DNA from: Deltaproteobacteria bacterium
GTDB taxonomy: Bacteria > Desulfobacterota > GWC2-55-46
DNA: 64,000 nucleotides
NCBI GenBank assembly: GCA_016182655.1
Contig: JACPGB010000012.1
Location: 62,001-126,000, forward strand
Direction: 5' to 3'
In this document: positions 1 to 64,000 of the stretch, piece by piece
Layout of the letters: each line of letters starts with the position of its first letter
Position numbering within the stretch: position 1 is the stretch's first letter
The notes under the pieces: generated by a model
The model's database searches: none
What the model was told of the DNA's origin: nothing
What the model saw: only the letters and a program-made list of their open reading frames with translations
Translations under genes and position numbers: made by a program

Positions 1-156
1 AGGGGCCTCCGGGCCATACTCGAGAACGTCATGCTGGACACCATGTACGAGCTCCCGTCGCAGTCCAATATAAAAGAGTGCATAGTAAACGAGGACGTAA
101 TACTCGATAAGGCGAAGCCGATCATCGTATACGGAAACAGGGCCGAGACGGCCTGA
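1..156 (+). CDS. clpX: ATP-dependent Clp protease ATP-binding subunit ClpX, C-terminal fragment (truncated by window edge)
   Basis: Frame 1 reads [51 protein letters not shown], typical of the ClpX C-terminus, and lies just before lon. Confidence 0.9.
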
Positions 157-253
157 TTGCTTAAGGCCCTTGCCTGATAAAAGCCATGACGGACGCTCTC
201 TATCATGCCGTCGGCCGGATGAGTTGATGATCTTTCTGAAGGGAGGAATTAAT

Positions 254-2665
<2,412 letters not shown>

Positions 2666-2673
2666 GCGTAAAT

Positions 2674-2715
2674 GGAAATGAAGAAGGGCGCGTTCACGCG
2701 CCCTTCTTCATTTCC
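2674..2715 (+). terminator. Perfect 19-bp stem hairpin downstream of lon
   Basis: GGAAATGAAGAAGGGCGCG-TTCA-CGCGCCCTTCTTCATTTCC; no strong T-tract. Confidence 0.6.
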
Positions 2716-2718
2716 GGC

Positions 2719-2747
2719 TTGACATTCGACCTTAAAGTTGTTAAATA
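2719..2747 (+). promoter_or_regulatory. sigma70-type promoter for tRNA-Val
   Basis: TTGACA - 17 nt - TAAATA, about 50 bp upstream of the tRNA. Confidence 0.55.
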
Positions 2748-2799
2748 TCTATATTCCCCGTCGGCTGACGGGGAATTCTTTTCAGAGAATAGGGACAAC

Positions 2800-2875
2800 G
2801 GGCGGATAGCTCAGTTGGTAGAGCACAGCCCTTACAAGGCTGGGGTCACAGGTTCGATCCCTGTTCCGCCTACCA
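2800..2875 (+). tRNA. tRNA-Val(TAC)
   Basis: Acceptor GGGCGGA/TCCGCCT, anticodon stem-loop CAGCC-CTTACAA-GGCTG, T-loop GGTTCGATCC, encoded CCA. Confidence 0.95.
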
Positions 2876-2886
2876 AGATTGAATTC

Positions 2887-3116
2887 AGTCTGCCTCTAAA
2901 AATTAGGAATTTTTTCTGAGGTCAAGGAAGGGCGGAAATAAAAAGCGGAGCATATATGTGTTATATGTGAGCATTTTATTTCCGACCTGACGCAGTCCTG
3001 GCCGGACTGGCAAATTCGTATCGAACGGCTGGGAATTGATGAATCCCAAAGACTCCGTAGAGACTTTGGCCCTGCGCCGAGCAGTCAGGAAAAATAACAA
3101 TTTTTAGCGGTAGACT
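2887..3116 (+). repeat. MITE-like inverted-terminal-repeat element, copy 1 (with inner ~88 bp unit at 2996-3084)
   Basis: Ends AGTCTGCCTCTAAAAATT ... AATTTTTAGCGGTAGACT are inverted. Body closely matches copies at 8953, 42764 and 60161 (inverted). Confidence 0.85.
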
Positions 3117-3122
3117 AAAACT

Positions 3123-3199
3123 GGGGCCGTAGTTAAGTCGGTTATAACGCTGGCCTGTCAAGCCAGAGGGCGCGGGTTCGAGTCCCGTCGGCCCCGCCA
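3123..3199 (+). tRNA. tRNA-Asp(GTC)
   Basis: Acceptor GGGGCCG/CGGCCCC, anticodon loop CTGTCAA, T-loop GGTTCGAGTCC, encoded CCA. Confidence 0.95.
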
Positions 3200-3207
3200 G
3201 ACACGAG

Positions 3208-3245
3208 AAGCGGCTGATCCCGGAAGGGATCAGCCGCTTTTTTTT
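3208..3245 (+). terminator. Rho-independent terminator after tRNA-Asp
   Basis: AAGCGGCTGATCCC-GGAA-GGGATCAGCCGCTT followed by a T-run. Confidence 0.9.
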
Positions 3246-3278
3246 GCACAGGCCGTAAGCAATGATTTCTTTTTTTTG

Positions 3279-3331
3279 AAATCAATCGTCGATTGATTTA
3301 GCCCGATTGCAATGCGGCGTACTGCCGCATT
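3279..3331. promoter_or_regulatory. Two consecutive inverted repeats upstream of the HDOD gene
   Basis: AAATCAATCG-T-CGATTGATTT (3279-3299) and AATGCGGC-GTACT-GCCGCATT (3311-3331). Confidence 0.4.
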
Positions 3332-3438
3332 ATTATTCACAAAACCCCCATTTTAGCCTCAAGCTCGCCATCTATCCGCCGATATGCAACTATATTCATA
3401 AAACCGAACCTAAAAACTCAAATCGTGCGGGTGACCCT

Positions 3439-4296
3439 ATGAACACTGCTACAGCTGAAGACCTCGGTAAAGGACCCTTGTCCAGGAAGGACGCATTTAG
3501 GGAGACCGTGAACGGGATGATGAACGTCTCGACCGTCCCTACAGTCCTTAAGAAGATAATGGACCTGACCGGCAACCCGAACACCGTCATACACGACCTC
3601 GTAAAGGTGATAGAGCGCGACCAGGCCATAGCCATGAGGGTGGTGGCCGCATCCAACGCCGCCTATTACGGGTTCTCGAGAAAGATAAGGACCATCTCCC
3701 AGGCCATCCTCATCCTCGGCTACGACATGGTCAAGGGCCTTGCCATAACCACGACGGTCTTCAACTCCATGCCGTCGAAGGACAGGGAGCGCCTGATGGA
3801 ATTATGGGCCCATTCGTTCGAGACCGCCCAGGCCGCGGCGCTCATTGCCCAGAAGACCGGCGCGATAGAGAAGGAGTCGGCGTTCCTCGCCGGGCTCTTC
3901 CACGACATCGGGAGACCCATCCTCTGCCAGGCGTGCGGGGACGACGCAGGCTTAAGCCCGTTTGACCGGAGCTCGATCGAGAAAGAAGAGGAGGCCTTCG
4001 GGGCCGGCCACGCCGAGGCGGGCTCATGGTTCGCCGCGCGGTTCAACATCCCCGAGGACTCGACACTCGCCATCCGCTACCACCATAACCCGGAGGCCTG
4101 CGCAAAAGCGCCGAAGCTCCCGCCCATGGTCGCGGTAATATACCTCGCCAATTTTATCGTCTCGGGAAAGGACGCCATCGCATCCTCTGATCACGACGCC
4201 ATACTCGCCTCCCTAAAGCTCGCAAAGGAAGACCTCGCGTCCGTTGGGGACGAGGTGGAGGCCTTCAAGGAGACGGTCAGGTCGTTCTATATTTAG
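3439..4296 (+). CDS. HDOD-domain protein
   Basis: VPTVLKKIMDLTGNPNTVIHDLVKVIERDQAIAMRVVAASNAAYYGF... is HDOD-like. Likely ATG start at 3439; the ORF opens at 3307. Confidence 0.85.
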   Translation: MNTATAEDLGKGPLSRKDAFRETVNGMMNVSTVPTVLKKIMDLTGNPNTVIHDLVKVIERDQAIAMRVVAASNAAYYGFSRKIRTISQAILILGYDMVKGLAITTTVFNSMPSKDRERLMELWAHSFETAQAAALIAQKTGAIEKESAFLAGLFHDIGRPILCQACGDDAGLSPFDRSSIEKEEEAFGAGHAEAGSWFAARFNIPEDSTLAIRYHHNPEACAKAPKLPPMVAVIYLANFIVSGKDAIASSDHDAILASLKLAKEDLASVGDEVEAFKETVRSFYI

Positions 4297-4431
4297 GCTT
4301 TGCTTTGGACTGAGCCTGCGGTGACCCAGACCCTTATCGTTTGGGGTCGCGTCAGTTTTGTCAGGAGCAGGGGCTCCGTCCATTTTTCTTTTATCTTGCA
4401 ATCAAGGGCCCCTTCTTTATAAACTCATGCG

Positions 4432-6039
4432 ATGGGGAGTAGTTGGAAAAAAGGGGGGGTAGTCATCGCCGGGTTTCTGCCCGTAGCCGCTTTTTTCGCG
4501 GTTTTTTTCCTCTACTCCGTCGATGTGCCTTTTAACGACGACTTTGACGCGGTCCTCGCCTTTCTTCTCAAGTACCTCTCTTGCGACAACCTCTCCGACA
4601 AGCTCTCGCTTATTTTAAGCCAGCACAACGAGCACAGGATAGCCTTTGTGAGGCTCTCTGCCCTCGCGCTATACAAGGCAACGGGCGCGGTGGACTTCCG
4701 CGTCCTCATGCTCGCGGGGACCCTCGCCATACCGGCTACGGCGGTCTTCCTTTACAGTGCCTCTAAGCGTGAATTCAAAGGCGCGGTCTTCCTCCCCGCC
4801 ATATTCATCATCTTCCAGCCGCAGTATTACGAATCGATCTTCTGCGCAATGGCGGCGCTCTCGAACTTCCATGTCATCCTCTTCGCCCTCGCGTCTTTTT
4901 ATTTCCTTTCCAGGGAAGGCGCTCTGTCTTTCGCGCTCGCCGTCGCGTGCGCGGCCGTCGCCTCGTACACGCAAGGGAACGGCATATTCCTTTTCCCGGT
5001 AGGGGCGGCAATGCTCTTGCTATCCAGGCGTTACAGGCCGTCCCTTATCTGGGCGGCCATCGGCGCGGCTGTGATCGCATTGTACTTCCACGGATACTCG
5101 AAGCCCGTTGGGCACCCAGAGGTCGCCTCGACCCTTTTGCACGACCCGCGTGCCGTAATTAAATATTTTCTCGCCTTTCTCGGCGCGCCCGTCTACTTCT
5201 ATTACGCGGCAGGCGGAGCGTCGTTGCTCGTCTTTATCTTGCTCGTCATCAAGGGTTATTATCGCAAGAACCCGGTAGTCTTCTTCTTTCTCGTTTTTCT
5301 TTTTTTGACGGCCCTTGCGGCGTCTGTCGCGCGCGCCGGGTTCGGCGTCGAGCAGTCCTTTGCGCTCCGTTACAGGATAGTGTCGGTCCTTATATTCGCG
5401 TCGCTCTACATAGGGGGCATGGAAATGCTCGGCCGGGAGAGGGCGCGGAAACTCCTTCCGGCTTTTCTCGTCCTGACCGCGGCCTTTAATGTCTTTTCAT
5501 ATCTCGACATGATGAACGGCATAAGGATGGAGGCGCGGGAGCTGTCTTTGAGCGTCGTTAAATGGAAGGCCTCGGGCGCGGGGCTCTTCTACAGGGACGG
5601 GGAGGCGGCAGGCGCGATGGTGGACGAAATGATGAAAAAAGGCATCTATTCGCCTGACCTCCTGCCGAGGCACATCGTCTCTTCGCCAGTTGAGGCAGGA
5701 CTTCCGAAAGAGTCCGGCGAGATAAAGGGCTCTATCGACCTCGCCGAAAATAGCCTCCCCGGCTATCTCTTCACCGGATGGGCAACGACAGGCAGTGCCG
5801 GGAAAGGAGCTCAGACGGTCTATCTCGTTTTGAAATCGGACAGCAAGACCCTCGCCTTCGACTCCATCCGGAGGAAGGGGCCGGAAAAGGAAGGGCCGCT
5901 TGCCGACACAGGCTTCCTCTCGTATATACCGAAACACGAAGTCCCCGAAGGCGAGTACCCGGTCTGGTTATACGTGAAGGGCGGCGGCGAGAGCGCGTTT
6001 AAACCGACGGGACTTAAGCTCGTAGCCCGGAGAGAGTGA
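4432..6039 (+). CDS. Multi-pass membrane protein, possible GT-C-like glycosyltransferase
   Basis: Many hydrophobic helices. PFNDDFD motif after the first TM segment and QHNEHR; soluble C-terminal domain. Confidence 0.5.
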   Translation: MGSSWKKGGVVIAGFLPVAAFFAVFFLYSVDVPFNDDFDAVLAFLLKYLSCDNLSDKLSLILSQHNEHRIAFVRLSALALYKATGAVDFRVLMLAGTLAIPATAVFLYSASKREFKGAVFLPAIFIIFQPQYYESIFCAMAALSNFHVILFALASFYFLSREGALSFALAVACAAVASYTQGNGIFLFPVGAAMLLLSRRYRPSLIWAAIGAAVIALYFHGYSKPVGHPEVASTLLHDPRAVIKYFLAFLGAPVYFYYAAGGASLLVFILLVIKGYYRKNPVVFFFLVFLFLTALAASVARAGFGVEQSFALRYRIVSVLIFASLYIGGMEMLGRERARKLLPAFLVLTAAFNVFSYLDMMNGIRMEARELSLSVVKWKASGAGLFYRDGEAAGAMVDEMMKKGIYSPDLLPRHIVSSPVEAGLPKESGEIKGSIDLAENSLPGYLFTGWATTGSAGKGAQTVYLVLKSDSKTLAFDSIRRKGPEKEGPLADTGFLSYIPKHEVPEGEYPVWLYVKGGGESAFKPTGLKLVARRE

Positions 6040-6060
6040 TATTTGCCGCCTTCTTGCCCC

Positions 6061-6089
6061 TTGACAGAATGGGCCCCAACTGGGATAAT
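6061..6089 (+). promoter_or_regulatory. sigma70-type promoter for ftsE-ftsX
   Basis: TTGACA - 17 nt - GATAAT, about 85 bp upstream of ftsE. Confidence 0.65.
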
Positions 6090-6173
6090 GTCCGCGCGTC
6101 GTTTTTTTTGTAACTTTGCTAAAAATAAGGTAATTTTAACCTTTTTTCGGGCCTTAGGCTCAGTGCCCAACCC

Positions 6174-6833
6174 ATGATACAGCTTTTCCACATCACAAAG
6201 AGCTTCGAGGGCGCCTCAGCCCTCTCGGACATCTCCCTGAAGATAGACAAGGGGGAGTTCATCTTCATTACAGGGCCAAGCGGCGCGGGCAAATCGACCC
6301 TCTTAAACATCATCTTCGGCTCCGAGCCGCCGACAGACGGGCAGATAATCCTCGACGGCCGGAACTACTTCAAGATCCCGAGGAGCGAGGTCGCAACCCT
6401 GCGCAGACGCATCGGGTTCGTCTTCCAGGACTTCAAGCTCCTGCAAACGAGGACCGTATTCGACAACGTCGCCTTGTCGCTGAAAGTCATGGGTGTCGGC
6501 CCGCGCGAGGTGCGGAACAAGGTCTTGCGGATGCTTTCGTTCGTGAAGCTCCAGCACAGGGCTAACTTCAAGGCTATGAGCCTCTCGGGCGGAGAACAGC
6601 AGAGGGTCGCCATAGCCCGCGCGCTCGTGAAAGACCCGGCGATAATACTCGCCGATGAGCCGACGGGCAACCTCGACCCGGCTCTGTCGATTGAGACGCT
6701 CGAATTGTTCAAAGAGGTCAACAGCAAGGGCACGACGGTCGTCGTCGCCTCGCATGACAAAAACCTCATCGAGAGGTTCGGGAGACGTGTCATTCGTCTT
6801 GAGAACGGGAGGCTCGTCTCCGATGGCCGGTAG
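6174..6833 (+). CDS. ftsE: Cell division ATP-binding protein FtsE
   Basis: GPSGAGKSTLLN, LSGGEQQRVAIARALVKDPAIILADEPTGNLD; followed by ftsX. Confidence 0.93.
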   Translation: MIQLFHITKSFEGASALSDISLKIDKGEFIFITGPSGAGKSTLLNIIFGSEPPTDGQIILDGRNYFKIPRSEVATLRRRIGFVFQDFKLLQTRTVFDNVALSLKVMGVGPREVRNKVLRMLSFVKLQHRANFKAMSLSGGEQQRVAIARALVKDPAIILADEPTGNLDPALSIETLELFKEVNSKGTTVVVASHDKNLIERFGRRVIRLENGRLVSDGR

Positions 6834-7716
6834 CTTGAAAGGCGCGAACCTTTTCTATATCTTCTCCGACGCCGTCCGTTCCATCAGGGAGAACCTCGCG
6901 ACGACCGTCCTTACGGCCTTGACGCTCGGTTTTTCCCTCTCCATCTTCGCGGTCTTCGTATTCGTCTTTTTTAACTTGAGGTCCGTCATAAACAGCTGGG
7001 GCGACAGGACGCAGATCGTGGCGTATGTGAAGGACTCGCCTGACGCCGCTTTGATGCGGGAGGCCGTCATGCGCGTTCCGGGCGTGAGCTCCGCCGAGTT
7101 CGTCTCGAAGGACAAGGCCTTATCAGAGCTTAAGGCCGAGCTTAAAGGCCACGAGGCGATACTCGAAGGCGTCGACGAGAACCCGCTCCCGGCGTCTTTT
7201 GAGATAAGGGTCGGCGGCTCGTACAAGAACCCGGCGGAACTGACGGCCGTCGCCGAAAGGCTTAAAGCGCTACCCTGGGTCGAGGACGTCCAGTACAGCA
7301 GGGAGTGGGTCGAAAAGCTCTCCGCCTTCTTCAGGTTCATCGAGCTCGCGGCGCTGTTCATAGGCGTGTTCCTCGCCGCGGCGACCATATTCATAATCTC
7401 CAACACCATACGTCTCACCGTCTACGCGCGCCGCGAAGAGATAGAGATAATGTCCCTCGTCGGCGCGTCCGACTCCTTCATAAGGGTGCCGTTCTTCATA
7501 GAGGGCGTGTTGCAGGGGCTGATCGGCGGCCTCCTCGCCCTCGCGATGCTCGCGGGAGGCAGGCTCATCCTCTTATCCAAGATCCCCCCTTACTTCAGCT
7601 TCGTGGTCTCTTCACCGATCTCAACCCCGCTCCTCGCCTTGATACTCATAGCTACGGGCATCTTTATGGGGGTAGCCGGGTGCCTCATATCAACGGGGAG
7701 GTTCCTCAAGGCATGA
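6823..7716 (+). CDS. ftsX: Cell division protein FtsX (permease-like)
   Basis: Overlaps the ftsE end. SIRENLATTVLTALTLGFSLSIFAVFVFVFFNL and FtsX-type ectodomain. Start reassigned to ATG at 6823. Confidence 0.92.
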   Translation: MAGSLKGANLFYIFSDAVRSIRENLATTVLTALTLGFSLSIFAVFVFVFFNLRSVINSWGDRTQIVAYVKDSPDAALMREAVMRVPGVSSAEFVSKDKALSELKAELKGHEAILEGVDENPLPASFEIRVGGSYKNPAELTAVAERLKALPWVEDVQYSREWVEKLSAFFRFIELAALFIGVFLAAATIFIISNTIRLTVYARREEIEIMSLVGASDSFIRVPFFIEGVLQGLIGGLLALAMLAGGRLILLSKIPPYFSFVVSSPISTPLLALILIATGIFMGVAGCLISTGRFLKA

Positions 7717-8876
7717 GGGCCCTTGTCCTGGCCTTGCTCCTGGCCTCCATTGCCGCTCCGGCGTACGCCGCATCGAAGCAGGAGTTGATAAAAAAAGAAA
7801 AGCGGCTCGAGGACGTCAGAAAGCAGATACGCGAGGAGAGAAAAGAGGTAAGGGCGATCTCCGAAAAGGAGACGAACGTCCTCGGCGAGCTCGAGACCAT
7901 AAACAAGAGCCTGAACGAAAAACGCGGGGAGCTCAACAAGATAGAGGGGGCAATGGCCTCGATACAGGCCCGTATCGGTTCCGCGAACAGGAACATCTCA
8001 AGGCTCGAAGGGGAGCTTAAGTCGTTATCAGGCAGATTGAAGGCGCGCCTGAAGGCCATGTACAAGATGAAGAGGGGGGAATCCATGCAGGTCCTCTTCT
8101 CGTCGGAATCCTCAAGAGACCTCGGCAGGCGGCATAAGTATTTGACGCTCATCATGGACAACGACACGAACCTTATCATCGGTTATGAAAAAAAGCTCTC
8201 GGAGCTCTCGGCCCAGAGGGCCTCTCTCGCCTCGCTCCAGACAGAGCTCTATGCCTCTAAAAAAGAGGTAGAGGTGAAAAGCACCGAGGCAGAGGGGCTC
8301 AAAAAGAACAGGCTCACTCTTTTGAGGGACATAAAGGGCGAGAAGGAAAAAAAGGAAAACATGATACGGGAGCTTGAGGATGCGGCAAACGCAATGGCCG
8401 CGCTCATAGAAAAGCTCCGCGCATCCGAGGAGAAGGAAAAAAGGGCCGAGCCCGAAGTCGGTTCAACCGGTTTTGCCGCAATGAAAGGCAGGCTCAGGAT
8501 GCCTGTAGAAGGGACGGTCGTCTCGCTCTACGGCAAGGTCAAGCACCCTAAGTACCAGACCGTGACTTTCAATAACGGCATAATGATAGAGGCCCCGGTC
8601 GGTTCCCCCGTGGAAAGTGTGGGCTCAGGCAAGGTCATATACGAGGGGTGGCTCAAGGGCTACGGAGAGGTGTTGATATTGGACCACGGCGGCGGGTTCT
8701 ATACGCTTTACGCGCACTTGTCCAAAGTCCTTAAGGGCAGGGGCGCATCTGTCAGCACAGGCGACGAGATAGCCCTCGTCGGAGACACCGGCCCCACGGC
8801 CTCCGGCGGCCTGTATTTCGAGATAAGGCAGAAAGGGGTCCCCAGGGACCCGATGGCCTGGCTAATTGACAGGTAA
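7713..8876 (+). CDS. EnvC-like murein hydrolase activator, coiled coil plus M23/LytM domain
   Basis: Signal peptide, long coiled coil, C-terminal VSLYGKVKHPKYQTVTFNNGIMIEAPVGSPV...HGGGFYTLYAHL. ATGA overlap with ftsX. Confidence 0.88.
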   Translation: MRALVLALLLASIAAPAYAASKQELIKKEKRLEDVRKQIREERKEVRAISEKETNVLGELETINKSLNEKRGELNKIEGAMASIQARIGSANRNISRLEGELKSLSGRLKARLKAMYKMKRGESMQVLFSSESSRDLGRRHKYLTLIMDNDTNLIIGYEKKLSELSAQRASLASLQTELYASKKEVEVKSTEAEGLKKNRLTLLRDIKGEKEKKENMIRELEDAANAMAALIEKLRASEEKEKRAEPEVGSTGFAAMKGRLRMPVEGTVVSLYGKVKHPKYQTVTFNNGIMIEAPVGSPVESVGSGKVIYEGWLKGYGEVLILDHGGGFYTLYAHLSKVLKGRGASVSTGDEIALVGDTGPTASGGLYFEIRQKGVPRDPMAWLIDR

Positions 8877-8952
8877 CCAAAAGTCTCAAGGTGCCGCATT
8901 TTTTGGTTTTTTTTAAGTCCCGCATGTGGTTTAATATATAAAGTTTTCTTAA

Positions 8953-9092
8953 GGTTGCCTCAAAATTAGGAATTTTTTCTGAGGTCAAGGAAGGACGGAA
9001 ATAAAAAGCGCAGCATATATGTTTTATATGTGAGCATTTTTATTTCCGGCCTGACGCAGAGATCAGGAAAAATAACAATTTTAAAGGTAGCG
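8953..9092 (+). repeat. MITE-like element, copy 2 (short form lacking the inner unit)
   Basis: Same ends and left body as copies at 2887 and 42764, but GACGCAG runs directly into AGATCAGG with no ~88 bp unit. Confidence 0.8.
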
Positions 9093-9127
9093 GCAAGGAT
9101 TTTTTCACCCGTAAGGAGGAGTTTTAG

Positions 9128-10453
9128 ATGATCAAAATCACGAGGCCGAAGCTCATGACCGCCGTATTGGCGGTAGTCGTCTTCTTCTCGTTCGCGTCAT
9201 GGGGCATGAGCCAGAAGGTGGTCGCGGTCCCGACCAACACATACGAAGGGCTCCGGATATTTACCGACGTCCTCGGCATAGTCCAGGAGAACTACGCCGA
9301 GAGCGTGGATTCCAAGGAGATAATCTACAACGCCGTAAAGGGCATGGTCAAGGGGCTCGACCCGCACTCGAGCTTCCTGACGCCTGAAGAGTACACCGAG
9401 ATGCAGATAGACACGAAGGGGAGCTTCGGAGGCATCGGCATCGAGATAGGGATGAAGGACAACGTCCTTACGGTCGTCGCCCCAATCGAGGACACGCCGG
9501 CGTACAAGGCCGGGCTGCTCGCTGGCGACAAAATCGTGAAGATAGGCGAGAAGTCGACGAAGGACCTCTCCCTGAACGAGGCGGTTAACCTCATGAGGGG
9601 GCCGAAGGACACGCCCGTCGTCATCCACATCATGAGGGAGGCCTTCGACGCCCCCAGGCCCTTTACCATAAACAGGGCGATAATAAAGGTCAAGAGCGTA
9701 AAGTACAAGGTCCTCGACGAAGGCTTCGGGTACGTAAGGATAGCCCAGTTCCAGGAATCCACCACAGACGACCTCGAAAAGGCGCTCAAGGAGTTGAACA
9801 CAAAGTCCTCCGGCAGGATGAAGGGGCTCGTCCTCGACCTACGTAACAACCCCGGAGGGCTCCTCCAGGAGGCTGTCTCGGTATCTAACGAGTTCCTGGA
9901 CGCCGGCCTCATCGTCTACACGAAGGGCAGGGCCGCGGGGCAGGACATGACCTTCAGCGCGGACAATTCCAAGAGCCAGCCTGATTACCCTATAATAATC
10001 CTCGTGAACAACGGGTCCGCCTCGGCCTCCGAGATAGTCGCAGGCGCCCTCCAGGACCATAAGAGGGCGATAGTGCTGGGCACGACTACCTTCGGCAAGG
10101 GCTCGGTACAGACGATAATCCCGCTCGCCGACGGCTCGGCCGTGAGGCTCACCACATCCAAATACTATACACCCTCGGGGAGATCCATACAGGCCAAGGG
10201 CATAGAGCCCGACATCGTCGTCGGAGAGAACCCTAAGGGCCACCTGAAGGAGAAGGACCTCGAGGGGCATCTCGAAGGCGAGGACCAGAACAAGGCCGCA
10301 GAGCCGAAAAAAGAGAACACGCTCATCGAGAAGATAAAGATAAGCGAGCCTGCCGGCAAACCCGAGGAGGGCGAGGACATACAGCTTAAGCGCGCGCTCG
10401 ATTATCTCAAGAGCTGGTACATATTCAAGAGCACGTCGCAGAAGGTAAGTTAG
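9128..10453 (+). CDS. ctpA: Carboxy-terminal processing protease (S41 family)
   Basis: PDZ domain plus NNGSASASEIVAGALQDHKRAIVLGTTTFGKGSVQT; AAGGAGG ribosome-binding site upstream. Confidence 0.93.
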   Translation: MIKITRPKLMTAVLAVVVFFSFASWGMSQKVVAVPTNTYEGLRIFTDVLGIVQENYAESVDSKEIIYNAVKGMVKGLDPHSSFLTPEEYTEMQIDTKGSFGGIGIEIGMKDNVLTVVAPIEDTPAYKAGLLAGDKIVKIGEKSTKDLSLNEAVNLMRGPKDTPVVIHIMREAFDAPRPFTINRAIIKVKSVKYKVLDEGFGYVRIAQFQESTTDDLEKALKELNTKSSGRMKGLVLDLRNNPGGLLQEAVSVSNEFLDAGLIVYTKGRAAGQDMTFSADNSKSQPDYPIIILVNNGSASASEIVAGALQDHKRAIVLGTTTFGKGSVQTIIPLADGSAVRLTTSKYYTPSGRSIQAKGIEPDIVVGENPKGHLKEKDLEGHLEGEDQNKAAEPKKENTLIEKIKISEPAGKPEEGEDIQLKRALDYLKSWYIFKSTSQKVS

Positions 10454-10460
10454 GAGTTCC

Positions 10461-10490
10461 CGGGGGGCCGAAAAAGGCCCCCCGATTATT
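10461..10490 (+). terminator. Rho-independent terminator after ctpA
   Basis: CGGGGGGCC-GAAAAA-GGCCCCCCG followed by ATTATTTT. Confidence 0.75.
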
Positions 10491-10510
10491 TTGCATCAGG
10501 ACCGGACGAG

Positions 10511-10915
10511 ATGGCGCTATTCATCTGGAGTGACGAGTACAGCGTAAAGGTAGCGTCTTTTAACGGCCACCACAGAAAACTCATGGAGCTTATTAACGAG
10601 CTCCACGACGCGATGAAGAGGGGCAAGGGGCCCGACGCCGTCGGAGGGGTGCTCAAATCCCTCCTTGAGTACACGAAGATACACTTCTCGGCCGAGCAGT
10701 ACCTGATGACCGCGCACGGCTACCCCGGCTACGAGGCCCACAAGGCCGAGCACGACTCCCTTGTAGGGAAGGTCGAGGAACTCACCGAGAAGCACCGCAA
10801 CGGGGTCGCCGTGACCGTCGAAGTCTTTCAGTTCCTGAAGGACTGGCTCACGAAACACATAAAGGAGACTGACAGGCAGTACGGCTCCTTTTTCAATTCA
10901 AAAGGCATATCCTGA
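10511..10915 (+). CDS. Bacteriohemerythrin-like protein
   Basis: NGHHRKLMELINELHDAM, HFSAEQYLM, HKAEHD, HIKETDRQYG di-iron motif pattern. Confidence 0.85.
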   Translation: MALFIWSDEYSVKVASFNGHHRKLMELINELHDAMKRGKGPDAVGGVLKSLLEYTKIHFSAEQYLMTAHGYPGYEAHKAEHDSLVGKVEELTEKHRNGVAVTVEVFQFLKDWLTKHIKETDRQYGSFFNSKGIS

Positions 10916-10927
10916 AAAACTTCGTAA

Positions 10928-11842
10928 ATGGGTAAAGGTAATAAAAAGGGCCTCTTCCAATGGGGCCTTCTCATCTTCCTCGGCTTCATCCTCGGGGCCG
11001 CTTCGGTCCTGATCTTCCTCAACTACAGAGGTCTCTTCGCGCCGCCTGAGGCGCATTACGCACCAGCGGCTCCCGCGACAGCGCCTGAGACCGCCGTTCC
11101 GACAGCGCCTGTTGCGCCTGTACCGGAGCCAGCGCCTGTTGCGCCCCCCATGCCGGCCCACCCAAAGGGCAGGATCGCCATTGTCATAGACGACATGGGT
11201 CCGGACCTCGGCAAGCTCAGGGAGCTTTTCAACGCGGGCGGCCCGATAACCATAGCGATAATGCCCAACCAGAGGCATTCGGCCGAGACGGCGAGAGAGG
11301 CCTCGAAAAAGGGGTGGGACGTCATCCTCCATCTCCCGATGGAGCCGAAGGACCTTGCCGATAACGATCCCGGAGAGGACGCGCTCCTCGTCGCCATGAG
11401 CAGGGACGAGATAGAGGCCATGCTCCGGAAAGGCCTGTCTTCGGTCCCGAACGCAATAGGCGTAAACAACCACATGGGATCGAAATTCACCGAGGACGAA
11501 GAGAAGATGAGATTGGTCCTCGCCTCCCTCAAAAAGCGCGGGATGTTTTTTCTCGACAGCCGTACCTCTCCGGATTCGGCAGGAGGCAGGGTGGCCAGAG
11601 ACCTCGGCATGAGGAGCGCCGAGCGTTCCGTCTTTCTCGACAACACGCGCGACGTCGACTATATAAAGGGACAGATACGCGAGCTCGCGGGTATCGCCTC
11701 GCGGAAGGGCTCCGCCATAGGCATAGGGCATCCGTACCCCGAGACGATCGAGGCGCTCAGACAGACGCTCCCCGCTCTCGGTCCCGGAATAAAGGTGGTG
11801 CGCTTGTCGGAGCTCGTCAGCGAGGGGGGCAAGGGCCGCTGA
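10928..11842 (+). CDS. Divergent polysaccharide deacetylase family protein
   Basis: TM anchor, Ala/Pro-rich linker, GRIAIVIDDMGPDLG...ITIAIMPNQRHSAETA...HLPMEPK...GVNNHMGSKFT. Confidence 0.85.
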   Translation: MGKGNKKGLFQWGLLIFLGFILGAASVLIFLNYRGLFAPPEAHYAPAAPATAPETAVPTAPVAPVPEPAPVAPPMPAHPKGRIAIVIDDMGPDLGKLRELFNAGGPITIAIMPNQRHSAETAREASKKGWDVILHLPMEPKDLADNDPGEDALLVAMSRDEIEAMLRKGLSSVPNAIGVNNHMGSKFTEDEEKMRLVLASLKKRGMFFLDSRTSPDSAGGRVARDLGMRSAERSVFLDNTRDVDYIKGQIRELAGIASRKGSAIGIGHPYPETIEALRQTLPALGPGIKVVRLSELVSEGGKGR

Positions 11843-11915
11843 AACACGCCTTATTCTTTACACTGCCCATTAAAGATGATCCAGCATTTTTTTTATTTTG
11901 GTTGACAAAAAATGC

Positions 11916-11945
11916 TTGACAAGGGTTTGTACCTTTTGATAGGAT
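11916..11945 (+). promoter_or_regulatory. Promoter of the cold-shock gene
   Basis: TTGACA - 18 nt - TAGGAT; implies a ~135 nt 5' leader. Confidence 0.5.
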
Positions 11946-12003
11946 GGGCCTAAATTTTAACCTTAGGTAATTCTATTTGCAGTATTCTGGTTTTGGTTAT
12001 CGG

Positions 12004-12035
12004 GCCGTGGAAGGACCGCAGTAACCTTCCACGGC
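12004..12035 (+). promoter_or_regulatory. Leader hairpin in the csp 5' UTR
   Basis: GCCGTGGAAGG-ACCGCAGTAA-CCTTCCACGGC, perfect 11-bp stem. Confidence 0.6.
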
Positions 12036-12086
12036 TTTATTTATGCTGCAAGAGAGTTCCAAAAGAAAAAAGGAGGCACAAGAAAA

Positions 12087-12287
12087 ATGGCAAGAGGCAA
12101 AGTGAAGTGGTTTAACGACACAAAGGGTTTCGGTTTCATCCAGCAGGAGTCGGGCGAGGACGTATTCGTACACTACACCGCGATCACCGGCGAGGGTTTC
12201 AAGACCCTGAAGGAAGGCGAAGAGGTCGAGTTTGAGATCACCCAGGGTCCGAAGGGTCCCCAGGCCTCGAACGTAGTAAAGGTCTAA
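12087..12287 (+). CDS. Cold shock protein (CspA family)
   Basis: [33 protein letters not shown]; 66 aa. Confidence 0.97.
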
Positions 12288-12373
12288 CCTTCTTAAGACA
12301 TAGAGGCTCGACCGGAAAGGCTATTGGACAAAGGCGTCAAGCGTTTTCCCCTTTAGAACCTCATTAGTCTGCT

Positions 12374-12406
12374 AACCCCCTTTTGCGAGAGCAAAAGGGG
12401 GTTTTT
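12374..12406 (+). terminator. Rho-independent terminator after csp
   Basis: AACCCCCTTTTGC-GAGA-GCAAAAGGGGGTTTTT. Confidence 0.9.
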
Positions 12407-12546
12407 CATTCCAGGAGGGCCCGCACGGGCGGCCCTTTAAGGCCAGTTGTTTTATTGTATTCGGCGGTTTATTCTGTTATCATGAAATATGCCCTGTGGC
12501 GAGCGGCTGATACCGGTGCATCAAAGGGCTTTCGCCGCGATCCCGC

Positions 12547-13455
12547 ATGAAAAAACCTCGACAAGAGAATACCTTGGATATAAGAAAATACCTGGCCGAA
12601 AAGGCCGAGATCGTAAACGGGGGGCTAAAACACCTCCTCGTAAAGGAAGACGAGTACCCGAGTTCGCTCCACAAGGCGATGCACTACAGCCTCTTCGCCG
12701 GAGGTAAGAGGATAAGGCCCGTCCTCGTGCTCGCGGCCGCCGAGGCCGTCGGGGGGGACCCTTCCGTTGCGCTCCACGCCGCCTGCGCCTTCGAGTGCGT
12801 ACACACCTACTCGCTAATACACGACGACCTTCCGGCCATAGACAACGACGACCTCCGTAGAGGCAGGCCCACCTGCCACAAGGCCTTCGGCGAGGCCACT
12901 GCCATACTCGCCGGGGACGCGCTCCTGACGGCCGCCTTCGACCTCGTTGCGAGGACGCCCGCGAAGGATTCGTCCCGTGTGGCGAGGGTCATCCAGGAGC
13001 TCGCGCGCGCCGCGGGCTCGACCGGCATGATAGGCGGGCAGATGGTCGACATCGAGTCCGAGGGCAAGGAGATATCCTTCCCGGTACTCGAATACATACA
13101 CATACACAAGACCGGCGAGCTCATACTCGCCTCGGTCCGCTCGGGCGCGATACTCGGCGGCGCGGACGCCATGGCCCTTGAAAAAATAGCCCGCTACGGT
13201 AAATCCGTAGGGCTCGCATTCCAGATAGCCGACGACATACTCGATGTCGAAGGGGCGACGGAGGTAACCGGCAAGCCCGTCGGCGGGGACGAAAAAAAAG
13301 GCAAGGCGACTTACCCGGCGCTCATGGGACTCGAGGAGTCGAAGAAGAGGGCGAGAGAGCTCGTGGATATGGCCGTTGCCGCGCCCGACGGGTTCGACTC
13401 CAAAGCCGACCCGTTAAGAGAGATAGCCGGGTTTATCGCGGCAAGGGACAAGTAG
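12547..13455 (+). CDS. ispA: Polyprenyl (farnesyl) diphosphate synthase
   Basis: [52 protein letters not shown]; upstream of dxs. Confidence 0.93.
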
Positions 13456-13466
13456 AAGGCCGTACG

Positions 13467-15365
13467 ATGGGAAAGCTCCTTGAAAAAATAGAGACGCCCG
13501 CGGATCTTAAGCGCATAGAGCGCGAGAGGCTCCCCATACTCGCAACTGAAATAAGGGAGCTGATACTCAATACCGTCTCCGAGAAGGGCGGACATCTCGC
13601 CTCGTCTCTCGGCGCGGTCGAGCTCTCGATCGCCCTCCACTATGTGCTCGATTCCCCGACGGACAAGATAATATGGGACGTCGGCCACCAGGCCTACGCC
13701 CATAAGATCTTGACCGGCAGGAGAAAAGAATTCCCGACATTAAGGCAGTCGGGCGGCATAAGCGGTTTCCCGAAGCCGTCTGAGTCCGTATTCGACGCCT
13801 TCGGCGTGGGGCACTCTTCCACCTCCATCTCCGCCGCGCTCGGCATGGCCGCGGCCCGCGACCTCGAAGGGAAGAGGTACAGGGTCGTCGCCGTCATAGG
13901 CGACGGGTCCTTGACCGCGGGGCTCGCGTTCGAAGGCCTGAACCAGGCCGGGCACCTCAAGAAAGACTTCGTCGTGGTCCTTAACGACAACGAGATGTCG
14001 ATATCGAAGAACGTCGGCGCTCTCTCTACCTTCTTAAGCAGGAAGATAACCGGACGCCTCGCCAACAAGCTCAAGGGCGAGGTAGAGTCTTTCATAAAAT
14101 CGATACCGAGGATAGGCGACAGGCTTATCGGCATAGCCAAGAGGGCCGAGGACTCGCTCATCACCCTCTTTACCCCGGGCATGCTCTTCGAAGGGCTCGG
14201 CTTCCATTACATAGGCCCGGTCGACGGCCACGATACCGAGGCGCTCATAACCGCTCTCACGGATATAAACGAGCTCAAGGGGCCGGTCTTGCTGCATGTG
14301 CTTACGAAGAAGGGGAAAGGGTACGCGCCCGCCGAAAATGACCCGGCGAGCTTCCACGGGGTCTCTCCGTTCGTGCTGGAGACCGGAAAGCCGAAGTCCA
14401 GGTCCAAACCCTCTTACACCGGCGTATTCAGTTCGGCTCTTCTGGAAATAGCGGAGAATGACGCGAGGGTCGTAGCCATCACGGCCGCGATGCCGGAGGG
14501 CACCGGGCTCTCGAAATTCGCCGAGAGATACCCGGAGAGGTTCTTCGACGTCGGCATAGCCGAACAGCACGCGCTCACCTTCGCGGCAGGGCTTGCCAAG
14601 GAAGGCTTCGTGCCGGTCACCGCCATATACTCGACCTTTCTCCAGAGGGCCTATGATGAAGTCTTCCACGACGTGGCGCTCCAGAACCTCCCGGTCGTCA
14701 TAGCGATGGACAGGGCCGGTATCGTCGGGCAGGACGGCCCGACACACCACGGGCTCTTCGATATCTCGTACTTGCGCCACATACCTAACATGATAGTCGC
14801 CGCTCCCAAGGACGAGGACGAATTAAGGCACCTTTTGTATTCCGCGGTAAGCTATGGGAAACCCACGGCCGTAAGGTATCCGAGGGGCTCGTGCACGGGC
14901 GTCGACATAACCGGCCCGCTTACGACCATCCCTCCGGGAAAGGCCGAGGTGCTCAAAGACGGCGCCGACCTCACGGTTATTGCAATAGGCACGATGGTAG
15001 GCCCGGCTATGGAAGCCGTGGAAAAGCTCAACAAGGAAGGGATACGCGCGGGGCTCATAAACGCGCGGTTCGCAAAGCCCCTTGATGAAGAACTGATACT
15101 GAAGGCCGCTTCGATCGGACCTCTGGTGACGGTGGAGGAGAACGCCCTGCAGGGCGGGTTCGGAAGCGCAGTCCTCGAGTTGCTGGAGGAGCGCGGCATT
15201 TCCGCCCATGTAAAGAGGCTCGGGGTCCCTGATGAGTTCATCGAGCACGGGACGCAGGACGAGCTCCGTTCAAGGATAGGCCTTGACTCCGCCGGCATAG
15301 AGGCCGCGGCGCGCTCGCTTGTGAAAGACAGGCCGAACACCATAAAGCTCGCTTTTTTGAAATAA
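13467..15365 (+). CDS. dxs: 1-deoxy-D-xylulose-5-phosphate synthase
   Basis: [59 protein letters not shown]. Confidence 0.97.
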
Positions 15366-16103
15366 TTGGCAAAGACGGAAAAGACAAGGATAGACTCTCT
15401 CCTCGTTGAAAAGGGGCTCGCGCCTACAAGGGAGAAGGCACAGGCCCTTATCATGGCGGGCTCCGTCCTCGTCGACGGCGTGGTCATCGACAAGCCCGGA
15501 CGCGAGGTAAAAAAAGAGGGCGCAATCGTCGTAAAGGAAGGGCTCCCGTTCGTAGGGAGAGGCGGGGTGAAGCTCTCGGGCGCGCTTGACGCCTTCAATA
15601 TAAGCGTCGAAGGCCTGACGATAGTCGACATAGGCTCGTCTACCGGCGGCTTTACCGACTGCGTCCTCAAGAGGGGCGCGAAAAAGGTCTTTGCCATAGA
15701 CGTAGGAAAGTCCCTCCTCGACATCCATTTAAGGAATGACCCCAGGGTAGTGGTCCTCGAAGGCTACAATATAAGACACTTCGACCTTGCCCTCATTACC
15801 GACCCCATCGACATGGCAGTAATCGACGTCTCGTTCATCTCACTTGTTAAGGTACTGCCCAAGGCCCATGAGCTTGTAAGGGAGGGGGCGGCAGTCCTTG
15901 CGCTCGTTAAGCCGCAGTTCGAAGTCGGCAAGGGCAGGGTGGGAAAAGGCGGGATAGTCCGCGACGAGGCCGTCCACCGGGAGGTCGTTGAAAAGATAAA
16001 GGCGTTCGCGGAGGGGATGGGGTTCAGGGTTGCCGGAGAGGCCGTCTCATCGATAACCGGCACGAAGGGGAACAGGGAGTTCTGGGTATGGCTCGTAAAA
16101 TGA
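15366..16103 (+). CDS. tlyA: TlyA family rRNA (cytidine-2'-O)-methyltransferase
   Basis: S4 domain then DIGSSTGGFTDCVLKRGAKKVFAIDVG; likely TTG start right after the dxs stop. Confidence 0.9.
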   Translation: MAKTEKTRIDSLLVEKGLAPTREKAQALIMAGSVLVDGVVIDKPGREVKKEGAIVVKEGLPFVGRGGVKLSGALDAFNISVEGLTIVDIGSSTGGFTDCVLKRGAKKVFAIDVGKSLLDIHLRNDPRVVVLEGYNIRHFDLALITDPIDMAVIDVSFISLVKVLPKAHELVREGAAVLALVKPQFEVGKGRVGKGGIVRDEAVHREVVEKIKAFAEGMGFRVAGEAVSSITGTKGNREFWVWLVK

Positions 16104-16198
16104 AAAATGGTTGCCATAAGTAGGCGGTTTTGATATATATTATCCGTCCCGCGTCGCACGAACTTCTTTCCTACACGACAGAAAAAAGGAGTACTTAG

Positions 16199-17056
16199 AT
16201 GTACGAGATCATCGAGAAGGCCGAGCTTGCGCACACGGTCTACCAGTACAAGATAAAGGCCCCGCTCATCGCGAAGAAGAGGAAGGCCGGGCAGTTCGTG
16301 GTCTTGAGATTAAACGAGATGGGCGAGAGGATACCGCTTACCATAGTCGGGTCTGACGAAAAGGAAGGGACGATAACCATCATCGTCCAGGAGGTCGGCA
16401 AATCCACGGCTATGCTCGGCGACATGACCGTCGGAGACTCGATCCTCGACGTCGTCGGCCCTTTGGGCAAGCCCACGCACATAGAGAACTTCGGCATAGC
16501 GGTATGCGTCGGCGGCGGCATAGGCACGGCCCCGGTGCTCCCCATAGCGAAGGCGATGAAGGAGGCGGGCAATAAAGTCATCTCGATCATGGGCGCGAGG
16601 AACAAGGGGCTACTCATACTCGAGAACGAGATGCGGGAAGCGAGCCACGAGCTCCATGTGACGACCGACGACGGGAGCTACGGCCACCACGGGTTCGTGA
16701 CGCAGGTACTCCAGAAGTTCATAGACGAGGGCATGAAGATAGGGTGCGTCGTGGGCATAGGCCCGGTGCCGATGATGAGGGCCGTGGCCAATGTCACGAG
16801 GCCGTACGGCATACAGACGGTCGTGAGCCTGAACCCCATCATGGTCGACGGCACCGGCATGTGCGGCGCGTGCAGGGTGACCATAGCCGGGAAGAACCAG
16901 TTCGTATGCGTCGACGGCCCGGAGTTCAACGGCCACGAGGTCAACTACGAAGAGCTGATGCTCCGTAACAGGAGCTACATAAAGGAAGAGAAGGCCGCTA
17001 TGGAGGAGTTCACATACCATGAGGGCTCGAAGTGTTACGAAAGGGAGTGCAAGTAA
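16199..17056 (+). CDS. Ferredoxin-NADP+ reductase / sulfide dehydrogenase-type flavoprotein subunit
   Basis: FAD/NAD-binding reductase with C-x4-C-x2-C Fe-S motif GTGMCGACRVTIAGKNQFVCVDGPEFNGHEV; paired with the next gene. Confidence 0.85.
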   Translation: MYEIIEKAELAHTVYQYKIKAPLIAKKRKAGQFVVLRLNEMGERIPLTIVGSDEKEGTITIIVQEVGKSTAMLGDMTVGDSILDVVGPLGKPTHIENFGIAVCVGGGIGTAPVLPIAKAMKEAGNKVISIMGARNKGLLILENEMREASHELHVTTDDGSYGHHGFVTQVLQKFIDEGMKIGCVVGIGPVPMMRAVANVTRPYGIQTVVSLNPIMVDGTGMCGACRVTIAGKNQFVCVDGPEFNGHEVNYEELMLRNRSYIKEEKAAMEEFTYHEGSKCYERECK

Positions 17057-17116
17057 GAATTCTATTTTTATTGCAGCCATAATTTCCATTTTCAAAATAT
17101 AAGGAGCGCAACAGAG

Positions 17117-18535
17117 ATGGACGCTAACGAGATAAAAGAACGGATGAAGATGCCCAGGCAGACGATGCCCGAGCAGGACCCGCACGAGAGGGTCAGGAAC
17201 TTCTACGAGGTCCCGTACGGCTTCACCCCCGAGCAGGCGATCGCGGAGGCGAAGAGGTGCATCCAGTGCAAGAAGCCTCTCTGCGTCGGCGGCTGCCCCG
17301 TCAACATCGACATACCCTGGTTCATACGCCTCATAGCCGAAGGCAAGTTCATCGAGGCGGCGCACAAGCTGAAGGAGACCAACGGGCTGCCGGCCGTTTG
17401 CGGCAGGGTCTGCCCCCAGGAGGACCAGTGCGAGAAGGTCTGCGTCGTCGGCAAGAAGGCGGACGCGGTATCCATAGGCAGGCTCGAGCGGTTCGCGGCG
17501 GATTACGAACGGGAACACGGCGAGGTGACGATACCGAACATCCCCAAGTGGACCGGCAAAAAGGCCGCAGTCGTGGGCGCGGGCCCTGCGGGCCTGACCG
17601 TCGCCGGAGACCTCGTGAAGAAGGGGCACAAGGTAACGGTTTTTGAAGCGCTCCACACCCCCGGCGGCGTCCTCATGTACGGCATACCGGAGTTCAGGCT
17701 CCCCAAGAAGATAGTCCAGTCAGAGGTAGAGTACCTTAAGAGGATGGGTGTCGAGATAGTACTGAACGCGGTCGTAGGCAAGCTCGAAACGATAGACGAG
17801 CTCCTTGCCGACGGATACGGCGCCGTATTCGTCGGAAGCGGCGCGGGGCTCCCGAACTTCATGAACATACCCGGAGAGAACCTCTCAGGCGTATATTCGG
17901 CTAACGAATACCTTACCCGCGTGAACCTCATGAAGGCGTACCAGTTCCCGGAGTACGACACGCCCGTAATACGCGGCAGGAAGGTCGTGGTAATAGGCGG
18001 CGGGAACACCGCCATGGACTCGGCGAGGACGGCCCTCCGGCTTTGCCCCGAGGAGGTCTCGATCGTCTACAGGAGGTCGAGGGAGGAGCTCCCGGCGAGG
18101 GTAGAGGAGATACACCACGGCGAGGAGGAGGGGCTTAAATTCAAGCTCCTCACCAACCCCAAGAGGTTCATAGGCGACCACGAGGGCAGGCTCAAGGGTG
18201 TAGAGTGCGTGAGCATGGAGCTCGGAGAGCCGGATGAGTCCGGGAGAAGGAGACCCGTCGAGGTAAAGGGCTCGGATTTCACGATAGAGGCTGACGTCGC
18301 GATAATCGCCATAGGTAACGGCGCGAACCCGCTTATCCCGCAGACCACGCCGGATATAAAGGTTAACAAGTGGGGGAACATCACCGTCAACCCGGACAAC
18401 GGCAGGACATCGAAAAAGGGCGTCTTCTCAGGCGGCGACATAGTCCGCGGAGGCGCGACAGTCATACTCGCGATGGGCGACGGCAGGCGCGCCGCCGACT
18501 CGATGGACGAGTACATGAGAACCGGGATATGGTAA
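17117..18535 (+). CDS. NADPH-dependent glutamate synthase small-chain-type oxidoreductase (GltA/NfnB/SudA family)
   Basis: N-terminal CIQCKKPLCVGGCPVNIDIP and VCPQEDQCEKVC, then AAVVGAGPAGLTVAGDL and VVVIGGGNTAMDSARTALR. Confidence 0.88.
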   Translation: MDANEIKERMKMPRQTMPEQDPHERVRNFYEVPYGFTPEQAIAEAKRCIQCKKPLCVGGCPVNIDIPWFIRLIAEGKFIEAAHKLKETNGLPAVCGRVCPQEDQCEKVCVVGKKADAVSIGRLERFAADYEREHGEVTIPNIPKWTGKKAAVVGAGPAGLTVAGDLVKKGHKVTVFEALHTPGGVLMYGIPEFRLPKKIVQSEVEYLKRMGVEIVLNAVVGKLETIDELLADGYGAVFVGSGAGLPNFMNIPGENLSGVYSANEYLTRVNLMKAYQFPEYDTPVIRGRKVVVIGGGNTAMDSARTALRLCPEEVSIVYRRSREELPARVEEIHHGEEEGLKFKLLTNPKRFIGDHEGRLKGVECVSMELGEPDESGRRRPVEVKGSDFTIEADVAIIAIGNGANPLIPQTTPDIKVNKWGNITVNPDNGRTSKKGVFSGGDIVRGGATVILAMGDGRRAADSMDEYMRTGIW

Positions 18536-18554
18536 CAGGATGAGCGTCACGAAG

Positions 18555-18587
18555 ACCGGCCTTTGAGAAACAGGCCGGTTTTTTTAT
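18555..18587 (+). terminator. Rho-independent terminator
   Basis: ACCGGCCT-TTGAGAAAC-AGGCCGGT followed by T-run. Confidence 0.85.
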
Positions 18588-18602
18588 TCCAGAAGGGGCC
18601 CG

Positions 18603-19019
18603 ATGGGACACTCAAAGCGGCTTAAAAAAATACTCTTCGTCTGCGTAGGCAACACCTGCCGGAGCCAGATGGCCGAGGGGTTCGCGAACCACTACGGCAA
18701 GGGAAAAATAGATGCGCGTAGCGCGGGCACTTCCGCCGCAGGTGTGGTCAACCGTTACACGATAGACGCGATGAAGGAGATAGGCATAGACATCTCGGGG
18801 CATGATTCCGTTCAGCTCACGCGAGAGATGATCGAGTGGGCCGATGTAGTCGTGACGCTAGGTTGTTGTACGGCAGATACGCTATGCCCGGTATCGTACG
18901 ACGGCAAGAAATACGACTGGAAGGTCGACGACCCGCTCGGGAGGCCCTGGGAGTTCATGCAGAAGGTCAGGGATTCCATTGGGCAAAAGGTCAGGGAGCT
19001 TATAGATGACGAGGGGTGA
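18603..19019 (+). CDS. arsC: Thioredoxin-type arsenate reductase / LMW-PTP family
   Basis: P-loop CVGNTCRSQMAEGFA and further Cys in VTLGCCTADTLCPV...DWKVDDPLG. Confidence 0.87.
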   Translation: MGHSKRLKKILFVCVGNTCRSQMAEGFANHYGKGKIDARSAGTSAAGVVNRYTIDAMKEIGIDISGHDSVQLTREMIEWADVVVTLGCCTADTLCPVSYDGKKYDWKVDDPLGRPWEFMQKVRDSIGQKVRELIDDEG

Positions 19020-19704
19020 GGCCTTCATACTCGTCGTAGACGACGAGCCGGACATACTCCACCTCCTCGACTATAACCTCAAGAAGGCTGGGTTCAGGGT
19101 GCTCCTGGCCAAGGACGGCCCCGAGGCCATAGAGACGGCGAGGTCTAAAAAGCCCGACCTCATACTCCTCGATATCATGCTCCCGGACATGGAAGGGACT
19201 GAAGTGCTACGGAGACTCAAGGCAAACGAGTCCACCGCGCGCATCCCCGTAATAATGCTTACGGCAAAGGGCGAGGAGGTCGACAAGATCGTCGGCTTCG
19301 AGCTCGGGGCAGAGGACTACATAACAAAGCCCTTCAGCCCCCGGGAGATGGTGCTACGCGTAAAGGCTGTGTTGAAAAGGGCGACCGAAGCCAGGTCTGA
19401 TGAAGCGGACAAGGTCGTGGAGCTCCCTGACCTCTCGATAGACTATTCCAGGCACAGGGTCGAGGTAAAGGGGAGGGAGGTCGCGCTCTCCTCGACCGAG
19501 TTCAAATTGCTTACCGGGCTCATCGACGCTCACGGTCGGGTCCTTTCAAGGGACGCCATACTCGACCGCGCATGGGGCAGGGACTGCTTTGTCACGCCCC
19601 GTACCGTCGACACACACGTGAGGAGGCTCCGCGAGAAGCTCAAGGAGGCGGGCCGTTACATAGATACGGTGCGCGGCGTCGGATACAGGTTCAAGGAGGA
19701 CTGA
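19006..19704 (+). CDS. PhoB-type response regulator
   Basis: Receiver LVVDDEPDILHLLDYNLKKAGF plus OmpR-type winged helix; overlaps the arsC end by 14 nt. Confidence 0.9.
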   Translation: MTRGEAFILVVDDEPDILHLLDYNLKKAGFRVLLAKDGPEAIETARSKKPDLILLDIMLPDMEGTEVLRRLKANESTARIPVIMLTAKGEEVDKIVGFELGAEDYITKPFSPREMVLRVKAVLKRATEARSDEADKVVELPDLSIDYSRHRVEVKGREVALSSTEFKLLTGLIDAHGRVLSRDAILDRAWGRDCFVTPRTVDTHVRRLREKLKEAGRYIDTVRGVGYRFKED

Positions 19705-20726
19705 TGGCAAAGACGCTCATCCTTGAGACAATAGCCAGCGAGATGCCGACGGGCGTAATCGTGCTCGACAAGGACGGGGTCGCCCTTTACGCGAACACGT
19801 TCTTTCTGAAATCCTTTCCGGCCGACGGCGGGGTAGAGGGCAAGCACATCCGCTCTATCATCGAGAACGCGAACCTCCTTAAGACAATAGACTCCTTCCT
19901 CGAAAAAAGGGGCGGGTCCTCGACTGACATAGAGATGAACGACGGTTCGCGCCATTTTAACGCCCACATCGTCCCTTTGAAAGACAAGGGCGAGTTCAGC
20001 CTCCTTCTGTTCCTCCAGGACATCACCGAGGAAAAAAGAGTCGAGACCATAAAAAAGGACTTTGTCGCGAATGTCTCTCACGAGCTACGGACGCCGCTGG
20101 CGTCGATAAAGGGGTATTCGGAGACGCTCCTCGACGGCGGCATGGACGACAAGGAGACGTTAAGGGAGTTCCTCCGCGTCATAGACAGGCACGCCACGCG
20201 CATGGCGCGCCTCATAGACGACCTCCTCGTGCTCTCGCGACTTGAATCCCACCAGATGGCGATAGTATCCGCCCCGATGGATTTGAGCGAGCTCATCACA
20301 TCGTCCATAAAGGGTTTCGAGAAGCAGGCCAGGGACAAGGGGATATCGATAGCATCGGACACGGACGAGCTCCCGAAGGTCTCAGGCGACAGGGACAGGC
20401 TCGAGCAGGTGATGGTGAACCTGCTGGACAACGCCATCAAGTACACGCCGTCGGGCGGGGAGATAAAGGTGAGGGCGGAAAAGACGGACGGCGGCGTGCG
20501 GGTAGACGTGGTAGACACCGGCATAGGCATCCCGGCAGGCGACCTGCCGAGGATATTCGAGAGGTTCTACAGGGTCGACAAGGCGCGCTCACGCGAGCTC
20601 GGCGGCACGGGCCTCGGGCTCGCCATAGTAAAGCACATCATACAGGGACACAACGGCAAGCTCCAGGTCGAGAGCGCCCCCGGAAAGGGCTCCTGCTTCA
20701 GCTTCTTCCTCAAATCCGCCGGGTAG
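19704..20726 (+). CDS. PhoR-like sensor histidine kinase with PAS domain
   Basis: FVANVSHELRTPLASIKGYSETLLDGG, NLLDNAIKYTPSGGEI, GGTGLGLAIVKHI. Start reassigned to ATG 19704. Confidence 0.9.
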   Translation: MAKTLILETIASEMPTGVIVLDKDGVALYANTFFLKSFPADGGVEGKHIRSIIENANLLKTIDSFLEKRGGSSTDIEMNDGSRHFNAHIVPLKDKGEFSLLLFLQDITEEKRVETIKKDFVANVSHELRTPLASIKGYSETLLDGGMDDKETLREFLRVIDRHATRMARLIDDLLVLSRLESHQMAIVSAPMDLSELITSSIKGFEKQARDKGISIASDTDELPKVSGDRDRLEQVMVNLLDNAIKYTPSGGEIKVRAEKTDGGVRVDVVDTGIGIPAGDLPRIFERFYRVDKARSRELGGTGLGLAIVKHIIQGHNGKLQVESAPGKGSCFSFFLKSAG

Positions 20727-20768
20727 GCCGAAAGCGCCTTATGGCCTTGTTTTTTACCCACCCCTTTA

Positions 20769-20777
20769 TGCTATAAT
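20769..20777 (+). promoter_or_regulatory. Extended -10 promoter element
   Basis: TGCTATAAT, about 20 bp upstream of the ABC ATPase start. Confidence 0.4.
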
Positions 20778-20795
20778 CCTTATCTGTTTAAGACC

Positions 20796-21740
20796 ATGCC
20801 GATAATCGAAGTAAAAGACCTCGTAAAGAGGTACAACGGGAATGAGGCCGTCAGGGGCGTTTCGTTCGAGGTGAACGAGGGGGAGACCTTCGGCTTCCTG
20901 GGCCCGAACGGCGCGGGCAAGACGACGACCATCAACATCTTATGTACCCTCCTTGGGTTCGACTCCGGCAATGCCTTTGTGAACGGCTTCGACTGCAGGA
21001 AGGAGCCGGGCAAGGTCCGCTCATCCATCGGGCTCGTCTTTCAGGAGATAACGCTCGACAATGAACTGACAGCCTACGAGAACCTGAAATTCCACTGCTA
21101 CATGTACAATATGGAGAAGAGGCTCGCCGAGGAGCGCATCGCTGAGATACTCTCGGTAGTGGGCCTGGATGAGAGGCGGGGCGACCTCGTAAAGAAGTTC
21201 TCGGGCGGCATGAAGAGGAGATTGGAGATTGCGCGCGGCCTCCTCCACAGGCCGAAGGTATTGTTCCTGGACGAGCCGACGCTCGGGCTCGACCCGCAGA
21301 CGAGAAGCCATGTCTGGGAGTTCATAAGGAAGCTCAAAAAGACAGAGGGTAATACCGTCTTCATGACGACGCATTACATGGACGAGGCCGAGGCCTGCGA
21401 CAGGATAGCTATCATCGATAACGGCAGGATAATCGCCTGCGAGAGGCCCGATGAGTTGAAGCGCGCCATCAAGGGAGACACCATCTACATAAAGACCGAG
21501 GACGACGAAAAGGCGCGCCGCGAGATAGAAGAAAAACTGGGTCTGAGGCCCAAGGTCACGGACGCCGGGCTCTCGCTCCTTGTGGAGGGCGGGGAAAAGT
21601 TCATACCGAGGCTCTTTGAAAGACTCTCGATGGGGATAATCTCGGTGAACCTCAAGAAACCGTCGATCGAGGACGTCTTCATAAACCTGACCGGCAGGGA
21701 GATAAGGGACTACGGTCCGCCCCAGAGGCCGAGGGGGTAG
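20796..21740 (+). CDS. ABC transporter ATP-binding protein (DrrA-like)
   Basis: GPNGAGKTTTINIL, FSGGMKRRLEIARGLLHRPKVLFLDEPTLGLDPQTR. Confidence 0.92.
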   Translation: MPIIEVKDLVKRYNGNEAVRGVSFEVNEGETFGFLGPNGAGKTTTINILCTLLGFDSGNAFVNGFDCRKEPGKVRSSIGLVFQEITLDNELTAYENLKFHCYMYNMEKRLAEERIAEILSVVGLDERRGDLVKKFSGGMKRRLEIARGLLHRPKVLFLDEPTLGLDPQTRSHVWEFIRKLKKTEGNTVFMTTHYMDEAEACDRIAIIDNGRIIACERPDELKRAIKGDTIYIKTEDDEKARREIEEKLGLRPKVTDAGLSLLVEGGEKFIPRLFERLSMGIISVNLKKPSIEDVFINLTGREIRDYGPPQRPRG

Positions 21741-21743
21741 GAC

Positions 21744-22508
21744 ATGCTCTCCTACAAGGCCATATATGTTATAACGCTCCGCGAGTTCAAGCGGTTCTTC
21801 CGCCAGAAGGGCCGTCTCATCGTCTCGCTCGCGCGCCCGCTCATCTGGCTCTTTATCGTTGGCTCGGGCTTTACAAAGCTCGTCGGCTCGGGCGGGAACG
21901 TCGAATACATACAGTTTATACTCCCCGGCATCGTCGGCATGACGATACTATTCAGCTCCATATTCTCGACGATCTCCGTCGTCTGGGACAGGGAGTTCGG
22001 CTTTCTTAGAGAGATGCTCGTTTCTCCTGTCTCAAGGGTGACCATCGTATTCGGGAAGCTCCTCAGCGGCACGGCGTTATCGGCCTTTCAGGGCGCGGCG
22101 CTCCTACTCATCGCGCCGTTTCTGGGTCTGCATCTCGGTATCGACGGATTTCTCGCGATGCTCATCCTCATGTCGCTCGTCTCGCTCGCGATAACCGCGC
22201 TCGGGTTATTCGTCGCCTCATTTCTCTCGTCCCTTGAAGGGTTCAACGTGATCATGAACTTCATAGTGCTGCCGATGTTTTTCCTCTCCGGCGCGCTCTA
22301 CCCGGTAGATTCTCTCCCCATGTACATAAAGATATTCTCTTTCGCGAACCCGCTCTGCTACGGCGTGGACGCGTTCAAGCACGTGCTTCTGCCGGAGTCA
22401 GGGAGGCTTGCCGCCGAGTTCCCGCTCATATTCGATATCGCGTTTATCGCCGTATTCTCCGTGGTATTCACGTTCCTCTCCGCGCTCGTATTCGAGAGAA
22501 AGAAGTAG
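21744..22508 (+). CDS. ABC-2 type transporter permease
   Basis: Six-TM ABC-2 permease pattern; immediately downstream of its ATPase. Confidence 0.9.
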   Translation: MLSYKAIYVITLREFKRFFRQKGRLIVSLARPLIWLFIVGSGFTKLVGSGGNVEYIQFILPGIVGMTILFSSIFSTISVVWDREFGFLREMLVSPVSRVTIVFGKLLSGTALSAFQGAALLLIAPFLGLHLGIDGFLAMLILMSLVSLAITALGLFVASFLSSLEGFNVIMNFIVLPMFFLSGALYPVDSLPMYIKIFSFANPLCYGVDAFKHVLLPESGRLAAEFPLIFDIAFIAVFSVVFTFLSALVFERKK

Positions 22509-22509
22509 C

Positions 22510-23346
22510 ATGGGGACCCTCTTCGTCGTCTCTACACCCATCGGTAACCTCGAGGACATCACGCTCCGCGCGCTCCGGGTCCTTAAAGAGGCGGGGCTCA
22601 TAGCCGCCGAGGACACGCGGCATACAAAAAAGCTCCTTGCCCATTACGGCATAGGGACGCCTCTGACGAGCTACCACGAGCACAACGAGAGGGAAAAGGC
22701 GAAGGAGCTCGTGGATAGGCTCAAAAACGGGGTCGATATAGCGTTAGTATCCGACGCCGGGACGCCGGGGATATCCGACCCCGGTTACAGGCTCATACAT
22801 CTCGCGATAGAAAATTCCGTACAGGTCGTTTCGATACCCGGGCCTTCGGCGCTCATGGCCGCGCTATCGGTCTCCGGCCTTCCGTTGGACGAGTTCACCT
22901 TCAAGGGCTTCGCACCATCAGGAGAGGCGCGGAGAGCCTTCTTTCTCGCAATGAAAGGGACCGGCCGCACATACGCATTTTACGAGTCCCCCAACCGGCT
23001 CGTCGACACATTGAAAGACATGGTCGCGCTCATGGAGGACGCCGATGTATCGATTGCCAGAGAGATGACCAAGCTCCACGAGGAGGTCATAAGGGGCAAG
23101 GCTGAAGAGGTCTACCGTTCCTTGACAGGCCGGGAGATAAGGGGCGAGGTCGTCGTAATATTGCACGCGCGTGAGGAGAAGATAAAAGAGGCGGATATGG
23201 CCTCCGAGATAGAATCGCTCCTTAAAGAGGGTTTCAGGCTTAACGATGTAGTTAAGGCTGTGGCGAAGGAATCGGGCGCGCCTCGCGCCCAGGTATACAA
23301 AGAGGCGTTGAGGGTGCAGGAGGCATTGAAAGGGGAGGGGAAATGA
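22510..23346 (+). CDS. rsmI: 16S rRNA (cytidine1402-2'-O)-methyltransferase RsmI
   Basis: MGTLFVVSTPIGNLEDITLRALRVLKEAGLIAAEDTRHTKKLLAHYGI; start reassigned to 22510. Confidence 0.95.
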   Translation: MGTLFVVSTPIGNLEDITLRALRVLKEAGLIAAEDTRHTKKLLAHYGIGTPLTSYHEHNEREKAKELVDRLKNGVDIALVSDAGTPGISDPGYRLIHLAIENSVQVVSIPGPSALMAALSVSGLPLDEFTFKGFAPSGEARRAFFLAMKGTGRTYAFYESPNRLVDTLKDMVALMEDADVSIAREMTKLHEEVIRGKAEEVYRSLTGREIRGEVVVILHAREEKIKEADMASEIESLLKEGFRLNDVVKAVAKESGAPRAQVYKEALRVQEALKGEGK

Positions 23347-23645
23347 AAAAGGTATTACTCGGGATAATAATAGGGATAATCGCTCTGGCCGCGTTTCTTT
23401 ACTTCGGCGGAGGGAGATACCTGAGGGTCTTCGGCGCGAAGACCGAGGAGGCCGGCGAAAAGCTTGAGAAGTACGAAAAAGAGATGAAAAAAGAGGCCGA
23501 GGTCATCAAAGAGAGCGCCAAGGAGGCCGGGGAGACTATTAAAGAAAAGGCTGGCGACGCCAAAGAGGCAGTGAAGGATACGGCGGAAGGGGCCAGGGAG
23601 GCGGTCTCAAAGGCGAAGGAGAAGGCGAAGGGGTGGACGAAGTAG
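23343..23645 (+). CDS. Small protein with N-terminal TM and amphipathic LEA/apolipoprotein-like tail
   Basis: One hydrophobic helix then Lys/Glu/Ala-rich KEAGETIKEKAGDAKEAVKDTAEGAREAV; overlaps rsmI stop. Confidence 0.6.
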   Translation: MKKVLLGIIIGIIALAAFLYFGGGRYLRVFGAKTEEAGEKLEKYEKEMKKEAEVIKESAKEAGETIKEKAGDAKEAVKDTAEGAREAVSKAKEKAKGWTK

Positions 23646-23694
23646 GGGGGCTATACGGTTAATGCTTTTATGTCTTCTAAAAAAGGCCAGAATA

Positions 23695-23774
23695 CGACCC
23701 CTCCAGGCCTCCCCTTGTAAAGGGGAGGATCTCTACAAATCCCCTCCTTACCAAGGAGGGGCCGGAGGAGGTCG
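23695..23774. repeat. CCCCTCC/GGAGGGG palindromic intergenic repeat, copy A
   Basis: CCTCCCCTTGTAAAGGGGAGG and CCCCTCCTTACCAAGGAGGGG. Confidence 0.75.
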
Positions 23775-23881
23775 TCTTTGCTTTCAGACCACCCCGCTCT
23801 AAGGCGCTTATCCGCGAAACCGGGTTCCCGATCAAAACCTCGGGCATGACGAAATAACCGGCCACATTAATTACGGAACGC

Positions 23882-24457
23882 TCACTTTACCTCGAACCTG
23901 AACGTCGCGTCTATCGGCTCTGTCCCGATGTATATGTCCCTGACCGCAAGCTCCGCCTCTTCCATCCCTTCCCCGAACGGCTTGAAGATGAGGAGCTTGG
24001 AGACTTTTTCACCGGGGGAGAGTGTTGTAGAGACGTCGTAGAACCTGCCCCGCATTTTTGACAATTCCTGCTCGCCGCCCTCGGCCCCGGCTTTCAAGTC
24101 ATAGAGGTCGGTATAGTCGATGGGTTTCAGGTAACTCGATTCGTCGTCGGTGAGAAGCGTCGTAGAGGGGTCGTACTGTATCCTTACCTTCGATCTGTTC
24201 ACTATCTCCATGTTGAAGACGGCGTACTTCAATTTTATGAGCTCGTCGAGTATCGCAACGCCGCCTCCGTCTTTTACCGCCCGCACGCGGACGCTAATGG
24301 AATCGTTCTCGAAGACGCTTTCGTCGCTCTCCCTGTGGTAGCCCGCGCCCATGTCGTCAACGGGCAAAAGCGCGCCTGTCTTCGGAGTCGATGAACAGCC
24401 CGCAATGACAAGAAAGACGATCAACGCCGATATGCGGATAATGACGGAGGCCCTCAA
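23882..24457 (-). CDS. Putative lipoprotein of unknown function
   Basis: MRASVIIRISALIVFLVIAGCSS has a lipobox. Likely TTG start overlapping the acylphosphatase TGA stop (TTGA); the longer track ORF runs into the acylphosphatase gene. Confidence 0.7.
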   Translation of the reverse strand: MRASVIIRISALIVFLVIAGCSSTPKTGALLPVDDMGAGYHRESDESVFENDSISVRVRAVKDGGGVAILDELIKLKYAVFNMEIVNRSKVRIQYDPSTTLLTDDESSYLKPIDYTDLYDLKAGAEGGEQELSKMRGRFYDVSTTLSPGEKVSKLLIFKPFGEGMEEAELAVRDIYIGTEPIDATFRFEVK

Positions 24458-24744
24458 TATGTGTTGAACCTCGTCATGGATTTGAACTCGTCGAACTCCC
24501 CCTGGAACTCCTCCCAGGTAACTATCACATCGTCGACGCGCGCGCGAATCGGCCCTATCCTGCACCACTCGATGACCTTTATTACATCGGCCTCTTCGCC
24601 TTCGAACACCGCCTCGACGGTCCCGTCCGGCTTGTTCTTTACCCACCCCGAGACGTTGTGCTTCTCCGCGACCTCGGCGGTGGTGGCCCTGTAGTAAACG
24701 CCCTGGACGTCTCCCTCTACTATGATGTGAGCGCGTTTTTTCAT
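24454..24744 (-). CDS. Acylphosphatase
   Basis: RAHIIVEGDVQGVYYRATTAEVAEKHNVSGWVKNKPDGTVEAVFEG. Confidence 0.93.
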   Translation of the reverse strand: MKKRAHIIVEGDVQGVYYRATTAEVAEKHNVSGWVKNKPDGTVEAVFEGEEADVIKVIEWCRIGPIRARVDDVIVTWEEFQGEFDEFKSMTRFNTY

Positions 24745-24883
24745 ATTTCAAACCTATCATAAAATACAGGCATTGGCAACCCCGGCACGGACCGGGGTTG
24801 GGGAGTTTTCTTCGGACTATGCCTCAAAGGGGCGGGGCGATGCTTTTAAACCTTGAAGGCATGTCGTCGCAAGGGTATTATGG

Positions 24884-26227
24884 TTGATGGAGGCGGACTT
24901 GAATAAAGAGATAGTCATAATCGGCGGAGGGCTCGCGGGCTCTGAAGCCGCGTATCAGATACTTAAGCGCGGGGGCCGCGCGCGTATCATCGAGATGAAG
25001 CCGGTTAAATACTCTCCGGCCCATACGCTCCCGACATTCGCCGAGCTCGTCTGCAGTAACTCGCTTAAGTCCGACGCAATCGAGAACGCCTCCGGGCTAC
25101 TTAAGGAAGAGATGCGCCTCATGGGCTCGCTCGTGATCATGGCGGCGGAGGCCACACGCGTCCCAGCCGGGAAGACGCTTGCGGTCGACAGGACGGAGTT
25201 CTCCAAATACATAACCAACGAGCTGGAGCGCATGGGCGCGGTGATAGAAAGGGTAGAGGCCGTCTCCATACCCGAGGAGAGGCCGCTTGTCATCGCCACA
25301 GGCCCGCTCACGTCAGACGTTTTCGCGGCGGCCGTCTCAAACCTCATCGGAAGGGAGAGGCTCTTCTTCCATGATGCCGTCGCCCCGATCGTCTACAAGG
25401 AGTCCATCGATTTTGAGAAGGCCTTCAAGGCGTCGCGCTACGGCAAGGGTGGGGACGACTACATAAACTGCCCGTTCACCGAAGTCGAGTACGAAAGGTT
25501 CTACTCGGCGTTGACTACTGCCGAGGGGTTCGCGGGCCACGGGTTCGACAGTCTCAAATACTTCGAAGGCTGCATGCCCATAGAAGAGCTCGGGAGACGC
25601 GGCCCCAAGACGCTCCTCTTCGGGCCGATGAGGCCGGTCGGGCTCAGGGACCCGCGGACGGACGCGCGCCCGTTCGCGATCGTCCAGCTCCGTAGGGAAA
25701 ACCTCGAAGACACCCTCTACAACATCGTCGGATTCCAGACGAGGATGACTATCCCGGAGCAGAAGAGGGTCCTGAGGCTCATACCCGGCCTTGAGAACGC
25801 GGAGTTCGCGAGGTTCGGCAAACTCCACCGGAATAGCTACATCGATTCGCCGTCGCTCCTGCATAAGTCACTGCAATTGAAGGACGACAGTAATATTTTT
25901 TTTGCGGGGCAGATGACAGGCGTGGAAGGGTATGTGGAATCGGCCGTCTCCGGGCTCCTCGCGGGCATGAACGCCTGGAGACTGGCAGAGGGCAGGGAGA
26001 CCGCCGCCCCGCCTCCGACGACAATGACAGGCGCGCTCCTTGCGCATATAACCGCCCCGTCAAAGGACTTCCAGCCCATGAACGCGAACATGGGGCTACT
26101 CCCGGAACTGCCCGGCAAGGACAGGAGGGAGCGTCAGGCCGAGAGGGCCTTGAAAGATATGAAGGCCTGGGTCCTCGCCGGGTCCTTGCCGGACGGGCAA
26201 ATTTCGTCTCCAGCGCCAGAGGTTTGA
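24884..26227 (+). CDS. trmFO: Methylenetetrahydrofolate-tRNA-(uracil-5-)-methyltransferase TrmFO
   Basis: IVIIGGGLAGSEAAYQILKRGG, TFAELVCSNSLKSD, GQMTGVEGYVESAVSGLLAG. Last ~16 codons lie in the repeat at 26181. Confidence 0.93.
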   Translation: MMEADLNKEIVIIGGGLAGSEAAYQILKRGGRARIIEMKPVKYSPAHTLPTFAELVCSNSLKSDAIENASGLLKEEMRLMGSLVIMAAEATRVPAGKTLAVDRTEFSKYITNELERMGAVIERVEAVSIPEERPLVIATGPLTSDVFAAAVSNLIGRERLFFHDAVAPIVYKESIDFEKAFKASRYGKGGDDYINCPFTEVEYERFYSALTTAEGFAGHGFDSLKYFEGCMPIEELGRRGPKTLLFGPMRPVGLRDPRTDARPFAIVQLRRENLEDTLYNIVGFQTRMTIPEQKRVLRLIPGLENAEFARFGKLHRNSYIDSPSLLHKSLQLKDDSNIFFAGQMTGVEGYVESAVSGLLAGMNAWRLAEGRETAAPPPTTMTGALLAHITAPSKDFQPMNANMGLLPELPGKDRRERQAERALKDMKAWVLAGSLPDGQISSPAPEV

Positions 26228-26450
26228 GTTGATTATATGAGGCTCCGGATACTTTGGCCCCGCGCCGAGCGGTCCTTGCCGGACGGGCAAATTTCGTCTC
26301 CAGCGCCAGAGGTTTGAGTTGATTATACGAGGCTCCGGATACTTTGGCCCCGCGCCGAGCGGGTCCTCGCCGGACTGGCAAATCCGTATTAGTCGACTCT
26401 GCGTTTGAGAGTCCTGAGGAACCCGATGTGAAGTTGGCCCCGCGCCCAGC
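26181..26450 (+). repeat. Tandem array of three ~90 bp REP/BIME-like units
   Basis: Units 26181-26270 and 26271-26360 look identical except TATATGA/TATACGA; 26361-26450 is diverged. Each starts GGTCCT(T/C)GCCGGACGGGCAAA (or variant) and ends TTGGCCCCGCGCCGAGC (or variant). Confidence 0.9.
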
Positions 26451-26499
26451 GGGAATCACTTGAAACCGGGACTGGAATCTGATATAGATAAGGAATCAT

Positions 26500-27060
26500 A
26501 TGGATAAGAGAAAAGAGATACTCCTTACGGCTCTCCGCGAAAAGGACGAGCCTATAAGGAAGCTCGCGGCGGACGCCCTCGAAAAACTCGAGATAAGGTC
26601 CAAGCTCGAGCACTTCGAAAGAAAGATAGACTCCGGCGAGATGCTTGAGAAGATCCGCGCGGTCTACGCTCTTGCGGACTTAAAGGGCCCCAAGGTCGCC
26701 GAGCTCCTTTCAAAGGCCCTTAAGGACCCGGCCGAGGATGTCCGGGCCGCGGCGGTCCGTGTGCTCGCGAATAAGGGCGAGGCGGCTCTTCCGCTCCTCG
26801 TTGAGGCGCTTAAAGACCAGGCCCCGATAGTAGCGAGGGCTTCGGCCGACGCGCTCAGCAATTATCAGGACGCCAGACTTCTCGGCCCGCTCATGCAGGC
26901 GTTGAAGAACCCGGACATAGGGGTCGTCGAGAGGGCGCTCGACTGCATAGGGAGATTAGGGGACAAGAGGGCAGAAGAGGCGATGGCCTTCTTCGCGGTA
27001 AAGGGGAACAGGAAGCTCAAGTCCATTGCCATAAAGGCGCTGGGCGAGATGGACCGGTAA
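26500..27060 (+). CDS. HEAT-repeat protein
   Basis: Repeats such as LKDPAEDVRAAAVRVLANKGEAALPLLVEALKDQAPIVARASADAL. Confidence 0.8.
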   Translation: MDKRKEILLTALREKDEPIRKLAADALEKLEIRSKLEHFERKIDSGEMLEKIRAVYALADLKGPKVAELLSKALKDPAEDVRAAAVRVLANKGEAALPLLVEALKDQAPIVARASADALSNYQDARLLGPLMQALKNPDIGVVERALDCIGRLGDKRAEEAMAFFAVKGNRKLKSIAIKALGEMDR

Positions 27061-27087
27061 GGCAAGCCCATAAATCGTATACAAAAC

Positions 27088-27120
27088 AAAGGCGGGACTT
27101 GAGAGTCCCGCCTTTTCATT
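27088..27120 (+). terminator. Terminator after the HEAT-repeat gene (possibly bidirectional)
   Basis: AAAGGCGGGACT-TGAG-AGTCCCGCCTTTTC followed by ATTTTTT. Confidence 0.8.
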
Positions 27121-27171
27121 TTTTATGGATATTGAATCTTTGTCTCTCCGGCCCTTGCAGGCCCGACTTCG

Positions 27172-28503
27172 TCAGACAGCCTGCGCCGCCTCTTTCTCGA
27201 AAAACGACCCGAGGTCCGTCGATGTCGTCGCGGGGTTGACCGTCGAGACTATCTCCTTGTCGGTCGTAGAGAGGTCCAATTCAAACGGGTTCTCGACTAT
27301 GACGCCTTCGGCGTCGTAGAGTATCTTTACTACAGGGCTCTCCTGCTTCTCCGCGTTCAGCTTCGTCACTATGCCGACCTCGTTCGTGGTGAGGCGGACC
27401 ATGGTGCCGACCGGGTAGACGCCTATCATATTGATGAAGGCTTTGAGCGTATCGGGATTGAAGTGCCTCCCCGAGAAGTTGTTCATGACCTTAATCGCTT
27501 CTACCGGGCTGTGGGGCTGCTGGTAGACGCGCAGCGTCGTGAGCGCGTCGTAGGCGTCAGATATCGTGATGAGCTGGCTTAAGGGATGGAGCGACGAGGT
27601 CGTCTGCGGATACCCCGAGTGGTCGTACTTTATGTGGTGCTCGTATATGAGCCTGCCGATGGTCTCGTCGAGCCCGTTCATGCGCTTGGCTATGTTCGAG
27701 CCCAGAAGCGGGTGCTCTTTTATCTTTTCCCATTCCTCGGAGGAAAGGCCGCCGGGCTTCCTGATGATGTTCTCGGCGACCCCGGTCTTGCCGACGTCGT
27801 GAAGGAGCGCCGCGACTCCGACCGCGTGGAGGTCGTCCTTGGGAAGCCCCATGGCTCTGCCGAGGGCGAGCGCCATGATGGAAACGTTGACCGAGTGGTT
27901 GTAGAGGTAATTGTCGTAGTTCTTTATCATGGTGAGGCCGAGGATGGCGTTCTGGTCCGAGAAGACCGTCTCGGTTATCTCATCGACTATGGTCTTTATG
28001 GGCTCGGACCTCGGGATCTTCCCCATCCTCACTTCGCCCATGACGTTCTTGACTACCTCAACGGCCCCGTTGTATATCTCGAGGACGTTCCTCTTGCCCA
28101 TGGGCACGGACTTCAAGGTTATGTGGGTCACGCCCTTTGTGTGGAGCTCCCTCTGCAGTTCCTTGCCCTGGACAGGCTGGCCCGCGAGTATGTCGAAGAC
28201 CGCGGTGAGTTCCTTTACGGTAGCGCCTCTCTCGAATATGATGGCGTCGACGTTCTTGTCCGCCATGTACTGGAGGACGTCGGGGTAGAGCTTGTCGCCG
28301 TCCTGTATCAAGGTATCCTCGAACGTGAGTGTTTCGTGCAATATGCCGATGGCGATGTTGTTCAAGGCCTTGAGCTCGTCGGATATGAGCTGGAAGGTCT
28401 TGTTCACGGGCGCGGCTATGGCCGGGTGCCCGGGCGGGTAGAGCTTTTTGCTTTTCAGCGCCGAGTTTATGGACTTAAGGATGAGTTCGCTTGAGTCACT
28501 CAT
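27172..28503 (-). CDS. HD-GYP-type phosphohydrolase with N-terminal YPxGHP domain (degenerate GYP signature)
   Basis: LLHDVGKTGVAENIIRKPGGLSSEEWEKIKEHPLLG and HHIKYDHSGYPQ; N-terminus contains KLYPPGHPAIAAPVNK. Confidence 0.85.
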   Translation of the reverse strand: MSDSSELILKSINSALKSKKLYPPGHPAIAAPVNKTFQLISDELKALNNIAIGILHETLTFEDTLIQDGDKLYPDVLQYMADKNVDAIIFERGATVKELTAVFDILAGQPVQGKELQRELHTKGVTHITLKSVPMGKRNVLEIYNGAVEVVKNVMGEVRMGKIPRSEPIKTIVDEITETVFSDQNAILGLTMIKNYDNYLYNHSVNVSIMALALGRAMGLPKDDLHAVGVAALLHDVGKTGVAENIIRKPGGLSSEEWEKIKEHPLLGSNIAKRMNGLDETIGRLIYEHHIKYDHSGYPQTTSSLHPLSQLITISDAYDALTTLRVYQQPHSPVEAIKVMNNFSGRHFNPDTLKAFINMIGVYPVGTMVRLTTNEVGIVTKLNAEKQESPVVKILYDAEGVIVENPFELDLSTTDKEIVSTVNPATTSTDLGSFFEKEAAQAV

Positions 28504-30107
28504 TTGCTTTTCTTCTCTCTTCCCTCAAGGATTCTTCTGCACGCGGTATAAAGCTCGACCGAGGCGTCATTGCAAGCCTCTTGGATGGCCTTGTATGCCT
28601 CCTCGGTGCCGATAGCGCCGAGCGAGTGGGCGGCGAGTATCCGCACCTCCTCGTTCGACTTTTTTCCGAACCAGACCTTCTTGAAGAGGAGCTTCGTCAG
28701 GTACGGCACCGCTTTATCGCTCCCTATGTGCCCGAGCGCCCTTATAGCCTCTCTCTTGGGCTCATGGGCCTCTCCGAGCGGCTCCTTCCTTAACGCTATC
28801 TCGCCGAGCAGGTCGACGACCGATGGGTCTTTGAGGACCCCGAGCGAGATTATGGCCTGCGCCACAATCGATGGGTCTTCCTCTCCAAGAGTCTTTATGA
28901 GTATAGTGGTCGCCCTCGGCCCGCCGATCTTCACGAGGCTTTTCAAGACCTCTTTCTTTATCCTCGGCTCGGGGTTAGAGTACGCCGTCTCTATCGCGTT
29001 AAGCGATTCCGGGTCCTTGAGCTCGCCGAGCAACCCGACCATCTGCCTTATTACGTACCATTCGGGGTGGTTGAGCCTCTCCTCGATGAGCGGCCTTACC
29101 GGCTTTCCGAAGCGGATTATGAGATTAAAGAGGTTTCGTCTCGTAACCGCGTCATCGGAGTCTGTTATCGCGTCAAGGAGCGCCCTTGCGGCTTCCTCTC
29201 CGGCGAAGATGAGGATGCTGTTTATCACTCCCCGGTGCCGCTCGTCCTTTAAGGCGAGCCTCTGCACCAGATAAATAATCATATCATGATTGAGAAAAGA
29301 CCTCAATCTCTCGGCGGCGAGCGTCCTTATGTCGTCGGCGAGCCTGGGGTGAGTGGAGAGGTGCTCGACGAAGACGAGGCACGCGGGGAATATCTCGTCG
29401 AGCCGCTTCTCCATGAGTATCGGCTCGGCCTTCTCCTTGAGCCTCACGGAGAGGTCCTGGTATTTGATGAAGTCCCTCTCGTTCCTGATGAGCGATAATA
29501 TTTCAGCGAAGGTCGTCTCTTCGGCCTGCTCCTCTTCCTTGGGCGGCGGGGGTTTTTCCTCTTCCTGCGACTGGGACTCCCCGGGTGCCTCTTCCGCCTT
29601 TTTCTTCTCCTCCGCGAGTTCCTTCCTCTCCTTCTCCTGCTTCTCCTCGAGCTCCTTCTTTATCCGGAGGAGGTCCTCGGGCCTTAAGGCGTTTATGAGC
29701 ACGCCGGTGACGTCCTTGAGCGCGAAGACCGCTTCGGCCCCGCCCTGCTCAAGAAGGCCGTCAGGCTCGAGCTTGATGATGGAAAGGAGGACCTTGAGCT
29801 CGGCGACGGTGAGCCTCGGCGAAAAGGTTATCTCCTTTATGCGCCTGAAGAATAGTTTTTTGGCGAGGGCGGCGACCTCGGCGCTTCCAGGCGCCACCGG
29901 GGTCTTGTCTTCGTAGAAGCCCTTCTGGTCTATCTTCCATTTTATCTCGCCCTGGACCTCGAGCGACTTTCTAAACAGCAGATAACATTTCTGAACGGCG
30001 GCGTCGAGCTGAGGATGCCCCTCAGGGTAAAAATTATGCATCTTGACAGCCTTGTTGAGTTCAATTAGTATGTTCGTGTAGCTCGGGATTTCTATAGACA
30101 TATCCAT
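28500..30107 (-). CDS. HEAT-repeat protein with N-terminal YPxGHP domain
   Basis: N-terminus NFYPEGHPQLDAAVQK resembles the adjacent HD-GYP protein. Acidic/Pro linker then HEAT repeats. Overlaps the HD-GYP start (ATGA). Confidence 0.75.
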   Translation of the reverse strand: MDMSIEIPSYTNILIELNKAVKMHNFYPEGHPQLDAAVQKCYLLFRKSLEVQGEIKWKIDQKGFYEDKTPVAPGSAEVAALAKKLFFRRIKEITFSPRLTVAELKVLLSIIKLEPDGLLEQGGAEAVFALKDVTGVLINALRPEDLLRIKKELEEKQEKERKELAEEKKKAEEAPGESQSQEEEKPPPPKEEEQAEETTFAEILSLIRNERDFIKYQDLSVRLKEKAEPILMEKRLDEIFPACLVFVEHLSTHPRLADDIRTLAAERLRSFLNHDMIIYLVQRLALKDERHRGVINSILIFAGEEAARALLDAITDSDDAVTRRNLFNLIIRFGKPVRPLIEERLNHPEWYVIRQMVGLLGELKDPESLNAIETAYSNPEPRIKKEVLKSLVKIGGPRATTILIKTLGEEDPSIVAQAIISLGVLKDPSVVDLLGEIALRKEPLGEAHEPKREAIRALGHIGSDKAVPYLTKLLFKKVWFGKKSNEEVRILAAHSLGAIGTEEAYKAIQEACNDASVELYTACRRILEGREKKSK

Positions 30108-30133
30108 GTTTTTTAATATTTTTTATAAAAGTC

Positions 30134-30161
30134 ATATTAGCAAAACTGGCATGATTGTCAA
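30134..30161 (-). promoter_or_regulatory. Promoter for the HEAT/HD-GYP operon
   Basis: On the minus strand: TTGACA - 16 nt - TAATAT. Confidence 0.45.
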
Positions 30162-30188
30162 TTGTAAACATCGTGTTTGACGGGCTCA

Positions 30189-31544
30189 ATGGCTAAGGCG
30201 AAGACCTACTACTCGTGCCAGTCCTGCGGCCACGTTTCCTACAAGTGGCTCGGCAGGTGCCCCGATTGTTCCGCCTGGAACGCCTTTGTCGAGGAGGTCG
30301 AGGCCCCGTCGTCCAAAAGGGGCGGATCTGCGCCCTCCAACTCATCCCCGGAGCCTATCTCGAATTTAACCACTGAAAAGGAGTTCCGGGTAAGGACGCA
30401 CATCACGGAGCTTGACCGCGTCCTCGGCGGCGGCATGGTCCCCGGCTCTGCCATCCTCATAGGCGGCGACCCCGGCATAGGCAAATCCACGCTCCTCTTG
30501 CAGGCGATGGGCGCTCTCTCCGAGGCCGGAGTCAAGGTCCTCTACGTCACTGGCGAGGAATCGATGAGGCAGATACGCCTCCGTGGCGAGAGGCTCGGGG
30601 CGATATCGGAAAACCTCCTCGTCTTCGCCGAGACCTCCCTTGAAAAGATCATCGACACCCTCTCCGTAGTGAAGCCCGGCGTCATCGTCATAGACTCGGT
30701 CCAGACCATTTTCACCTCCGCATTAGAGTCCTCGCCCGGGTCCGTGAGCCAGGTGCGGGAGACTTCCGCGAGGCTTATCTCTCACGCCAAGGCGATAGAG
30801 ACCCCGCTATTCCTCGTGGGGCACGTGACAAAGGACGGCGCCATCGCCGGGCCGAAGGTCCTTGAGCACATGGTGGATACCGTCCTCTACTTCGAGGGTG
30901 AGAGGGGCCACCCCTTCCGGATACTCCGCGCCGTAAAGAACCGCTTCGGCTCGGTCATGGAGATAGGCGTATTCGAGATGAAGGATTCGGGGCTCATAGA
31001 GGTCACGAACCCGTCGGAGGTCTTCCTTGCCGAAAGGCCCGCTGATTCGTCCGGCTCAGCGGTGGTCTCAAGCCTTGAAGGGACGCGGACGATACTCGTC
31101 GAGGTCCAGTCGCTCGTCTGCCCGACGCTCTTCGGGGTGCCCCGGAGGACGGTCGTGGGTGTCGACCACAACAAGGTCATGTTGCTTGCCGCGGTGCTTG
31201 AGAAAAAGGCCGGGGTCTCGCTCGCCAACCACGACATCTTCGTAAAGGTCGCGGGCGGCTTAAGGCTCGACGAGCCCGCGATAGATTTGGGCATACTCGC
31301 CTCGCTCGCCTCGAACTTTTTAGACAAACCCATCGAACCCAAGACCGTCATATTCGGAGAGGTCGGGCTCGCAGGCGAGGTGAGGGCGATAAGCCAGGTC
31401 GAGCAGAGGGTGCGGGAGGCCGAAAAACTCGGATTTAAACGGTGCGTCCTCCCCAAGGACAATCTCAAGCACCTCAAAAAAACAGGGTCCATGCGCCTTG
31501 AAGGGGTTGCTACGATAAAGGAAGCCATTGAAAAGTTCTTTTAG
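30189..31544 (+). CDS. radA: DNA repair protein RadA (Sms)
   Basis: Zinc finger CQSCGHVSYKWLGRCPDC, GDPGIGKSTLLLQ, KNRFG motif; start reassigned to 30189. Confidence 0.96.
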   Translation: MAKAKTYYSCQSCGHVSYKWLGRCPDCSAWNAFVEEVEAPSSKRGGSAPSNSSPEPISNLTTEKEFRVRTHITELDRVLGGGMVPGSAILIGGDPGIGKSTLLLQAMGALSEAGVKVLYVTGEESMRQIRLRGERLGAISENLLVFAETSLEKIIDTLSVVKPGVIVIDSVQTIFTSALESSPGSVSQVRETSARLISHAKAIETPLFLVGHVTKDGAIAGPKVLEHMVDTVLYFEGERGHPFRILRAVKNRFGSVMEIGVFEMKDSGLIEVTNPSEVFLAERPADSSGSAVVSSLEGTRTILVEVQSLVCPTLFGVPRRTVVGVDHNKVMLLAAVLEKKAGVSLANHDIFVKVAGGLRLDEPAIDLGILASLASNFLDKPIEPKTVIFGEVGLAGEVRAISQVEQRVREAEKLGFKRCVLPKDNLKHLKKTGSMRLEGVATIKEAIEKFF

Positions 31545-31546
31545 GC

Positions 31547-31698
31547 AGGCTGCTGAAAAAGTCCATCTGCTTTGTTGTTATCGTCGCTCGTCCTTGCGGC
31601 GTACATACTAAAGTACGCCTCGCTCCTCGATACCTCGACGACTCGCTCCTCGACGCCTCGCTCCTCGACGCCTCGCATCCGGAGCTTATTTGAAGCCT
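31547..31698. repeat. Inverted-repeat element family 2, copy A (long, internal 15-bp repeat)
   Basis: AGGCTGCTGAAAAAGTCCATCTGCTTTGTTGT...GGCGTACATACTAAAGTACGCCTCGCTCCTCG... ending GGAGCTTATTTGAAGCCT; matches 40991-41112. Confidence 0.85.
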
Positions 31699-31874
31699 GA
31701 ATAATTTCCGTGGCTTTCAGAAACTGCTAAATACCCTATAGATAAGGGACTTTTGTTTTGATATAATTTGTTACAGGCCCCGGTCTTGAAAGGGGCGTCC
31801 GTTTGTTTGATTCCTTGTCGGAGGCCGTATTGTTGGTGATAAAGACCGGCGCATTCAGGGTAAGGGGCTTTATC

Positions 31875-33380
31875 ATGGCCCTGTTTTTTTTGCCGAGTAT
31901 CGTTTTTTTCGGAAATACCGCCCTTGCCTTTGAAAGCCCCTTTTATACTGACCTTGGGCAGATGAATTACGCCCGCTTCCTCATGCACGGGGGCGAGTAC
32001 AGGACGGCGGCAAGGGAGTTCGAGAGGGTCATAGAGAGTTTTCCCGGAAGCCCCGTTCTCGTTGAGGCCCAGTTCGGCCTCTCCGAGGCCTATTACATGG
32101 CCGGGCTTTATGACAAGGCCGAGGTACAGTACAGGCAATTTGTAAGGAACTTCGGGGAGAGCCCGCTTGCGGGGAAAGCCCTCGTAAGGCTTGACGAGCT
32201 CGGCTGGATGCGCGTCAAGCGCCTCCCGACAATACCTCTTCCGGAAGCGCCTTTTAGGCAGGTAAAGGGGCTCAAGGCGGTGCAGGTCATGCTCTTCGAG
32301 GGGAGGACCATCGAGGAGGTCGAAGGCGAGCTTAAGGGGCTTGGATCAGCCGGGGTCGACACAGTGATCCTCCGCGTCTTTCATAACAGCGGGGACAGGT
32401 TTTACCGGTTCGTCTCCCCAAGGGATAAACGGGGCGTATACTTCAATACCTCTTCCGCGCCTGTAGTGGATGACATGCTCTCAGCGGTCCTAACGGCCGC
32501 GCACAGGCAGGGGCTTAAGGTATTCGCGTGGATGACGACGAGGTACGCCGACTACGGGGTCGAGGATGACGAAGACCTCGCCTGTACCGGGTATGACATC
32601 CGCTCAAAGGGCTTCGTAAGGTGCAAGGGGCTCGACCTCTTTAATGAGAGGGCAATCGAGAGATTGGAGCGCATCTACGCCGACCTCGCCGAATACGAAA
32701 TAGACGGGGTGCTCTTCCAGGACGACCTGGTGCTAAGGCACAGCGAGGGCTTCGGAGCGCACATGGAGGCGCTTTTTAAAAAGGAGACAGGGGTGGAGAT
32801 GGACCCCGAGTCGCTGTATCTCCGGACGGACGGCCAGTCCGTGCATTACACCGAGCTCTTCTGGAAGTGGGCTTCGTGGAAGAACCGGCGGCTCCTCGAT
32901 GTGGCCGGAAGGCTCAAGGAGGTCGTGGCGAAGAAGAGGCCGGAGGCCAGGTTCGCCATAAACCTCATGTACGAGTCTGTCACCAACGCCCCTTACGCGC
33001 TTGCGTGGCTCTCGCAGGACCTGGCCGAAGCGGCGCGGAGAGACTTCGACTACTACTCCATCATGGCCTACCACAGGCAGATGGGGACGGAGCTGAAAAG
33101 GGACCCGGAAGAGATACGCGATATCATTGAGCGGATGGTCGTGGACGCCTCGGCCTCGGTCGGCCCCGAGAAGGTCCTTATCAAGGTGCAGACCATAGAC
33201 TGGTCCTCGGGAGAGGCCCTGCCGGACGACGAGGTCGCCGGTATATTGAAGAGCGTAAGAGCTAAGGAGAGCGTCTCCCTTGCCGTCGTACCCTACAGGA
33301 AGGACCTGCCGCTCAAGGAGCTTGCCGGAGGCGGGAGCGGCGCGGATGCCGCGGCTACATCAAAAGAGGAAGGCATATGA
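31875..33380 (+). CDS. Secreted TPR plus PgaB C-terminal-like glycoside hydrolase protein
   Basis: Signal-peptide-like N-terminus, TPR-like segment, then LKAVQVMLFEGRT...VDTVILRVFHNSGDRFYRFV...GLKVFAWMTTRYADYG...IDGVLFQDDLVL. ORF opens at 31803. Confidence 0.7.
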   Translation: MALFFLPSIVFFGNTALAFESPFYTDLGQMNYARFLMHGGEYRTAAREFERVIESFPGSPVLVEAQFGLSEAYYMAGLYDKAEVQYRQFVRNFGESPLAGKALVRLDELGWMRVKRLPTIPLPEAPFRQVKGLKAVQVMLFEGRTIEEVEGELKGLGSAGVDTVILRVFHNSGDRFYRFVSPRDKRGVYFNTSSAPVVDDMLSAVLTAAHRQGLKVFAWMTTRYADYGVEDDEDLACTGYDIRSKGFVRCKGLDLFNERAIERLERIYADLAEYEIDGVLFQDDLVLRHSEGFGAHMEALFKKETGVEMDPESLYLRTDGQSVHYTELFWKWASWKNRRLLDVAGRLKEVVAKKRPEARFAINLMYESVTNAPYALAWLSQDLAEAARRDFDYYSIMAYHRQMGTELKRDPEEIRDIIERMVVDASASVGPEKVLIKVQTIDWSSGEALPDDEVAGILKSVRAKESVSLAVVPYRKDLPLKELAGGGSGADAAATSKEEGI

Positions 33381-34090
33381 CGATATTGATGGACAAGGAC
33401 TCTATCTGCTCTCTCTGCAGGTGCCACATCAGGGAGAACACGATATTCACGGGGCTGAACGACGCCCAGCTCGACGCCTTCAAGGACGTCGTCGTCATCT
33501 CCTCATATAAAAAGCGGGAGCTGGTATACCTCGACGGCGACGAGTGCACGGGCCTCTACATCATAAGGACCGGCAGGCTCAAGCTCGTAAGGTCTTCATC
33601 CACAGGCAAGGAGCAGATAATCAATATCTTGAACCCCGGAGACCTTTTGGGCTTCGAGGTCTTCTACGAGGGGAGGCTCTACAAGAACACGGCCGTCGCC
33701 ATGGAGGACTCCGAGCTCTGCTATATAGAGAAGAACGCGTTCTTCAAGATCCTCGAAAGGGAGCCGGATATTTCGAAGAAGCTCATCATCTCTCTCGGCA
33801 AGGAACTTAACCACGCCTACGAGCGTATCGGCAACCTCGGGCTCCTTAACGCGAAGGAGAAGCTCGGCCATCTTTTATATACGCTCGCGAACGAGTACGG
33901 CGTCAAGGAAGACGGAGGGGTTAAGCTAAATCTCACGCTCTCGAGGCTTGAGATAGCCGAGCTCCTCGGCATCACGCAGGAGACCTCGATACGGCTCCTT
34001 AAGTCCTTCAAGGAAGACGGCATACTGGACATCAGGAGAAAAGAGATAATCATAAAGTCCATGTCCAGGCTGAAGGAATTCTCCGAGTAA
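33377..34090 (+). CDS. Crp/Fnr family regulator with Cys-rich N-terminus
   Basis: CSLCRC N-terminus, cNMP-binding fold, Crp HTH LSRLEIAELLGITQETSIRLLKSFKEDGIL. Confidence 0.9.
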   Translation: MTILMDKDSICSLCRCHIRENTIFTGLNDAQLDAFKDVVVISSYKKRELVYLDGDECTGLYIIRTGRLKLVRSSSTGKEQIINILNPGDLLGFEVFYEGRLYKNTAVAMEDSELCYIEKNAFFKILEREPDISKKLIISLGKELNHAYERIGNLGLLNAKEKLGHLLYTLANEYGVKEDGGVKLNLTLSRLEIAELLGITQETSIRLLKSFKEDGILDIRRKEIIIKSMSRLKEFSE

Positions 34091-34125
34091 CCGGGCAAGA
34101 GCGCCCGAAGGACCGCCTCACCCAA

Positions 34126-35547
34126 ATGGCATTTTCCATCCGCACAAGACTGACCTTCTGGTACGTCACCCTCCTCACGTTGAGCCTCATAGGCTTCGGC
34201 GCGGCGTTCTCGTATTCGCTCCTCAAGATCTACATGTACAGGACCGACAACCAGATCAGCTCGGTCGCCAACATGATGGTCCACACGGTCGTAAAACCGT
34301 CCGGGCAGATGTTCCTCCCAAGGGACTTCGATATCATACTGGAGAGGTTCTTCGGCATAAGGACAGCCGGGAACTACATACAGGTCCTCGACCCGCTCGG
34401 GAAGACCGTGGCGAGGTCTTCGAACCTCGAAGGCATGAGGCTCCCCATCACGAGGGACACCTACCACGCGGCCGTGAACGGCGCGACGACCTTCGAGGTG
34501 ATCCGGAACGTCGGCAAGTACCCCGTAAGGGTCGTCACAAAGCCGATATTCGTGCCCGAGAAGGGGCTCGTGGCGATAGTCCAGGTGGGTTCCTCGCTCG
34601 AGGGGATAGACGAGATATTCCATTCGCTCGCATACATCTTCATGCTGGGGGCCGCGGCCTCGGTCGTCATCGCGAGCGCCGTCGGCTGGTTCCTCGCTAA
34701 AAAGGCGTTGAGGCCCGTCGCCGAGATAACCAAGCTCGCGAGGAAGATCGAGGCCGAGAACCTGAACGAGCGCATAACCATAGAGGTCCCTAACGACGAG
34801 ATAGGCCGTCTCGCATCCACAATGAACGAGATGATAGCGAGGCTGGAAAAGTCGTTCAGGCAGATAAAGCAGTTCACGGGCGACGCCTCGCACGAGCTCA
34901 AGACCCCGCTTACGATATTGAAGGGCGAGATGGAGATAGCGCTCCGGTCGAAGGACGATGTCAATGCGATGAGGGAGGCGCTCAAATCCAGCCTCGAGGA
35001 GATCGACAGGATGAACGACATCGTCCGGAACCTCCTCGACCTCGCCAAGATGGACGTTGAGAAGGAGTCTCAGCCCAAGGAGAGCGTCGACCTCGAGAAG
35101 CTCCTGAAAGAGCGGCTCGAGCACTTCAGGAGGCTCGCCCTTGACAGCGGTATCGAGATGTATATCCTCAAGAGTATACCCTTGATCGTCCGCGGGGACA
35201 GGGTAAGGATAAGCCAGCTCCTATCGAACCTTATTGACAACGCCATAAAGTACACGCCCCGGGGCGGCACGGTCGAGCTCTCGCTCGCCGGGGAGGGCGG
35301 CCAGGCGGTCTTCAGGGTAAGGGACACCGGCGTCGGCATCTCGAAAGAGGACGCGCCGTTCGTCTTCGACAGGTTCTACAGGGTAGACAAGGCCCGTTCC
35401 AGGGACGTCGGCGGGGCAGGGCTCGGGCTTTCCATATGCAAGGGCATAGCCGAGGCGCACGGAGGGACTCTCGAGGTGACAAGCGTCCCCGGCAAGGGCT
35501 CGACATTCGTCGCGAAGCTGCCGCTCGCCGCGGCGCCTGCCGTCTGA
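34126..35547 (+). CDS. Sensor histidine kinase with HAMP domain (CusS-like), no adjacent response regulator
   Basis: FTGDASHELKTPLTILKGEMEIALRS, NLIDNAIKYTPRGGTV, GGAGLGLSICKGIAEAHGG. Confidence 0.88.
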   Translation: MAFSIRTRLTFWYVTLLTLSLIGFGAAFSYSLLKIYMYRTDNQISSVANMMVHTVVKPSGQMFLPRDFDIILERFFGIRTAGNYIQVLDPLGKTVARSSNLEGMRLPITRDTYHAAVNGATTFEVIRNVGKYPVRVVTKPIFVPEKGLVAIVQVGSSLEGIDEIFHSLAYIFMLGAAASVVIASAVGWFLAKKALRPVAEITKLARKIEAENLNERITIEVPNDEIGRLASTMNEMIARLEKSFRQIKQFTGDASHELKTPLTILKGEMEIALRSKDDVNAMREALKSSLEEIDRMNDIVRNLLDLAKMDVEKESQPKESVDLEKLLKERLEHFRRLALDSGIEMYILKSIPLIVRGDRVRISQLLSNLIDNAIKYTPRGGTVELSLAGEGGQAVFRVRDTGVGISKEDAPFVFDRFYRVDKARSRDVGGAGLGLSICKGIAEAHGGTLEVTSVPGKGSTFVAKLPLAAAPAV

Positions 35548-35635
35548 CTTTTTTGAGATGCGATATAATCATCGCGGCGCTCGGTCTTTAGTCCTTTGAC
35601 GCGCTGATCCGACATAACCGAGGAGGGCAAAGTCC

Positions 35636-36664
35636 ATGAACGTTGGGATACTAACCGGAGGCGGAGACTGCCCGGGACTTAACGCGGTAATCCGCGCCAT
35701 AGTCAAGAGGGGGCATCAGTTCGGATACGAGTTCACGGGCATCAGGGACGGTTGGAGAGGACTCGTTCAATCCAATACGATAAAGCTCACGAAGCAGGCG
35801 GTCTCCGGGCTACTGCCCATGGGCGGCACAATACTCGGCACATCGAGGACGAACCCGCTTAAGAAGCCCGAGGACGCGGAGAAGCTCTTCAAGAACATCG
35901 AGACGCTCAAGCTCGACGCCATAATAGCCATAGGCGGAGACGACACGCTGGGTGTCGCCGCGAAGCTCCACGCCAAGGGCATAAAGGTCATCGGCGTGCC
36001 GAAGACCATAGACAACGACCTTTCCGGCACGGACTTCACCTTCGGGTTCGATACAGCCGTATCCATCGTCACATGGGCGCTCGACAGACTGCATTCCACG
36101 ACCGAGGCCCACCAGAGGGTCATGGTAGTCGAGGTCATGGGCAGGCACGCCGGCTGGATCGCGGTCTACGGCGGCATAGCCGGAGGGGCCGACGTAATAC
36201 TTATCCCCGAGAAGCCGTTCGACGTCGACGAGGTCTGCGCTGTAATAAAGAAGAGGAAGGAAGAGGGGAAGAACTTCAGCCTCGTCGTCGCGGCGGAAGG
36301 CGCGTACCCGAAAGAGGCGGGCGGCATGATAACGAAGGACAAGACGCTCGACTCGTTCGGACATGTCAAGCTCGGCGGCGTTGGGGAGTTCCTCGCGACC
36401 GAAATAGAGAAGAGGACTTCTCTTGAGTCACGGTTCGTGGTGCTCGGGCATCTCCAGAGGGGCGGCACGCCTACGGCCTACGACAGGATCCTCGCCACGC
36501 GCTACGGCATAAGGGCGATAGAGCTCGTCAACGAAGCCAACTTCGGACGCATGGTCGCGCTTCAGGGAAATAAGATAGTCGACATATCGCTTGAAGAGGC
36601 CACGGCGAAGCTTAAGACCATAGACCTCGAGATGTACAGGATAGCGCATATATTTTTCGGGTAG
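35636..36664 (+). CDS. 6-phosphofructokinase, probably PPi-dependent
   Basis: MNVGILTGGGDCPGLNAVIRA, IAIGGDDTLGVA, PKTIDNDLSGTDFTFGFDTA. Confidence 0.92.
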   Translation: MNVGILTGGGDCPGLNAVIRAIVKRGHQFGYEFTGIRDGWRGLVQSNTIKLTKQAVSGLLPMGGTILGTSRTNPLKKPEDAEKLFKNIETLKLDAIIAIGGDDTLGVAAKLHAKGIKVIGVPKTIDNDLSGTDFTFGFDTAVSIVTWALDRLHSTTEAHQRVMVVEVMGRHAGWIAVYGGIAGGADVILIPEKPFDVDEVCAVIKKRKEEGKNFSLVVAAEGAYPKEAGGMITKDKTLDSFGHVKLGGVGEFLATEIEKRTSLESRFVVLGHLQRGGTPTAYDRILATRYGIRAIELVNEANFGRMVALQGNKIVDISLEEATAKLKTIDLEMYRIAHIFFG

Positions 36665-36700
36665 AGTCAGTCTTCTTTCGTTTTCATATGTATCGTTAAT

Positions 36701-36728
36701 AAAGGCGGGACTAACAAGTCCCGCCTTT
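36701..36728 (+). terminator. Terminator after pfk
   Basis: AAAGGCGGGACT-AACA-AGTCCCGCCTTT; stem identical to that at 27088. Confidence 0.75.
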
Positions 36729-36746
36729 ATAACATCAAGGTTTGCC

Positions 36747-37214
36747 GTGAGACACTTTCCAAGACCCCTCATAGCCCTATTTTTATCCGCCCTCTTTCTC
36801 CACGCCTGCTCAAGGCCGCCTGAAGAGGAAAGGATACGCCAGAGCGTGTCAGAGGCCGTCGAGGCGGCTGAGAAAAAGGATGTAAAGGCCTTCATGCGAT
36901 TCATATCGAATGAATACGCCGACGACCGGGGCAACGACTACAACGGGATAAAAGGCGTCCTCGTCTACCAGCTCCTCCGGCCCGAGGCCGTGAAGGTCTT
37001 CGTGAGGGGACTTACGGTAGAGGTCAAGGGAGACACCGCCCTTGTAGACGCAAAGGCCATAACAATGAGGGGAGGGGACATAAAGTCGCTCTCGGATATC
37101 GTCCCCGAGGAGGCCGAGGCCTACAGGTTCTCTATCGTATTCAAGAACGAGACCGGCGACTGGAAGGTAAGGTCTGCCGCATGGGAGCCGGTAGGTATCG
37201 CGGGGCTCCTGTGA
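36747..37214 (+). CDS. Putative lipoprotein, hypothetical
   Basis: GTG start; MRHFPRPLIALFLSALFLHACSRPP lipobox. Confidence 0.65.
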   Translation: MRHFPRPLIALFLSALFLHACSRPPEEERIRQSVSEAVEAAEKKDVKAFMRFISNEYADDRGNDYNGIKGVLVYQLLRPEAVKVFVRGLTVEVKGDTALVDAKAITMRGGDIKSLSDIVPEEAEAYRFSIVFKNETGDWKVRSAAWEPVGIAGLL

Positions 37215-37681
37215 ACGGAGCGCCCCCGAGGCTCATGGCGGACGCCATGCTCGGAAAGCTCGCAAGGTGGCTACGCACTTTAGGCTACGACTGCGCCTTT
37301 GAACCTTCCATAACGGATGACGAGCTCCTTAAGAGGGCAATCGACGAAGGGCGGGTCATACTCACGCGCGATACATTGCTCATCCAGCGCCGCGCCGCGC
37401 GCGGCAAGACGATATTCATCGAGAGCGACCTGGTCTCCGACCAGCTCAAGGAATTGTCGAAGAGGTTCGAGATAAACGCAACAGGCTTCCTTACCAGGTG
37501 CCTGAGATGCAACATCCCCCTTGAGGATTTAGGGAAAGACTCGGCAAGGGACAAGGTCCCGCCGTATGTCTTTGCCACTCAGGAGAGGTTTTCCATATGC
37601 CCTCGTTGCTCCCGCGTATACTGGGGGGGCACCCACAAGGCGCGGATGATCGAGGAGATAGAGAGGATGCTCAAGGGATAG
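37181..37681 (+). CDS. Mut7-C RNase domain protein
   Basis: MADAMLGKLARWLRTLGYD...DEGRVILTRD...CLRCNIPLE...CPRCSRVYWGGTH. Confidence 0.85.
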   Translation: MGAGRYRGAPVNGAPPRLMADAMLGKLARWLRTLGYDCAFEPSITDDELLKRAIDEGRVILTRDTLLIQRRAARGKTIFIESDLVSDQLKELSKRFEINATGFLTRCLRCNIPLEDLGKDSARDKVPPYVFATQERFSICPRCSRVYWGGTHKARMIEEIERMLKG

Positions 37682-37697
37682 ATGGTTGATCAGGTAT

Positions 37698-37787
37698 CTC
37701 CCCTCCTTTACAAGGAGGGGGCGGGGGAGGTCTGCTTTTCCCTTAAAATCACCCCACCCGACCTCCCCTTATCAAGGGGAGGAGTTT
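37698..37787. repeat. CCCCTCC/GGAGGGG palindromic intergenic repeat, copy B
   Basis: TCCCCTCCTTTACAAGGAGGGG and GACCTCCCCTTATCAAGGGGAGGAG. Confidence 0.75.
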
Positions 37788-37898
37788 GAAAACACGGTTT
37801 TCGATAGGCGGGGTTTTCCAACCCCGCCTCCCTCCCTTCCCCTTTGAAATCTCCCCCTAAAGATGTTAGCCTTGCCCGGAAAAGAAAGGAGACCGTTT

Positions 37899-38219
37899 AT
37901 GGATGGGTTCGTGATAGTCTTTTCGACCGCCCCTAACGAGGACGAGGCGGCGCGCATCGGAAAAGCCGTGGTCGAAGAGGGGCTTGCCGCGTGCTGTAAC
38001 ATGGTCCCGCGCTTAAGGTCGATCTACACATGGAAAGGAAAGGTCTTCGACGAGGCGGAGGTCCTCTCCATCTACAAGACGAGGGCCTCGCTCTTAGGGA
38101 AGCTCAAGGACAGGATAAAGGCCCTCCACGGCTACGAGGTCCCGGAGATAATCGCCGTCGACATAAAGGACGGGCTGCCGGAATACCTCGCCTGGATAGA
38201 CGAGGTCACGAAGGGGTAG
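37899..38219 (+). CDS. cutA: CutA1 divalent-cation tolerance family protein
   Basis: VIVFSTAPNEDEAARIGKAVVEEGLAACCNMVP-RLRSIYTWKGKVFDEAEVLSIYKTR. Confidence 0.92.
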   Translation: MDGFVIVFSTAPNEDEAARIGKAVVEEGLAACCNMVPRLRSIYTWKGKVFDEAEVLSIYKTRASLLGKLKDRIKALHGYEVPEIIAVDIKDGLPEYLAWIDEVTKG

Positions 38220-38221
38220 GG

Positions 38222-38399
38222 TACTCGGCGTACGGCCAATTTCAAATCGGGTTGCTCCAGTCCCCCGGACGCAAAGCCGTCCGATACGGATTGCCTGTCC
38301 GGCAGGACCGCTCGGCGCGGGGCCAGCGTCCTTCGGAGGATATTGAGGCAAGGGGAGCCAAGTCATCCTGATGTGAGCTTTGCCCGTCCGGCCAGGACC
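38222..38399 (-). repeat. Tandem doublet of ~88-90 bp REP/BIME-like units (inverted relative to the trmFO array)
   Basis: Minus-strand units 38399-38310 (GGTCCTGGCCGGACGGGCAAA...GGCCCCGCGCCGAGC) and 38309-38222 (GGTCCTGCCGGACAGGCAATCCGTATCGG...TTGGCCGTACGCCGAGT). Confidence 0.8.
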
Positions 38400-38407
38400 C
38401 TTTTCTT

Positions 38408-38436
38408 TTGACAAACCCGGCGCGATTATTTACAAT
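38408..38436 (+). promoter_or_regulatory. sigma70-type promoter for lepA-lepB
   Basis: TTGACA - 17 nt - TACAAT. Confidence 0.6.
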
Positions 38437-38492
38437 GTTATATTAAGTTTTTTATGGGTTTCTAAGGACCATAGACAGGGGACCGGATCAAA

Positions 38493-40292
38493 GTGGCGGA
38501 TAAGAACAGGATAAGGAATTTTTCGATAATAGCCCATATAGACCACGGCAAATCCACGCTCTCGGACAGGATCCTCGAGTTCACGGGGACGATAACCAAA
38601 CGCGAGATGGTCGACCAGTTCCTCGACAAGATGGAGCTTGAGAGGGAGCGCGGCATAACCATCAAGGCTCAGACCGCGCGCCTTAACTACAAGGCCGACG
38701 ACGGCAACACCTACATACTTAACCTCATAGACACGCCGGGCCATGTGGACTTCAGCTACGAGGTGAGCCGGTCGCTTTCGGCCTGCGAGGGGGCCATCCT
38801 CGTCGTGGACGCCTCCCAGGGTGTCGAGGCGCAGACGGTCGCGCACCTCTATACGGCGGTGGACGTAGGGCTCGACATATTCCCGGTCTTGAACAAGATA
38901 GACCTACCGGCCGCCGACCCTCCGAGGATAAAGGAAGAGATAGAGGAGGTGCTTGGCATCGACGCGTCCGAATCCGTCCTTGCGAGCGCGAAAGAGGGGA
39001 TAGGGATAAAGGACATACTCGAAGCTATCGTAAAGAGGATCCAGCCACCCAAGGGCGACGAGGAGAGGCCATTGAAGGCCCTCGTCTTCGACTCATGGTA
39101 CGACATCTACCAGGGCGTGGTCGTCCAGATAAGGGTCTTCGACGGCTGTATAAAAAGGGGGACCAAGATAAAGTTCATGGCAACTGGCAAGACCTTCGAT
39201 GTAGACAAGGTCGGCGTCTTCGCCCCCGGCCCCAAGGAGGTCGACTCCCTCGGCGTAGGCGAGGTCGGCTTCGTCATCGCAAATATAAAAGAGGTCAGGG
39301 AAACTAACGTCGGCGATACCATCACCGACGCGCTCGTCCCGACCGAAGAGCCGTTCCCCGGTTACAAGGCCGCCAAATCGATGGTCTTCAGCGGACTCTA
39401 CCCGGTAGATTCCGCCCAGTACGAGAACCTGAAAGAGGCGGTCATAAAGCTCAGGCTGAACGATTCATCCTTCACGTTCGAGCCCGAGACCTCGCTTGCG
39501 CTCGGGTTCGGCTTCAGGTGCGGCTTCCTCGGCCTTTTCCACATGGAGATAATACAGGAGAGGCTTGAAAGGGAGTACGGGCTCGCGCTCATAACCACGG
39601 CCCCGACCGTTATCTACAGGGTCACGAAGACCGACGGCACGGTGATCATGGTCGACAACCCCTCGAACCTGCCTTCGCCGCAGTACATAGATTTTGTCGA
39701 GGAGCCGTTCATACTCGCGACCCTCCACCTGCCTGCGGAGTTTTTAGGAGGGGTCTTGGCCTTATGCGAGTCGAAGAGGGGCATACAGAGGGAGATAAAG
39801 TTCCTGACCACATCGAGGGTCATGGTCGAGTACGAGATCCCGTTGAACGAGATAGTGCTCGATTTTTACGATAAGCTCAAGACCCTGTCAAAGGGTTACG
39901 CCTCGATGGACTACGACTACCTGGACTTCAGGAAGTCCGACCTCATAAAACTCGACATCCTCATAAACGGCGAGGGCGTCGACGCGCTCTCATTGATCGT
40001 CCCGCGCGAGAGGGCGTTCGCGAGGGGCAAGGACCTCGCCGAGAAGATGAGGGAGATTATCCCGAGGCAGATGTTCGAGGTGATCATACAGGCGGCGATA
40101 GGCTCGAAGGTCATAGCGAGGGAGACGATAAAGGCCCTCCGGAAGAACGTAACGGCAAAGTGCTACGGCGGCGACATCACGAGGAAGAGAAAGCTCCTCG
40201 AAAAGCAGAAGGAAGGCAAGAAGCGGATGAAGCAGGTCGGAAGAGTGGAGCTCCCGCAGGAGGCGTTCCTCGCGGTCCTTAAAGTAAGCTAA
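38493..40292 (+). CDS. lepA: Elongation factor 4 (LepA)
   Basis: [43 protein letters not shown]-terminal [26 protein letters not shown]. Confidence 0.98.
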
Positions 40293-40317
40293 AAGAAAAA
40301 GGCGGTAACAGGCGGAC

Positions 40318-40992
40318 ATGGAAGAAAAAAAAGGACAGGAACAGAAGGACAAAAAGAAAAACATAAGGGAGATAGTCGAGGCCATAGTCATAGCCCTGGT
40401 CCTCGCCCTCATCATAAGGACCTTCGTCATACAGGCCTTCAAGATACCGTCGGGGTCGATGGAGGAAACGCTCCTTGTAGGAGACCATATAGTCGTCTCC
40501 AAGTTCGCCTACGGCATACAGGTCCCGAAACCGGCCATCATCAAGATCTTCGGCGCTTCCGTCCCTTTCTTTGAGACGAAGCTCATCCCGTCATGGGGCA
40601 AGGTCGACCACGGAGACGTCATAGTCTTCCGCTTCCCGGGCGACAGGTCCAAGGACTATATCAAGAGGGTCATAGGGCTCCCCGGCGACAGGGTGGAGCT
40701 TAAGGAGAAGGTCCTCTACCTTAACGATAAAAAGATGGACGACCCCTGGGGCGTGAACAAGGGCGGCCTGTATGGCGAGGACACCGAGAAGAACATAAAC
40801 TTCGGTCCCTACACGGTCCCGGACGGGACCGTCTTCGTCATGGGTGACAATCGCGACAGGAGCTATGATTCGCGCTACTGGGGTCCGGTGCCGTTCAAGG
40901 ACATAAAGGGCAAGGCCTTCATCATCTATTGGTCGTGGAACAGGGACAGTCACTGGGTCAGGTTTGGGAGGCTCGGAGACATCATCCATTAG
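40318..40992 (+). CDS. lepB: Signal peptidase I
   Basis: FKIPSGSMEETLLVGDHIVVSKFAYG, DYIKRVIGLPGD, VMGDNRDRSYDSRYWGPV. Confidence 0.97.
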   Translation: MEEKKGQEQKDKKKNIREIVEAIVIALVLALIIRTFVIQAFKIPSGSMEETLLVGDHIVVSKFAYGIQVPKPAIIKIFGASVPFFETKLIPSWGKVDHGDVIVFRFPGDRSKDYIKRVIGLPGDRVELKEKVLYLNDKKMDDPWGVNKGGLYGEDTEKNINFGPYTVPDGTVFVMGDNRDRSYDSRYWGPVPFKDIKGKAFIIYWSWNRDSHWVRFGRLGDIIH

Positions 40993-41112
40993 GCTGCTGA
41001 AAAAGCCCATCTGCTTTGTTGTCTTCGGCACTCGTAACTGCGGCGTACATACTACAGTACGCCTCGCTCCTCGTTTCTCGACGCCTCGCATCTGGAGCTT
41101 TTTGAGCAGCCT
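40991..41112. repeat. Inverted-repeat element family 2, copy B (short)
   Basis: AGGCTGCTGAAAAAG ... CTTTTTGAGCAGCCT inverted ends; internal GGCGTACATACTACAGTACGCCTCGCTCCTCG as in copy A. Confidence 0.9.
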
Positions 41113-41198
41113 AAGTTTTTTGGCAATCCATTCGGGCCAAGTCCCGCATTGCCCAAAAAACCATTGAAGGTTTCGACTTTTGATGTTATAAGGCATGG

Positions 41199-42143
41199 AT
41201 GCTCGGCCTGGTGGAAAAGTTTATCGACTACCTTGCGGTCGAGAGGAACTCCTCCCCCAACACAAGGCTCGGATACGCGAGGGATTTAAGGCAGTTTCAC
41301 GCTTTTCTTAAGTCCCAGCCGCGCTACATCGGGCTCGACGGGGAGGTCGCGGTCGAGAGGCTCGACGAGCCCGCTGTCTCGGGTTTCATCTACGCGCTCT
41401 TTAGAGAGAATAAGAAAATATCGATTGCGAGGAAGCTCTCCTCGATAAGGTCTTTTTTCAGGTTTCTCGTAAAGAAGGGGCTCGCAAAGGTGAACCCCGC
41501 CGAGTGCGTGGCCGCCCCCAAGGTCGAAAGATACCTCCCGTCGGTCCTGACCGTCGAGGAGGCCAAATCCCTGATAGAAGCGCCACGGAGCGCCGGGGAG
41601 GGGCAAGATGAGAGCCCGTCCATTTTAAGGGACCTCGCAATACTGGAGGTCCTTTATTCGTCGGGCATAAGGGTAAGCGAGCTTACCGGGCTCGACATCG
41701 ACGCAATCGATCTTGAGGCTGGGACCATCAGGGTCCTCGGCAAGGGCAACAAGGAGCGGATAGCCTATCTCGGCGATCACGCGAAAGAGTCGCTCCGGCT
41801 CTATATTGAGAATGAGAGGCCTTCCGGTGACGGCCCGCTCTTTACAGGCGGCAAGGGGGGGCAGGGGGGCGGGAATAAAACGAGACGCCTTACCCCCAGG
41901 ACGGTCCAGAGGCTCGTAAAAAAATATACGGCATTGTGCGGGATAAACAAGACCCCTACACCGCATGCGCTCCGGCACACTTTCGCCACGCACCTTTTGG
42001 ACGCGGGAGTCGACCTTCGCTCCATACAGGAATTGCTCGGCCACAGCAAGCTGTCGACGACCCAGAGGTACACGAAGGTCGGCGTCGACGCGATGATGGC
42101 GGCTTATGACGCGGCCCACCCGAGGGCGAAGACGAAGAAATAG
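41199..42143 (+). CDS. xerC: Tyrosine recombinase XerC/XerD
   Basis: [41 protein letters not shown]; upstream of hslVU, as commonly seen for xerC. Confidence 0.88.
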
Positions 42144-42229
42144 TTTGTGTTTGTCATTGCGAGGAGCGGCTCTTCCGCGACGAAGCAATCTCAGTATTTG
42201 ACCAAAAGAAATTTTTCTTGGAGATTCTC

Positions 42230-42763
42230 TTGACAACCTTCCACGGCACCACAGTCATAGCCGTAAGGCGTAACGGGTCGGTCGCCATGGCCGGGGACGG
42301 GCAAGTGACGCTCGGCTCCACGGTCGTCAAGCGCGGCGCGATAAAGGTGCGCCGCATAAAAGAGAAGGTCATTGCAGGGTTCGCGGGCTCGACCGCCGAC
42401 GCGATGACATTATTCGACAAGTTCGAGGCGAAGTTCGACGAGACGAGGGGCAACATCACCAAGGCCGTCGTAGAGCTCGCCAAGGACTGGCGGACCGACA
42501 GGGTCCTAAGGCGTCTTGAGGCGCTATTGATCGTCGCCGACAAGGACCACACATTCATGATATCCGGCGCAGGAGACGTCATCGAGCCGGAGGACGGCAT
42601 AGCCTCCATCGGCTCCGGCGGGTCGTTTGCCGCCGCGGCGGCAAAGGTGATGATGAGGCACACTGATCTCACCGCAAGAGAGATAGCCGAGGAGGCGATC
42701 AAGACCGCCGCCGAGATATGCATATACACGAACACCGAGATAACGGTAGAGGAACTTTCATAA
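42230..42763 (+). CDS. hslV: ATP-dependent protease peptidase subunit HslV
   Basis: TTG start; (MTTFHG)[23 protein letters not shown]. Confidence 0.96.
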
Positions 42764-42989
42764 GGCTATCTCTAAAAATTAGGAATTTTTTATGAGGTCA
42801 AGGAAGGGCGGAAATACAAAGCGCAGCATATATGGGTATTATGTGAGCATTTTGTTTCCGTCCTGACGCAGTCCTGCCGGACGGGCAAATTCGTATCAAA
42901 GGCTGGAGTATTGATTTGCCCAGAGACTCCGTACCAACTTTGGCCCTGCGCCGAGCAGTCGGGAAAAATAACAATTTTTAGAGGTAGCC
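42764..42989 (+). repeat. MITE-like element, copy 3 (inner unit 42872-42958), filling the hslV-hslU gap
   Basis: GGCTATCTCTAAAAATT ... AATTTTTAGAGGTAGCC inverted ends. Directly follows the hslV TAA and ends 4 bp before the hslU ATG. Confidence 0.9.
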
Positions 42990-42993
42990 GTAA

Positions 42994-44352
42994 ATGAAGA
43001 GCTTTACCCCGAGGGAGATAGTCTCCGAGCTCGATAAATATATAATCGGCCAGAGGCAGGCCAAAAGGGCCGTAGCCATCGCGCTCCGTAACCGCTGGCG
43101 CCGCCAGCAGGTAAGGCCCGAGCTCAGGGACGAAATATCCCCCAAGAACATCATCATGATAGGCCCGACGGGTGTCGGCAAGACCGAGATTTCCCGGAGG
43201 CTCGCCAAGCTCGCCCAGGCCCCGTTCATAAAGGTGGAGGCCTCGAAGTTCACGGAGGTCGGCTATGTCGGCCGGGACGTGGAATCGATAATACGAGACT
43301 TGACCGAGCTCGCCATAAAGATGGTCAAGGACGAGGAGAAGGTCACGGTGCGCGTAAAGGCGAGGGACTCTGCCGAAGAGCGGCTCCTCGACTGCCTGCT
43401 TCCGCCCGTCACCTCGCCGCCGTTCCAGGCAATCGACCAGGACAAGCTCGCAAAGGAGCGCGAGCTCCAGAAATCCACGAGGGACAAGCTACGCGGGCTT
43501 CTGCGCGAGGGCAAGCTCGACGACAGGACCGTCGAGATAGAGACCTCTGAACAGCAGAAGATGCCGTCGATCGAAATACTCTCCTCCCAGGGTGTCGAGG
43601 AGATGGACATGAATCTCAAGGACATGTTCTCCAACCTCTTCCCGAAAAAGACCCGGAAGAGGAAGGTGAAGGTGCCGGAGGCCTTCGAGTTCCTTACTCA
43701 GGAGGAGACCCAGCGCCTTATCGACATGGAAAAGGTCGTGAAAGAGGCGGTCGAGCGCGTGGAGCAGTCGGGCATAGTATTCATCGACGAGATAGACAAG
43801 ATCGCCGGAAGGCAGGCAGGGCAGACCCCTGACATTTCGAGGGAGGGCGTCCAGAGGGACCTGCTTCCCATAGTAGAGGGCTCTACCGTCAACACGAAGT
43901 ACGGCATGGTGAAGACCGACCATATACTCTTCATCGCCTCGGGCGCGTTCCATGTCTCCAAGCCGTCGGACCTTATCCCCGAGTTCCAGGGCAGGTTCCC
44001 GATAAGGGTCGAGCTCGAACCACTCGGCGAGGATGAGTTCGTAAGGATATTGACCGAGCCGGAAAACGCGCTCTTGAAGCAGTACAAGGCGCTCCTCGAG
44101 ACCGAAGGGGTCGATGTCTCTTACACCGACGACGGCGTCAGGGAGATAGCGTCCATGGCGACGATAGTGAACGAGCGGATGGAGAACATCGGGGCGAGAA
44201 GGCTCCACACAGTCATGGAGCGCGTCTTCGACGAGATATCGTTCGACGCCCCGGACATGCAGGATAAAAAGCTCGTAATAGACAGCGAGTACGTGAGAAA
44301 GAGGCTCTCGGACGTCATCAAGGACGAAGACCTCTCGAGGTACATCCTCTAA
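42994..44352 (+). CDS. hslU: ATP-dependent protease ATPase subunit HslU
   Basis: [52 protein letters not shown]-terminal DLSRYIL. Confidence 0.98.
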
Positions 44353-44416
44353 GGGCCGCTGAAGCCCCCCGGCTCTTAGGGGTGGACTACGCGGTATTTC
44401 CATTTCGGAGTCGGCC

Positions 44417-45274
44417 TTGCAGAAGAACATCGAAAAGATAAAGACGCTATTCGAGTCGCTTCCTTACATAAGGAAGTTCTACGACAAGACTATCGTCATA
44501 AAGTACGGCGGCCACGCGATGACCGAGGAGCACTTGAAAAAGTCCTTCGCGCGCGACATCGTGCTCATGAAGTACGTCGGCATAAACCCGGTCATCGTCC
44601 ACGGCGGGGGGCCGCAGATCGGCGGGCTCCTTACGCGCCTCGGCAAGGAGTCGAGGTTCGTAAAGGGCATAAGGGTCACGGACAACGAGACGATGGACGT
44701 CGTCGAGATGGTCCTCGTCGGAAAGATCAACAAAGAGATAGTCGGGCTCATAAACCACTTCGGCGGCAAGGCCGTTGGGCTCGGCGGCAAGGACGGCGGG
44801 CTTATCACCGCAAAGAGCCTGAAGATAAAAGGCGAGGAGATGGGCTTTGCCGGGGACGTGGCGGCCATAGACCCGTCCGTCATAAGGACGCTTGAGGCCA
44901 ATAACTTCATCCCGGTCATCGCGCCGGTCGGCGGCGGCGACGAGGGCTTGAGCTACAACATAAACGCGGACACCGTAGCCGGAAAGATAGCCGCGGCCCT
45001 GAAGGCGGAGAAACTCATATTGCTGACTGACGTCGCCGGGGTGCTAAATAAGGACAAGAAGCTCATCTCGTCGCTGTCATTGTCTGAAGCCCGCGCCCTC
45101 ATCACAAAGAAGGTCGCGATCGGCGGCATGATACCGAAGATCCAGTGCTGTATGGAGGCGGTCGCCGGCGGCGTCACCACGGCGCACATCATAGACGGCA
45201 GGGTAGAGCACGCGGTCATGCTCGAGGTATTTACGGACGAAGGCGTAGGCACCGCGATAGGGCTTAAGAAGTAA
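44417..45274 (+). CDS. argB: Acetylglutamate kinase
   Basis: TTG start; [43 protein letters not shown]. Confidence 0.96.
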
Positions 45275-45301
45275 TAGTTGATACGAAGGAAGGGACGGAA
45301 G

Positions 45302-46507
45302 TTGACGAACGCTGAAATCATCTCACTCACCACAAAGCATGTCGCGAATACCTACGGCCGTTTCCCCATTTCAATTGTAAAGGGCTCCGGTGCGGAGGTC
45401 TGGGACGCCGATGGAAAGCGTTACCTCGATTTCACCTCAGGCCTCGCCGTCTGCAACCTCGGCCACTGTCACCCGAAGGTCGTCGAGGCCCTCAGGCGGC
45501 AGGCCGGAGAGCTCATACACATTTCCAACCTTTATCACATAAAGACGCAGTCGGAGCTCGCCGGGCTTTTGACAAAGCATTCCTTTGCCGATAAGGTGTT
45601 CTTCTGCAACTCAGGCGCGGAGGCGAACGAGGCCGCGATAAAGCTCGCAAGGAAGTTCTTTAGCGTCAAGGGCGACGACCGGTTTCAGATCGTAACGATG
45701 GAAAAATCCTTCCACGGCAGGACATTGGGGGCGCTTGCGGCAACCGGGCAGAAGAAGTTCCAGGCGGGCTTCGAGCCCTTGCTTGAAAAATTCACCTATG
45801 TGCCGTTTAACGATATCTCCGCGCTCAAAGGCGCGCTGAACGCAAAAACTGCGGCCGTGATGGTCGAGCCCATACAGGGCGAGGGCGGGGTCAATGTGCC
45901 CTCGGACGCGTATCTTAAAGAGCTCAAGGCCGCATGCAAGGCGAACGGGACGCTCCTCATATTCGACGAGGTACAGGTCGGCATGGGACGCACGGGCACA
46001 CTATTCGCATACGAGAACTCAGGTGTCTCTCCTGACATCATGACGCTCGCAAAGGGGCTCGCCGGAGGGGTCGCCATTGGCGCGATGTGCGCGACAGACG
46101 AGGTCGCCTCCGCTTTCACCCCGGGCACGCACGCATCGACCTTTGGCGGAAACCCGCTCGCCACCGCCGCCGGGCTTGCGGCCTTGAAGGTAATCGTCGA
46201 GGAAGGCATACTCGAGAACTGCAAGAAGTCAGGCGCGTATCTTGTGAACAAGCTTGAATCGCTCAAAAAGGATTTTTCCTTTATAAAAGAGATACGCGGC
46301 AAGGGGCTCATCATCGGCATGGAGCTCGCCGACGGCATAAAGGGCGGGGGCATCGTAAAAGACTGCCTCGATAGGGGCCTTCTCATAAACTGCGTCGGCG
46401 ACAAGACGCTCCGCTTCATCCCGGCGCTCATCGTGGGTGAAAAAGAGATAGACGAGATGATTGAGGTTCTTAAGAAGTCTTTTTCGTCTTTGCCCTCTGC
46501 GTCTTAA
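45302..46507 (+). CDS. argD: Acetylornithine aminotransferase
   Basis: FCNSGAEANEAAIKLARKF, LIFDEVQVGMGRTGTLFAYE; likely TTG start at 45302 (ORF opens 45278). Confidence 0.93.
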   Translation: MTNAEIISLTTKHVANTYGRFPISIVKGSGAEVWDADGKRYLDFTSGLAVCNLGHCHPKVVEALRRQAGELIHISNLYHIKTQSELAGLLTKHSFADKVFFCNSGAEANEAAIKLARKFFSVKGDDRFQIVTMEKSFHGRTLGALAATGQKKFQAGFEPLLEKFTYVPFNDISALKGALNAKTAAVMVEPIQGEGGVNVPSDAYLKELKAACKANGTLLIFDEVQVGMGRTGTLFAYENSGVSPDIMTLAKGLAGGVAIGAMCATDEVASAFTPGTHASTFGGNPLATAAGLAALKVIVEEGILENCKKSGAYLVNKLESLKKDFSFIKEIRGKGLIIGMELADGIKGGGIVKDCLDRGLLINCVGDKTLRFIPALIVGEKEIDEMIEVLKKSFSSLPSAS

Positions 46508-46539
46508 TGTGAAGGGGCCGGAGAAAACTTGTAAAGACT

Positions 46540-46652
46540 CACCCTCCCCTCTGTCCCCTCCCATCAAGGGAGGGGAAGTTTTTGGGGCCGGGCGCAGGAG
46601 TAATATCATTTTACCCCTCTCCCTTGATGGGAGAGGGTTGGGGTGAGGGTGG
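46540..46652. repeat. CCCCTCC/GGAGGGG palindromic intergenic repeat, copy C
   Basis: CACCCTCCCCTCTGTCCCCTCCCATCAAGGGAGGGG ... CCCCTCTCCCTTGATGGGAGAGGGTTGGGGTGAGGGTGG. Confidence 0.75.
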
Positions 46653-46683
46653 CAGTTTTGAATACGAATAAGGGAATATATAA

Positions 46684-47598
<915 letters not shown>

Positions 47599-47627
47599 AT
47601 TACAGGTAAAAGGAAGGATTGGCGGAG

Positions 47628-48842
47628 ATGAAGAAGGTAAAAAAGGTCGTCCTTGCATACTCAGGCGGGCTCGATACGTCCGTCATAATGAAGTGGCTGA
47701 TCGAGCGTTACGAATGCGAGTGCATAGCGTTCTCGGCGGACATCGGCCAGGGCTCTGAGATAAAAGGCCTTAAAGAGAAGGCCCTGTCCACGGGCGCATC
47801 CAAGATATACATAAAGGACCTTAGAGAGGAGTTCGTCTCGGACTTCGTCTTCCCGATGCTCCGCGCGGCTTCAGTCTACGAAGGGACATACCTCCTCGGC
47901 ACCTCCATCGCAAGGCCTTTGATAGCAAAGGCGCAGATGGAGATAGCGAAGGCGGAAAAGGCCGACAGCGTCTCGCACGGCGCGACCGGCAAGGGGAACG
48001 ATCAGGTCAGGTTCGAGCTCACCTATTACGCGATCGACCCGCACATACATGTCATCGCCCCATGGCGCGAGTGGGACATGAAGGGCAGGGCAGACCTCAT
48101 ACGCTACGCCAAGAGGCACGGCATACCGGTTCCCGTTACCAAGTCCAAGCCATACAGCTCCGACAGGAACCTCTTCCACATTAGCTTCGAAGGCGGCATA
48201 CTCGAAGACCCGTGGGCGGAGCCGCCCGCGGACATGTTCGTGCTGACGCGCTCCCCGGAGAAGGCCCCGGCCAGGCCGACTTACCTGGAAATCGGCTTCG
48301 AGAACGGCAACCCCGTCTCGATAGACGGCAAGAAGCTCTCCCCGGCGAGGCTCCTTGAGAAGCTCAACGAAATAGGCGGCGTAAACGGCATTGGCAGGGT
48401 CGACATGGTAGAGAGCCGTTATGTCGGCATAAAGTCGCGCGGCGTATACGAGACGCCGGGCGGGACCATACTGCACTCCGCACGGAGGGCGGTGGAATCC
48501 ATCACCATGGACAGGGAGCTCCTGCATCTCCGCGACAGCCTCACACAGAGGTACTCCGACCTCGTATACAACGGCTACTGGTACTCGCCCGAGAGAAAGG
48601 CCCTCCAGGGGCTTATTGACGAAGCGACGTCGGCGGTCACGGGCATCGCAAGGGTGAAGCTCTACAAAGGCAATGTGACGGTCGTCGGCAGAAAGGCCGA
48701 GGCCTCGTTATATCGCCCGGACTTCGCGACCTTCGAAGAAGACATGGTCTACGACCAGAAGGACGCCGAGGGGTTCATCAAGATAAACGCGCTCCGCTTG
48801 AAGATAAATGCCATGGTCGAAAAGGATATTAAGAGGAGATAA
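47628..48842 (+). CDS. argG: Argininosuccinate synthase
   Basis: [52 protein letters not shown]. Confidence 0.97.
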
Positions 48843-48844
48843 GG

Positions 48845-49621
48845 TTGAAGGTCTGCAGGTTTTCATTCGAGGGCAAGACCTCTTACGGCGTCGTTGAGGG
48901 CGAGACTATTTTCGAGGTCGACGGCGACCCGTTCAGAGGAGGTGTTGCCGGCCTTAAAAAGACCGGGAGGCAAGCGGCCGTCTCAAGCGTCAAGCTCCTT
49001 GCCCCTTGCGAGCCTTCGAAAATAGCCGCGATTGGCCTCAATTACAAGGCCCACGCGGCCGAGTTCAACAAGCCCTTGCCCGAAGAGCCGATGCTTTTTT
49101 TAAAACCCTCTACCGCCGTAATCGGCCCCGAGGAGGGAATAGTCTATCCGTCGCACATGTCCCACAGGGTCGACTACGAGGGCGAGCTCGCAATCGTCAT
49201 AGGCAAGAGGGCGAAGGACGTCGCGCCGGAGAAGGCCAGCGAGTACATACTCGGCTACACCTGCTTTAACGACGTCACCGCCCGCGACCTTCAGGGCAAG
49301 GACATACAGTATTCGAGGGCAAAGGGCTTCGACACCTTCGCGTGCGTGGGGCCCTGGATAGAGACCGACCTCGACCCGACTCGGGTCCGAATAACGTCCT
49401 TTCTTAACGGAGAGAAGAGGCAGGACACCTCGACAGAGGACATGATATTCGACTGCTTCAAGCTCCTGAGCTTCGTATCCCATGTGATGACTCTTCTTCC
49501 CGGCGATATAATAGCGACCGGCACGCCCTCGGGTGTGGGCAAGATGAAGCCGGGGAACACCGTGGAGATTTCGATTGATGGCATAGGCGTTTTAAAAAAC
49601 ATAGTGGTAGCGAGACAGTAA
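48845..49621 (+). CDS. Fumarylacetoacetate hydrolase family protein
   Basis: [46 protein letters not shown]. Confidence 0.9.
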
Positions 49622-49657
49622 AATAGATACAAGGAAAGTCAAGGAGGTAGCACCGAA

Positions 49658-50896
49658 ATGCCGGAAGATTACATGCAGGGGCTTTTCGCCGAGCGTATTG
49701 GCGGGGCCTCGTTCGGGAAGAGCACGAAGCTCTACAAATTCGAGAAGATAAAGAGGGCGAAGGCGGAGGCCAAGAGATTGAGCCCCAACACCGAGCTCCT
49801 GGACTTCGGCGTTGGAGAGCCGGACGAGATGGCCTTCCCGATAGTCATCGAGGCGTTGAGGCACGAGTGCGCCAAACCCGAGAACCGGGGATATTCCGAC
49901 AACGGCATATTCGAATTGAAGGATGCGGCGGCGAAGTATCTGGATAAGGTCTATGGCGTAACCGGCATTGACCCGACCAGGGAAATAATACACTCGATCG
50001 GGTCCAAGCCCGCTCTCGCCATGCTCCCGGACGCCTTCATAAACCCCGGAGACGGCGTACTCATGACCTCGCCCGGCTACCCGATCCTCGCCACGCACAC
50101 CGAGTGGAACAACGGAAGGGTCGTGAAGCTTCCGCTTAAGGAGGAGAACGGCTTCCTCCCGGACCTCGACGCTCTGACACCGGCGGACCTTAATGGCATA
50201 AAGCTCCTCTACCTCAATTACCCGAACAACCCGACTGGTGCCGCGGCCACGCCTGAGTTCTTCGCAAAGGTCGTCGAGTTCGCGCGCAGGAACAGGATAC
50301 TCGTCGTGCACGACGCGGCATACGCCGCGCTCTCCTATGAAGGCAGGCCGTTGAGCTTCCTCTCCGTGGAAGGCGCAAAGGAAGTGGGCATCGAGATACA
50401 CTCGTTCTCAAAGGCCTTCAACATGACAGGCTGGAGGCTCGCGTTTGTCGTGGGCAATGAAAAGGCCATCGCGGCCTATGGCCACGTGAAGGACAATTAT
50501 GACTCGGGCCAGTTCATCGCCATCCAGAAGGCGGGCATTTACGCCCTCGACCACCCGGAGATAACCGAGAAGATCTCGGCCAAGTACAAGCGTAGGTTGA
50601 AGCTCATGGTCGACGCCCTTAACGCCTCCGGCTTTTCAGCCGTTATGCCGAAGGGATCGTTCTACCTCTATGTCAGGTCCCCGAAAAGGGCGAGGAGGGG
50701 CGAGACGGTATTCGAGACCTCGGAAGACGTCTCCGAGTTCCTCATAAAAGAGGCGCATATCTCGACCGTGCCGTGGGACGACGTGGGTAGCTATCTACGG
50801 TTCTCCGCGACCTTCGCGGCAAAGGACAAGGAAGACGAGTACAGGGTCATCGAGGAGATGCAGAAGAGGCTGAAGGCCTTGGAGCTTGAATTTTAG
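49658..50896 (+). CDS. dapL: LL-diaminopimelate aminotransferase
   Basis: PLP class I/II fold; YLNYPNNPTGAAAT, HSFSKAFNMTGWRLAFVVGN; DapL-like overall. Confidence 0.88.
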   Translation: MPEDYMQGLFAERIGGASFGKSTKLYKFEKIKRAKAEAKRLSPNTELLDFGVGEPDEMAFPIVIEALRHECAKPENRGYSDNGIFELKDAAAKYLDKVYGVTGIDPTREIIHSIGSKPALAMLPDAFINPGDGVLMTSPGYPILATHTEWNNGRVVKLPLKEENGFLPDLDALTPADLNGIKLLYLNYPNNPTGAAATPEFFAKVVEFARRNRILVVHDAAYAALSYEGRPLSFLSVEGAKEVGIEIHSFSKAFNMTGWRLAFVVGNEKAIAAYGHVKDNYDSGQFIAIQKAGIYALDHPEITEKISAKYKRRLKLMVDALNASGFSAVMPKGSFYLYVRSPKRARRGETVFETSEDVSEFLIKEAHISTVPWDDVGSYLRFSATFAAKDKEDEYRVIEEMQKRLKALELEF

Positions 50897-50899
50897 TCA

Positions 50900-50924
50900 A
50901 AAAGGGCCCTTCGGGGCCCTTGCT
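50900..50924 (+). terminator. Possible terminator after dapL
   Basis: AAGGGCCC-TTCG-GGGCCCTTGCTTT hairpin. Confidence 0.5.
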
Positions 50925-50942
50925 TTATGGGCGGGGGGCTGG

Positions 50943-51434
50943 ATGGGCGAGAGGGTCTTCATAGCCGTAGGCTCGAACCTCGGCGACAGGGAAGCGAACT
51001 GCCGGATGGCGATCGAGCATCTGAAATACTCTCCCCGCGTAAGGCTCATAAAAGAAAGCTCGTTCAATGAGACCGAGCCCTGGGGCAAGACCGATCAGCC
51101 CGCGTTCATGAACGGGGCCGTGGAGATAGAGACGGACCTTCCACCGAAGGAACTGCTCGCGCTCCTTAAGGATATCGAAGGGCGTATCGGGAGAAAGGCC
51201 CGCGAAAGATGGGGCCCGAGGGAGATAGACCTCGACATAATCTTTTACGGGGACAGGGTCTTAAAGGAAGAGGGGCTCGCCATCCCGCACCCTGAGGCGC
51301 ACAAAAGGCTCTTCGTCATCGAGCCGATCGCGGAGCTCGCCCCTGACTTTGTCCATCCTGTCCTCAAAGAGAAGGTATATGACATCCTTATGAGGCTCTA
51401 TAACAGGCCCGTAAGGGATGCGAGAAAAGAATGA
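50943..51434 (+). CDS. folK: 2-amino-4-hydroxy-6-hydroxymethyldihydropteridine pyrophosphokinase
   Basis: MGERVFIAVGSNLGDREANCRMA, RWGPREIDLDIIFYGD; start reassigned to 50943. Confidence 0.95.
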   Translation: MGERVFIAVGSNLGDREANCRMAIEHLKYSPRVRLIKESSFNETEPWGKTDQPAFMNGAVEIETDLPPKELLALLKDIEGRIGRKARERWGPREIDLDIIFYGDRVLKEEGLAIPHPEAHKRLFVIEPIAELAPDFVHPVLKEKVYDILMRLYNRPVRDARKE

Positions 51435-51706
51435 AACCGGTCATCATCCTCATACTCGTCTTTTTTGCCGTGAGACTCCTTAGAAAAAACCTCCTGAAAA
51501 AGGCGGCCTCGATGTCCGCTTCGGAGCAGAAGTCAGGGGATTCCCGCATCCCGAATAAAGGCGCCGGGAACCGGGGCGAAGAGATGGTCCTCGACCCTGT
51601 CTGCGGGTCTTATGTCCCCGAGAGCTCGGCCTTATCCGCGAAGAGGGACGGCGAGACAGCGCATTTCTGCTCTACCGAGTGCCGGGAGAAGTTCCTCAAA
51701 GGCTGA
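51431..51706 (+). CDS. Small membrane-anchored protein with YHS-like Cys motif
   Basis: N-terminal TM; DPVCGSYVPESSALSAKRDGETAHFCSTECREKFLKG. Confidence 0.7.
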   Translation: MKPVIILILVFFAVRLLRKNLLKKAASMSASEQKSGDSRIPNKGAGNRGEEMVLDPVCGSYVPESSALSAKRDGETAHFCSTECREKFLKG

Positions 51707-51851
51707 AAAGCCCCTCTCATAAATCAGTTGACGCGGACATTCTACCTTGCTATCCTGAAAAAGTGCGTCTCCGAAGCGGTATTTTAGCTTAAATCTCGCG
51801 TTTTTGTTGGAGTTTTGATTAAAAACAATCTTGTCTGAAGGAGGACTTATA

Positions 51852-52655
51852 ATGGACTGGGGCATGAAGAACCGCTTATCGAAGATCATAAGACCGGAGA
51901 CCGGCAGGACCGTTATGCTCGCCGTCGACCACGGGTACTTCCTCGGGCCCACGACCGGGCTCCAGTCGCCGGGCAAGACCGTAGAGCCGCTCATCCCTTA
52001 CGCCGACACGCTCATGCTTACAAGGGGCGTATTGAGGTCGTGCGTCGACGCCGCGACGAACATCCCCATAGTCTTAAGGGTCTCGGGCGGCACGTCCATA
52101 CTCGGCAACCTCGCCGACGAGGGGACGACCGTCTCGATGAAAGACGCGCTCCGGCTTAATGTCGCAGGTGTCGCCCTCTCCATATTCGTAGGCTCCGAGC
52201 TTGAGAGGAAGACCCTTCTTGCGCTTGCCGACCTCGTGAACGAGGCCGAGGAGTTCGGCGTTCCGGTCCTCGCCGTCACGGCCGTAGGCAAGGACATGGT
52301 GAGGGACGCGCGGTATCTGGGGCTTGCCTGCAGGATAGCGGCCGAACTCGGCGCGCATCTCGTGAAGACCTACTACTGCGACGACTTCGAGAAGGTCGTA
52401 AGGAACTGCCCCGTCCCGGTCGTCATCGCGGGCGGAAAGAAGATACCCGAGAAGGAAGCCATAGAGCTCTCCTATAACGCCGTTACAAGGGGCGCGGTAG
52501 GCGTCGACATGGGCAGGAACATATTCCAGTCCGATAACCCGGTATCCATGATAAGGACCGTCCGCGAGATAGTCCACAAGGACCTGAAACCTGCGCAGGC
52601 TTGGGACATGTTCACAACGCTCGCTCACGAAAACAAGGAAAAGGCGTTCGCTTAA
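51852..52655 (+). CDS. Class I aldolase family protein (LsrF / ADH-synthase-like)
   Basis: TVMLAVDHGYFLGPTTGL, VKTYYCDDFEKVV, VVIAGGKKIPEKEAIELSYNAVTRGAVGVDMGRNIFQSDNP. Confidence 0.8.
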   Translation: MDWGMKNRLSKIIRPETGRTVMLAVDHGYFLGPTTGLQSPGKTVEPLIPYADTLMLTRGVLRSCVDAATNIPIVLRVSGGTSILGNLADEGTTVSMKDALRLNVAGVALSIFVGSELERKTLLALADLVNEAEEFGVPVLAVTAVGKDMVRDARYLGLACRIAAELGAHLVKTYYCDDFEKVVRNCPVPVVIAGGKKIPEKEAIELSYNAVTRGAVGVDMGRNIFQSDNPVSMIRTVREIVHKDLKPAQAWDMFTTLAHENKEKAFA

Positions 52656-53678
52656 ATGAGGGCCGCATTTTACTATAACAACAGGGACGTAAGGGTGCAG
52701 GAGCTCCCCGTACCGAAGATACGCGAAGGCGAGTTGCTCGTAAGGGTCGAAGCAAGCGGCATCTGCGGTAGCGACGTCATGGAGTGGTACAGGATAAAGA
52801 AGGCCCCGCTCGTATTGGGCCATGAGATAGCCGGGACTGTAACGGAAATTGGCTCGGGTGTCGCCAGGTTCAAAGTCGGCGACAGGGTGACCGTAGCCCA
52901 CCATGTGCCGTGCAATACGTGCCGGTACTGCCTTGCGGGAAACCACTCGGTCTGCGATACGCTCCGGACGACCAACTTCGACCCCGGCGGGTTCTCGGAG
53001 TATCTTAGAGTCCCTGCGATAAACGTGGACAGGGGCACGTTCAAGCTCCCGGACTCCATGACATTCGGCGAGGGGACTTTCTCCGAGCCTTTGGGGTGCG
53101 TCGTCCGCGGGATGCGCGCGGCGCGCATGGAACCGGGCAAGACCGTCCTCGTCATAGGCTCGGGCATGTCCGGGCTTCTCTACATCAGGCTCGCAAAGGC
53201 GCTCGGCGCCGGCAAGATAATCGCGACCGACATAAGCGACTTTAGATTAAAAGCCGCGAAGGTATCCGGCGCTGACCTTGTTTTAAAGGCTGACTCAGAC
53301 GTGCCGGGAGAGGTCAGGAAGTTCCTCGGAAGGCTCGCCGACATCGCGGTCGTGTGCGTGGCGCGTGACTCCGCGTTTACGCAAGGGCTCAAATCCGTTG
53401 ACAAGGGCGGGGTCGTATCGTTCTTCGCGCCCAAGGAGCCCGGAGAGACCTTCCCCATACCGATGTTCGACCTCTGGAAGGACAATATAACGATAGTCCA
53501 CTCTTACGCCTCGCCGCCGCTCGATACGCTTACAGCGCTCGACCTCATAGAATCGAAGAGGGTCCCGGTCGAGGACCTGATCACGCACAGGCTTAAGCTG
53601 GATGAAGCCCAGGAGGGGTTCTCTCTTGTGGCCGGGGCAGGGGATTCGTTAAAGGTGGTAATAGAGCCTAACAGGTGA
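52656..53678 (+). CDS. Zinc-dependent medium-chain alcohol/polyol dehydrogenase
   Basis: ASGICGSDVMEWY, LGHEIAGTVTEIGSGVARFKVGDRV, CNTCRYCLAGNHSVC. Confidence 0.88.
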   Translation: MRAAFYYNNRDVRVQELPVPKIREGELLVRVEASGICGSDVMEWYRIKKAPLVLGHEIAGTVTEIGSGVARFKVGDRVTVAHHVPCNTCRYCLAGNHSVCDTLRTTNFDPGGFSEYLRVPAINVDRGTFKLPDSMTFGEGTFSEPLGCVVRGMRAARMEPGKTVLVIGSGMSGLLYIRLAKALGAGKIIATDISDFRLKAAKVSGADLVLKADSDVPGEVRKFLGRLADIAVVCVARDSAFTQGLKSVDKGGVVSFFAPKEPGETFPIPMFDLWKDNITIVHSYASPPLDTLTALDLIESKRVPVEDLITHRLKLDEAQEGFSLVAGAGDSLKVVIEPNR

Positions 53679-53694
53679 GATGGGGACTCGATCG

Positions 53695-54555
53695 ATGAGG
53701 ATAGGTCTTGTGATAAAGGCTTCCAACCCTGAGGCCGTTGAGCTCGCCTCCGGGATAGCGGGATGGGTCTCGGGGAGGAATGGCGCGGTCTACGTGGACG
53801 CGGGTGTGGCCGGGAGGGTCCGGGGTGCTGTCTCGGTCCAGCCCGAGCATTTCTCCGATTCCATCGATGTGCTCATAGTATTGGGCGGGGACGGCACCAT
53901 GATACACGCCGCGCGCCTGCTCGACGGCAAGAAGGTCCCGATACTCGGGGTGAACATGGGGTCGCTCGGATTTCTCACCTCCATAACCGTAAAGGAGGTC
54001 TTCCCGATCCTCGAACGGATAATGAAGGGGGACTTCGCGATAGAAGAGAGGATGATGCTCTCGGTCGCCCACACGCGGGACGGCGAGACGCTCTCGAAAT
54101 TCAAGGTCCTTAACGACGCGGTAATAAAAGGCGACAACGCAAGGCTTATAAGATTAGAGACGCGCATCAACATGGAGTATGTGAATACCTACAGGGCCGA
54201 CGGTCTCATCGTGGCAAGCCCCACGGGCTCGACCGCCTATTCGCTCTCGGCGAACGGCCCGATACTCTATCCGACGATCCACTCGATAATAGTCGCGCCG
54301 ATCTGCCCCTTCAACCTCACCAACAGGCCGGTAGTCATCCCCGACTGGATGACGGTCGACGTGACCGTCTCCCCGGACCAGTCGAATGTCGAGCTCATAC
54401 TCGACGGCCAGGTCGACATACCGCTACTTACCAACGATACCGTCAAGATAAAGCGGGCCGACTCCAGCGTCTATCTAATTAAGTATGAAGGAAAGAGCTA
54501 TTTTGATATACTCAGGGAGAGGCTTATGTGGGAGGTAAAGACTGTCAAGGTCTGA
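53695..54555 (+). CDS. nadK: NAD kinase
   Basis: VLGGDGTMIHAAR, NMGSLGFLT, VASPTGSTAYSLSANGPI. Confidence 0.94.
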   Translation: MRIGLVIKASNPEAVELASGIAGWVSGRNGAVYVDAGVAGRVRGAVSVQPEHFSDSIDVLIVLGGDGTMIHAARLLDGKKVPILGVNMGSLGFLTSITVKEVFPILERIMKGDFAIEERMMLSVAHTRDGETLSKFKVLNDAVIKGDNARLIRLETRINMEYVNTYRADGLIVASPTGSTAYSLSANGPILYPTIHSIIVAPICPFNLTNRPVVIPDWMTVDVTVSPDQSNVELILDGQVDIPLLTNDTVKIKRADSSVYLIKYEGKSYFDILRERLMWEVKTVKV

Positions 54556-54648
54556 GTCGGCCCCGCAACCCTTTCGGGGCTTAGGCCCCATGATCTGAAT
54601 GTGAGATGCACTTGACCTTTTCCGTCTCATACCCTCCAATGCGAATGT

Positions 54649-56436
54649 ATGCTTTCTGAGCTCAACATCAAGGATTTTGCCATAATAGAAGGGCTCTCCC
54701 TCGCCTTTGCGCCGGGCCTCAACATCTTTACCGGAGAGACCGGGGCCGGGAAAAGCATCATCATGGACGCGATAGCGCTAATACTCGGCGAGCGCGCCTC
54801 GAACGACCTCATAAGGTCTTCGGCCGAGGAGGCGAGGGTGGAGGCGCTCTTCGACCCGTCGCCTCCCTCAGTTGAAGGGGTGCTTAAAGAGGCGGGGATA
54901 GAGCCAGCCGCTACACTCCTCATAAAGAGGGTCGTGCAAAGGGCCGGGAGGAACAGGATATACATAAACGGGTCTCTTGCAACGCTCGTCACGCTCACCG
55001 AGGTCGGCAGACGCCTCATCGACATATACGGCCAGAGCGAGCACCAGTCGCTAACGCGCCCTGAGGAGCACGTCGAGATGCTCGACTCCTTCGGGGGACT
55101 CAAGGCGCTCCGCTCCCACATGGCCGAGAGCCACAGGGAATTCCTCGGGCTAAAAAAAGAATTTGATTCGCTTGCGGCAGAGGCCAAAAGCCTGAAGGAC
55201 AGGAAGGACCTCCTCGAGTTCCAGTTGAAGGAGATAAGCTCCGCGGCTCTAAAGCCCGGAGAGGACGAGGCGTTAAATAAAGAGATCGAGAGGCTTAAGC
55301 ACGCCGAGAGGCTAAAGGGGGCGTCCCTGAACGCCGAGCGCGAGATATATTCGGACGACGGCTCGATGATCGAAAGGCTCGGCTCGATCATAAAGTCCCT
55401 TAAAGACGCCGCTGCCTTCGACGAGAGATTGAAAAAGGCCGTTGAGCCGCTGGAGTCCTCGCTGATAGGCATGGAGGATGCCGGGGCGTTTCTCAGGGAC
55501 TATTCCGACGCAATCGAGGCCGACCCGGATGCGCTGGAGGCCGCGCTTGGTCGGGCTGACCTCATAGGGAAGCTCAAGAAGAAGTACGGCCCATCGCTTG
55601 AAGAGGTCATAAAAAAAGGGGAGGCGCTTTCCGACGAGCTCAAGCTCGCAACGGGTTCGGACGAGAGATCAAAGGCCCTTGAAGGGCTCGTAGCCGAGGC
55701 CAGGGAAAAGGCGCTCTCGGCGGCAAAGGCCTTGACTGAGGCGCGCGCCAACGCGGCAAAAGAGCTTGAGGAGAGGATAGGGGAAGAGCTCTTCACCCTT
55801 GGCATGAAGGACGCCGTTTTCCAGGTCTCGATGGATATGGAGAAAAACCCAGACGGCACGGTCCGCTTCAACGAGAAGGGCGCCGACAGGGTAAACTTCT
55901 TCATAGCCCCTAACAAGGGCGAGGGGTTGAAGCCCTTGTCCAGGATAGCCTCAGGCGGCGAGCTCTCCCGTATAATGCTCGCGCTTAAAAGCGCGGCCTC
56001 TGTCGGAAAAGTCCCGGCTCTCGTCTTTGATGAGATAGACACGGGTGTCGGAGGGGCGATGGCGCAGGTCGTGGGACTTAAATTGAAAGAGGTCTCAAAG
56101 GCGCACCAGGTCCTCTGCATCACGCATCTCCCGCAGATAGCCGCGTTCGCGGACGCCCACTTCGGCGTCTCAAAGGAGACGACCAAAGAGGGCAGGACCG
56201 TAAGCACGGTAAGGGAGCTCAAGGGGGATGAAACGATTGAGCAGATATCCGTCATGCTCGGCGGGCTTAAAGTCACGGAGACGACGAGGATGCACGCAAT
56301 GGAGTTAATGGACGCGGCCAGGACGATGTCCCAAAAGGGGCTCAAGGCGGCAAAGACGCCCGCGCCTCCGGCTACAGTGACAAAGGTGCGTACAAAGGAA
56401 AAGACAATAAGCAAGGCAGAGAGCGGAGGGAAGTAA
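54649..56436 (+). CDS. recN: DNA repair protein RecN
   Basis: MLSELNIKDFAIIEGLSLAFAPGLNIFTGETGAGKSIIMDAI, LSRIASGGELSRIMLALK, DEIDTGVGG. Confidence 0.97.
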   Translation: MLSELNIKDFAIIEGLSLAFAPGLNIFTGETGAGKSIIMDAIALILGERASNDLIRSSAEEARVEALFDPSPPSVEGVLKEAGIEPAATLLIKRVVQRAGRNRIYINGSLATLVTLTEVGRRLIDIYGQSEHQSLTRPEEHVEMLDSFGGLKALRSHMAESHREFLGLKKEFDSLAAEAKSLKDRKDLLEFQLKEISSAALKPGEDEALNKEIERLKHAERLKGASLNAEREIYSDDGSMIERLGSIIKSLKDAAAFDERLKKAVEPLESSLIGMEDAGAFLRDYSDAIEADPDALEAALGRADLIGKLKKKYGPSLEEVIKKGEALSDELKLATGSDERSKALEGLVAEAREKALSAAKALTEARANAAKELEERIGEELFTLGMKDAVFQVSMDMEKNPDGTVRFNEKGADRVNFFIAPNKGEGLKPLSRIASGGELSRIMLALKSAASVGKVPALVFDEIDTGVGGAMAQVVGLKLKEVSKAHQVLCITHLPQIAAFADAHFGVSKETTKEGRTVSTVRELKGDETIEQISVMLGGLKVTETTRMHAMELMDAARTMSQKGLKAAKTPAPPATVTKVRTKEKTISKAESGGK

Positions 56437-56441
56437 CCGAG

Positions 56442-56900
56442 TTGGTGAGGAAGGCGGTCCTGGACGACGTCCAGGACATTTTCAATATAGTCGAGGCCTC
56501 GGCCTCAAAGGGGCTCATGCTCCCGAGGGCGCTCCCGGACATCTGCGACAGCCTCCGGGACTTTTTCGTCTACGAAGAGAACGGAGTTGTACTCGGGGCC
56601 TGCGCCCTTCACATAAGCAGTGTGGATATGGGCGAGATACGCTCGCTCGCCGTGAAAGAAGGCTCTACAGGGATAGGCATAGGGAGAAAGCTCGTCGAGG
56701 CGTGCCTTAACGAGGCCCGCTCCATCGGGCTTAAAAAGGTCTTCGCCCTTACTTACAAGACAGGCTTTTTCTCGAAGCTCGCGTTCAAGCCGATCTCAAA
56801 AGAGGTCCTGCCCCACAAGATATGGGGCGACTGCATCAAATGCGTAAAGTTCCCGAACTGCGACGAGAACGCCATGATAATAGACCTGAACGGGAGATAG
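56442..56900 (+). CDS. argA: GNAT N-acetyltransferase, probable short-form N-acetylglutamate synthase
   Basis: VRKAVLDDVQDIFNIVEASASKGLMLPRALPDICDSLRDFFVYEE; VKEGSTGIGIGRKLVEACLNEA. Confidence 0.75.
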   Translation: MVRKAVLDDVQDIFNIVEASASKGLMLPRALPDICDSLRDFFVYEENGVVLGACALHISSVDMGEIRSLAVKEGSTGIGIGRKLVEACLNEARSIGLKKVFALTYKTGFFSKLAFKPISKEVLPHKIWGDCIKCVKFPNCDENAMIIDLNGR

Positions 56901-56932
56901 CCGCGGGATTTTCCGGGAAGAGGGGAGGCGGT

Positions 56933-58294
56933 ATGGACATGAAAACAAAAAGGGCCGAAGGCCAAAGGACGATAGAGGCCGTAAGGGGGCTCCTCAAGGG
57001 CCGCCCGGTAGAGTACGAGATATTTTTCTCCTATGACAGCGGCTTTGGCGCGGACGCGAGAGAAGGCGCGATAGACGCTCTCAAGGCCCGTTCGAACGCC
57101 GGGGTGGGCCTGAGGACCATATCGAAGAACAGGCTCGGCTTCGGGTTTTCATCCGTTTTGACCGATGACGCGCTACGCGACCTCGTGGAAAAGACGCTCA
57201 CGGGCAGTCAGGAGTCGTCCGAGGACGCCTCACTCGGTCTGCCCGAGGCTGTTGCGTTTGCGAAGGACTCTGACCTCGGCGTGTATGACGAGTCGTACGA
57301 CAGTGTCGGCGAAGAAGCTAAGATAAGGCACGCGATAGAGATAGAAGAGGCCGCGCTCTCATTCGACAAGAGGGTAAAGAGGGTCAGGAAGGCCTCGTAC
57401 AACGCGTCCGTCAGGTACGAGAGGATCGTCAACTCAAAAGGCGTGGACGCCGAGCATATGGCGACTTACTTTTCCGGCTCGGTCACGGCAGTGGCCGAGG
57501 AAAAAGACGAGTCCCAGATGGGCTGGGACATGGCGCTCGGCCACATGAGAAAAGACGTCGACCCCGCGGTTGTCGGCAAGGGCGCGGCTGAAAATGCCGT
57601 CCGGCTCCTCGGGGCGCGTAAGCTCAAGTCTATAAAATGCCCGGCGATAATAGAGAATGTCGTGGCCTGCGAGCTCCTTGAGGCGCTCGCAAGTTCGTTC
57701 CTGGGCGATAATGTCGAGAAGAAGAGGTCGATGCTCATAGGAAAGGTCGGCGCGAAGATCGCGTCAGACGCCATAAACATCTACGACGACGGCCTTAAAA
57801 AGGGCGGCTGGGCGGCCTCTCCCTTCGACGGCGAAGGGGCGGGGAGGCAAAAGACCGCGCTCGTCGTAAAGGGCGTGTGCCAGGGATACCTATACGATAC
57901 ATACTGGGGAAGAAGGGCCGGACGGGCTTCCACCGGCAACGCCACGCGCTCGAATTACAAGTCCACGCCCGGCGTGGGCATCTCGAACCTCTATATTGAA
58001 AACGGCGCAAAGACAGTCGGCGAGCTGAAGAAAGAGCTCGGAAATGGGCTTTTTGTCACAGAAGTTTTGGGCGTACATACGATAAACACAGTGACCGGGG
58101 ACTTTTCCCTCGGCGCGGCGGGCCTCTGGATAGAGGGGAGCGAGTTCGCATATCCGGTGCGCGGCCTTGCGGTATCCGGCAACCTCCTCGACCTTTTCGG
58201 AAGGGTCGGGGCGGCCGCCTCCGACTTGCGTTTCATGGGCTCTATCGGGGCGCCCAGTCTTCTAATAACCGAAATCGAGGCGAGCGGAACATGA
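56933..58294 (+). CDS. pmbA: TldD/PmbA family metallopeptidase
   Basis: VGLRTISKNRLGFGFSSVLT, NATRSNYKSTPGVGISNLYIENG; start reassigned to 56933. Confidence 0.88.
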   Translation: MDMKTKRAEGQRTIEAVRGLLKGRPVEYEIFFSYDSGFGADAREGAIDALKARSNAGVGLRTISKNRLGFGFSSVLTDDALRDLVEKTLTGSQESSEDASLGLPEAVAFAKDSDLGVYDESYDSVGEEAKIRHAIEIEEAALSFDKRVKRVRKASYNASVRYERIVNSKGVDAEHMATYFSGSVTAVAEEKDESQMGWDMALGHMRKDVDPAVVGKGAAENAVRLLGARKLKSIKCPAIIENVVACELLEALASSFLGDNVEKKRSMLIGKVGAKIASDAINIYDDGLKKGGWAASPFDGEGAGRQKTALVVKGVCQGYLYDTYWGRRAGRASTGNATRSNYKSTPGVGISNLYIENGAKTVGELKKELGNGLFVTEVLGVHTINTVTGDFSLGAAGLWIEGSEFAYPVRGLAVSGNLLDLFGRVGAAASDLRFMGSIGAPSLLITEIEASGT

Positions 58295-58977
58295 CGAACG
58301 AGACGAGCAAGGAAGAGAAGAAGGACGCGGCTATCCGCGAGACACTTACCAAGAACCCCCTCTTTAGCTCCCTCGAGGACTTCTATCTCAAGGACATCAT
58401 CTCGAGGGGCGAGTTCAGGACGTGGCCCGAGGCGAGCCAGATAATCATCGAGGGCGAGAGCGGGGACGCGGTCTTCTTCGTCATCTCCGGCAAGGTCAAG
58501 GTCACGCTCTACGGCGAGGAGGGCAGGGAAATAGTCCTTGCGATACTCAAGGAAGGCGACATGTTCGGCGAGATGTCGATAATAGACGACAAGCCGAGGT
58601 CCGCCAACGTCGAGGCGATAACCGACCTTGAGTGCCTCGTCGTCGGAAAGACCGCCTTCCTCGATTATCTCTCTCGCCACCACAAGGTCTACATGAGGTT
58701 CTTCGCGTACCTTACCGGTAGGCTCAGGGAAGCGACAAGGAAGATAGGCGGGCTCGCCCTTCTGGATGTCTGCGGGCGTATTGCGCACACGCTCATCGGC
58801 ATGTCGAAAACAACTCTTACCGGCGATGAGAAGGTGATAGCCATCGAGAGGCCGACCCACGAACAGCTCGCCGCCATGATAGGCTCGTCACGCGAGGTAG
58901 TCTCCCGCGCGCTCAAAAAGATGACTCAGGAAGGGTACATCAAGATAGAAAAGGACAAGATACTCCTCTATCCGTAG
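58291..58977 (+). CDS. Crp/Fnr family regulator
   Basis: cNMP fold GDMFGEMSIIDDKPRSANVEA and HTH PTHEQLAAMIGSSREVVSRALKKMTQEGYI; ATGA overlap with pmbA. Confidence 0.92.
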   Translation: MTNETSKEEKKDAAIRETLTKNPLFSSLEDFYLKDIISRGEFRTWPEASQIIIEGESGDAVFFVISGKVKVTLYGEEGREIVLAILKEGDMFGEMSIIDDKPRSANVEAITDLECLVVGKTAFLDYLSRHHKVYMRFFAYLTGRLREATRKIGGLALLDVCGRIAHTLIGMSKTTLTGDEKVIAIERPTHEQLAAMIGSSREVVSRALKKMTQEGYIKIEKDKILLYP

Positions 58978-59246
58978 GAAGATATTCGCGCCAAAAGTGT
59001 AACAATCGTAAGTGCGCGTGTTTTTCCGTCTTTAAGCCTTGACAAGCCCTCCGCCGTTGTGCTACTCCATTCATACTCGGGATTCTGAAATGCTGGGAGC
59101 GGGGGGGTAAACCCCTTCGCCGTTCCATCTCCGCAAGCGCCGTGTAAAGGCGCTCATCAGGTCCCGCCGTTCATTGCTCTCTACGTACCGGCCGTTTCCG
59201 ATAATCGTAAATTCAATCAGCCCATCTCTTAAGGGGAGCCTATCGT

Positions 59247-60155
59247 TTGGAGAGGCGTTTTCTCACATTTTTCGTGCTTACCGACGACGCGTCGAAGACC
59301 CGCCGGCTCCGTATCCCCGTGCGGCTCCTTAAAGGGCTTGGCGTCTTGTCGGCTCTTATCTTCCTCGCGGTCTCTTTTGTCGTCTACGACTATGTCCGTA
59401 TAAAAGGCGAGAAGGCGGACCTCTTCACCCTTAAAAAGGAGAACGAGGACCAGAGGCTCGAGCTACAGTGGTTCAGCGCGAAGATCGGGGAGATAGAGAC
59501 CGAGCTATCGAAGCTGAACCTCTTTGACAGGAAGCTTCGCGCCATGGCAAACCTCGGAACGCCCAAGTCGGCGCTCCCGGACCAGGTGATGGGCATGGGC
59601 GGGCCCGTGGAGGAAAAGCCCTTGAGCTCCACCGAAGACGCGGCCAAGGGGCTCAAGGAAGAGATGCGCTCTGAGCTCCAGACCCTCGAAGGCCGACTTA
59701 GCGACCAGAAAGCGAGTTTTTCCGACCTCCACGAATACATGCTGGAACGCTCGTCGTTCATCGCCGCGACCCCTTCCATCTGGCCCGCGCGCGGCTGGTT
59801 GACTTCCGCCTTCGGCGAGAGGATATCCCCCTTTTCCGGCACGTTACAGCCCCACAGGGGCATTGACATAGCGAACAGGGTCGGTACGCCGGTCGTAGCC
59901 CCGGCGGACGGGGTCGTGATAGAGGCCATAAACGACGAGGGGCTCGGGAGAAAGGTCACCGTATTCCACGGGTTCGGCTACAAGACCTCTTACGGCCACC
60001 TATCGCAGGCGCTCGTTAAAGTGGGCCAGAGGGTCAAGCGCGGAACGAAGCTCGGTCTCATGGGCAACTCCGGACGCTCCACCGGCCCCCATCTCCATTA
60101 CGAGGTCTCGCTGAACGGAGTCCCGGTCGACCCGGCGAGGTACCTCCTGAACTGA
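59247..60155 (+). CDS. M23 family metallopeptidase
   Basis: TTG start; LTSAFGERISPFSGTLQPHRGIDIANRVGTPVVAPADGVV...SYGHLSQ...GRSTGPHLHYEV. Confidence 0.93.
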   Translation: MERRFLTFFVLTDDASKTRRLRIPVRLLKGLGVLSALIFLAVSFVVYDYVRIKGEKADLFTLKKENEDQRLELQWFSAKIGEIETELSKLNLFDRKLRAMANLGTPKSALPDQVMGMGGPVEEKPLSSTEDAAKGLKEEMRSELQTLEGRLSDQKASFSDLHEYMLERSSFIAATPSIWPARGWLTSAFGERISPFSGTLQPHRGIDIANRVGTPVVAPADGVVIEAINDEGLGRKVTVFHGFGYKTSYGHLSQALVKVGQRVKRGTKLGLMGNSGRSTGPHLHYEVSLNGVPVDPARYLLN

Positions 60156-60160
60156 GTTTT

Positions 60161-60386
60161 GGCTATCTCTAAAAATTGTTATTTTTCCTGACTGCTCGGC
60201 GCAGGGCCAAAGTATCCGGGAACCTTTAAATAAATCGATGCTCCACCGTTTGATACGAATTTGCCCGTCCGGCAGGACTGCGTCAGGTCGGAAATAAAAC
60301 TGCTCACATATTAACCACATATGCTCCGCTTTTTATTTCCGCCCTTCCTTGACCTCAGAAAAAAATCCTAATTTTTAGAGGTAGCC
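60161..60386 (-). repeat. MITE-like element, copy 4 (inverted; inner unit 60192-60277)
   Basis: Minus strand reads GGCTACCTCTAAAAATTAGGATTTTTTTCTGAGGTCAAGGAAGGGCGGAAATAAAAAGCGGAGCATATG... as in copies 1 and 3. Confidence 0.9.
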
Positions 60387-60409
60387 TTTTGAATTTGCTC
60401 GATTGATTG

Positions 60410-60441
60410 AGCCCTCCGGAGGACATCCGGAGGGCTTTTTT
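60410..60441 (+). terminator. Rho-independent terminator upstream of secA
   Basis: AGCCCTCCGG-AGGACAT-CCGGAGGGCTTTTTT. Confidence 0.8.
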
Positions 60442-60443
60442 GT

Positions 60444-60531
60444 GCTCGGCGCGGGGCCAAATTCAAATCGGGTGTTTCAGGCTTACGGACACAAAGCCGC
60501 CCCGATACGGAATTGCCCGTCCGGCGAGGAC
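60444..60531 (-). repeat. Single ~88 bp REP/BIME-like unit
   Basis: Minus strand: GTCCTCGCCGGACGGGCAATTCCGTATCGGGGCGGCTTTGTGTCCG...ACCCGATTTGAATTTGGCCCCGCGCCGAGC. Confidence 0.8.
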
Positions 60532-60662
60532 AAAAAAGGTTTTGCCCGCTATGGAAAAATATGTATAATTGTGCTATTATGACCAATTGTATTCGTACCC
60601 TTATCAAAGAGTAAATATCATATATCGGAAGGGGGTTTAAGCTTAAGCCCCTATGGAGAGAC

Positions 60663-63404
60663 ATGTTAAACAACCTGCTTAAAAAGGTCTTCGGCTCCAA
60701 GAACGACAGGGAGGTAAAGAGGCTACAGCCCATAGTCGAGAAGATAAACTCCCTTGAGCCGAAGATGAAGGCCTTGAACGACGAGGGGTTTAAGGAACTC
60801 ACGAAGCGCTTCAAGGAGGAGCTTGCCTCGGGCAAGGGGCTGGACGACGTGCTCCCGGAGGCCTTCGCGGCCTGCAGGGAGGCCTCCTGGCGGCGTCTTA
60901 AGATGCGCCACTTCGACGTCCAGCTCATGGGCGCGATGGTCCTCAACGAAGGCAAGATCTCCGAGATGAAGACCGGAGAGGGAAAGACGCTTGTGGCGAC
61001 CCTCGCCCTGTATCTCAACGCCCTTACCGGCAAGGGCGCGCATCTCGTAACGGTGAACGACTACCTCGCCAAAAGGGACTCCCACTGGATGGGCGCGTTG
61101 TACAACGCCCTCGGCTTGACCGTCGGCGTCATCCAGCACGAGGCGAGCTTCGTCTACGACCCCACCTACAGGGACAGCGGCTCTTTCATACATCTGCGCC
61201 CCTGCTCGAGGAAAGAGGCCTACAACGCCGACATCACCTACGGCACTAACAACGAGTTCGGCTTCGATTACTTAAGAGACAACATGAAGTTCTCGCTCGA
61301 CGAGTACGTCCAGAGGGATCTGAACTTCGCCATCGTCGACGAGGTCGACTCCATCCTCATAGACGAGGCGAGGACGCCGCTCATCATATCGGGCCCCACG
61401 GAAGACTCGACCGACAAGTACTACACGATAGACAGGATAATGCCGGGGCTCAAGAAAGACGCCCACTACACGGTCGACGAGAAGGCCAGACAGGTACTCA
61501 TGACGGACGAGGGTGTCGAGAAGGTGGAAGAGCTCCTCTCGCTCGGGAACCTCTACGACCCGGAGAACATAGAGACGCTCCACCACGTGAACCAGGCGCT
61601 ACGCGCGCACGTCCTCTTCCACAGGGACGTCGACTACGTCGTCAAGGACGACCAGGTCATAATAGTCGACGAGTTCACCGGAAGGCTCATGCCCGGCAGG
61701 CGCTGGTCCGACGGGCTCCATCAGGCGGTCGAGGCGAAGGAGAACGCCAAGATAGAGAACGAGAACCAAACACTCGCTACGATAACCTTCCAGAACTACT
61801 TCAGGATGTACAATAAGCTCTCCGGCATGACCGGCACCGCCGACACCGAGGCCTCCGAGTTCCACTCGATATACAACCTCGAGGTCATGATAATACCGAC
61901 GAACAAGCCGCTTGCAAGGGGCGACAACACCGACCTCGTCTACAAGACGAAGAAGGAGAAGTTCAAGGCCGTCGTCAAGGAGATCGAGGAGTGGAACAAA
62001 AAGGGGAGGCCCTGCCTCGTCGGCACCATATCCATCGACGACTCGGAAAAGCTCTCCAAGCTCCTCCAGAGCCACAATGTGGCCCACCATGTCCTTAACG
62101 CCAAGGCCCACGAGAGGGAGGCCGAGATAGTCGCGCAGGCCGGGAGATTAAAGTCCGTAACCATCTCTACGAACATGGCCGGCAGGGGCACCGACATACT
62201 CCTCGGCGGCAACCCCGAGTACCTCGCGGCGTCGCGCGCGGGCAAGGACGACGCGACGGAGGAGTACAAGGAAGCGCTCGCAAGGGCGAGGGAGCTCTGC
62301 GAGGAGGAAAAGCAGAAGGTCCTCGCTTTGGGAGGCCTCCACATCATAGGGACCGAGAGGCACGAGTCCCGCCGCATAGACAACCAGTTAAGGGGCCGCG
62401 CGGGCCGTCAGGGAGACCCGGGCTCTTCCCGGTTCTATCTCTCGCTCGATGACGATCTCCTGCGCATATTCGGGAGCGACAGGATAGCTTCGATCATGAA
62501 CAAGATAGGCATGGAAGAGGACGTGCCTATCGAGCACGGGCTGGTGTCGAGGGCCATCGAGAACGCCCAGAAGAAGGTCGAGGCGCACAACTTCGACATA
62601 AGGAAGCACTTGCTTGAGTACGACGACGTCATGAACCAGCAGAGGGAGGTCGTCTACGGCTACAGGAAGCAGATACTCTCCGAGGCGGGTCTGCGCGACA
62701 TGGTGAAGGAGTTCACCATGGAGGTCTCCGAGAACATAATAAACACACACATGGACGAGAAGTCCCACCCCGAGGACCGGGACCTGAAGCCCCTGCTCGA
62801 CGGGCTCCATCAGCAGTTCGGGGTGCAGATAACGGCGCGCGATATCGAGTCCGTCGGCAGGGACGCGCTTGCCGGGGTAGCGACCGACCATATGTTCAAG
62901 GCATACGCCGAAAAGGTCGAGCTCGTCGGAGACGCGCCGTTCGCGTCATTCGAAAAAGTCATAATGCTCCACACCCTCGACACCCTCTGGAAGGACCACC
63001 TCCTTTCAATGGACCACCTTAAGGGCGGCATAGGGCTACGCGGCTACGGCCAGAAGAACCCGCTCCAGGAGTACAAGAAGGAGGGCTTCGACCTCTTCGT
63101 GGAGATGATCCTCCGCTTCAAGACCGAGGTAGCCGAGAGGCTGTATAAGGTCCAGATAAGGGAGCGGGAGGAAGAGACCGTGCCGGCGGCAGCGGCCCAG
63201 GCCGACGGGGCTCAAAGGCCCGTTGAAGCCGCCCAGCCGAGGAGGCCGCAACCCCAGCGCCTTAAATACAGCAGGGGCGAGGAGGAGACGGAGGAAGAGC
63301 AGAAAGAGGCCCCGGTCACCCGCCACGGCGATAAAATCGGCAGGAACGACCCGTGCCCTTGCGGGAGCGGGTTGAAGTACAAGCGCTGTTGCGGGGCCAA
63401 ATAA
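60663..63404 (+). CDS. secA: Preprotein translocase subunit SecA
   Basis: [50 protein letters not shown]-type motif, C-terminal zinc site [13 protein letters not shown]. Confidence 0.98.
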
Positions 63405-63465
63405 GCCGGCAGGCATAAATTAAAGTTTCGAGGCTTGACTCCGGCGTACAAACTATAGAGTTCAG

Positions 63466-63545
63466 TTCCCCTCCTTACCAAGGAGGGGCCAGGGGAGGTC
63501 GTTCTTCATTTTAAACCACCCCTCCCCTTGTCAAGGGGAGGGGTT
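63466..63545. repeat. CCCCTCC/GGAGGGG palindromic intergenic repeat, copy D
   Basis: CCCCTCCTTACCAAGGAGGGG ... CCCTCCCCTTGTCAAGGGGAGGGG. Confidence 0.8.
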
Positions 63546-63599
63546 TATAAAGCAACCACGTAGCAAACTACAGAGAATTTTCTGATCAAAGGACGATAG

Positions 63600-64000
63600 A
63601 TGGACTTCAAAAGAGATGGCGGGAACGGGAGCGGTCCGGTCGATTACAAGCTCCCTGAATTCATCGTACCGGGTTTCAAGGCTTCCGGCGTAGTAGCAGG
63701 GATAAAGAAGAACGGCAGGAGAGACCTGGCGCTCATATTGAGCGATGTGCCTGCCTCAGCCGCCGCGCTATTCACCACCAACAAGGTCAAGGCCGCGCCT
63801 GTACTCCTCGGCATCGAGAGGATTAAAAAAGGGGTCTCAAGGGGTGTGGTAGTAAACAGCGGCAACGCCAACGCCTGCACCGGAAAAGACGGCATGAAGG
63901 TCGCGCTCGCCATGACCTCGGCCGTCGAGCGAGCGCTCGATCTTAAAAAAGGCGATATACTCGTCTCATCCACCGGCGTCATCGGCGTGCCCTTGCCGTG
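63600..64000 (+). CDS. argJ: Glutamate N-acetyltransferase / amino-acid acetyltransferase ArgJ, N-terminal part (truncated by window edge)
   Basis: PGFKASGVVAGIKKNGRRDLALILSDVPASAAALFTTNKVKAAPV, NSGNANACTG, SSTGVIGVPLP (catalytic Thr region). Confidence 0.93.
   Translation, partial: MDFKRDGGNGSGPVDYKLPEFIVPGFKASGVVAGIKKNGRRDLALILSDVPASAAALFTTNKVKAAPVLLGIERIKKGVSRGVVVNSGNANACTGKDGMKVALAMTSAVERALDLKKGDILVSSTGVIGVPLP

Follow-up and report, generated by a model that had tools for sequence, protein, structure and literature searches.

Two adjacent genes in the 64,000-nucleotide stretch analyzed here (the window) encode proteins whose first ~135 residues are homologous, one continuing into an HD-GYP domain of the phosphohydrolase type and the other into an array of HEAT repeats. 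The pairing of these genes, their order and their overlap are conserved, the two copies of the N-terminal domain (the N-domain, marked by a YPxGHP motif) have been inherited together, and the catalytic residues of the HD-GYP domain are intact. On balance, we favor the hypothesis that the pair constitutes a two-protein cyclic-dinucleotide signaling module, in which an HD-GYP phosphodiesterase is served by a dedicated HEAT adaptor or regulator by way of the shared N-domain. This module appears to be undescribed; a literature search conducted mostly outside the subscription journals returned no account of a HEAT/HD-GYP pair. HD-GYP proteins are usually studied singly, and in many cases their controlling partner has yet to be identified; an adjoining HEAT protein with the same N-domain offers a specific candidate partner, amenable to testing, for an HD-GYP subclass that is widespread in a phylum whose signaling is poorly known.

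Organization of the Locus

The pair lies on the minus strand with the HEAT gene first, and a small HEAT gene converges on it from the plus strand. Features are given below in window coordinates, with the basis of each assignment in parentheses.

28500-30107, minus: HEAT-repeat protein with YPxGHP N-domain, first gene of the pair, 535 aa (ORF call and Pfam)
29682-30086, minus: N-domain of the HEAT protein, about residues 8-142, without Pfam, NCBIfam or PDB match (profiles and AF2)
30012-30029, minus: HEAT-protein YPEGHP motif, at the turn linking helix 1 to helix 2, with Y, P and H invariant (alignment and AF2)
29496-29672, minus: linker of the HEAT protein, charged and helical, then proline-rich, about residues 146-204 (sequence; AF2 helix at its start)
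28518-29495, minus: HEAT-repeat array, about residues 205-530 (Pfam and solved-structure matches)
28500-28503, minus: ATGA overlap of the HEAT gene stop and HD-GYP gene start (sequence)
27172-28503, minus: HD-GYP protein with YPxGHP N-domain, second gene of the pair, 443 aa (ORF call and Pfam)
28102-28497, minus: N-domain of the HD-GYP protein, about residues 3-134 (profiles and AF2)
28423-28440, minus: YPPGHP motif of the HD-GYP protein (alignment and AF2)
27418-27930, minus: HD-GYP catalytic domain, about residues 192-362, with HD..K and HHIKYDHSGYP, Y replacing PmGH E185 (Pfam, phmmer and alignment)
27172-27417, minus: C-terminal tail of the HD-GYP protein, about residues 363-443, without family assignment (sequence and Pfam)
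26500-27060, plus: small HEAT-repeat protein, 186 aa, lacking the N-domain (ORF call and Pfam)
30134-30161, minus: promoter-like site of the pair, TTGACA-16-TAATAT, with TG ahead of the second hexamer (consensus match only)
27088-27115, no strand: strong 12-pair stem-loop between the convergent HD-GYP and small HEAT genes, terminator-capable on both strands (consensus match only)

The output domains are assigned by clear family matches: HD_5 in the HD-GYP ORF (E 1.3e-21; PF13487 scores 77.5 bits against a cut-off of 27.2) and HEAT_2 in both the HEAT ORF (E 7.6e-32, 109.9 bits) and the small HEAT ORF (6.8e-25), the array of the larger protein also matching solved alphaRep and HEAT chains. The initial annotation had described an overlap of the HEAT stop with the HD-GYP start, and it is indeed seen at 28500-28503. 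The promoter-like site, identified by consensus match only, lies just 5' of the HEAT gene, and orthologue comparison places the start of the HEAT protein perhaps at residue 3 (MSIEIPSY). An upstream riboswitch was considered and rejected, since the sole Rfam matches in the window are two tRNA genes (2800-2872 and 3123-3196). Between TrmFO and the small HEAT gene, a 90-bp unit is present in 2.3 tandem copies (26179-26383); it is related to an interspersed repeat with ~60 matches listed across the genome of 2.9 Mb (40 of 144 candidates were scored).

A Homologous N-Terminal Domain without a Catalogued Counterpart

Pairwise BLASTP aligns residues 13-115 of one protein with residues 8-110 of the other without a gap (E=5e-8), and a profile-profile comparison of 53 HD-type with 52 HEAT-type domains spans 135 columns at a probability of 99.4% (E=8.5e-22). 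The AF2 models of the N-domains (mean pLDDT of 87 for the HD-GYP protein and 90 for the HEAT protein) have a common order of elements, namely helix, helix, two or three strands, helix, strand, helix, helix, strand; the secondary-structure state is equal at 90% of positions in the register given by sequence, which scored best among 25 offsets. The Y, P and H of YPxGHP (YP..H) are invariant in both families, as a joint alignment comprising 43 sequences shows. The by-eye alignment of the initial annotation was right overall, with the exception of the segment GVTHITL/GVLINAL, which it placed about two residues out of register relative to the profile alignment. That annotation had made its case depend on whether the N-termini differ in predicted fold, and AF2 gives them the same one; together with the homology, this supports its proposal of a duplicated domain common to a phosphohydrolase-type protein and a scaffold.

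Neither domain family gave a consistent Pfam or NCBIfam match, and the PDB fold matches of the two N-domain models were not significant (best Foldseek E of 0.15 and 0.58, TM about 0.2). PelD, the weak top match at these values, amounts to no similarity and was rejected as a relative; a catalogued identity (GAF, PAS, TPR or other) was set aside for want of any family or solved-fold match. The only strong PDB profile match of the HD-type N-domain is Octarellin V.1, which we take to be a designed protein and hence dismissed as an identity for the domain; the PDB search with the HEAT-type profile gave nothing below 0.65. As our searches of Pfam, NCBIfam and the PDB yielded no counterpart, the N-domain is a candidate new family and a target for structure determination.

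Conserved Pairing across the Phylum

Tabulated coordinates from 97 relatives place the HEAT orthologue in 64 genomes, the HD-GYP orthologue in 65 and both in 64, and in 61 of the 64 genomes holding both, the genes are adjacent on one strand in the order HEAT to HD-GYP. The three exceptions are two pairs cut by contig ends (G017 and G020) and one whose genes lie on different contigs (G044). In many families, the gene ends within pairs overlap or almost touch. A profile of both N-domains finds the domain in 153 of 394 sampled genomes, all from one phylum, with a second copy no more than 3 kb away in 118 of the 150 best-listed matches; where that copy was missing, the fetched loci mostly show an HD-GYP gene alongside with a weaker match to the domain. 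A lack of co-occurrence elsewhere had been put forward as the observation that would count against the pair; the genes instead lie next to each other in a constant order across the class, as well as in many further families of the phylum.

The distinct N-domain ORFs comprise 145 HEAT and 102 HD-GYP proteins (nearly all of the 26 others are fragments truncated at a locus boundary), and no third kind of output is fused to the domain in the intact ORFs of the fetched loci, which were picked from matches, so that these architecture counts are not a random sample. A profile search of the pair's own genome returned only two copies of the N-domain. One scan of named genomes matched only close relatives, all of them Deltaproteobacteria MAGs; among named plasmid relatives, there was one generic HEAT match and none for the HD N-domain.

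Variations on the arrangement also occur. A second pair type, seen at eight loci, joins HEAT proteins of ~720-790 aa to shorter HD-GYP proteins (~370-425 aa). N-domain HEAT genes without an adjoining HD-GYP gene are found in a few cases, among them G434, G303 and G331; in G303, the gene that follows the HEAT gene resembles a glycosyltransferase by eye. Extra N-domain HD-GYP genes with no detected HEAT partner alongside are found in G291 and G327. Pairing is thus not obligate everywhere, as HEAT-only loci (e.g., G434 and G303) and HD-only loci (G291 and G327) indicate.

Evolutionary History of the Two Copies

A tree of 95 domains (48 HEAT copies and 47 HD copies) contains a well supported branch with 48 of 48 HEAT copies on one side and 43 of 47 HD copies on the other. 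The four remaining HD copies (families f20, f25 and f81) have long branches and are placed on the HEAT side; the AU test does not reject a tree with all HD copies in one clade (p=0.42). The branching order looks alike on the HEAT and HD sides, and the distances among HEAT copies and among HD copies correlate (r=0.82, with 0 of 2000 permutations as high), a correlation that common ancestry, adjacency and, in part, species history would also yield. This pattern agrees with a single ancient divergence of HEAT-type from HD-type domains, earlier than the separation of the families of the phylum, with subsequent co-inheritance of the copies.

A Variant HD-GYP Subclass with Intact Metal Ligands

The HD-GYP domain is clearly related to that of PmGH (phmmer E 6.6e-25). 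All tested metal-ligand positions (H203, H235, D236, H264, H289, H290 and D316), as well as K239, GYP and R325, show no variation across 54 sequences. Where PmGH has E185, a Y is found, as in the Y/F subfamily, which Bellini et al. predicted to be binuclear (PMC4159591). Relative to the published HD-GYP consensus, HHExxDGxGYP (PMC4159591), HH and GYP are kept, the D position holds D or N, E never occurs and G occurs rarely. Because of this departure, we file the domain as a variant subclass whose substrate or activity could differ. Nearly all members carry the motif HH[ILMV]xx[DN]xxGYP; HHE occurs in 0 of 102 HD-GYP proteins with the N-domain and in 9 of the 9 other HD-GYP proteins that a motif scan listed in the pair's own genome. 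That genome encodes 11 HD-GYP domains and has 19 GGDEF matches, so that cyclic-dinucleotide signaling is likely in use, and the HD-GYP domain of the pair has the lowest Pfam score of the 11 (80 bits vs. 110-141).

A Small Convergent HEAT Gene

No N-domain is present in the small HEAT protein, the two copies in its genome being those of the pair. Its orthologue is present in 59 of the 97 relatives, and 44 of those 59 have it convergent with the HD-GYP gene and a short distance away; the initial annotation had remarked on a third HEAT gene converging on the pair, and the convergent position is itself conserved, which indicates that the gene belongs to the neighborhood. The gene is a conserved neighbor in other families too: it is the third most widespread gene family in 41 wider neighborhoods (20 loci), some of them with flanking genes other than RadA and TrmFO. 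Judged by its conserved position only, the small HEAT protein may be a third component.

A Proposed Module and Its Alternatives

We hypothesize that the HD-GYP protein, a predicted metal-dependent phosphodiesterase by its sequence, most likely has c-di-GMP or another, related cyclic dinucleotide as its substrate, and that the shared ~135-residue N-domain most likely mediates assembly, as homodimers, as heterodimers or as both. The HEAT protein, by analogy with RcbAB (discussed below), would be a dedicated adaptor or regulator of the HD-GYP protein, and a ligand of the HEAT array would control or place the phosphodiesterase. A broader and more tentative proposal, which we regard as possible though clearly less probable than the module itself, is that the pair represents a phylum-wide heteromeric phosphodiesterase with a changed GYP loop (HH[ILMV]xx[DN]xxGYP), possibly a substrate preference of its own, and a HEAT adaptor joined to it by a new, uncatalogued fold that duplication placed in both subunits, the small HEAT protein being a third partner.

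The main alternative, which we consider rather unlikely, is that the N-domain is a ligand sensor that was duplicated into two separate outputs, both responding in parallel to one signal and neither binding the other. HD-GYP proteins do often carry an N-terminal domain of the sensor type (such as the GAF domain in PmGH; PMC4159591), the invariant YP..H falls, in the models, in a loop between two helices that could serve as a binding site, and a parallel sensor would sit comfortably with loci that have only the HEAT or only the HD gene. However, the near-constant adjacency, fixed order, frequent overlap and co-inheritance of the copies exceed what such a sensor would need, no third kind of output accompanies the domain in this sample and its likeness to known sensor folds was never significant. 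It is far less probable that the two genes are ordinary neighbors, adjacent as a matter of genome structure and sharing a domain that an old duplication left in both without giving them a common role. Several relatives do have RadA and TrmFO as flanking genes, and part of the gene order is therefore inherited background; yet the pair persists at loci with different flanks (several other neighbor sets) and across many families, its gene ends overlapping or almost touching.

The remaining alternative concerns the enzyme: the HD-GYP protein could be a receptor and the HEAT protein the effector that it switches, on the model of DvhD, an HD-GYP domain that serves as a c-di-GMP receptor in the sulfate reducer Desulfovibrio (PMC13090378). 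The loss of the E of HHE throughout the subclass, and of the G of DGxGYP in most members, speaks for such a role. DvhD, however, lacks the HD motif and the double histidine, whereas all tested metal-ligand positions are invariant here; moreover, alanine changes in GYP and at R314/K317 of PmGH caused no substantial drop in hydrolysis, whereas most changes to metal ligands abolished it (PMC4159591). With the metal ligands intact, we judge a receptor role like that of DvhD improbable and retain the phosphodiesterase module as the preferred reading.

Comparison with Known Systems

DvhD from Desulfovibrio vulgaris (9RBZ/9RC0; PMC13090378) is, like the second protein of the pair, an HD-GYP protein, in its case from a sulfate reducer and binding a cyclic dinucleotide; it differs in its periplasmic dCache and PAS domains, its lost metal ligands and its action as a receptor. 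PmGH from Persephonella marina (4MCW/4MDZ/4ME4; PMC4159591) has an HD-GYP domain with the same metal ligands except one and a domain N-terminal to the catalytic one, but this domain is GAF where ours is the YPxGHP domain, and PmGH has E185 and HHERWDGTGYP where the present protein has Y and HHIKYDHSGYP; the word HEAT does not occur in the PmGH paper (PMC4159591). DUF3391 (PF11871; Bd1817, 3TM8; Leptospira, PMC12943098) resembles the YPxGHP domain in being uncharacterized, of similar length and placed ahead of HD-GYP; no match to PF11871 at E<=0.01 came from the 53 HD-type or the 52 HEAT-type N-domains, and Foldseek did not list Bd1817 among its matches to the N-domain model.

The nearest parallel in organization is RcbA/RcbB of Vibrio vulnificus, a bicistronic pair in which RcbA (TPR and an unknown region) and RcbB (TPR-GGDEF) bind through their shared N-terminal TPR domains and control the cyclase (PMC12282931). 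Like the HEAT/HD-GYP pair, it is bicistronic, has the same N-terminal domain in both proteins and combines a cyclic-dinucleotide enzyme with a partner that has a different C-terminal region; its authors report it to be conserved across taxa (PMC12282931). The shared domain there is TPR and the enzyme a GGDEF cyclase, whereas here a YPxGHP domain links an enzyme of the HD-GYP phosphodiesterase type to a HEAT partner, and the RcbA/RcbB interaction has been demonstrated (PMC12282931), whereas we infer that between the HEAT and HD-GYP proteins. Having neither TPR nor GGDEF, the pair is not a member of the RcbAB system, but it may work like one.
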